A stretch of DNA of 33,475 nucleotides, taken from NCBI RefSeq assembly GCF_003024925.1, contig NZ_PUED01000009.1:1-33475 (forward strand), given 5' to 3'. This document shows positions 1-33,475 of this stretch, piece after piece; the first letter of the stretch is position 1, and every line of letters begins with the position of its first letter. Position numbers and translations under genes: made by a program. Under the pieces are notes generated by a model that was not told the origin of the DNA, searched no databases, and saw only the letters and a list, made by a program, of their open reading frames with translations. This DNA is from Paramuribaculum intestinale. Its GTDB lineage: Bacteria > Bacteroidota > Bacteroidia > Bacteroidales > Muribaculaceae.

Positions 1-740
1 ATCTTGGCGAGTTTGTAGGTGGTCTTGGTAAACTCCTGACCATATACCGACACATTACGGCGGTTGCCGTTGTGACGTTGAACGAACTTCATTGACTGTA
101 CAAACATACCGCCCGAACCGCAGCAGGGGTCGTAGATAATGCCCTCGTATGGCTCTATCATTTCGGCAATGAGGTTGACAATGGTTTTGGGCGTATAGAA
201 TTCGCCCTTACCTTTGCCCTCCTTGATGGCAAACTTGGAAAGGAAATATTCGTAGACGCGTCCTATTATGTCGTTCTCGGTATCATTTTCGAGAATAGAA
301 TCAAATCCGTCTGCCTTGTCAATCAGTGAGCCGAGTTTTTCCGACTCGATGCCGAGCGAACTGTAATAATTATTGGGGAGAGCACCGCGAAGCGGCTTGT
401 TCTTTTTTTCAATATCGGCGAGTGCCTTGTCTAAAATCAGGGCGATGTCCGGCTGCTTGGCGTTTTCCTTGATGTAAGACCAACGTGCGGTTTCGGGGAG
501 ATAAAACACGTTTTTAGCTCCATAGAAAGCAACGTTATCAACGAAAGCCTCCTGCCCGGCGGCAATGATTTCCTGACGGCGTTTCTCGAAGTGGAAGCCC
601 GCATATTTCAAAAATATAAGCGAGAGGACGACGTGCTTATACTCGCTCGGCTCAATAGAGCCGCGCAGAGCGTCACATGCCTTCCATAACATCTCCTCCA
701 TAGGGAGAGCTTCTTTCTTATTTAGTGTTTTCTTTGCCAT
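1..740 (-). CDS. hsdM: Type I restriction-modification DNA methyltransferase subunit HsdM, N-terminal part (runs off left edge)
   Basis: Reading leftward from an ATG at 740-738 (MAKKTLNKKEALPMEEMLWK...), the frame is open to the window edge, about 246 codons. The start has the usual HsdM N-terminal helical domain, with a segment reading SEYKHVVLSLIFLKYAGFHF. Near the edge comes FYTPKTIVNLIAEMIEP followed by DPCCGSGGMFVQSM, which is the S-adenosylmethionine-binding motif I of N6-adenine methyltransferases of this class. The NPPF catalytic motif would lie beyond the window. In this family HsdM pairs with HsdS for specificity and HsdR for cleavage; neither is visible and both are expected to the left. 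Base composition is more AT-rich than the adjoining pyrH-frr genes, which fits an accessory origin. The assignment as a type I methyltransferase is firm; whether the full system is intact cannot be seen. Confidence 0.93.
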   Translation of the reverse strand, partial: MAKKTLNKKEALPMEEMLWKACDALRGSIEPSEYKHVVLSLIFLKYAGFHFEKRRQEIIAAGQEAFVDNVAFYGAKNVFYLPETARWSYIKENAKQPDIALILDKALADIEKKNKPLRGALPNNYYSSLGIESEKLGSLIDKADGFDSILENDTENDIIGRVYEYFLSKFAIKEGKGKGEFYTPKTIVNLIAEMIEPYEGIIYDPCCGSGGMFVQSMKFVQRHNGNRRNVSVYGQEFTKTTYKLAK

Positions 741-824
741 ATATAATAAAACTCCGGCGGCTGTTATCTGAGGGCTGGCTGTGCCTGCAACGACTGCTTG
801 GAAGTTCCGAATGCTTCTTTGCAA

Positions 825-865
825 GGCAAAGCGCCACGCGATGAGGTTGTGTGGCGTGTTTTGCC
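825..865. terminator. Strong imperfect hairpin between hsdM and pyrH
   Basis: GGCAAA (825-830) and CGCCAC (832-837) pair with GTGGCG (851-856) and TTTGCC (860-865), leaving a 13-base loop. On the plus strand a T-rich run follows (868-873), so it resembles an intrinsic terminator, yet no plus-strand gene lies upstream of it within the window. A second short inverted repeat, CTTTGC/GCAAAG (817-831), overlaps its left arm and could form an alternative fold. If hsdM is transcribed from the promoter-like box at 918-925, this hairpin lies in its leader. Its role is undecided: bidirectional terminator, remnant, or leader structure. Confidence 0.45.
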
Positions 866-917
866 AATTTTTTAAGCTGTTTCGGCCATTTTCAGATGTT
901 TGTCGTTGCGATAAATG

Positions 918-925
918 CAAAGTTA
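918..925 (-). promoter_or_regulatory. Probable -7 box of a leftward promoter for hsdM
   Basis: Read on the minus strand the sequence is TAACTTTG, a full match to the Bacteroidota -7 consensus TAnnTTTG. It points to hsdM and would give a leader of about 170 bases. A convincing -33 TTTG is not seen at the expected distance, so the call rests on the -7 box and its orientation. Confidence 0.4.
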
Positions 926-1027
926 GCTATTTTTATGAGACTGGAGCTATTTGGGGCAGGAAAAGCGTATGGAAAAAACTCTCATCTCTATGCCGGTCAG
1001 GTCTCTTTCGAAAATGTAGATGTATGA

Positions 1028-1059
1028 ATTGCACAATTCGGGGCAAACGACTATTTTTG
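1028..1059 (+). promoter_or_regulatory. Probable promoter of pyrH-frr
   Basis: ATTG at 1028-1031, a 20-base spacer, then TATTTTTG at 1052-1059 (consensus TAnnTTTG). Transcription would start near 1066, leaving a leader of about 15 bases before the pyrH ATG at 1082. An open frame at 781-1080 crosses this region but shows no protein features and is not taken as a gene. Confidence 0.55.
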
Positions 1060-1081
1060 CAGAAACAAAAACATATTTGAG

Positions 1082-1792
1082 ATGAGATCCAAATACCAGC
1101 GCGTGCTGCTCAAGCTGAGCGGCGAATCACTCGCCGGAGCCAAGGGCACCGGTATCGATACGGAACGCCTCGGCCAGTATGCCGAGCAGATCAAGGAGAT
1201 CGCTTCTTCGGGCGTGGAGGTGGCTATCGTGATAGGCGGTGGCAATATATTCCGCGGCCTGTCGGGCGCTACGCGTGGGTTTGACCGTGTGAAGGGTGAC
1301 CAGATGGGTATGCTTGCGACGGTGATCAATTCGCTTGCCTTGAGCTCGGCTCTTGAGTCGGTTGGGCAGCCTGCGCGCGTGCTGACGGCTATCAACATGT
1401 TTCCGATCGGGGAGCATTACAGCAAGTGGAAGGCTATCGAGGCTCTGAAGCGGGGCGAGGTGGCCATCATAGCGGGAGGCACCGGCAATCCGTTCTTCAC
1501 CACCGATACGGGCAGCGCTCTGCGCGGCATAGAGGTGGAAGCCGACGTGATGCTGAAAGGAACGAGAGTCGACGGCGTGTACACGGCCGATCCGGAGAAG
1601 GACTCGACGGCCACCAAGTTCAGCGAGATAAGCTATGACGAGGTGTACAACCGCGGGCTGAAGGTGATGGATCTGACGGCTACGGCCCTGTGCAAGGAGA
1701 ACGGTCTGCCGATAGTGGTGTTCTGCATGGATACTCCGGGCAATCTGGCCAAGGTGATAGCCGGCGAGCCGATAGGCACGCTGGTGTACTGA
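1082..1792 (+). CDS. pyrH: UMP kinase (uridylate kinase)
   Basis: A 236-residue cytosolic kinase of the amino acid kinase fold that phosphorylates UMP to UDP with ATP, the step that commits uridylate to UTP and CTP synthesis. Family signatures visible in order are LLKLSGESLAG near the N-terminus (phosphate binding), VIGGGNIFRG (glycine-rich loop), DQMGMLATVINSLAL (UMP-binding region), AIIAGGTGNPFFTTDT, and DGVYTADPEKD. Bacterial UMP kinases are typically about 235-245 residues, so the gene is full length. It starts at an ATG close behind a Bacteroidota-type promoter and is followed after 29 bases by frr. The pyrH-frr pairing is common in bacteria, which strengthens both calls. The bacterial hexameric enzyme is usually allosterically controlled by GTP and UTP; nothing in the sequence tests that here. 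Confidence 0.97.
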   Translation: MRSKYQRVLLKLSGESLAGAKGTGIDTERLGQYAEQIKEIASSGVEVAIVIGGGNIFRGLSGATRGFDRVKGDQMGMLATVINSLALSSALESVGQPARVLTAINMFPIGEHYSKWKAIEALKRGEVAIIAGGTGNPFFTTDTGSALRGIEVEADVMLKGTRVDGVYTADPEKDSTATKFSEISYDEVYNRGLKVMDLTATALCKENGLPIVVFCMDTPGNLAKVIAGEPIGTLVY

Positions 1793-1821
1793 TCTGATAA
1801 TTAATATAAAAAACGACATAT

Positions 1822-2379
1822 ATGGAACCAAACGATTTTTTAGCTCCCGCAGAGGAGAAGATGGAGCTTGCAGTGGCTTATCTTGACGAGGCTCTGGCTC
1901 ATATCCGTGCCGGAAAGGCTAATCCGAAGATCATCGACGGCATACGTGTGGAGTATTACGGCAGCGCTGTGCCGGTATCGCAGGTGGCCAATGTGGCTGT
2001 GCCCGATGCGCGCACGATCACGATCACTCCGTGGGAGAAGCCGATGTTCAAGGAGATCGAGAAGGCGATCATCAACTCCGAGCTGGGCATCACGCCCGAG
2101 AACAACGGCGAGGTGATACGCCTGTCGATTCCGCCGCTGACCGAGGAGCGCCGCAAGCAGCTGGTGAAGCAGTCGAAGGCCGAGGCCGAGCAGGCCAAGG
2201 TGTCGGTGCGCAATGCCCGCCGCGATGCGATCGACGGTCTGAAAAAGGCTGTCAAGCAGGGTATGCCCGAGGATGTGGAGAAGGACGCCGAGGCGAGCGT
2301 GCAGAAGCTTCACGACAAGTATCTGAAGCGTATCGACGACGTGTTCGCGGCCAAGGAGAAGGAGATTCTCACCGTGTAA
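1822..2379 (+). CDS. frr: Ribosome recycling factor
   Basis: A 185-residue protein, the standard length for the factor that splits post-termination ribosomes together with EF-G. Characteristic segments are [20 protein letters not shown] and [23 protein letters not shown] in the N-terminal half, the ITPWEK segment, and the C-terminal helix with [27 protein letters not shown]. It lies 29 bases after pyrH and is probably co-transcribed with it. The stop codon TAA (2377-2379) is itself part of a short repeat that recurs just downstream and again at 31616. The next gene to the right is convergent, so frr is likely the last gene of its transcript. Confidence 0.97.
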
Positions 2380-2419
2380 ACATACTCTTAACATGAGTCA
2401 AAAGTAAACATACTCTAAA
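2378..2419. repeat. Two copies of a 14-base dispersed repeat after frr
   Basis: AAACATACTCTTAA at 2378-2391 and AAACATACTCTAAA at 2406-2419 stand 28 bases apart. The first form recurs exactly at 31616-31629. On the minus strand each reads (TT)AGAGTATGTTT. Their function is unknown. Confidence 0.5.
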
Positions 2420-2427
2420 GCGCAGAA

Positions 2428-2458
2428 GCCGTGTGCGGCATTGTGCCGGCGTCGCGGC
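2428..2458. terminator. Weak GC-rich hairpin between convergent frr and DUF4294 genes
   Basis: CGGCA (2436-2440), loop TTG, TGCCG (2444-2448), inside a GC-rich stretch with further partial pairing. It sits between two convergent genes, where a terminator is expected, but the stem is short and no T-run follows. Confidence 0.25.
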
Positions 2459-2477
2459 AAACATATATGGAGGGCGG

Positions 2478-3116
2478 TCAGAGCAGGCCGTCCTCTACTT
2501 TTACGGCTATGCGTTCGATGATGGCGTCCTTGCGGTCGGTGTCGGGGTTGTAGTCGCCTTTGAGGTTGACTCCGAAGAAGCGTCCGAATGTCTGCCAGAA
2601 TCCGGCTCTGAATGATCCGAGGAATGCCTTGATGATGTTGTAGGAGCTTTGGTCGGTTTCGCGTCGGATGAGTTTTATGAGCAACTGTGCCTGGCTTTTG
2701 GTGAATTTCTTAAGCACGGGCTTGTATTGCTTGAAGATCTCGTCCTCCATTTTCTTGAGGTATTCCTCGCGTTCGCGCTGTGTGGGGAATGTCTCGATGT
2801 ATTCGTAGGTTTCAAGCAGCGTGGCGCATATAAGTTTGGCGTAGGGCAGTGTCTTCTTTACGTCGCGCACTGTGCGCCAGTAGAATTCTTCCTCTTTCTT
2901 GTTTTTGAATTTCAGCGGCGGGAATACGGTGATCTCGTTGAGCACAATCATCTTGACGTGCTCTCCGTCGATGTCGGTCCAGTAGTAGCCTTTGTAGATA
3001 TTGCGCAGTGCCGAGGGGTTTTCGACCACCGGTACGGTGACTTCTACATCGGTCTGCGCGGCAGCTGTCAGTGCGGCCGCGACAGATAGCGTGAGATATG
3101 TCAGCAGTCTGCGCAT
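2478..3116 (-). CDS. DUF4294-type exported protein of unknown function
   Basis: The 212-residue product begins with a probable Sec signal peptide (MRRLLTYLTLSVAAALTAAAQ) and is then mostly charged and helical. The segments VIVLNEITVFPPLKFKNKK-like (here MIVLNEITVFPPLKFKNKK), FYWRTVRDVKKTLPYAK and KFTKSQAQLLIKLIRRET resemble the Bacteroidota family DUF4294 as I recall it; no biochemical role is known to me for that family. It starts 30 bases after the nadB stop on the same strand, so the two are probably co-transcribed, although a link to NAD synthesis is not implied by any motif. Full length is likely, since the family members I know of are around 200-230 residues. Periplasmic location is inferred from the signal peptide. 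Confidence 0.72.
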   Translation of the reverse strand: MRRLLTYLTLSVAAALTAAAQTDVEVTVPVVENPSALRNIYKGYYWTDIDGEHVKMIVLNEITVFPPLKFKNKKEEEFYWRTVRDVKKTLPYAKLICATLLETYEYIETFPTQREREEYLKKMEDEIFKQYKPVLKKFTKSQAQLLIKLIRRETDQSSYNIIKAFLGSFRAGFWQTFGRFFGVNLKGDYNPDTDRKDAIIERIAVKVEDGLL

Positions 3117-3146
3117 GTGGGCGGGTGTAGTAGTTTTAATAACGTT

Positions 3147-4733
3147 TCAGGCGCCGGTTTCGTTGTGGGGGCGGGGAGGATAGTCGATGGTGTAGTGGAG
3201 TCCCCGGGATTCCTTCCGTTCCTTGGCCTGTCGCATGATGAGGTAGCCGACGTTGATGATGTTGCGCAGTTCGCATATCGCTCTTGACACTTTCGACTGT
3301 TTGAAGAGGCGTTCGGTTTCCTCGTAGAGTATGTCGAGCCGGTTCCATGCCCGGTCGAGTCGCAGGTCGGAGCGTACGATGCCTACGTAGGTGCTCATGA
3401 TCTGTCCGACCTCGCGTGCGCTCTGTGTTATGAGCACCATCTCTTCGGGGTGTGACGTGCCTTCGTCGTTCCACAGGGGCACGTCGTCGCGCAACTGGTA
3501 GCCGTGGGCGTGTTCGATGGCGTGGCGTGCGGCGGCTTCGGCGTAGACCACAGCCTCGATGAGCGAGTTGGATGCCAGCCGGTTGCCTCCGTGGAGCCCG
3601 GTGCAGGAGCATTCGCCTACGGCATAGAGCCTGCTGATGCTCGACTCGGCGTTGGTGTCGACGACGATGCCTCCGCAGAGGTAGTGGGCGGCCGGTGCTA
3701 CAGGTATGTAGTCCTTGGTGATGTCGATGCCGAGGGAGAGGCATTTTGCGTAGATGTTTGGGAAGTGGTGGCGTGTTTCCCCGGGGTCTTTGTGTGTGAC
3801 GTCGAGATATACGTGGTCGTGCCCTCCGGCCTTCATCTCCGAGTCGATGGCGCGGGCCACGACGTCGCGCGGCGCGAGTTCGAGCCTGGGGTCATATTTT
3901 TCCATGAACCGCTCTCCTGCGGGGTTGCGGAGTATTGCTCCGTAGCCTCGCATGGCTTCTGTGATGAGGAACGACGGCCGGTCGCCCGGATGGAACAGTG
4001 CTGTGGGGTGGAACTGTATGAACTCCATGTCGCGGACGGTGCCTTTGGCTCGATAGACCATGGCTATCCCGTCGCCGGTGGCCACAAGCGGGTTGGTGGT
4101 AGTGGTGTAGACGGCTCCGACTCCTCCTGTGGCCATGAGTGTGACGCGGGAGAGGAATGTGTCGACGGCGCCGGTGTTTTCGTCGAGCACGTAGGCTCCG
4201 TAGCATGTGATGTCGGGGGTCCGTCGTGTGACTATCTTGCCGAGATGGTGCTGTGTGATGATCTCTATGGCGAAATGGTGCTCGAAGACGTCGATGGAGT
4301 CAGACTCCCTGATGCGTCGTATGAGGCTCTGCTGTATCTCGTAGCCGGTGTTGTCGGCGTGGTGGAGTATCCGGAATTCGGAGTGTCCGCCCTCGCGGTG
4401 CAGGTCGAACGATCCGTCCTCGCGTCTGTCGAAGTCTACTCCCCACTGCAGGAGCTGGCTTATCTGGGAAGGTGCCTCGCGGACTACTTTTTCGACGGCC
4501 TTGGGGTCGCTCAGCCAGTCGCCGGCCACCATGGTGTCGTGGATATGTTTGTCGAAGTCGTCGAGCTGCAGATCGGTGACCGATGCCACTCCTCCCTGCG
4601 CGAGGGCGGTGTTGGCTTCCTCGAGGGTGCTTTTGCATATGAGCGCCACTCGTCCCGTGCGGGCCACTTTGAGTGCGAAGCTCATGCCGGCTATGCCGCT
4701 GCCGATCACCAGATAGTCGTATTTTCTAACCAT
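3147..4733 (-). CDS. nadB: L-aspartate oxidase
   Basis: A 528-residue flavoprotein that oxidises L-aspartate to iminoaspartate, the first step of de novo NAD synthesis; the E. coli enzyme has 540 residues. The N-terminus YLVIGSGIAGMSFALKVA carries the FAD-binding GxGxxG (residues 11-16). Then follow GGVASV, the flavin-contacting GHSEFRILHHADNTG, the succinate-dehydrogenase-like HPTAL (about residue 240), ITEAMRGYGAILRN, and GECSCTGLHGGNRLASNSLIEA near the FAD adenine site. The C-terminal helical domain (AREVGQIMS...AICELRN) fits NadB more than fumarate reductase flavoprotein. NadA and NadC are not in this window, so the pathway partners must be elsewhere. In anaerobes fumarate rather than oxygen is thought to accept the electrons; that is family knowledge. 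A leftward -7 box stands at 4796-4803. Confidence 0.95.
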   Translation of the reverse strand: MVRKYDYLVIGSGIAGMSFALKVARTGRVALICKSTLEEANTALAQGGVASVTDLQLDDFDKHIHDTMVAGDWLSDPKAVEKVVREAPSQISQLLQWGVDFDRREDGSFDLHREGGHSEFRILHHADNTGYEIQQSLIRRIRESDSIDVFEHHFAIEIITQHHLGKIVTRRTPDITCYGAYVLDENTGAVDTFLSRVTLMATGGVGAVYTTTTNPLVATGDGIAMVYRAKGTVRDMEFIQFHPTALFHPGDRPSFLITEAMRGYGAILRNPAGERFMEKYDPRLELAPRDVVARAIDSEMKAGGHDHVYLDVTHKDPGETRHHFPNIYAKCLSLGIDITKDYIPVAPAAHYLCGGIVVDTNAESSISRLYAVGECSCTGLHGGNRLASNSLIEAVVYAEAAARHAIEHAHGYQLRDDVPLWNDEGTSHPEEMVLITQSAREVGQIMSTYVGIVRSDLRLDRAWNRLDILYEETERLFKQSKVSRAICELRNIINVGYLIMRQAKERKESRGLHYTIDYPPRPHNETGA

Positions 4734-4795
4734 TGCGATTCGTGATATAGTAGTGTGCTCCTGACGGCGTGTGCGGATGCCGTCGGTAGACGGCG

Positions 4796-4803
4796 CAAAG
4801 TTA
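4796..4803 (-). promoter_or_regulatory. Probable -7 box of the nadB promoter
   Basis: Reads TAACTTTG on the minus strand, an exact TAnnTTTG match, about 63 bases before the nadB ATG. The -33 region is weak (TTTC at 4829-4826). The 333 bases between nadB and nifJ hold this box and the divergent nifJ promoter; nothing else is seen there. Confidence 0.45.
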
Positions 4804-4941
4804 CAAAATTATTTCTTTCGGTGTTGAAAATGTGGCGTTTTATGTGCCGTTGACGTGCGGTGCGGGCGGGTTGTTGGCATTGTGTGAGGTTTGTTGTGAA
4901 AAATTAATGGTGATAAGGGGCTGCGGAGGGGTCTCGGGGTG

Positions 4942-4971
4942 TTGATTTTTCGGAAAAAAGTTGTAACTTCG
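4942..4971 (+). promoter_or_regulatory. Probable promoter of nifJ
   Basis: TTG (4942-4944), a 19-base spacer, then TAACTTCG (4964-4971), one base from the TAnnTTTG consensus. The start site would be near 4978, giving a leader of about 90 bases, AT-rich just before the ATG at 5067. Confidence 0.45.
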
Positions 4972-5066
4972 CGCTGCGTAGCAAAGTGTTCTGACGGCTG
5001 CGTATATGACATTATAACTAAAACCAGACTTTCATATCCATCTAAACAAACATAGATTACAGACTT

Positions 5067-8000
5067 ATGAGTAAGGAAAAGAAATTCTTGACTTGTGACG
5101 GTAATCAGGCAGCAGCCCACATTTCGTACATGTTTACGGAAGTGGCGGCCATTTACCCGATCACCCCGTCGTCGACGATGGCAGAATACGTTGACGAATG
5201 GGCCGCAGCCGGCCGTAAGAATATCTTCGGCGAGACGGTTCTCGTGCAGGAGATGCAGTCGGAGGGCGGTGCAGCGGGTGCGGTTCACGGCTCTCTGCAG
5301 GCAGGCGCTCTGACAACGACCTACACTGCATCGCAGGGTCTGCTGCTGATGATTCCTAACATGTACAAGATAGCCGGCGAGATGCTTCCGAGCGTGTTTC
5401 ATGTATCGGCACGCACGATCGCTTCTCACGCGCTGAGCATCTTCGGCGACCATCAGGACGTGATGGCGGCCCGCCAGACCGGCTTCGCCATGCTGGCCGA
5501 GGGTTCGGTGCAGGAGGTAATGGATCTGTCGGGTGTGGCTCATCTGGCAACGATCAAGTCGCGTATACCTTTCTTGAACTTCTTCGACGGCTTCCGTACC
5601 TCGCACGAGATCCAGAAGATCGAGATGCTCGAACAGGAGGATCTCGCTCCGCTGCTCGATCGCGACGCCGTGGCCGCTTTCCGCGACCGCGCTCTCAATC
5701 CTGATGCTCCCGTTGCCCGCGGCATGGCCGAGAACGGCGACGTGTTCTTCCAGCACCGCGAGTCGTGCAACCCCATATATGAGGCTGTTCCCGAGATCGT
5801 GGAGGACTACATGAAGCAGATTTCCGCCATCACCGGCCGCGAATATCACCTCTTCAACTATTATGGCGATCCCCAGGCCGAGCGCGTGATCATCGCCATG
5901 GGTTCGGGCACACAGGCCGCTCAGGAAGCCGTAGACCATCTGATGGCCAAGGGCGAGAAGGTGGGTCTGGTGAGCGTTCATCTGTTCCGTCCGTTCTCGG
6001 CGAAGCATCTTCTCGCTGCTATCCCCGCCACCGCGAAGCGCATCGCTGTGCTCGACCGCACCAAGGAGCCGGGCGCTCCGGGCGAGCCGCTCTATCTCGA
6101 CGTGTGCGAGGTGTACAAGAACCGCACCGACGCTCCGGCCATCTACGCCGGCCGTTTCGGTCTGGCGTCTAAGGACACCACTCCGGCCGACATGATCGCC
6201 GTTTACGACAATCTGGCTCTGCCGCAGCCGAAGGATCACTTCACCATCGGCATAGTCGACGACGTGAACTTCAGCTCGCTGCCCCCGGTAGCTCCTATCG
6301 TGGTGAGCGACACGATGTTCGAGGCCAAGTTCTATGGTCTGGGTGCTGACGGCACCGTGGGCGCCAACAAGAACTCGGTGAAGATCATCGGCGACAATAC
6401 CAATAAATACTGTCAGGCCTACTTCGCCTACGACTCGAAGAAGTCGGGCGGCTTCACCTGCTCTCACCTGCGTTTCGGCGACGAGCCTATCCGCTCCACA
6501 TATCTGGTGACCACGCCCAACTTCGTTGCTTGCCACGTTCAGGCTTATCTGCATCTGTATGATGTGACACGCGGTCTGCGCGACGGCGGCACCTTCCTGC
6601 TCAACACTATCTGGAAGGGCGAGGAGCTGGCCAAGAATCTTCCCAACAAGGTGAAGAAGTACTTTGCCGACCACAATATCACCGTATATTATATCGACGC
6701 AACCAAGATAGCTCAGGAGATCGGTCTGGGCAACCGCACCAATACGATCCTCCAGAGCGCGTTCTTCCGCATCACCGAGGTGATTCCGGTGGATCTGGCC
6801 GTAGAGCAGATGAAGAAGTTCATCGTGAAGAGCTATGGCAAGAAGGGTCAGGATGTCGTGGACAAGAACTATGCCGCCGTAGACCGTGGCGGCGAGTATG
6901 CCAAGCTCGATGTCGATCCGTCGTGGAGCAATCTTCCCGAGGATGCCGAGGTGAAGAACAACGATCCGGAATTCATCAACAAGCTCGTGCGTCCGATCAA
7001 CGCACAGGACGGCGACCTGCTCAAGGTGTCGGACTTCAAGGGTATCGAGGACGGCACATGGCAGCAGTCGACCGCCCGCTATGAGAAGCGCGGCGTGGCC
7101 ACTTTCGTTCCCGAATGGATCGCGGACAACTGCATACAGTGCAACAAGTGTGCTTACGTTTGTCCTCACGCTGCAATCCGTCCGTTTGTGCTCGACGAGA
7201 AGGAGATGGCCGGCGCACCTATCGCCGAGGGCGATTCACTGCCCGCTATCGGCAAGACTTTCACCGGTATGCGCTTCGTTCAGGCTGTCGATGTGCTCGA
7301 CTGTCTGGGTTGCGGCAACTGTGCCGACGTATGTCCGGGCAAGAAGGGTGAGAAGGCTCTCGTGATGAAGCCTCTGGAAACCCAGATGGACGTGCAGAAG
7401 GAGTGGGATTACTGCGTGAACGAGGTAAGCTCGAAGCAGGATCTGGTGGATGTGAAGGCCAATGTGAAGAACTCTCAGTTCGCTATGCCTTACTTCGAGT
7501 TCTCTGGCGCATGCTCTGGCTGCGGCGAAACTCCTTACGTGAAGCTGATATCCCAGCTCTACGGCGATCACGAGATGGTGGCCAATGCTACCGGTTGCTC
7601 GTCGATCTACTCGGGCTCTGTGCCTTCGACTCCCTATACAGTCAACAAGCAGGGTCACGGTCCGGCATGGGGCAACTCGCTCTTCGAGGACTTCGCAGAG
7701 TTTGGCCTCGGCATGTTTATCGCCAACGAGCAGCTCCGCCGTCGCCTGACCGAGACGATGAAGGCCGCTACGGAATGTCCGTCGTGCAGCCAGGAGATCC
7801 ATGACCTGGCACAGCAGTGGCTTGACTCGGCCGACGACGCTGTGGCAACACGTGCCATCGCCGACAAGCTGATACCTCTGTGCGAGGCATGCGGCTGCGA
7901 CATATGCAAGACCATTCTCGATCTGAAGCACTATATCGTGAAGCGTTCGCACTGGATCATAGCCGGTGACGGTGCTTCGTACGACATCGGTTTCGGCGGT

Positions 8001-8633
8001 CTGGACCACGTTCTCGCCAGCGGCAAGAATATCAACGTGCTCGTTGTCGACACGGAGGTTTACTCCAACACCGGCGGTCAGGCCTCGAAGGCTACTCCGG
8101 TGGGCGCTATCGCCAAGTTTGCCGCCAGCGGCAAGCGCATCCGCAAGAAGGATCTCGGTCTGATAGCCTCGACCTACGGCTACGTGTATTGCGCACAGAT
8201 AGCCATGGGCGCCGACCAGGCTCAGACTCTTAAGGCTATCCGCGAGGCTGAGGCTTACGACGGCCCGTCGCTGATCATCGCCTATGCTCCCTGTATCAAC
8301 CACGGCATCAAGGCCGGCATGGGTCACTCGCAGCTGGAGGAACAGAAGGCTGTGGAGTGTGGCTACTGGCACCTGTGGCGTTACAATCCCGCTCTCGAGG
8401 AGTCGGGTCAGAACCCCTTCACTCTCGACAGCAAGACTCCCGACTGGGACAAGTTCGAGGACTTCCTCAAAGGCGAGGTGCGCTATGCTTCGCTTGCCAA
8501 GCAGTATCCTGCTGAGGCTTCCGAGCTGTTCTCGGCCGCGAAGGCCAATGCCCAGTGGCGCTACAACAACTATCGCCGTCTGGCCCAGCAGCAGTGGGGC
8601 GTCGATCCTGAGGTAGGCAACCTGCCCAAGTGA
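5067..8633 (+). CDS. nifJ: Pyruvate:ferredoxin (flavodoxin) oxidoreductase, single-chain type
   Basis: A 1188-residue enzyme that converts pyruvate and CoA to acetyl-CoA and CO2 while reducing ferredoxin, central to energy metabolism in anaerobic Bacteroidales. Domains appear in the usual order: N-terminal thiamine-diphosphate pyrimidine domain (AAAHISYMFTEVAAIYPITP), a transketolase-C-like domain, the gamma domain near residues 410-640 (FYGLGADGTVGANKNSVKII), a ferredoxin domain with two four-cysteine motifs at about residues 689 (CIQCNKCAYVCP) and 746 (CLGCGNCADVCP), and the C-terminal thiamine-binding domain with CSGCGE (near 813), GDGASYDIGFGGLDHV (near 967) and VYSNTGGQ. Length matches the family, about 1170-1200. 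It stands alone between two promoters and is closed by a strong hairpin. The long reading frames opposite to it are GC-codon shadows. Confidence 0.97.
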   Translation: MSKEKKFLTCDGNQAAAHISYMFTEVAAIYPITPSSTMAEYVDEWAAAGRKNIFGETVLVQEMQSEGGAAGAVHGSLQAGALTTTYTASQGLLLMIPNMYKIAGEMLPSVFHVSARTIASHALSIFGDHQDVMAARQTGFAMLAEGSVQEVMDLSGVAHLATIKSRIPFLNFFDGFRTSHEIQKIEMLEQEDLAPLLDRDAVAAFRDRALNPDAPVARGMAENGDVFFQHRESCNPIYEAVPEIVEDYMKQISAITGREYHLFNYYGDPQAERVIIAMGSGTQAAQEAVDHLMAKGEKVGLVSVHLFRPFSAKHLLAAIPATAKRIAVLDRTKEPGAPGEPLYLDVCEVYKNRTDAPAIYAGRFGLASKDTTPADMIAVYDNLALPQPKDHFTIGIVDDVNFSSLPPVAPIVVSDTMFEAKFYGLGADGTVGANKNSVKIIGDNTNKYCQAYFAYDSKKSGGFTCSHLRFGDEPIRSTYLVTTPNFVACHVQAYLHLYDVTRGLRDGGTFLLNTIWKGEELAKNLPNKVKKYFADHNITVYYIDATKIAQEIGLGNRTNTILQSAFFRITEVIPVDLAVEQMKKFIVKSYGKKGQDVVDKNYAAVDRGGEYAKLDVDPSWSNLPEDAEVKNNDPEFINKLVRPINAQDGDLLKVSDFKGIEDGTWQQSTARYEKRGVATFVPEWIADNCIQCNKCAYVCPHAAIRPFVLDEKEMAGAPIAEGDSLPAIGKTFTGMRFVQAVDVLDCLGCGNCADVCPGKKGEKALVMKPLETQMDVQKEWDYCVNEVSSKQDLVDVKANVKNSQFAMPYFEFSGACSGCGETPYVKLISQLYGDHEMVANATGCSSIYSGSVPSTPYTVNKQGHGPAWGNSLFEDFAEFGLGMFIANEQLRRRLTETMKAATECPSCSQEIHDLAQQWLDSADDAVATRAIADKLIPLCEACGCDICKTILDLKHYIVKRSHWIIAGDGASYDIGFGGLDHVLASGKNINVLVVDTEVYSNTGGQASKATPVGAIAKFAASGKRIRKKDLGLIASTYGYVYCAQIAMGADQAQTLKAIREAEAYDGPSLIIAYAPCINHGIKAGMGHSQLEEQKAVECGYWHLWRYNPALEESGQNPFTLDSKTPDWDKFEDFLKGEVRYASLAKQYPAEASELFSAAKANAQWRYNNYRRLAQQQWGVDPEVGNLPK

Positions 8634-8644
8634 ATGAGACTGCC

Positions 8645-8664
8645 GTCCGTCAGCACTGACGGAC
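8645..8664. repeat. Short perfect inverted repeat just after nifJ
   Basis: GTCCGTCAG (8645-8653) and CTGACGGAC (8656-8664) are exact inverted copies separated by two bases, 11 bases after the nifJ stop. In RNA the central pairs would open to form a loop. There is no T-run, so it may be an accessory transcript-end structure upstream of the main hairpin. Confidence 0.5.
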
Positions 8665-8677
8665 AGTAGTTCCCGAT

Positions 8678-8731
8678 AAAACGGTGTGCCATATATCCTG
8701 CATCAGCGGGATGTATGGCACGCTTCGTTTT
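8678..8731 (+). terminator. Intrinsic terminator of nifJ
   Basis: GTGCCATATATCC (8686-8698) pairs with GGATGTATGGCAC (8709-8721) over 13 positions with one G-U pair and a 10-base loop. The outer AAAACG (8678-8683) and CGTTTT (8726-8731) extend it, so it ends in a T-run. The A-run on the other side would let it work on either strand. Confidence 0.75.
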
Positions 8732-8815
8732 ATGTGCGGTTGATCGGTTTTTGATACGTTCGTGATTGTTGTTGTGGTGCGGGTTGATCGGTTTTTTATC
8801 GGTTTAAGGGGCGGA

Positions 8816-8847
8816 TTTGGTGGGAAGCGGGAAAATTCCTACCTTTG
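8816..8847 (+). promoter_or_regulatory. Promoter of the gldE operon
   Basis: TTTG (8816-8819), a 20-base spacer and TACCTTTG (8840-8847) match the Bacteroidota consensus at both boxes. Predicted start near 8854, about 72 bases before the gldE start. Upstream, two near-identical GGTTGATCGGTTTTT stretches (8738-8752 and 8782-8796) could be coincidental. Confidence 0.7.
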
Positions 8848-8925
8848 CGGTGTGTTGGCGGCAGACTGGGGCAACAGCCCGTCGCCGCGATGCAACACTT
8901 TGAAGTAAAACCAATTTAATCAGTC

Positions 8926-10287
8926 TTGGATATAGATCCTTTACCAGCTATGGCCGACACGCTCGGAGCGGTATTGTCGGCCTTGCAGCTCAATTTTCCG
9001 GCCAATTTTGGCCTTGACCAGATGGCGGCCCTTGTGGTGGCCTTGTGTGCTCTGATGATCTCCGGCTTCGTGTCGGGCAGTGAAATAGCGTTTTTCTCGC
9101 TGACTCCCCAGCAGTGCGACGAGCTTGACGAGACTCCCCGCGGACAGAATGTGCTGGCTATGATAGGTAAGCCCGAGCGGCTGTTGGCTACAATACTGAT
9201 CGCCAACAATCTGGTCAATGTGACCATAGTGATATTGTGTAATTACGCGCTTGGTCCTGTTTTCCAGGGCATGGCCGCATGGATGAGTTTTCTGCTTCAG
9301 ACGGTCATCCTGACGTTCCTGATATTGCTTTTCGGGGAGATACTGCCCAAACTGATAGCCAATTCCGACAATATGCGCTGGATACGTTTCGCTCTCGGCG
9401 GTGTGAAGCTTATGATGGCGGTATTCAGTCCTATATCATCGCTGCTCGTAAGGGGGTCGACGATCGTCAACCGTGTGGTGGTGAAAAAGGAGAGCGACGT
9501 GACTGCCGAGGAATTGTCTCAGGCTCTTGAGATAACCGATGTGAGCGCGGGCGACGAGAAGGAGATGCTCGAGGGTATCCTGAGGTTTGGCGACAAGACG
9601 GCCAACGAGGTGATGACTCCGCGTGTCGACATGACGTGTGTGGATCTGTCGTCGGATTTCGACGAGGTGATGTCGACGGTGGTGGAGTCGGGTTATTCGC
9701 GTCTGCCGGCGTGCGATGGTTCGCAGGACGACATCAAGGGAGTGTTGTATTCGCGCGACCTGTTGCCTTACATAGGCAAGGATGCTGCGGATTTTGACTG
9801 GCGGACTCTGCTCCGTGAGCCGTATTTTGTGCCCGAGGCTCGTTCGATCGACGATCTGCTGGAGGATTTCCGGCGCCGTCATATACACATGGCGATCGTG
9901 ATAGACGAATTCGGAGGCACTCAGGGACTCGTGACCCTGGAGGATGTGCTTGAGGAGATCGTGGGTGATATCAACGACGAGTATGACGAGGATGAGAAGA
10001 CCTATCGCCGCCTGCCTGACGACACGTTTATTTTCGAAGGAAAGACTCTGCTTGATGACTTCTTCCGTGTGACGGATCTCAACGAGGCGGATTACTCCGA
10101 TGTGACGGCCGACTGCGAAACTCTGGCGGGTATGCTTCTTGCGATAAAGGGCGATTTTCCGAAGGAGAAGGAGCCGATGGTCTATGGCCGCTGCCGTTTT
10201 CTGGTGCTGGAGATCAACGGTCACCGTATCGTCAACGTGAGGGTGAAGGTGATGCCCGAAGATGTGGAGCCGAAGGGTGAGGCATGA
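8926..10287 (+). CDS. gldE: GldE-type membrane protein (CNNM/CorC family)
   Basis: A 453-residue membrane protein. The first ~200 residues are hydrophobic helices with the DUF21/CNNM signature ISGFVSGSEIAFFSLTP, then two CBS domains (VMTPRVDMTCVDLSSDFDEVM...; YFVPEARSIDDLLEDFRRRHIHMAIVIDEFGGTQGLVTLEDVLEEIVGDI-like region, residues ~215-350), and a C-terminal CorC_HlyC domain ending in RIVNVRVKVMPE. Proteins of this build are linked to divalent cation transport in other bacteria; in Bacteroidota this member is called GldE and is encoded beside GldD, as here. The start is a TTG at 8926; it gives MDIDPLPA, resembling GldE N-termini as I recall them, while the first in-frame ATG is at 8950. The gene overlaps gldD by four bases (ATGA). 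Despite the name, homologues occur in non-gliding species. Confidence 0.88.
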   Translation: MDIDPLPAMADTLGAVLSALQLNFPANFGLDQMAALVVALCALMISGFVSGSEIAFFSLTPQQCDELDETPRGQNVLAMIGKPERLLATILIANNLVNVTIVILCNYALGPVFQGMAAWMSFLLQTVILTFLILLFGEILPKLIANSDNMRWIRFALGGVKLMMAVFSPISSLLVRGSTIVNRVVVKKESDVTAEELSQALEITDVSAGDEKEMLEGILRFGDKTANEVMTPRVDMTCVDLSSDFDEVMSTVVESGYSRLPACDGSQDDIKGVLYSRDLLPYIGKDAADFDWRTLLREPYFVPEARSIDDLLEDFRRRHIHMAIVIDEFGGTQGLVTLEDVLEEIVGDINDEYDEDEKTYRRLPDDTFIFEGKTLLDDFFRVTDLNEADYSDVTADCETLAGMLLAIKGDFPKEKEPMVYGRCRFLVLEINGHRIVNVRVKVMPEDVEPKGEA

Positions 10288-10886
10288 TCAGATTGACGGC
10301 AGTTGTGGCTATGGCTGCTGTGGCGTCGGGCGTAGTGTCGTGTGGCCGCAGCGATGGCGAGCGTATCGCCACGCCTCGTCCGCGGGCATATCCACGTATT
10401 GAAGTCGCTGAGTCAGACTACCGCCGTGGCGACTCTTTGCCGTCGGGCTTCGCTGTCAGCAGCCGTGCCGAGGCAGTGCTGGGCGGCAGCGGCGATAACC
10501 GTTGGCTTACGATCGTATATCCTGATTATGGTGGCGCGAGGCTGCATCTGACCTTCACGGTGTCGGACGATCCCGACGCTGTGTCGGCGAACCGCATTGA
10601 GCGGATCGCTCTAAACGCGGGTCAGGCGAGTCTGTCGGCAAGTGATACAACAGTGGGAGGGGGAATGGCAAGCATAACGTTTTTCAGATGCGACGAGCCT
10701 TCGGTGACGCCGCTTCAGATGATAGCGCGCTGCGGCACGCTGACGGTAAGCGGCGCGCTGACCGGATTGGACAGCGAAGCATCACCCGACAGTCTCGGGC
10801 CGTTGCTTGACGCGATAGAGCGCGATTTTGCGGCCGGAATGGACTCGACAGCAATTCACAGCAGTGTCTTATGGAGGGGGAGATAA
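10284..10886 (+). CDS. gldD: GldD-type lipoprotein
   Basis: A 200-residue predicted lipoprotein: the first 20 residues form a signal ending in the lipobox-like VVSC, with Cys20 as the lipidation site. Immediately after comes PRPRAYPRIEV, close to the KPRAYPRI segment typical of GldD, then a compact beta-rich domain with WLTIVYPDYGGARLHLTF and a C-terminal region (ATVGGG..ASITFF). In gliding Bacteroidota GldD is needed for the gliding and type IX secretion apparatus; here its role is unknown, since nothing else of that machinery is in the window. It overlaps gldE by four bases and the next gene by sixteen, so the three are one translation-coupled operon. Confidence 0.85.
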   Translation: MIRLTAVVAMAAVASGVVSCGRSDGERIATPRPRAYPRIEVAESDYRRGDSLPSGFAVSSRAEAVLGGSGDNRWLTIVYPDYGGARLHLTFTVSDDPDAVSANRIERIALNAGQASLSASDTTVGGGMASITFFRCDEPSVTPLQMIARCGTLTVSGALTGLDSEASPDSLGPLLDAIERDFAAGMDSTAIHSSVLWRGR

Positions 10887-11461
10887 AGCGATTTGGGATT
10901 GATGGCGCGGAGGTGTGCATGACCAGCATCGCCGGACGTGGCAGGGGGGCGGAGCGCGAGGCTACGCAGCGGCTTGTGGAGGCAATGTTTGGCTCCGGCA
11001 CTGTGTTAGGTCATACGGCTTGCGGCGCTCCGAAGGTTGAGGGGTATGGTGATGGCCGGGTGTCGGTGAGTCATGGCGCGGGGTGTGCCGTGGTGGCGTT
11101 GTGCGGCCATGGCGTGCGGTTAGGTGTCGATGCGGAGTCGGCGCGCGAGCAGCTGCGGCGTGTGACGGGGCGGATACTCACTGCCGCCGAGCGCAAGGTG
11201 CTGCCGCTGCCTGAACAGTGCGATATAAGGCTGCTGCAACGGATCTGGACGGCAAAGGAGGCAGTCTACAAGCTGACGCCCGAGAATGGCCGGATGACGC
11301 TCGGGGAGATTGATGTGCTTCGGGCTGAGGATCTGGACGCGTGGCGGCGGGGAGACAGCATAGTGTCACGCGGCGGGGCGAGGGTGAGCTTTGTGGAGCT
11401 TGAGGGGGATGGGCTGTTGGCTGTCGCAACGATGGTCAGCAGCCGAGAAGGTCGCGGGTGA
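10871..11461 (+). CDS. 4'-phosphopantetheinyl transferase superfamily protein
   Basis: A 196-residue protein with the Sfp/AcpT-type motifs in order: RVSVSHGAGCAVVAL, RLGVDAES (Mg2+/CoA-binding aspartate and glutamate) and RIWTAKEAVYKLT. These enzymes move phosphopantetheine from CoA to a serine of acyl or peptidyl carrier proteins. It is a little shorter than Sfp (about 220-230), with a reduced N-terminal half. The target carrier protein is not in the window. The gene overlaps the end of gldD by 16 bases, and a transferase of this type after gldD is an arrangement I know from other Bacteroidota. Its 3' end overlaps the 3' end of the convergent aroB gene by 26 bases. Confidence 0.87.
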   Translation: MEGEIKRFGIDGAEVCMTSIAGRGRGAEREATQRLVEAMFGSGTVLGHTACGAPKVEGYGDGRVSVSHGAGCAVVALCGHGVRLGVDAESAREQLRRVTGRILTAAERKVLPLPEQCDIRLLQRIWTAKEAVYKLTPENGRMTLGEIDVLRAEDLDAWRRGDSIVSRGGARVSFVELEGDGLLAVATMVSSREGRG

Positions 11462-12503
11462 TATCGAGCGCAGCCGTGATCTCTTGAGGTGTGGCGGTGG
11501 AGTCGAGCCGGATGTCGCCCGGGGCTGCAAGCAGTGTGAAGTTGATTGTCTCCGGATCGATGTTTTTTTTGTCGTGGCGCATGAGCTGGATCAGCGTGTC
11601 GTAGTCGTCGCAGGTGAATTCCGGTGCGCCATAGCGTGATTTTACGAACGCGGCCACCGAGTGGAGCCGTTCCGAGGGGAATCCGTGTTTCATGTGGGAG
11701 AGCACCAGGTCGGCGACAAGTCCGCGCGCCACCGCATAGCCGTGGGCGAGATGACTGCCTGTCTTAAGGGCGAGTCCTTCCATGGCGTGGGCCATGGTGT
11801 GTCCGAGGTTGAGAGCCTTGCGGAGTCCGTGCTCGTGGGGGTCGGCCTCAACCACGCGTTGCTTTACCGCCACGCTTTTTTTGAGCAGTTGGAGCAGTTC
11901 CTTGGGCTCGTCGCAGTTTTCGATAGGGAAATCGAGGAGCATGTCGACGGCCTCTTCGGAGTCGAGTAGCCCGTGTTTGAGCATTTCGGCGTAGCCCGAA
12001 AGGAGTTCCTCGCGCGGCAGCGAGCCGAAGAAGCATGTGGAGATGATGACGGCCACTGCCTCGCGGAATACGCCGATTTCGTTTTTGAGTCCTTCGAAGT
12101 TGATGCCGGTCTTTCCTCCTACGGACGCGTCGACAGCCGCGAGAAGTGTGGTGGGGATGTTGATGAATTTCACTCCGCGCTTGAATGTGGCGGCCGCGAA
12201 TCCTCCCATGTCGGTGACGACTCCTCCTCCGAGATTGATGATCAGAGAGCTGCGGGAGCATCCTCCGGCCACGAGCCGGCTCCATATCTCCGAAAGGGTG
12301 CGGAGGTTTTTGGCTTCGTCGCCCGGCTCGCACTCTATGACGCATGCCCGGGCTACTGCCGGCGATTGCTCTGCGAGAGACGGGAGCACTTCGCGGCGCA
12401 CGTTGGTGTCGGTGATTATAAACAGTCCGTTGGGTTTGGCTTCGTCGACTATGGCTTCGACTGCGGCGGCGACTTCGTTGTTGAATACAAGTATCTGGCT
12501 CAT
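11436..12503 (-). CDS. aroB: 3-dehydroquinate synthase
   Basis: The product converts DAHP to 3-dehydroquinate, the second step of the shikimate pathway, using NAD and a divalent metal. Motifs visible include LGGGVVTDMGGFAAATFKRG and INIPTTLLAAVDASVGGKTG (NAD and phosphate binding), GYAEMLKHGLL with the first metal-ligand glutamate, LNLGHTMAHAMEGL and HGYAVARGL with the ligand histidines. The frame is open to an ATG at 12578 (380 residues), but I place the start at the ATG at 12503-12501 (MSQILVFNN, 355 residues): this gives the family's usual length near 360, and a -7 promoter box lies inside the extension at 12545-12552. The first residues of the long version are unlike AroB. No other aro gene is in the window. 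Its tail overlaps the convergent transferase gene. Confidence 0.93.
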   Translation of the reverse strand: MSQILVFNNEVAAAVEAIVDEAKPNGLFIITDTNVRREVLPSLAEQSPAVARACVIECEPGDEAKNLRTLSEIWSRLVAGGCSRSSLIINLGGGVVTDMGGFAAATFKRGVKFINIPTTLLAAVDASVGGKTGINFEGLKNEIGVFREAVAVIISTCFFGSLPREELLSGYAEMLKHGLLDSEEAVDMLLDFPIENCDEPKELLQLLKKSVAVKQRVVEADPHEHGLRKALNLGHTMAHAMEGLALKTGSHLAHGYAVARGLVADLVLSHMKHGFPSERLHSVAAFVKSRYGAPEFTCDDYDTLIQLMRHDKKNIDPETINFTLLAAPGDIRLDSTATPQEITAALDITRDLLGC

Positions 12504-12544
12504 GCGGTGGTTTATTGCTGTGAGGGTTTTGAAATGCTGTCCGG

Positions 12545-12552
12545 CAAATATA
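12545..12552 (-). promoter_or_regulatory. Probable -7 box of the aroB promoter
   Basis: TATATTTG on the minus strand, an exact TAnnTTTG match. A start near 12539 would give a leader of about 36 bases to the ATG at 12503 and would exclude the longer aroB start. The -33 region is not convincing. Confidence 0.45.
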
Positions 12553-12663
12553 GCGATAATGTCGGAGACGGCCATCATAGGCGTGTGTTAAGCTCGTATA
12601 AAAATGCTTATCAGCAGGTGTGCGGGGCGATAAACGCGCGCAGCGATGCGGTGGGTCGGGTGG

Positions 12664-12671
12664 TAATTTTG
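12664..12671 (+). promoter_or_regulatory. Possible -7 box before the 747-aa gene
   Basis: TAATTTTG at 12664-12671 matches TAnnTTTG and lies 31 bases before the ATG at 12703. No TTTG is seen at -33. It would drive the 747-aa gene and the terminase as one transcript. Confidence 0.4.
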
Positions 12672-12702
12672 CAACCGGAAAGTAAACGCAAAATACGACA
12701 GG

Positions 12703-14946
12703 ATGAGCACAAAGAGATTGCAGAGGGTGAAGGTATCGGCTACCGGAGTGGAGCGTGGAGGCGGCAGAGTGAAGCAGTGCGTGAATCTGGTGAGGCTCCG
12801 CGGCGCATTGACGCCAATGACGCCGATACCATCGGCCGACGATGACAGCAACGGCGGCAAGCCGTCGGGCGGAAGTGAGACATACGAGCGCCGCACGGCG
12901 GTGTATGCTCCGGTGAGGCTGGTGGCCAGGGTGGCGGGACGGATGCAGCGTCAGACCTCGGCTTTCACTCCCTCGGAGGGGGATCCGGGGAGGCGTCAGG
13001 GTATGGGCGACAAGGATGTGGCGTCGCTGTCGGATATGCTTGGCACGGCCTATTGCGGTCTGGTGGCGGAGGCTGCCGAGAACGGCATGATGCTCCAGCC
13101 GGTGGCTTGCGGCTACAGGCTTATCGGTGCTGACGGGTCGGTGCTGTATGAATCGGGCGTAGGATTTGTGGGTGCGAGGGAGGGCGCGCAGCTGTGCGGC
13201 GTTTTTTGTCCGGGGCTGACGCGTCGCAGCCCGACGGATTTCACGATCGCTGATTTCGCGATGGAGGCTGAGGCGTATGCTCTGGAGGCGGAGATACCGG
13301 CTTACGGCGCTGACAGCGGAGTGGCCGAGGTGGAGATATACGTGGGCGAACAGCTTCATCCGGTGGATCCCGACGGCCTCTCCGAGGTGAGGATAGATGG
13401 CGCGGAGGGGAACAATCCCACGGTGAGGCTCGCTCTTCCGGGAGCTACAACCGCGCTGACCCCTAACCTGCGGAGTCTGACGTCAAAGGCCATGATGCTG
13501 TCGGGTTGCGGCATGGGGTGGATGCGTGTGGCGGCACGGATCAAGGCCGGTGAGGCGAGGGTGGTGAGAGTGGGCGATGCGGCCCGCGGCGATGTGGCCG
13601 TCAGCCGTAGGCTTAGCGACAGAGTGGCAGTGCAGGCCGAAGAGGCGGCAAAGCATACGCTGACAGCTGAGGAGCGGCTTCTGTCGGCGGTCGGCACTCC
13701 ATGCGGTTTCAGGGCTGAACGGTGTGTGAGGTCGGGTGATACGGCAGTGATGAGCGGCATCACGACCGTGCGATTCGAGGGAGTTTCGCCGCTTGAGATG
13801 GTGGTGGCCGGCGAGGGTGACGATCTGATAGAGCTGCGTGCGAGGGTGACGGGGCGCGATGGCGCGGAGGTGGTGCGCGAGGCTGTGATGAGGGGTGACT
13901 TCAGTACGATAGCGCGCAGTGTGGTGGTGGGGTATCCGTCGGGCGATATGTCGGAACTGCATATAGAGGCAGTGTGCGGGGGTGTGAGCAAGCATTTTGA
14001 TGCTATGCTTGTGCCGTCGGCCGATATGAGCCGGTCGCTGCATGTCACCGCAGGGCTTGCCGCCGCAGCCCCGGAGAGGATAGAGGAGGTGAGAGGAGAG
14101 GGAGAGAGAGGAGAGGATGGGAGAGAACATGAGGAGAAAGAACATATGGATGACAGCGAGGAGAGAGGCAGCGGGGCGGCGCGAGGGAGGGAGCGGCGTG
14201 TCGGCAATGCTCTCGTGGCGGTGGCGGGCGACAGGATCGCGGCGTGTCTGTTAGGCGCAGGTGTGGAAGTGGCCGACATGGCGCTCGCCGACAGAAGCCG
14301 CACTACGTGGGACTCGTCGAGATGTCACCTGTATGCGACGGCTTCTGACGGCATCTACGGTGTGAGCGTGGATATGGCTTCGGAGCGCATCGCGGCCACA
14401 AGTCTGTCGGGAGTGCGGGTGACGGGGTCGCTGATCCCGGCCCGTGAAGGGTATTATGCCGCTACCGGGAGCGGAGTGGTGGCGATAGCGGGCGGATGTG
14501 TGAAGGCGATCGGTGGCGGCCGATGGATGTCGGCCCGGATAGACCCGTCAAGCGGATTGCCGCTGATGACCGACGTGTCGGGACGCAGCTTCCTTGTCGA
14601 TGACGACGGCACGGAGTATATGGCCGACCCGGCGCGACAGGGCGAGGCTGAATGGCGGGCCGGAGTGGAGCTCGAAGAGGGGGAGCGGGTGTGTGGAGCG
14701 GAATTGCGGCTGAGAGCCTCGTCGTTTGACGGCGTGGTGGAGATCGCTGCCGGAGGTCGCCGCCGGATGCAGACGGTCAGCCGGTGGAGGATACGCGGGC
14801 CGATCCGCGGTGTGTTGAGGCTGAAGGGTGTGGTGTGTCCGTCGCGGCCATACGTAGAGCTGAGGCTGAAAGGGCGCGTGTCGGCCGACATGAGGCTTCG
14901 TTCGGCGACAGTGGATGTAGTTGCGGGTGGAGGGAAATGTGTGTAA
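12703..14946 (+). CDS. 747-aa protein of unknown function encoded with a large terminase
   Basis: I do not recognise a family with certainty. There is no signal peptide. The N-terminus (RLQRVKVSATGVERGGGRVKQCVNLVRLRGALTPM) has a pattern reminiscent of the openings of some phage neck or DNA-stabilisation proteins; this is only an impression. Residues ~115-450 are rich in short beta-like segments (GYRLIGADGSVLYESGVGFV, IADFAMEAEAYALEAEIPAY). Residues ~463-500 form a very charged linker (many E, R, G) encoded by a purine-rich tract. Residues ~505-630 have repeated blade-like stretches (LYATASDGIYGVSV, YYAATGSGVVAIAGG, SARIDPSSGLPLMTDV) that suggest a beta-propeller. The C-terminus (GVLRLKGVVCPSRPYVELRLKGRVSADMRLRSATVDVV) looks like a beta-sandwich. 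It ends 14 bases before the terminase start, so both are likely one operon. A virion or tail-neck role is a hypothesis only. Confidence 0.6.
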   Translation: MSTKRLQRVKVSATGVERGGGRVKQCVNLVRLRGALTPMTPIPSADDDSNGGKPSGGSETYERRTAVYAPVRLVARVAGRMQRQTSAFTPSEGDPGRRQGMGDKDVASLSDMLGTAYCGLVAEAAENGMMLQPVACGYRLIGADGSVLYESGVGFVGAREGAQLCGVFCPGLTRRSPTDFTIADFAMEAEAYALEAEIPAYGADSGVAEVEIYVGEQLHPVDPDGLSEVRIDGAEGNNPTVRLALPGATTALTPNLRSLTSKAMMLSGCGMGWMRVAARIKAGEARVVRVGDAARGDVAVSRRLSDRVAVQAEEAAKHTLTAEERLLSAVGTPCGFRAERCVRSGDTAVMSGITTVRFEGVSPLEMVVAGEGDDLIELRARVTGRDGAEVVREAVMRGDFSTIARSVVVGYPSGDMSELHIEAVCGGVSKHFDAMLVPSADMSRSLHVTAGLAAAAPERIEEVRGEGERGEDGREHEEKEHMDDSEERGSGAARGRERRVGNALVAVAGDRIAACLLGAGVEVADMALADRSRTTWDSSRCHLYATASDGIYGVSVDMASERIAATSLSGVRVTGSLIPAREGYYAATGSGVVAIAGGCVKAIGGGRWMSARIDPSSGLPLMTDVSGRSFLVDDDGTEYMADPARQGEAEWRAGVELEEGERVCGAELRLRASSFDGVVEIAAGGRRRMQTVSRWRIRGPIRGVLRLKGVVCPSRPYVELRLKGRVSADMRLRSATVDVVAGGGKCV

Positions 14947-14960
14947 AGCGATTGTAAGGC

Positions 14961-16877
14961 ATGATTACAGACGAAGAAAAGGATACGATATTCTCAGATC
15001 CGGTGGCTTTGGTGGCCGAAAACGAGCGCCGCAAGGCCGCCTGCAGCGGAGCGTATGATCCGGAGAGCGGCGAAGGCTGCTGCGGCGAGAGGGTGGAGCT
15101 GAAACGCTGTTTCAGACGGTGGCTGGTGCCGGTGGAGATGATGTCTGATCCACGGATCAAATCGTGTCGCCGTGTGGTCGAGATCGAGAGGCTGCGGGCT
15201 GAGTATGATTTCGAGTTCTGGGCGTGGCGGTGTGTGGAGATCTCCGACAAGCAGACCGGCCGGATGATGCGGATGAAGCTCAACCGCCCGCAACGCAAAC
15301 TGCTCGGTGTGATGGAGGGACAGCGGCGTGGCGGAATGCCTGTGAGAGTGATACTGCTTAAGTCGCGCCAATGGGGCGGAAGCACCCTGACGCAGATCTA
15401 CTACGCATGGCTTCAGACGGTAGTGGCCGAGGGGCTGAATTCGCTGATATGCGCCCAGGTGCTGAACACGTCGGGGACAATACGGAGGATGTATGACCGG
15501 CTGCTGCGCAATTATCCCCGTGAACTGTGTGATGACGAAGAGCAGTGGCGCAGGCTGAAAAAGGGTCTTGTGCCGAGCGGCGACGGCAGCAGCAGCCGGA
15601 TCGTGAGCGGGCGCAGGGCTACGGTGACCGTAGGCTCGTCGTTCGGCCAGGACGCGGTGAGGGGTCTTGACATAAGGCTCGCTCATCTGAGCGAGGTGGC
15701 TTTCTGGCGTGACACCGATCTTATGAAGCCGGCCGATTTCGTGAGAGCCATCTGTTCGGGCATAGCCCTGCAGCCGCTTACGGCGGTGGTGATCGAAAGC
15801 ACTGCCAACGGCGTGGGCAATTACTTCCACAAGGAGTGGCTTCGTGCGAAGGATGGGAGCAGCGACAAGGCGGCCGTGTTTGTAGGCTGGCATGAGATCG
15901 AGGAGAATGTGGCTGATGCGGGCGACGTGGGTCAGATCGTCAGTCAGATGGATGAATATGAGCGCAATCTGTGGCGGCGCGGTCTGACTCTCGAACAGAT
16001 CAGATGGTATCAGCTCAAGCGGCGTGAAGCTCCTGATCATTCGAAAGTGATGGCGGAGTATCCGACCGACGACACCGAAGCGTTTATCAACAGCGGTTTC
16101 GGAGTGTTTGCTCCCGATCTGGTGGAGCGTATGCGCTCGACGTGTCATGATCCGGTGGCTGTGGGCGAGGTCGGCGGCATGGCTCTGACAGGACCGGACG
16201 CCCTCCGCGGGGTGAAGTTCGCGGCCGACGCCAAAGGGTGCCTGAAGGTGTGGGAGTGGCCTGCGCGCGAGCGACATAACAGCGACCGTTATGTGGTGAC
16301 GGTGGACATAGGCGGTCGCAGTGCCGGTGCGGACTGGTCGGTGATAGCGGTGATGGACCGCGGCGAGGCCGACGGAAGCGGACCGATGCGGATAGCCGCC
16401 CAGTGGCGCGGCCATATCGACCACGATCTTCTCGGGTGGAAGGCTGCCGCGATAGCCGCCTATTACAACGAGGCTCTGCTGGTGGTGGAGAGCAACACTC
16501 TCGAGACAGAGCGTGCCGGATCGTCGACCTACATTCTCGAGCAGCTCAGCGAATGTTACGGCCATCTGTATGCCCGCACTCTGCGCGACACCTTCAATCC
16601 TCAGCGGGAGCGGCGACTGGGATTCCATACCAACCGTCAGACCAAAGGACTGGTGGTGGAGAGTCTGATAAGAGCTGTCAGGGAGCATGAGTATCTTGAG
16701 CGCGACAATATGGCCTGCGACGAGATGATGACCTACACGCAGCTTCCGGGCGGCGGGTATGCCGCGCGCGACGGCTGTCACGACGACGTGGTGATGACCC
16801 GCGGCATGGCAGTGTATGTGGCCTCGACGGTGAGACGCAGTCCGGAGGCGAGCTGCAGCTACTTCCGGGGGCGGTGA
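14961..16877 (+). CDS. Phage-type terminase large subunit
   Basis: A 638-residue protein with both terminase domains. The ATPase part has the deviant Walker A KSRQWGGST (residues 134-142), with the lysine at the front of the loop as in lambda-type terminases, and a Walker B HLSEVAFW with Glu245. A TAVVIESTANG segment follows (coupling motif). The nuclease part has the RNase H-like acidic triad: VTVDIGG (Asp449), LLVVESNTLE (Glu510) and GCHDDVVMTRGMA (Asp608/609). In phages this motor packages DNA into capsids and cuts concatemers. All key residues are present, so it appears functional. Oddities: no small terminase, portal, capsid or tail gene is recognisable nearby, and its GC-rich codon use matches the chromosome. 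The only likely partner is the 747-aa gene 14 bases upstream. The next gene, a sugar acetyltransferase, has its own promoter. Confidence 0.88.
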   Translation: MITDEEKDTIFSDPVALVAENERRKAACSGAYDPESGEGCCGERVELKRCFRRWLVPVEMMSDPRIKSCRRVVEIERLRAEYDFEFWAWRCVEISDKQTGRMMRMKLNRPQRKLLGVMEGQRRGGMPVRVILLKSRQWGGSTLTQIYYAWLQTVVAEGLNSLICAQVLNTSGTIRRMYDRLLRNYPRELCDDEEQWRRLKKGLVPSGDGSSSRIVSGRRATVTVGSSFGQDAVRGLDIRLAHLSEVAFWRDTDLMKPADFVRAICSGIALQPLTAVVIESTANGVGNYFHKEWLRAKDGSSDKAAVFVGWHEIEENVADAGDVGQIVSQMDEYERNLWRRGLTLEQIRWYQLKRREAPDHSKVMAEYPTDDTEAFINSGFGVFAPDLVERMRSTCHDPVAVGEVGGMALTGPDALRGVKFAADAKGCLKVWEWPARERHNSDRYVVTVDIGGRSAGADWSVIAVMDRGEADGSGPMRIAAQWRGHIDHDLLGWKAAAIAAYYNEALLVVESNTLETERAGSSTYILEQLSECYGHLYARTLRDTFNPQRERRLGFHTNRQTKGLVVESLIRAVREHEYLERDNMACDEMMTYTQLPGGGYAARDGCHDDVVMTRGMAVYVASTVRRSPEASCSYFRGR

Positions 16878-16932
16878 CTCCGCCGGCGGGCGGTGAAGCT
16901 GTAGCCGAAGCGTGACGGATGTCGGCCGTGGC

Positions 16933-16963
16933 TTTGGGTATTGGAGAATTATTGTTACTTTTG
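16933..16963 (+). promoter_or_regulatory. Promoter of the polysaccharide operon
   Basis: TTTG (16933-16936), a 19-base spacer and TACTTTTG (16956-16963) match both consensus boxes. Predicted start near 16970, about 52 bases before the ATG at 17022. The remaining bases from the terminase stop (16878) hold a GC-rich stretch with CCGCCGGCGGGCGG (16872-16885) that might fold weakly. No invertible-promoter repeats or UpxY/UpxZ-type genes, which control capsule loci in Bacteroides, are seen. Confidence 0.7.
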
Positions 16964-17021
16964 TGCGTTTTGAATTCTTGAGCGGAGACAAGGACTCCGG
17001 TAATAAGCAATCGCCTAACAA

Positions 17022-17636
17022 ATGTCAGACATGCCAGGACAGACTTCTGAAACGTACATAGACAGCACCTCGATAGTAGATGACGGCGCCGTGATAGGAC
17101 ACGGTTGCCGTATCTGGCATTTCTGCCATGTGATGGGCGGCGCGACAATCGGCGACGGCTGCACTCTTGGGCAGAATGTCATGATAGCCGACGGCGTCAG
17201 CCTGGGACGCAATGTGAAGGTGCAGAACAATGTGTCGGTGTACTCGGGCGTGACGGTGGAAGATAATGTGTTTCTCGGGCCGTCGTGCGTGTTTACCAAC
17301 GTGCGCAATCCGCGGAGCGAGATATGCCGCCGCGGCCAGTATGAGCGGACTTTAGTGAGAGAGGGCGCCACGATAGGGGGGAACGCCACGATAAGGTGTG
17401 GTGTGACGATCGGGCGGTATGGCTTTGTGGGGGCAGGCAGTGTAGTTACTGCCGATGTTCCCGACTATGCCGTGGTGACCGGCGTTCCGGCGCGGCATTC
17501 CGGCTGGATGAGCCGATATGGCGCGTTGCTTGAGTTTGATTCCACGGGCATGGCTGTCTGCCCAGAATCGGGGATCATATATCGTAATGAAAACGGAACT
17601 GTTTATGAGGAATCGGATGGCAATGGGGATATATGA
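17022..17636 (+). CDS. wbpD: UDP-2-acetamido-3-amino-2,3-dideoxy-glucuronate N-acetyltransferase (WbpD/WlbB type)
   Basis: A 204-residue left-handed beta-helix protein built of hexapeptide repeats ([77 protein letters not shown] region). The [17 protein letters not shown] segment is typical of WbpD/WlbB enzymes, which acetylate the 3-amino group of UDP-GlcNAc3NA using acetyl-CoA to give UDP-GlcNAc(3NAc)A. The assignment is supported by the presence in the same operon of the other three enzymes of that pathway. Family members are about 190-200 residues, so the gene is full length; the tail after residue ~170 is less typical. The last 14-20 bases overlap the start of the dehydrogenase gene. The ATG at 17031 is an alternative start. 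Confidence 0.88.
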
Positions 17637-18927
17637 CCGACTTTGCTCGCGTCAGACCTCTGTAGGAGTAGTTGGTCTGGGATATGTGGGCATGCCGCTT
17701 GCATTGGAGATGGCCAAGCACTTCAATGTAGTGGGTTTTGATTTGGTAAAAAAGGTATGCAATTGTAGTTCAACGGATTACCCCCCCCCATTGAACAATG
17801 ACGGAAGCGGGGCGCAGTATGGCGGCAGGCCTGTAATAGCGGGCTGTATCGACGATCTTGCAGATGCGTCGTTCTATATAGTGGCTGTAGGCACGCCGGT
17901 CAATGACAGCCACACGCCTGATATCAGCCAGTTGCTGGCGGCCACGGAGTCGGTGGGCGGCATTCTGAAGCGTGGCGATTATGTGGTGTATGAATCGACG
18001 GTATTTCCCGGATGCACCGAGCGGGAGTGTGTGCCGCTTCTCGAAAGGATCTCAGGTCTTGAGTGTGGCCTGGATTTCAAAGTGGGTTATTCGCCGGAGC
18101 GGATCAATCCGGGCGATCTGGCGCATGATCTGACAAATACTCCTAAAATCATATCGGGGTGCGATGAGGAGGCTGCTGAGGAGATAGCCCGTGTGTATGG
18201 CCGTGTGGTCAGTGCGCCCCTTAGCTGGGCGTCGGACATACGGGCGGCCGAATCGGCGAAGCTTCTGGAAAACATACAACGGTGTGTCAATATCGCACTG
18301 ATCAACGAGATGTCGATGACGCTCGGACGTATGGGGATCGACGTGTCGGAGGTGGTGAGGCTTGCTTCGTCGAAGTGGAATTTTACAGCCTACAGTCCCG
18401 GACTGGTAGGCGGCCACTGCATACCGGTAGATCCTTACTATATGATTTCGGAGGCAGCCCGCCGGGGAATTGATATGCCTCTGACCAGGCTCGGCTGCTC
18501 TGTCAACGAAAGCATGGCCGGATATGTGGCCGATGAGGTGTTGCGTCGGATCTCCGGCTCTGTCGGGAGGGAGGGGCGACGGCCTCGTGTGCTGGTGCTT
18601 GGTGTGGCTTATAAGCCGGATTCCGACGATATACGCAGCAGCGGTGCGGCGGCGCTTAGGGAGTGTCTGTCGGAGCGCGGAGCGGAGTGTGATGTGGTCG
18701 ACGAGATGGTCGACGGCGAGTCTGTGAAGCGGATGTATGGCTTTGAGCTATCGAGCTGTCCGTCGGGGGTGTATGATGCGGTTGTGATCGCTGTGGCGCA
18801 TGAATGCTATAGGGGTCTGGAGGATGAGTGGTTCGCCCGCGTCACGACCGGACCGGAGGCTCTGCTCGCTGATCTTGGCGGCACCTACAAGGGACGTATT
18901 TCCAATCTCAGATACTGGACTCTCTGA
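17617..18927 (+). CDS. wbpA: UDP-N-acetylglucosamine 6-dehydrogenase (WbpA type)
   Basis: An NAD-dependent dehydrogenase that oxidises carbon 6 of a UDP-HexNAc to the uronic acid. Seen are the Rossmann motif [18 protein letters not shown] (substrate loop), [44 protein letters not shown], the catalytic-cysteine motif [11 protein letters not shown] (Cys268) and [16 protein letters not shown]. The frame is open from 17518, but the start is placed at the ATG at 17617 (MAMGIYDRL) because family members begin about a dozen residues before the Rossmann strand; 17587, 17605 and 17623 are alternatives. Oddity: residues ~47-75 ([17 protein letters not shown]) differ from the usual sequence after the GFD motif and are encoded across nine consecutive Cs (17781-17789). 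UDP-GlcNAc rather than UDP-ManNAc as substrate is inferred from the neighbours. Confidence 0.88.
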
Positions 18928-20432
18928 TGCGGAGCCGGCTGTCGACATATTTCGGCGGATTGCGCGGAGGTCGTGCGGGTGAAGCCGCGTGGGTGGGCGT
19001 GTCGAAGGGTGTGTCGATGTGTCTGTCGCTTTTCATTGCCATGGCCCTCAGCCGACTGATGACTCCTGATGACTACGGGACGTATCTTCAGCTATTGTAT
19101 GTCTACGGCACTCTGCTGGTTGTGTTCTCGCTGGGTCTGCCCGGCTGTTATTCTTATTTTTTGGCGAGGGTGAAGTCGGCCGGCGAGGGGCGTGGGGTGG
19201 TGACGAAGCTGACGCGGCTGTGTGTGGGAATGGGAGGGGTGTTTGCCCTGTCGCTGTTTCTGCTGTCCGATCAGCTCGCCTCGTTGCTCGGCAATGCCGC
19301 TTTGGGGCCGGGTCTCCGGGTGTTTTCGGTGGTGCCGTTGGCCATGATGCCGGCAGTGGGTGTTGAGGGTATTATGGTGACTTGCCGGCGGAGCCGTCAG
19401 CTGGCGTGCTATGTGTGCCTGAGCCGTCTGGCGACGCTGCTGTGCGTGGTAGTGACGGCGTGGGCGTCGGGGGGCGATACGGGCTGCGTGACGGTGGCTT
19501 TTGTGGCAGCGTCGGTGGTGTCAGGCGCCGTCGGCCTGTGGCTGTCCTACAGCCCTTTCAGAGGGGTGACGGCTGTAGCCGGCGGATTGTCATACGGCGA
19601 GGTTATGCGGTTTGCTATGCCGGTGTTCTATGCCGGGATCTATAGCTTCATAATCTCTTCGTCGAGCCAGTTTTTTGTCAGCCGCTATTTCGGTGCAGGC
19701 GATTTCGCAGTGTTTTCCAATGGATTTCGTGAGATGCCGCTGGCGGTGATCGTCACGTCGGCAGTCGGTTCGGTGCTGTTGCCGGAGTTGTCGAGGCTTG
19801 CGCTGACTGATAGAGATGAGTGTATCGGTGTGTGGTGCCGGTCGGTATATAAGTCGGCGTCGGTGGTGTGGCCTGTCGCGGTGTTCTGCATAGTTTATGC
19901 GCCGGAGATCATGGTGACTCTTTTTGGCGAGGGCTATCGTTGCGGCTCGGTATTGTTTCGCCTGGCGTCGCTGATATGTCTGGTGTGGATAGTCCCTTTC
20001 TTTCCGCTTATGACAGCCCTCGGATTATCGCGCAATTTTGCCAAAGTGCATTTGATGACGGCCATTCTGCTTGTGGCGTTGGATTGTTTGGCCGTGAGTT
20101 TTTTCCCTTCGTTGACGATGATAGCAGCGATAGCGGTGACGACGCGTCTGGGAGGTATTTTGCTGCTGTTCCGCTCTGTGAGCCGCCATACGGAGGCGGC
20201 TCTGTGGCGCCGGCTTCCGCTACGGGATCTGGCGCGCTTGCTTGTGGCGTCGGGTACTTCGTGCGTAGCGGGCAAGGGGCTGATAGCGATAACTGGTATC
20301 ACTGACGCTCCGACGGCGCTCGTGGCTGCATTGGCAGTGGCGGTGATGATGTATATGGTCGTCGGGCGTTGGCTCGGACTCGAATTTCGGCCGTTACGTG
20401 GCGGTGAGGTTCCGGATAATAAAATAGTGTGA
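18927..20432 (+). CDS. Wzx-type polysaccharide flippase
   Basis: A 501-residue integral membrane protein with about 12-14 predicted hydrophobic helices, of the MVF/PST transporter group that moves lipid-linked sugar units across the inner membrane. Typical are the N-terminal GVSKGVSMCLSLFIAMALSRLMTPDDYGTYLQLLYVYGTL, with the LxPxDYGxY pattern, and the mid-protein FFVSRYFGAGDFAVFSNGFREMP. The start ATG overlaps the stop of the dehydrogenase gene by one base (TGATG), so translation is probably coupled. It implies a Wzx-dependent pathway, for which a Wzy polymerase would be needed to build a repeating polymer; none is in the window. After the stop there are 28 bases to the next gene, which include a repeat arm (20437-20459). 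Confidence 0.87.
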   Translation: MRSRLSTYFGGLRGGRAGEAAWVGVSKGVSMCLSLFIAMALSRLMTPDDYGTYLQLLYVYGTLLVVFSLGLPGCYSYFLARVKSAGEGRGVVTKLTRLCVGMGGVFALSLFLLSDQLASLLGNAALGPGLRVFSVVPLAMMPAVGVEGIMVTCRRSRQLACYVCLSRLATLLCVVVTAWASGGDTGCVTVAFVAASVVSGAVGLWLSYSPFRGVTAVAGGLSYGEVMRFAMPVFYAGIYSFIISSSSQFFVSRYFGAGDFAVFSNGFREMPLAVIVTSAVGSVLLPELSRLALTDRDECIGVWCRSVYKSASVVWPVAVFCIVYAPEIMVTLFGEGYRCGSVLFRLASLICLVWIVPFFPLMTALGLSRNFAKVHLMTAILLVALDCLAVSFFPSLTMIAAIAVTTRLGGILLLFRSVSRHTEAALWRRLPLRDLARLLVASGTSCVAGKGLIAITGITDAPTALVAALAVAVMMYMVVGRWLGLEFRPLRGGEVPDNKIV

Positions 20433-20436
20433 TAAA

Positions 20437-20459
20437 CAGCTAATTTTTACGAGTTGCTT
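20437..20459 (+). repeat. Solo copy of the palindromic element's arm, just before a start codon
   Basis: This 23-base stretch matches the right arm of the palindrome at 26381-26403 with two differences (core CTAATTTTTACGAGTT). It ends one base before the ATG at 20461. The left palindrome arm stands in the same position before the M64 peptidase ATG. The shared placement suggests a leader or ribosome-entry element, or the remains of an insertion. Confidence 0.6.
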
Positions 20460-20460
20460 G

Positions 20461-21723
20461 ATGAGGATACTGATAATTACAAATGTGTTTCATCCGTCCA
20501 ATATGATCGGTGCGTTCAGAATGAATGCTTTCGCCCGGTATTTCAGCCGGGCCGGGCACGATGTGACTGTCATTGCAGAGGGGGCGGAGGATGTGAACGA
20601 GTCATGGGAGGGGTGTGATGTACGATATGTGAGTGATCCGATTGTCAGGAATTACAGCTATCTGTCCAGCCGCATTTATGATGGGCGATGGAGCATGCGG
20701 CGTGCGGTGAAAGCTTTGGAATACAGGCTGACCTTGAATTCTTCGCTATGGTGCAGGAAGGCTATAGCTGCGTCGCGTCGGGTCATGGCCGGCGGGAGGA
20801 TTGATGCCGTTCTTTCGACGAGTGGTCACGACATGGTGTCGCACAGGTGTGCCTTGAAGTTAAAGCGGGAGTTTCCGGAGGTGTACTGGATTGCCGATAT
20901 GCGCGATGAGTTACGGGTGCCAAGACTCAAATACGCTATTCCGTTATTGCATCGGTTGTCGTTGCGTCGATTGAAAAAAGCGATGAAAATGACGTTGGAT
21001 ATGTCGGATCTGATATTGTCGGTGTCAAAGCCGATAGTTGATGATCTGAGGCGCGCCTCGTCGCATGGACGCGTGCTTGAGATATGCAACGGATATGATT
21101 ATCCGGAAGTGTACGACTGCTGCTTTCAAGATCGGTTTACGATGATGTATCTTGGCAGATTCTATCCGGGCATTCATCCCGACAATCTGTTTGGCGCATA
21201 TGTCGAGCTGATCGATGAGGGACGTCTGCCGGCCGACTGTGTGATAAAGATCGTAGGCAATCCGTTGAAGATAGATATTCCTGATGCCTTAAGATCGAAT
21301 GTGGTGGAACTGCCGATTGTGGATCATGACGAGGCGGTACGCATGTCGATAGAGGAATGCGACGCGTTGCTGATGATCTATAGCCGCCGCGCCGGGCGCA
21401 AGGGGGTGTATTCGGGCAAGCTTCTTGACTATCTTGCTACCAACAAGCCGATCCTGGCGATCAGTGATCCCGGCGATGTGGTGGGCGATCTTATGCGTGA
21501 CACAGGCGCCGGGTATGCCGTGGACGAGGATGATATTCCGGCGATAAAGAGTGCTGTGATGAAGTGTTATGATCTGTGGCTCAACAGGCGGACCATGCCG
21601 CGTGACTGGGACAGGATAAAAGAGTTCCGCCGCAGCCGTCAGGTTGGCAAGCTTCTTGATTATCTTGCCGGCAATATGACGGACGGAAGCGGACAGTGTG
21701 GCAATAAATGTGTGGGTGTATGA
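20461..21723 (+). CDS. Glycosyltransferase family 4-like protein
   Basis: A 420-residue cytosolic, probably membrane-associated, GT-B fold enzyme. The N-terminus RILIITNVFHPSNMIGAFRMNAFARYFSRAGHDVTVI is the classic acceptor-domain opening of this family. The C-terminal donor-binding half has TMMYLGRFYPGIHPDNL and the segment YSGKLLDYLATNKPILAISD, which corresponds to the conserved nucleotide-sugar binding region. Donor and acceptor sugars cannot be deduced; the operon suggests transfer to or from a diacetamido-uronic acid. The frame allows a TTG at 20458, but the ATG at 20461 is preferred (MRILIITN). It overlaps the next glycosyltransferase gene by four bases (ATGA). The region is somewhat richer in A+T than the genes before it. 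Confidence 0.85.
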   Translation: MRILIITNVFHPSNMIGAFRMNAFARYFSRAGHDVTVIAEGAEDVNESWEGCDVRYVSDPIVRNYSYLSSRIYDGRWSMRRAVKALEYRLTLNSSLWCRKAIAASRRVMAGGRIDAVLSTSGHDMVSHRCALKLKREFPEVYWIADMRDELRVPRLKYAIPLLHRLSLRRLKKAMKMTLDMSDLILSVSKPIVDDLRRASSHGRVLEICNGYDYPEVYDCCFQDRFTMMYLGRFYPGIHPDNLFGAYVELIDEGRLPADCVIKIVGNPLKIDIPDALRSNVVELPIVDHDEAVRMSIEECDALLMIYSRRAGRKGVYSGKLLDYLATNKPILAISDPGDVVGDLMRDTGAGYAVDEDDIPAIKSAVMKCYDLWLNRRTMPRDWDRIKEFRRSRQVGKLLDYLAGNMTDGSGQCGNKCVGV

Positions 21724-22757
21724 GTGTCAAGGTGTCGGTAATAGTAGCGGTGTATAATACGTCGGCATATCTGCGGCAGTGTCTTGACTCGATCGAGGCT
21801 CAGACATTCCGGGATATGGAGTGCGTGATTGTGGATGACGGATCGACTGACGGAAGCGGAGAGATATGCGACGAATATGCGGCCCGTAATCCGCATTTCA
21901 AGGTGCTGCATCAGCCTAATGCGGGGGTAGCGGCAGCGCGTCAGGCGGGTCTGGACATGGCGCGTGGGGAGTATGTGATAGTATGCGACGGCGACGACTG
22001 GGTAGAGCCGGAGATGTATGAGACCCTCTATGAGGCTGCATCCAGCTCCGGAGTGGATATAGCCATCTGCGGCTTCTGGCGGAATTATCGGAGTGGAGCA
22101 AGCATGAAAGTGGTATTCGGCAAGGGCAACCGTGCGCGGCGCGACCGTGAAGGCTTCATGCGTGAACATGTGGGTATGATGTGGAACAAACTGGTACGAA
22201 GGAGTCTGTTCTATGACAACGGCTTGCATTACGAACCCGGAATCGACATGGGCGAGGATCTGCTGATGAACTACAAGATGGTAAAGGCTGATCCGATGTG
22301 GATTACTGTACCTGTGGCGCTTTACCATTACAGACAACGCATAGGCGAAACGAGCTATACGAATGCCGTAAAATCCGAATATATAGAACAAAGACGCCTG
22401 ATACATATATGGATGCTCGAAAATTTCAGCGAAAAGGAGTATTCGCGTCATTTGCTGCGCGACGCGATCCATACGGTGTGTCTGTCGGCACAGTCGGTCA
22501 GTCCCGACAAAGAGTTTATAGCGGTTTTCGCGGGCGAGTATATCAAATGGAGAGATATTTTCAAGCATGTGGCGGACAAGCGTGTGTGTCGGTACGGAAT
22601 CATAAAGCCGCTGTCGATACCGCATCAGATATTGCTTATAAAGGCTTATCTCTGCTGGCGGACGGTGTCGGTGGGATTGTGCCACAGGCTGAGAGAGTTT
22701 ATGAAGCGTAAGCGGAGCGGTAGGGTGATGAAGCATCATCAGAATAGTATAATGTAA
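21720..22757 (+). CDS. Glycosyltransferase family 2 protein
   Basis: A 345-residue GT-A enzyme. The N-terminal domain has KVSVIVAVYNTSAYLRQCLDSI, CVIVDDGSTDGSGEICDEYA and the metal-binding DxD in VIVCDGDDWVEPEMYE, typical of GT2 enzymes that use UDP- or dTDP-sugars. The C-terminal 100 residues are helical and basic (FMKRKRSGRVMKHHQN), which fits association with the inner membrane. The start is placed at 21720 (MSVKVSVIVAVYN), overlapping the previous stop as ATGA; an upstream ATG at 21708 would add four residues inside the previous gene. The next gene follows after 10 bases. The specific linkage made is unknown. Confidence 0.87.
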   Translation: MSVKVSVIVAVYNTSAYLRQCLDSIEAQTFRDMECVIVDDGSTDGSGEICDEYAARNPHFKVLHQPNAGVAAARQAGLDMARGEYVIVCDGDDWVEPEMYETLYEAASSSGVDIAICGFWRNYRSGASMKVVFGKGNRARRDREGFMREHVGMMWNKLVRRSLFYDNGLHYEPGIDMGEDLLMNYKMVKADPMWITVPVALYHYRQRIGETSYTNAVKSEYIEQRRLIHIWMLENFSEKEYSRHLLRDAIHTVCLSAQSVSPDKEFIAVFAGEYIKWRDIFKHVADKRVCRYGIIKPLSIPHQILLIKAYLCWRTVSVGLCHRLREFMKRKRSGRVMKHHQNSIM

Positions 22758-22767
22758 ATGAAAAGTG

Positions 22768-23730
22768 ATGGAGAAGAATCAGAAACGGTTTGCGATCATA
22801 GGCGTGGGCGGGTATATCGCGCCGCGTCATCTGGCTGCGGTCAGTAGTGTGGGCGGCAGGGTTGTGTCGGCGTGCGACGTGTCGGACAGCGTGGGGATCA
22901 TCGACTCATATTTTCCGGATGCGGAGTTTACAACCGACAGCAATGTCTTTTTTGACGGCCTGAAGGGTGGCCGGGCTGATTATCTGACGGTGTGCACTCC
23001 CAATTATCTGCATTGCGGGCATTCGGTGGCCGGGCTTGAGGCCGGCATGGATGTGATATGCGAGAAGCCGGTGGTGACCGGCGTGGCGGAGCACCGGCGG
23101 CTTTCGGAAGCGGCCCGGGCATGTGGGCGCAGTGTCAGCCCGATACTCCAGATGCGTCTTCATCCGGAGGCGGTGAGAATCAGGGAAAAGACGGCGAGCG
23201 GCACGCCGGGTGCGTGTCATGATGTGGAGCTGGTGTATGTAGCTCCGCGTGGCAGGTGGTATGCGGCTTCGTGGAAGGGCGATGCAGGCAAAAGCGGCGG
23301 TGTGCTTACCAATATCGGCATACATTTTATAGATCTGCTGCACTGGATGTTCGGCCGCCGGACGGGGATGAGGCTCCATCGGTCGGAGGCCGACTGCATA
23401 TCGGGCGTTATGGAGCTTGAGCGTGCCCGGGTGTGTTTTTTTCTGAGTGTCAATCCGTCGCATCTGCCGGCCGGTCATTCGGGAGCGTGCCGCAGGCTGT
23501 CGGTTGATGGCGATCTGTTTGACTTTTCGACCGGTTTTGCCGATCTTCACGACCGCAGCTATGGTGAAATCATGGCCGGCAGGGGTTTTTCGCTTGATGA
23601 CACCCTTGAGGCCGTGGCCACGGTGGAGGCGGCGCGCTCGCTGGCGGTGTCGCCTCTTGTCGGTGAGTATCATCCGATGCTGAGGCATCTTATGGAGAGC
23701 CGTAAGTCTGACATATATCCTGCGGTATGA
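22768..23730 (+). CDS. wlbA: UDP-N-acetyl-D-glucosaminuronate 3-dehydrogenase (WlbA/WbpB type)
   Basis: A 320-residue Gfo/Idh/MocA oxidoreductase. The opening FAIIGVGGYIAPRHLAAV, then SVGIIDSYFPDAEF, VCTPNYLH, ICEKPVV (the EKP motif), SPILQMRLHPEA, APRGRWYAASWKGDAGKSGG and TNIGIHFIDLLHWMFG follow closely what I know of WlbA from Bordetella and WbpB from Pseudomonas. That enzyme oxidises the 3-hydroxyl of UDP-GlcNAcA with NAD to the 3-keto sugar used by the aminotransferase next door. The start could be GTG 22765 or ATG 22768; the ATG is chosen. It overlaps the aminotransferase gene by four bases (ATGA), consistent with paired action. Whether NADH is recycled through 2-oxoglutarate, as in some homologues, cannot be told. 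Confidence 0.9.
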   Translation: MEKNQKRFAIIGVGGYIAPRHLAAVSSVGGRVVSACDVSDSVGIIDSYFPDAEFTTDSNVFFDGLKGGRADYLTVCTPNYLHCGHSVAGLEAGMDVICEKPVVTGVAEHRRLSEAARACGRSVSPILQMRLHPEAVRIREKTASGTPGACHDVELVYVAPRGRWYAASWKGDAGKSGGVLTNIGIHFIDLLHWMFGRRTGMRLHRSEADCISGVMELERARVCFFLSVNPSHLPAGHSGACRRLSVDGDLFDFSTGFADLHDRSYGEIMAGRGFSLDDTLEAVATVEAARSLAVSPLVGEYHPMLRHLMESRKSDIYPAV

Positions 23731-24863
23731 TACGGATGGTGGATCTTTACGGGCAGTATCTTTCGGTGAAGGATGAGATTGATGCTGCCATGGGCGAGGT
23801 GATGAGGGATTGCTCCTTTGTGCGCGGTCCGCAGACGGCGCTGCTGGAGGAGGAGCTTGCGGCGTGGACGGGCGTAGGTCATTGCGTGACGTGCGGCAGC
23901 GGCACCGACGCTCTGCTGCTGGCCATGACGGCCATCGGCGTGGGAAGTGGCGACGAGGTGATTGTGCCGGCGTTTACGTTCGGGGCAGTGGCCGAGACCG
24001 TGGCCATGCGTGGCGCCACTCCGGTGTTTGCCGATGTGGATCCGCTGACATTCAATATCGACTCGTCGAGCGTCGAGCGTCTGATCTCTGGGCGAACGCG
24101 TGCCGTCGTGGCGGTGCATATGTTCGGGCAGCCATGCGATATGCCGCCTTTGTTTGAGCTTGCGCGTCGTCACGGTTTTGTGGTGGTGGAGGACAACGCC
24201 CAGTCGCTTGGCGCCCGCTGCAGGTCAGAGTCGGGAGCAATGGCCCGTGCCGGCAGTGTGGGGCTGATCGGGTGCACATCGTATTTCCCGACAAAGGAGC
24301 TTGGCGGCTATGGCGACGGCGGTGCGGTGATGACCGACGACGGTGAGCTGGCGCAACGCATAAGGATGATTGCCAATCACGGCCAGAGTCCGAAGTACAA
24401 TTACCTTACGGTGGGGATTAATTCACGTCTTGACACTCTGCAGGCGGCTGTGCTGCGCGTGAAGCTCCGTCATCTTCATGATTGGATCGAGGCGAGGATA
24501 GCCGCTGCGGAGCGTTACGATGCGGCTCTGAAGGGCGTGGCCGGCGTGGAGTGCCCTGTGAGAGCCGGTGGAGTGGCTCATGTCTATCACCAGTACACGC
24601 TCCGGGTCGACCCCTCTTTGCGCGACGGTCTGAGGGCGTTTCTGGCCGACAGGGGCATAGAGTCGATGGTCTATTATCCTTCTTTGCTTAACGATCAGGA
24701 AGCATACCGCGACATCAGCCGCTGCGACGGGGATATGCGCGGGGCGCGGCGGTTGCCTGCAAGCGTGCTGTCGCTTCCGATCTGCAGCCATATCGGGGTG
24801 GCGGCGCAGGCGCGGGTTATGGCGGCCGTCAAAGAATATTTTGGGGTCGCTGAAGCGCTCTGA
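23727..24863 (+). CDS. wbpE: DegT/DnrJ/EryC1 aminotransferase, WbpE/WlbC type
   Basis: A 378-residue pyridoxal-phosphate enzyme that should transfer an amino group to UDP-2-acetamido-3-keto-glucuronate, giving UDP-GlcNAc3NA. Motifs are CVTCGSGTDALLLAM, DEVIVPAFTFGAVAETVAM, VVVEDNAQSLGA with Asp156 for the pyridine nitrogen, SYFPTKELGGYGDGGAV with the cofactor lysine Lys190, and NHGQSPKYNYLTVGINSRLDTLQAAVL. The aminotransferase type and key residues are clear; the exact substrate is inferred from the neighbouring WlbA-, WbpD- and WbpA-type genes. Length matches the family (about 360-390). It is the last gene of the operon in this direction; the next gene is convergent, 65 bases away, and the gap has no clear terminator. 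Confidence 0.9.
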   Translation: MIRMVDLYGQYLSVKDEIDAAMGEVMRDCSFVRGPQTALLEEELAAWTGVGHCVTCGSGTDALLLAMTAIGVGSGDEVIVPAFTFGAVAETVAMRGATPVFADVDPLTFNIDSSSVERLISGRTRAVVAVHMFGQPCDMPPLFELARRHGFVVVEDNAQSLGARCRSESGAMARAGSVGLIGCTSYFPTKELGGYGDGGAVMTDDGELAQRIRMIANHGQSPKYNYLTVGINSRLDTLQAAVLRVKLRHLHDWIEARIAAAERYDAALKGVAGVECPVRAGGVAHVYHQYTLRVDPSLRDGLRAFLADRGIESMVYYPSLLNDQEAYRDISRCDGDMRGARRLPASVLSLPICSHIGVAAQARVMAAVKEYFGVAEAL

Positions 24864-24928
24864 CAGCGCCCGATGCCGGATAGAGGGCAGAGTACGGAAT
24901 GTGTGATTGTGACACAGCCGGCGGGCGG

Positions 24929-26209
24929 TCAGGGCTCGGTGTAGAATAGGATGAGGCGGCGCATGGCGTCGGTGCATGCGGGGCAGAACGAGGGGTGGGC
25001 GTTGGTGCGCATTCGGCATTGGTCGGCCGGACGATACACCCCCTTGAAAGAGTAGCCTCCGCCCTCGTACAGGCCTATGGGGTAGCGGTTGGCGTCGGCC
25101 ACGGGTGTTGGCTGCGGCACGCTGTCGGGGATCAGCGCCTGCCACTTTGAGGGGAAGTCGACGAGGGTGGTGATGTTGGGCTCCCACGGCTCTACGTCGA
25201 GCGGATAGGTGTCGGACATGACATCCTGCTCGTAGAAGTATTCGTCGGCGAGTCCGCCGAAGCTGTGGCCGAACTCATGCACTACGACCGGACGCATGAG
25301 CGGGTGGCGCGCTGCGGTGAGCGTGTAGGAGTTGTAGATGCCTCCTCCGCCGTATTCGGGCGTGTTGGCGAGGATGATGATATGTTCGTAGGGTATGCCG
25401 CGGAGAGCGTCGTGAACTGCCGGAAGAGCCGATGTGGTCAGGTAGCGGTCGGAATAGAATGTGGAGAAATGCGATGAGAAGGCTGTCGAGCGCCAGTCGG
25501 AGAGCCGTGGCACGCTGACTCCCTCGTCGGCCGAGGGCGAGGCTACGGCCACGAAGTTGAATCGTTCGGGCATGGAGCGGAACGGTTCGTGGGCGAGGAT
25601 TGCCTCAACGGCCTGCGCGGCATGGGTGTAGAATGAGTCGGTCTGTTCGGCGGTGTAGCCTTCGGCGAGAATTGCCACGTCGATGGCTTTGTCAGTGTCG
25701 CCTCCGCGGTGGATGTAGCGGTGGGGCTGCGGCGTGGCGTCGGGTCGTCCGACGAGCTCGTCGTCGGGTCGGTAGATATGGCTCATCGATGCCATGGGCC
25801 TGTGGCGCGAGTCGAGGAGGCTGATGGTGATGCGTGCCGAGTCTTTTGGTAGCGGCACGAGAAATACGTTGGACATGGCCTTTGGCGTGGTGAGAGCTTC
25901 GGGCGTGGAGAGCCATTCGTGGAAGAGCGACGAGAAGGTGGTGGTGTAGAGCGTGTCGCCGGTGGCGGGATCGGTGACGGTGACCGATCCGTTGCCTGAG
26001 AGAGGCATTCGGTCGAGCCGTGTGCGCCGTCCGGCCCATCCGGCTGATTTCGACGACGATGCGAGGTAGACCCCCTGGCGGGAGGCGTCGCCGGCGAAAA
26101 TGTAGTCAAGGCGCAGTGTGGAGTCGCAGAAATGGCGGTCGAAGTCGTCGGCCGAGGCTGTGAGAGCCGTGGCGGCCAGAGCTATGAGAGTGTGACGTAA
26201 TGATAACAT
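24929..26209 (-). CDS. Exported M64-type (IgA peptidase-like) zinc metallopeptidase
   Basis: The 426-residue protein begins with a probable signal peptide (MLSLRHTLIALAATALTASA). Residues ~25-160 form a beta-rich N-terminal domain like that of M64 proteins. The peptidase domain starts near DVAILAEGYTAEQTDSFYTHA, passes FNFVAVASPSADEGVSVP, and carries the zinc site VVHEFGHSFGGLADEYFYE near residue 310, with HEFGH histidines and the glutamate general base. The C-terminus has EGGGYSFKGVYRPADQCRMR and FCPACTDAM. The family's best-known member cleaves IgA, but most homologues in gut Bacteroidota have unknown substrates. Its ATG (26209-26207) directly abuts the left arm of the palindromic element, so its leader, and perhaps its expression, depends on that element. 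Confidence 0.88.
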   Translation of the reverse strand: MLSLRHTLIALAATALTASADDFDRHFCDSTLRLDYIFAGDASRQGVYLASSSKSAGWAGRRTRLDRMPLSGNGSVTVTDPATGDTLYTTTFSSLFHEWLSTPEALTTPKAMSNVFLVPLPKDSARITISLLDSRHRPMASMSHIYRPDDELVGRPDATPQPHRYIHRGGDTDKAIDVAILAEGYTAEQTDSFYTHAAQAVEAILAHEPFRSMPERFNFVAVASPSADEGVSVPRLSDWRSTAFSSHFSTFYSDRYLTTSALPAVHDALRGIPYEHIIILANTPEYGGGGIYNSYTLTAARHPLMRPVVVHEFGHSFGGLADEYFYEQDVMSDTYPLDVEPWEPNITTLVDFPSKWQALIPDSVPQPTPVADANRYPIGLYEGGGYSFKGVYRPADQCRMRTNAHPSFCPACTDAMRRLILFYTEP

Positions 26210-26404
26210 AAGTAACTCTTAAAAATTAGTTGATATTATGGAACTCGTCAGTAACCCATGGTTTGCTGCGGTACTTTTTGATTTTGTCCGGTGCTTTTTG
26301 CTTTCATCCTCAGTCGTGTAGCTCGCTACACGCCATCGTCTTCAAGCGAAAATCACTCGAACAAAATCAAAAATTACCAGCAGCTAATTTTTGCGAGTTA
26401 CTTA
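26209..26404. repeat. Imperfect palindromic element of about 196 bp
   Basis: Outer arms TAAGTAACTCTTAAAAATTA (from 26209) and TAATTTTTGCGAGTTACTTA (ending 26404) are inverted copies with two differences. Inner arms starting GGTACTTTTTGATTTTGT (26270) and ending ACAAAATCAAAAATTACC (26378) also pair. The centre CGTGTAGC-TC-GCTACACG (26315-26332) is a perfect inverted repeat. The left arm carries an extra stretch of about 37 bases (26233-26269). The whole would fold into one long hairpin. No protein is encoded. It lies where GC-rich chromosome gives way to AT-rich accessory DNA. It could be a MITE- or REP-like element; copy number in the genome is unknown. Confidence 0.75.
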
Positions 26405-26413
26405 GTGATGATT

Positions 26414-26435
26414 TTGCAACAAAGTTACGACAAAA
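26414..26435 (+). repeat. Left copy of a 22-bp exact direct repeat flanking the restriction cassette
   Basis: Begins TTGCAACAAAGTTACGAC and ends AAAA; identical to 28570-28591. Its complement contains TAACTTTG (26427-26420), a leftward -7-like box pointing at the peptidase gene, so it may also be part of a promoter. It lies 10 bases past the palindrome. Confidence 0.75.
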
Positions 26436-26542
26436 GAGTGAAACACGGAAAGATATAGTGATAGAATTGATTTACAGGAGTCTTGGTTGAACCTGCGCTT
26501 CATAGAAATCAGAAGCAAGTCTGTAACTTTTTGAAGATTAGA

Positions 26543-26574
26543 TTCGTCTATGTCATATAATTCTAATATCTTTG
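26543..26574 (+). promoter_or_regulatory. Probable promoter of the restriction-modification cassette
   Basis: TTCG (26543-26546), a 20-base spacer and TATCTTTG (26567-26574) match the consensus, exactly at -7. A start near 26581 precedes the regulator's ATG at 26602 by about 21 bases. The 26436-26542 stretch holds no gene that I can see. Confidence 0.55.
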
Positions 26575-26601
26575 CGCCAAACTTTATATTTGTTGAATAA
26601 C

Positions 26602-26808
26602 ATGGTTAAATTAAATCGTTTAAAAGCAGTTCTTGCAGAGCGGGACAAAACCAGCAAGTGGTTAGCAGAACAAGTAGGCAAGTCTGCTTGTACTGTTAGT
26701 AAATGATGTAATAACATTGTTCAGCCTGATTTGAATACTCTTGACAAAATAGCAACTCTACTTGAGGTTGACAGGCGTGATTTATTGACACCTTCCAATC
26801 AAGAGTAA
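26602..26808 (+). pseudogene. XRE-family HTH regulator interrupted by an in-frame TGA
   Basis: Read through, this is a 68-residue Cro/CI-type DNA-binding protein: MVKLNRLKAVLAERDKTSKW at the start, then LAEQVGKSACTVSK, a stop, and CNNIVQPDLNTLDKIATLLEVDRRDLLTP. The stop is TGA at 26704-26706, at codon 35, where small Bacteroidota regulators of this kind have tryptophan (VSKWCNN, codon TGG). A single G-to-A change explains it. The break falls in the helix-turn-helix, so the 34-residue product should not bind DNA. TGA ends many genes here, so recoding to Trp is not expected. Such regulators often act as controller proteins for an adjacent restriction-modification system; the methyltransferase starts 67 bases downstream. 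A 24-codon frame at 26812-26886 lies between. Confidence 0.8.
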
Positions 26809-26875
26809 GTTATGACTTTTTCTTTGGAAGATCTTAGTCTTCAAATAAATGAACTTTTTCATACAAATAAAAACA

Positions 26876-27778
26876 ATGAATGGTAGTGTTCCACATATAG
26901 TTCAATATCAAGGTTCGAAGAGAAATCTTGCACCACAAATCTTGCCATATTTCCCGCAACGGTTTAACCGCTTGATTGAGCCTTTCGCTGGAATGGCGGC
27001 TATAACAATTGCCGTATCTAGACTGAATAAGGCCCAATCATATCGTCTCAACGATCTCAATACACCTCTTGTAAGTGTGTTGGAGGAAGCTATAAACAAC
27101 CCCCAACGCTTACTTGATGATTATACACGGGTTTGGAGTGAGCAATTGACTTATGAGGAAGGTGGTGTTGCACACTATTATAAAGTTCGTGATGATTTTA
27201 ATAATGGCAACCAATGCGCAGCCAACATGTTATACTTATTGGCACGATGTGTAAAAGGCTCTGTTCGATATGGTAACAATGGACAATTTAACCAATCTCC
27301 TGACAAAAGAAGAAAAGGAACGTCACCTACTAATCTTGCGAGGAATATCTTTCGTATTTCGAATTATTTAAAGAATAGAACTGAATTTTCTTCAATAGAT
27401 TATAGAGAAGTGTTACAAATGACTAATCCTGGTGATATTGTTTATATGGATCCCCCGTACCAAGGTGTTTGTGCTACCAGAGATAGCCGATATTTTTCAG
27501 GCATAAACTTCGATGAATTCGTAGAAAGCTTAGAAGATCTCAACAGAAGAGGCATAGATTATATCATCAGTTATGATGGAAGTTGTGGAGATAAGCAATA
27601 TGGTAATGATTTGCCGAATGAACTCGGGCTTAGAAAGGTAATGCTTAACGCTGGTCTTTCCAGTCAAGCCCTGTTATTAGGGAAAAAAGAAGTTACTTAT
27701 GAGGCTTTGTATCTAAGTCCAAATCTCCAGAATGTGGCACAACCAAAAGTACAAGAACAATTAGTATTCGCATTATGA
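26876..27778 (+). CDS. D12-class (Dam-like) adenine-specific DNA methyltransferase
   Basis: A 300-residue enzyme that should methylate adenine N6 in a specific site. Near the start, VQYQGSKRNLAPQILPYFP is the X-motif region typical of D12/alpha-class enzymes; motif I is LIEPFAGMAAITI (residues 33-45; GMAA where Dam has GxGA), and the catalytic motif IV is YMDPPYQG with D192-P-P-Y. SYDGSCG near the C-terminus fits later motifs. The start could be the ATG at 26849, but the ATG at 26876 (MNGSVPHIVQYQGSKR) is preferred, as family members begin shortly before the YxGSK motif. It overlaps the nuclease gene by four bases (ATGA). Codon use is AT-rich, unlike the chromosome on both sides. The recognition site is not predictable here. 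Confidence 0.9.
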   Translation: MNGSVPHIVQYQGSKRNLAPQILPYFPQRFNRLIEPFAGMAAITIAVSRLNKAQSYRLNDLNTPLVSVLEEAINNPQRLLDDYTRVWSEQLTYEEGGVAHYYKVRDDFNNGNQCAANMLYLLARCVKGSVRYGNNGQFNQSPDKRRKGTSPTNLARNIFRISNYLKNRTEFSSIDYREVLQMTNPGDIVYMDPPYQGVCATRDSRYFSGINFDEFVESLEDLNRRGIDYIISYDGSCGDKQYGNDLPNELGLRKVMLNAGLSSQALLLGKKEVTYEALYLSPNLQNVAQPKVQEQLVFAL

Positions 27779-28500
27779 AATATCCAAAAGACATACTTGA
27801 TAAACTCAACGCAATTACAGACAAACGTCCAGCTACTGTAATTCAACATATTCTAAAACACAGCTTCATTACTACCGAAGAGCTTGAGAAGAATTACGGA
27901 TATAAACATGCCCCAAGAGCGGCTAGAGACGTTAGGGAACGTGGTGTAAATCTTGTTACTTACACTGTAAAGAGCAGCGAAGGAAAGAGTATTGGAGCAT
28001 ACAAGTTTGGCGACCCCGTATTTGCGGACAATAAGTTGTCTAAGGTAGTAGGTAGGACCGCACTCTCAGAAGCCTTAAAAAAGGCCCTAATTGACAAGTA
28101 TGGCTCGGTATGTTTCATATATCTTCAACCTATGGAAGAAAGATTGCTGCAAGTGGATCATCGCATACCTTATGAAATAGACGGTGAACAAGACGAAAAT
28201 AACATTGACTGTTACATGTTGTTAAGCCCCTCTGCAAACCGAGCAAAATCGTGGACGTGTGAACATTGTCCCAACTGGACATCAAAAGATGTAGAAGTCT
28301 GTGAAAATTGCTTCTGGTCTCATCCTGAGAATTACACTCATATTGCAGGTAAAGATGAGCGAAAGATTGTTGTAACTTTTACAGACAACGAAATTGACGA
28401 TTATGAACAGTTGATAAGTCTCGTTGGTGTCAAAAATGCCGAACAAACAATCAAAGACCTCGTTTCAAACTTTATAAACGAACAATCAAAAGAAGACTAA
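27775..28500 (+). CDS. Winged-helix/HNH endonuclease, probable type II restriction enzyme
   Basis: A 241-residue protein. Residues ~20-85 (ATVIQHILKHSFITTEELEKNYGY...AARDVRERGVNLVTY) look like a winged-helix DNA-binding domain. The nuclease core is LLQVDHRIPYEIDGEQDENN, with Asp128-His129 as the expected ββα-metal pair and the ENNIDCYMLLSPSANRAKS stretch supplying the N and K positions of an HNH site. A zinc ribbon follows, C162-x2-C165 and C176-x2-C179 (CEHC/CENC). The C-terminus is helical and acidic. It overlaps the methyltransferase gene by four bases, the usual way for a restriction partner. The pairing and HNH site make a type II restriction enzyme the best reading; cleavage and specificity are untested. 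An AT-rich inverted repeat follows the stop. Confidence 0.8.
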   Translation: MKYPKDILDKLNAITDKRPATVIQHILKHSFITTEELEKNYGYKHAPRAARDVRERGVNLVTYTVKSSEGKSIGAYKFGDPVFADNKLSKVVGRTALSEALKKALIDKYGSVCFIYLQPMEERLLQVDHRIPYEIDGEQDENNIDCYMLLSPSANRAKSWTCEHCPNWTSKDVEVCENCFWSHPENYTHIAGKDERKIVVTFTDNEIDDYEQLISLVGVKNAEQTIKDLVSNFINEQSKED

Positions 28501-28530
28501 TATGTGACAGCCTTACCCATAGCAAATGAC

Positions 28531-28548
28531 TTCAGCAAATTCAGCAAA
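28531..28548 (+). repeat. Tandem 9-base duplication after the HNH gene
   Basis: TTCAGCAAA occurs twice in tandem (28531-28539 and 28540-28548), 30 bases after the HNH stop. Function unknown; it may be an accidental duplication. Confidence 0.5.
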
Positions 28549-28555
28549 TTAGACC

Positions 28556-28590
28556 TTTGTCGTAACTTCTTGCAACAAAGTTACGACAAA
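28556..28590. terminator. 13-bp perfect inverted repeat at the cassette's right edge
   Basis: TTTGTCGTAACTT (28556-28568) and AAGTTACGACAAA (28578-28590) are exact inverted copies with a 9-base spacer; a T-run follows at 28598-28603. It could end transcription of the HNH gene. The right arm and spacer overlap the 22-bp direct repeat, while the left arm is missing from the copy at 26414. Confidence 0.55.
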
Positions 28591-28591
28591 A
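28570..28591 (+). repeat. Right copy of the 22-bp direct repeat flanking the cassette
   Basis: Identical over 22 bases to 26414-26435. The two copies bound the AT-rich DNA that holds the regulator remnant, methyltransferase and nuclease. They may be attachment sites, a target duplication or a recombination footprint. Confidence 0.75.
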
Positions 28592-28606
28592 ATCGCGTTT
28601 TTTCAG

Positions 28607-28614
28607 TAATTTTG
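28607..28614 (+). promoter_or_regulatory. Possible -7 box of the mutS promoter
   Basis: TAATTTTG matches TAnnTTTG, with no clear -33 box. It would give a leader of about 125 bases to the mutS ATG at 28746. The leader has GC-rich host-like sequence and no gene that I can support. Confidence 0.4.
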
Positions 28615-28745
28615 CCGTAAAGAAAAGCTGTGCTTGTCCCGACTTTTGCCGGCCGGATTATCGAACTATGAGTGAATGCGTCGGGCGGACAACCCTCGGG
28701 GATGAGCCATGTTAGAGAATCAAAGCAAGAAAGCAGACTATATCT

Positions 28746-31397
28746 ATGGCACGTCCGATAGCCAAAAAGGTGACTGAAACGCCTCTGATGAAGCAATATA
28801 TGGAGATGAAGCAGAAGCATCCCGACGCGGTGCTGCTGTTTCATGTCGGCGATTTTTACGAGACGTTCTCGGAGGATGCCATAACGGCGTCGGAGATACT
28901 GGGCATCACGCTCACCAAGCGTGCCAACGGCTATGCCTCGGAGGTGGAGCTTGCCGGATTTCCCCATCACGCGCTCGACACTTATCTTCCCAAGCTCGTC
29001 AGGGCCGGCAAGCGTGTGGCCATATGCGAGCAGCTCGAAGATCCGAAGCTGACCAAGAAGCTTGTGAAGCGCGGCATTACGGAGCTTGTGACGCCGGGTG
29101 TGTCGCTCAACGACAATGTGCTCGACCACAGGCAGAACAACTTCCTCGCAGCCATACACTTCGGCGAAGGGCGTACTCTGGGCGTGGCTTTTCTGGACAT
29201 CTCAACCGGCGAGTTTCTGACCGCCGAAGGCGAGGCCGACTATATCGACAAGCTGCTGTCGAATTTCGCCCCGAAGGAGCTTTTGGTGGAGCGCGACAAA
29301 CGCCGGCGGCTCGACGAGGTGCTGACGGGGCGCTATCTGACGTTTGATCTCGACGACTGGGTGTTTACCCGTGAGGCGGCCACCGACCGGCTGCTGAAGC
29401 AGTTCGAGACCGGATCGCTCAAGGGTTTCGGCATACAGAACATGCCTGCCGCCATAGTGGCATCGGGCGCGATACTCCACTACCTCGACATAACGAAGCA
29501 TACCAACACGTCGCACATATCGTCGGTGGCACGCATTGAGGAGGACCGCTTCGTGAGGCTCGACCGCTTCACTGTGCGCAATCTCGAACTGCTCGAAGGT
29601 CTCGGCGACGAGGGCAAGAGCCTGATAAGCGTCATAGACCGCACTGTCACCCCGATGGGCGCGCGGCTGTTGCGCCGGTGGCTGCTCTTTCCGCTAAAGG
29701 ATGTGCAGGCCATACGCGCCCGTCTCGACGTGGTGGAGTATTTCATGCGGCGGCGCGACAGCCGCGAGGAGCTGAAGACCTGTCTCGAACAGATAGGCGA
29801 CATAGAGCGTCTGATCTCCAAGGTGGGCGTAGGGCGCGTGTCGCCCCGCGAGCTTGTGCAGCTCAAGAACGCTCTTGTGGCGCTCGAGCCGGTGAGACGC
29901 ATATGCCTGGAGGCCGACGACCAGGGGGTGCATGCCATCGGCGAGCAGCTCAATCCGTGCGAGGGCGCCCGCGATGCGATAGCCCGCACGCTCCGCGATG
30001 ACGCTCCGGTAGCTCTCAGCCGCGGAACGGTGGTGAAGGACGGCGTCGACGCCGAGCTCGACGAGCTGCGCCACATAGCCTATTCGGGCAAGGACTACCT
30101 GATGGAGATACAGGCCCGCGAAAGCGCGGCCACCGGCATACCGAGCCTCAAGATAGGCTACAACAATGTGTTCGGCTACTACATGGAGGTGACCAACACC
30201 CACCGCGACAAGGTGCCGCAGGAGTGGATCAGAAAGCAGACGCTCGTCAATGCCGAGCGCTATATCACCGAAGAGCTGAAGGTGTATGAAGAGAAGATAC
30301 TCGGCGCCCAGGAGAAGATAGCCGTCATAGAGGCTCGCATATATGCGGAGCTCGTGGGGCAGGTGGCGCAGTATATCCACGCCATACAGCTCGATGCCAC
30401 ACAGCTGGCACGGCTCGACGTGCTGACGGCGTTCACCCGTCTGGCGATCGAGAACCATTACAACCGTCCGGTGGTGGACGATTCGCTCGACATCGAGATC
30501 ACCGGCGGACGTCATCCGGTCATAGAGCGTCAGCTCCCCCCGGGCGAGAAGTATATAGCCAACTCGGTGAGCCTCTCGAACGACTCTACGCAGGTCATGA
30601 TCATCACCGGCCCCAACATGTCGGGCAAATCGGCGCTGCTGCGCCAGACCGCCATCAACGTGCTGCTGGCCCAGACAGGCTGCTTCGTGGCCGCCGACAG
30701 TGCCCGCATAGGGGTGGTCGACAAGATATTCACCCGCGTGGGAGCCTCCGACAACATCTCGCTCGGCGAGTCGACCTTCATGGTGGAGATGACCGAGGCG
30801 GCGTCGATACTCAACAACATGAGCCAGCGGTCGCTGATACTGTTCGACGAGCTCGGACGAGGCACCTCGACTTACGACGGCATATCCATCGCATGGTCGA
30901 TCGTGGAGTATATCCACGAGTACGGCGGCCTGCGGCCGAAGACACTATTCGCCACCCACTACCACGAGCTCAACGAGATGGAGCGCAATTTTCCGCGCGT
31001 GGTCAATTACAACGTGTCGGTCAAGGAGATCCAGGGCAAGGTGGTGTTTCTGCGCAAGCTCGAAAAAGGGGGATCGGAGCATTCGTTCGGCATCCATGTG
31101 GCCAAGCTTGCCGGCATGCCCCGCGCCATAGTGAAGCGGGCCGACGAGGTGCTGCGGCGACTGGAGCAGGCCAATACGGGCGAGAACAAAGAGCGCATCA
31201 AAGGCTCGCTCGCCGAGGGCGCGGCCTCACGCGGCGGCGATGGCGGCGTGCAGCTGTCGTTTTTCCAGCTCGACGACCCCGTGCTGACTCAGATACGCGA
31301 CGAGATACTGGCCACCGACATCAACAATCTCACCCCGTTTGCCGCTCTGACGAAACTCCACGATATCAAGGCGATACTCACCGGCAAACCGTCGTGA
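28746..31397 (+). CDS. mutS: DNA mismatch repair protein MutS
   Basis: An 883-residue MutS1-type protein that finds mispairs and small loops and recruits MutL. The N-terminal domain has HVGDFYETF with the mismatch-probing Phe37-x-Glu39. The lever/clamp region is seen around [25 protein letters not shown]. The ABC ATPase has [14 protein letters not shown] (Walker A, G622-S629), [15 protein letters not shown] and [16 protein letters not shown] (Walker B, D701-E702), and FATHYHEL. The C-terminal HTH region includes [23 protein letters not shown]. Length fits the family (about 850-890). GC content rises again from the AT-rich cassette, so mutS is host chromosome. No mutL in the window. Confidence 0.97.
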
Positions 31398-31755
31398 CGC
31401 CGCCAGCCTCCGGCGGTTGATAAACAGGAGACGCACGACAGAAGACGGCTCCGGTCCACACCGAGGCCGCGCTCTCCGCATTCCTTTCTATCCCCTCAAG
31501 GGTCTTTTCGGGCGATTACCGTCAAGTCTCATCGGTCACGATGCACGCATCGCTCCCTCCTCAACTGACGCAAATCTCTCCGAAAGTCCTCTTCGAGTGA
31601 ATAGAAGTGAAATTCAAACATACTCTTAAAATAATTATTGCTGTCCGCTAAAATGACTACTTTTACTCATCGGTTGTATTTGTTTTTTTGCGAAACCAAA
31701 ATAACCGAAAAAGGCTGACTTCTGCAATAGGTACAAGCCTTATTTTTATCCTGAC
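31398..31755. other. Intergenic stretch after mutS with repeats and a possible mini-ORF
   Basis: Just after mutS, CCGCC (31400-31404) and GGCGG (31412-31416) form a short hairpin without T-run. The stretch is GC-rich to about 31600 and then AT-rich. At 31616-31629 stands the 14-base repeat also found after frr. On the minus strand that repeat supplies an ATG opening a 30-codon frame (31621-31529, MFEFHFYSLEEDFRRDLRQL...). I cannot show that it is translated. The 70-codon plus-strand frame at 31417-31629 has no protein character. Confidence 0.35.
31616..31629 (-). repeat. Third copy of the 14-base dispersed repeat
   Basis: AAACATACTCTTAA, identical to 2378-2391. On the minus strand it reads TTAAGAGTATGTTT. 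The three copies lie in two places 29 kb apart, each just after a housekeeping gene. Confidence 0.5.
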
Positions 31756-32082
31756 TCAAAAAGTTTTATCAGACAGCAATAAATTTGAATACCTTGCCAA
31801 TCGGATGCGGAGGAACTCCGATACAAGCACTCGCCCGGATTTTGTTTCCTTGTCCTCATACAATTCGTAGATGCCGGGACGTATGCCCATATCCCGATAT
31901 GTGTTGCTCTCAAGCTGCCCGATACTGTTTAGACACTGTTTTGTGCCGATAACCTTATGGGGGTAGGCATCGTGCATACCTGTGACGATACGACCTACAC
32001 CGTCGGTACAGAGTGCTGCGACATATCCGGGGATACACAGGCGACGCTCCTGCGGTTTGTCTTTACCGACACCTTTATACCC
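31756..32082 (-). pseudogene. Degraded reading frame of unknown family
   Basis: A 109-codon frame is open from 32082 to a TGA at 31756 and has protein-like composition: GVGRIVTGMHDAYPHKVIGT, LESNTYRDMGIRPGIYELYE and SGRVLVSEFLRIRLARY. It has no start codon upstream of Met36 (ATG at 31977), and the adjoining frame upstream (RDFGVVGKG) suggests a frameshift near 32075-32085, so it looks like the 3' end of a broken gene. I do not recognise the family. A short protein from the ATG at 31977 (73 residues) is possible but less likely. The surrounding 32100-32230 bases hold no gene. Confidence 0.35.
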
Positions 32083-32210
32083 TTACCGACAACACCGAAA
32101 TCCCGTTGATGCCATTTCCGACATACAAGGCGAGGTTTTCAACGATATTGAAATATAACACTTTACAAAATGTTTTTAAGTTTATTTGAAGTTTGGTACA
32201 AAAAACACGG

Positions 32211-32239
32211 TTTCGTGGAGAGTAGTTGTTGTAATTTTG
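32211..32239 (+). promoter_or_regulatory. Probable promoter of the right-end gene pair
   Basis: TTTC (32211-32214), a 17-base spacer and TAATTTTG (32232-32239), an exact -7 match; the spacer is shorter than usual. The start would be near 32246, about 10-15 bases before the ATGs at 32257 and 32263. Confidence 0.5.
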
Positions 32240-32256
32240 CATCATAACTAAATGGA

Positions 32257-33048
32257 ATGCTTATGAACGCACCTAAAGAATTTATAGACCTTATATATTC
32301 TACCGAAAATCAGCAGAATTACATCGGTATGGGTAATCCCAATGCTCGTATCCTTATTATTGGTCGTGAACCGGCTCACGACCTAAACACGGACATAGGT
32401 CGCGATGCTTTTCATCAAGACCAGGAACTCAACCGCTCAAACTGGAAGAACTTGTTTGAGAACAAACAAATTGAAGGCCGTTGTAATCCACGTAGACCTT
32501 TCCCGAATCAGAAATGCTTACGTGCTGACGGAAACAACGATGGCACCGCGACGACATGGGTATGGTACCAAAAATTAGTCGACCTAATTTGGGGTAGAGA
32601 GTATGATCGTCCGTATTCTCTTCGTCCACTTGACTTTCACGACTTCTGCTTTCACACCGATATTAGTGCTGCTGCCGCAAAAAACTTGGCAACTACCAAC
32701 AAAGAAGCCAAGGAGGCATCGGTTAAAGAAAGAAGTCGCGAATTGTTCTCGCATCCATTCTTCAGGCAATTCCCTATTGTAATATTGGGGATAGGTAAAG
32801 ACGTCGGTCAATCTGTACCTCTCGAATGGTGCGCTAAAGTTCTCGGCTTCCCAACCAACGAGGTTGAGAAAGCCTATAATGCCGACGAAAAAGAGCCGAT
32901 GCTTTGGGTTAATCGTGATACCAAAGGGCACCGCACTCTTTTACATACGCAGTGTCTCTCTCAGCCCTCTTGGGAATATATTACAAAAATTCGCGACATA
33001 ATCTGGTCAGACGGAAAATCCGATTTCTGCTGGCCTAAAGAATACTAA
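32257..33048 (+). CDS. Hypothetical protein with a possible uracil-DNA-glycosylase-like motif
   Basis: A 263-residue (or 261 from the ATG at 32263) soluble protein with no signal peptide. I do not recognise its family firmly. Residues ~27-42 read NPNARILIIGREPAHD, similar to the first motif of the uracil-DNA-glycosylase superfamily (hydrophobic strand, G-x-x-P). A second strand FPIVILGIGKDVG (near residue 170) and a late LLHTQCLSQPS (near residue 234) could match the later strand and the histidine-containing motif. These matches are by eye and weak. AT-rich codon use sets it apart from mutS, and a second unknown gene starts two bases after its stop, so the two form a probable operon. Other readings, such as a different nucleotide-binding fold, remain open. 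Confidence 0.65.
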   Translation: MLMNAPKEFIDLIYSTENQQNYIGMGNPNARILIIGREPAHDLNTDIGRDAFHQDQELNRSNWKNLFENKQIEGRCNPRRPFPNQKCLRADGNNDGTATTWVWYQKLVDLIWGREYDRPYSLRPLDFHDFCFHTDISAAAAKNLATTNKEAKEASVKERSRELFSHPFFRQFPIVILGIGKDVGQSVPLEWCAKVLGFPTNEVEKAYNADEKEPMLWVNRDTKGHRTLLHTQCLSQPSWEYITKIRDIIWSDGKSDFCWPKEY

Positions 33049-33050
33049 AT

Positions 33051-33475
33051 ATGAACGAACTTTTAAATCAAGAAATTGAGCCTCTATCCAATATTGAAGA
33101 TAATTGGATAGAACTTGTAAATTGGGTCAATCCTACTAAGAATGTTGTTGAGCCTAAATTATCAACGTTTCAAGAAATAATTTTGCTATTTTATTACCTT
33201 GAAGGGTTACTTCCCAATAAACCGGCAAAATGCAGTGATTTTTTATTTAATAAATTGTATGCTACTATCGTAAGAAACTGTAAGGTAGAAATAAATAGTC
33301 TTTCCAAAGATATTTATTTTATGGGTAATCCTTGGAGGTTGTCATCTCCATTACTACAGTTTCTTGGAAATACAGGATGTTTACACTTTATTGAAGATGG
33401 CACTGTTTGGGAGGAACCTGGCGTTATGCTCGAATTTACTTATAGTAGATTGACCCCAACAGGTCTAAAGTATAT
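33051..33475 (+). CDS. Hypothetical protein, 5' part (runs off right edge)
   Basis: An ATG at 33051 opens a frame that stays open to the window edge (141 codons): MNELLNQEIEPLSNIEDNWI, then TFQEIILLFYYLEGLLPNKP, IYFMGNPWRLSSPLLQFLGN and VMLEFTYSRLTPTGLKY. It starts two bases after the preceding stop, so translation of the two is probably coupled. No known domain is recognised. AT-rich codon use matches the preceding gene and differs from the housekeeping genes. The stop codon is outside the window. Confidence 0.75.
   Translation, partial: MNELLNQEIEPLSNIEDNWIELVNWVNPTKNVVEPKLSTFQEIILLFYYLEGLLPNKPAKCSDFLFNKLYATIVRNCKVEINSLSKDIYFMGNPWRLSSPLLQFLGNTGCLHFIEDGTVWEEPGVMLEFTYSRLTPTGLKY

Follow-up and report, generated by a model that had tools for sequence, protein, structure and literature searches.

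Two adjoining genes lie on the forward strand between positions 12,703 and 16,877 of the window, the whole 33,475-nucleotide stretch of Paramuribaculum intestinale DNA that was analysed. Together with a promoter element ahead of them, they are as follows.

12632..12671, + strand: promoter element AAACGCGC-N24-TAATTTTG, common to this operon and an unlinked capsid operon
12703..14946, + strand: 747-aa partner protein ('c3'), probable podophage-type tail nozzle or DNA-stabilising protein
14961..16877, + strand: large terminase (TerL), 638 aa, predicted ATPase–nuclease packaging motor (phrog_2, E 5.5e-17)

An earlier note on this DNA had placed open reading frames at both positions, with aroB on one side and polysaccharide genes on the other, and had described host-like codon use and an absence of flanking phage genes. 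These points held on inspection. The two frames are separated by a gap of 14 bases; aroB lies upstream of them and sugar-nucleotide and polysaccharide genes lie downstream. A scan of ten window proteins recognised no phage gene adjoining the pair, whose GC3 values (0.71 and 0.73) fall inside the range of the ten neighbours (0.61–0.75). TerL is not surrounded by a run of phage genes that includes integrase, lysis and tail functions, the scanned neighbours in the window and at L116, the locus of the genome's own capsid operon, being host genes; nor did the scans around the window pair and the capsid locus reveal adjacent genes for phage replication, integration or lysogeny. A plasmid origin was rejected: TerL matched 5 of 72,556 plasmid records, the best match being 33%, in Parabacteroides.

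As to whether the pair is kept between aroB and sugar genes in other genomes, the pair itself is conserved but its aroB neighbourhood differs between genera, and a conserved aroB linkage was rejected because of these unlike flanks. The partner adjoins TerL in 17 of 20 longer loci, each taken from a different genome, being divergent in one of these and separated from TerL by one called open reading frame in another; it lies elsewhere in the genome in G074 and G040, and was matched weakly in G194. The other neighbours of TerL in the 20 relatives vary from genus to genus.

The sequence of the 638-aa protein identifies it as a phage large terminase with conserved catalytic residues. Pfam and NCBIfam searches with it, in addition to the PHROG search whose match is listed above, returned nothing because the protein is too divergent, and a PDB search gave T4 gp17 alone, weakly (E 0.005). 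The Walker A motif, E245 and nuclease triad that the note had claimed to be kept are indeed intact; K134, R136, Q137, W138, G139, S141, T142, E245, D449, E510, H607, D608 and D609 are invariant in an alignment of 21 TerL sequences, from which 3 of 24 rows had been omitted as partial, split or oddly long. The window TerL is 38–39% identical to the TerL of three Bacteroides phages.

The 747-aa partner is probably related to a phage structural protein, its closest likeness being the podophage tail nozzle of the P22 gp10, SU10 and T7 gp12 type. The propeller-like C-terminal segments proposed previously are supported with moderate confidence. A relative of the partner was found in 218 of 247 Muribaculaceae genomes, usually as a single match and with some of the matches weak; the partner alignment is too divergent for scanning viral contigs. 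Propeller enzymes and carbohydrate-binding domains, too, appear in the partner's VIA and Foldseek lists, and the absence of a family from these lists proves nothing.

An unlinked capsid operon and its phage relatives

The note had suggested a search for unlinked capsid and portal genes in the same genome. Both are present, one gene apart, on another contig (G000:C357), where their operon is flanked by genes for ribonucleotide reductase, nitroreductase and peptidase U32 on one side and for a biotin-ligase-type protein and SusC/SusD-type proteins on the other. The operon recurs, complete or partial, in 20 stretches from 18 genomes, and is preceded in the own genome by the same promoter element as the window pair. 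Its products, with median lengths and probable roles, are given in gene order after the element.

L116 10047-10086, − strand: same element, upstream of the own capsid operon
c6, 126 aa: probable truncated scaffold
capsid, 429 aa: predicted SU10-type major capsid protein
c4, 187 aa: connector-like protein
portal, 474 aa: predicted shortened P22-type portal
c5, 146 aa: candidate small terminase
c8, 147 aa: one more protein

The reading of c6 as a scaffold is consistent with a C-terminal motif that, as judged by eye, it retains in common with the probable scaffold whose gene immediately precedes that of the capsid in the phages; c6 and c8 matched phage proteins weakly (best E 0.001 and 0.0025, respectively). 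In the phages, the c5 gene lies upstream of that for TerL, either next to it or with one gene intervening, and because of this position we read it as a candidate small terminase. A c5 relative gave a confident helical model (pLDDT 91.7) that matched no PDB fold, the known small-terminase fold included, and c5 therefore stays a candidate. Tail-fibre or receptor-binding genes and endolysin genes of the system were not found.

In 40 good genomes, the P22-type portal was detected in 37 (36 above the curated cut-off) and the SU10 capsid in 38 (37 above), and the ordinary Phage_portal family in 7. In G009 and G012, which belong to the genus of the window, such portal and capsid matches as exist have the scores and lengths of phage copies; G062 has a weak capsid match and no other. 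The note's alternative of a DNA-processing activity is not needed, and a lone domesticated nuclease or DNA-processing enzyme was dropped as a reading once capsid, portal and scaffold-like genes had been found unlinked to the pair. Capsid, portal and terminase genes derived from phage are thus resident in the host genome, a property by which gene transfer agents (GTAs) are recognised.

Six of the eight parts (TerL, capsid, portal, c4, c5 and the partner) match one phage group, comprising three Bacteroides phages and IMG/VR contigs, with E values of 1e-5 or better. The host forms are mostly shorter: the portal has a median of 474 aa as compared with 669 in the phages, the scaffold 126 as compared with about 264, the capsid 429 as compared with 484 and TerL 632 as compared with 704, while c5 is not shortened (146 and 149 aa). 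Longer forms occur in other families, with a scaffold of 252 aa in three genomes and a portal of 709 aa in one, as expected of an earlier stage. The three temperate phages, BKO1-TP3, BS-TP4 and BF1-TP2 (PQ571269, PQ571277, PQ571263), share homologues of TerL, capsid, portal, connector and c5, and two of them also have a nozzle homologue. They differ from the host system in their 64–68 kb records, portals of about 645–674 aa, very large virion proteins and a protein of about 260–284 aa in the scaffold position, the host parts being mostly shorter and scattered.

Spread, dispersal and descent

Of 34 genomes from the genus, 31 have a TerL relative, including all 14 of high quality; in the family the figure is 226 of 247 (160 of 170 of high quality), spread over 29 of 30 genera, and most of these genomes have a single match. 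A relative of the SU10-type capsid, again mostly single, was found in 219 of the 247, in 200 of them at E < 1e-130. Like those for the partner, these family counts are of any relative, phage-type copies included: six capsid matches fall in the phage-type or partial-copy range (G009, G012, G145, G210, G214 and G241), and 13 are weak (E 6e-19 to 3e-10), all of them in genus g30. The 21 genomes missing TerL and the 28 missing the capsid overlap in part, at least nine family genomes having neither (chance 1e-4); G038, G083 and G132, which are 99% complete, have a capsid and no TerL match.

The two genes are also found together beyond the family. Among 119 Bacteroidales genomes from 110 genera, capsid and TerL each occurred in 11, and these were the same 11 (P 9e-16; 2e-11 when the own family and one prophage are excluded). 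Three of them belong to Muribaculaceae and seven to five other families, and the last, G267, has a linked phage-type copy only. The seven genomes from other families carry TerL and capsid on different contigs (six) or 46 kb apart (one), and one of them, G359, has a linked phage-type copy as well (contig C32). Across the phylum, 296 genomes gave a strong match in the own genome alone and weak ones in two others.

Where coordinates of both TerL and capsid were available (32 of the 40 good genomes), the two lay on different contigs in 23, an arrangement that in draft genomes does not by itself prove distance, as long contigs do; they lay on one contig 20 kb to 2.5 Mb apart in six and within 12 kb in three. 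Long contigs place them 2.55 Mb apart in G087 and well apart also in G194 and G040 (0.96 Mb), and in G156 portal, capsid and TerL are at three places; separations of at least 100 kb between each of the three are possible (G156, G194). G054 keeps a linked set of partner, TerL, capsid, connector, portal, c5 and c8. The particle genes are dispersed and would not be packaged as one unit, which is another mark of a GTA.

The note had proposed a calculation of dN/dS, and this revealed purifying selection, with TerL at 0.076–0.107. Against the two nearest relatives, the system genes gave values of 0.08–0.36. The comparison with G016 yielded 0.076 for TerL and 0.22 for the partner; that with G031 yielded 0.11 for TerL, 0.11 for the capsid, 0.16 for the portal and 0.32 for the partner, with rpoB at 0.04. 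These are simple Nei–Gojobori estimates, and in four more distant pairs dS was at least 1.3 or saturated. Nearly all the TerL matches listed are free of internal stops, the exceptions being G106, G015 and G016. The possibility of a decaying relic was rejected on the basis of dN/dS and this near-absence of internal stops among the listed matches.

GTA-type and phage-type TerLs separate in the tree with a support of 0.958, and so do the capsids (0.995), save for one linked copy, G359p; the corresponding portal split is poorly supported (0.311). Quartet agreement with rpoB was 0.46–0.56 as compared with a null mean of 0.33, levels reached in 0–5 of 300 permutations, and agreement between the system genes themselves was higher (TerL–capsid 0.55, TerL–portal 0.70, capsid–portal 0.76). 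In distance correlations with rpoB (Mantel), TerL, partner and connector gave a clear signal, the portal a marginal one (p 0.05) and the capsid a non-significant one (r 0.19, p 0.076), and some exchange is therefore likely. Vertical descent with some exchange is a fair reading of these data. The genes have been kept long term, mainly by vertical inheritance and under purifying selection, as GTA genes are, with a loose fit to the species tree.

Promoter elements shared by separate operons

The TAATTTTG half of the element fits the Bacteroidetes −7 box, TAnnTTTG. The element matches the window once, and was found in none of 100 shuffled sequences. It also precedes both operons of G031 (in one of them with AAACACGC) and the partner gene of G016. 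In a search of 238 loci, which covered small parts of the own genome, G031 and G016, it matched six loci, representing four separate places in addition to the window, and always lay ahead of these operons. A different element, with 39 identical bases and equal spacing, is present in G010, and G040 has an element of its own before three unlinked loci, those of TerL, capsid and partner.

When promoters were anchored on the −7 box, 12 of 24 operon pairs from the same genome scored at least 10. Among the controls, 2 of 190 other promoters from these genomes attained this score, one of them rising to 38, as did 8 of 747 cross-genome pairs. The other 12 of the 24 pairs had no shared element. Without the box condition the excess was smaller (12/85 as compared with 18/869, at score 13). 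The twelve sharing pairs are not all independent, because in two of them (G036 and G074) the operons are no more than about 12 kb apart, and because several of the genomes are closely related. A standard sigma-70 scan yielded nothing useful, and a search for TTTG-N(16-22)-TAnnTTTG gave 1/34 and 2/28.

When about 0.84 Mb of G040 was searched with up to two mismatches, its element was found also before metH, before cysE-cysK and before a lone gene of 82 aa. The element occurs, too, in two sites that were judged by eye to be intergenic repeats with no evident gene, one of them ahead of a 16S rRNA gene. Since it precedes metH, cysE-cysK and repeats, it is not exclusive to the system. The reversed sequence, used as a control, contained two sites with up to four mismatches, neither with a −7 box. 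The 82-aa product looks membrane-spanning by eye. In tblastn it matched 18 Porphyromonas phage records and two further phage records (E 3e-11 to 5e-6 among the matches listed), and 46 Bacteroides phages weakly (E 0.01–0.4 among the matches listed). In two phage records that were inspected, the gene of its relative lies directly before endolysin and spanin genes in one, and one small gene before the spanin in the other. It had no PHROG match, no Pfam match above the cut-off and no relative in the other loci examined. Its position in phages suggests a holin-like protein, which we regard as a lead from one genome. The shared elements suggest that the separate operons may be switched on together.

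Interpretation and comparison with known systems

It is likely that the window pair forms one of the loci of a podophage-like particle system that has been domesticated and dispersed, most likely a GTA, carried by Muribaculaceae and a few other Bacteroidales families. The earlier note's proposal of a GTA-like packaging system split across the genome is supported by the unlinked portal and capsid genes, near family-wide presence, purifying selection and shared promoters, and the evidence for packaging, head and coordination can be called strong for a sequence-only study. In such a system, a common regulator would turn on the separated operons in some cells, and empty heads would assemble. TerL, which could give no preference to its own scattered genes, would package chromosomal fragments into these heads, and the nozzle would close a short tail. 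Lysis, perhaps by way of the co-regulated holin-like protein seen in one relative, would free the particles, which could then deliver DNA to kin.

The best surviving alternative, which we consider unlikely, is that heads filled with host DNA strike kin or rivals without useful transfer, and that the genes have been selected for antagonism. PBSX is a contiguous defective prophage that kills, and a particle of this sort would show the same gene conservation. The partner evolves faster (dN/dS 0.22–0.32) than TerL and capsid, as an exposed part might, and PBSX is described as packaging random 13-kb pieces of host DNA without transferring them (PMC7667829). Against this reading, the genes here are scattered, unlike those of PBSX, and neither of the two loci in the own genome has a recognisable tail, fibre or immunity module next to it.

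Less probable still is that the capsid and packaging genes are kept to interfere with infecting phages, by satellite-like piracy or as decoys, with no particle of their own. Related phages do infect Bacteroidales, and most of the parts are shortened versions of those of that phage group; however, the head and packaging set is conserved, with the catalytic sites of TerL intact. Defence genes are usually patchy, unlike TerL with its relatives in 160 of the 170 high-quality family genomes. The idea that prophages decayed again and again, independently, and each time left these genes behind might draw on the linked phage-type copies in Bacteroidales genomes (G267, G359 contig C32), on G009 and G012, where copies of this type seem to be the only ones, and on the loose tree fit to rpoB, but it is largely refuted by the purifying selection, the TerL type split, the recurrence of similar gene order in host surroundings across genera and the shared promoters.

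Returning to a GTA, we see an even chance for a fuller account, in which it is older than Muribaculaceae, its single operons were scattered, lineage-specific promoters co-evolved, one lineage or more tied the system to a regulon for sulfur amino acids, a holin was domesticated for release, and DNA is moved within one of the dominant bacterial families of the mammalian gut. If the GTA is real, Muribaculaceae would own a heritable DNA-exchange particle, of independent origin from a podophage, whose extreme gene dispersal offers a natural experiment on how GTAs survive despite no self-spread, and which is a possible source of host DNA in mouse-gut virus-like particles. Because unlinked promoters would be evolving together, discovery of the regulator would be possible.

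Among the papers listed by full-text searches of the open literature, outside which lie bioRxiv and most subscription journals, there was no report of a GTA in Muribaculaceae or Bacteroidota, and a GTA in Bacteroidota is apparently unreported so far. Muribaculaceae were the most abundant family of conventional mice in one study (PMC10892684). A 2020 study of the mouse gut described 46 contigs whose patterns might reflect generalised transduction or a GTA, and assigned 83 of 186 contigs with mobilisation patterns to Bacteroidetes, its text as available leaving Muribaculaceae unnamed (PMC7667829). Lateral transduction is reported for Bacteroides in an account whose main text has no occurrence of Muribaculaceae (PMC12946183).

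PBSX of Bacillus subtilis is a phage-like particle that packages random host DNA (PMC7667829), in which the system proposed here would resemble it; it differs in its contiguity from the dispersed genes of Muribaculaceae. RcGTA has a siphophage-like tail. The alphaproteobacterial GTAs differ, by description, in phylum and in phage ancestor, the present system having a predicted SU10-type capsid, P22-type portal and probable podophage nozzle, and even its capsid, portal and TerL genes being separable by at least 100 kb. RcGTA, BaGTA and CcGTA resemble it in that domesticated phage head and packaging genes reside in the host at several loci (PMC12946183, PMC7947584). FpGTA of Faecalibacterium also belongs to a gut bacterium and has a short-tailed-phage-like head operon (TerS, TerL, portal, scaffold and capsid) with a second operon for tail and lysis; it differs in its host family, Ruminococcaceae, in its contiguous 10.5-kb head operon and in the demonstration of particles and packaged host DNA (PMC12946183).

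Holin-like gene and promoter element of G040

One relative of the window's genome, G040, carries a lone gene of this kind:

L265:16618-16866, + strand, gene for an 82-aa holin-like protein (genome G040)

Its promoter element is identical in type to that of the particle operons, and in two phage records the gene for a relative of the encoded protein lies shortly 5' of an endolysin gene, a spanin gene or both. The same element is also found in G040 5' of metH (methionine synthase) and of cysE-cysK-type genes (L240:13051, L264:10384), which hints at a link between the particle system and sulfur amino acid supply. Further copies, at L239:749 and L267:252, lie inside apparent dispersed intergenic repeats; by eye, one of these repeats precedes a 16S rRNA gene by a few hundred bases.

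Surroundings of the particle genes

In G036 (L127), a 31-bp stretch is common to the regions upstream of c3, the probable tail nozzle gene, and c6, the probable scaffold gene; the c3 copy includes a near-perfect, operator-like inverted repeat, AAATCGGAC...GTCCGATTT. Inspection by eye of G074:C4 (L123 / L044) placed the particle genes directly 3' of an apparent ftsZ and other division genes, with sugar genes on the other side. In 4 of 20 loci (L040, L041, L043 and L055), TerL is followed by a lipoprotein-like gene with a called length of 444-638 aa, and these four genes are related.

Domesticated and phage-type copies

Because the sole portal and capsid matches in G009 and G012, both of the window's genus, appear phage-type, their domesticated set may have been lost, or may be present but unassembled. 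Within genus g30, capsid matches were strong in 7 genomes and only weak in 13; the latter may reflect patchy loss or a different prophage family.

The contig L136 (IMGVR_UViG_3300035520_001476, 6.4 kb), catalogued as viral, is a GTA-type cluster, comprising genes for a partial TerL, c6, capsid, connector, portal, c5 (candidate small terminase) and c8 (a further capsid-operon protein), and it clusters with the Muribaculaceae genome G054 in three trees. In the public Bacteroides phage records PQ571269, PQ571277 and PQ571263 (L097-L099), the large terminase is labelled 'tail spike protein'.
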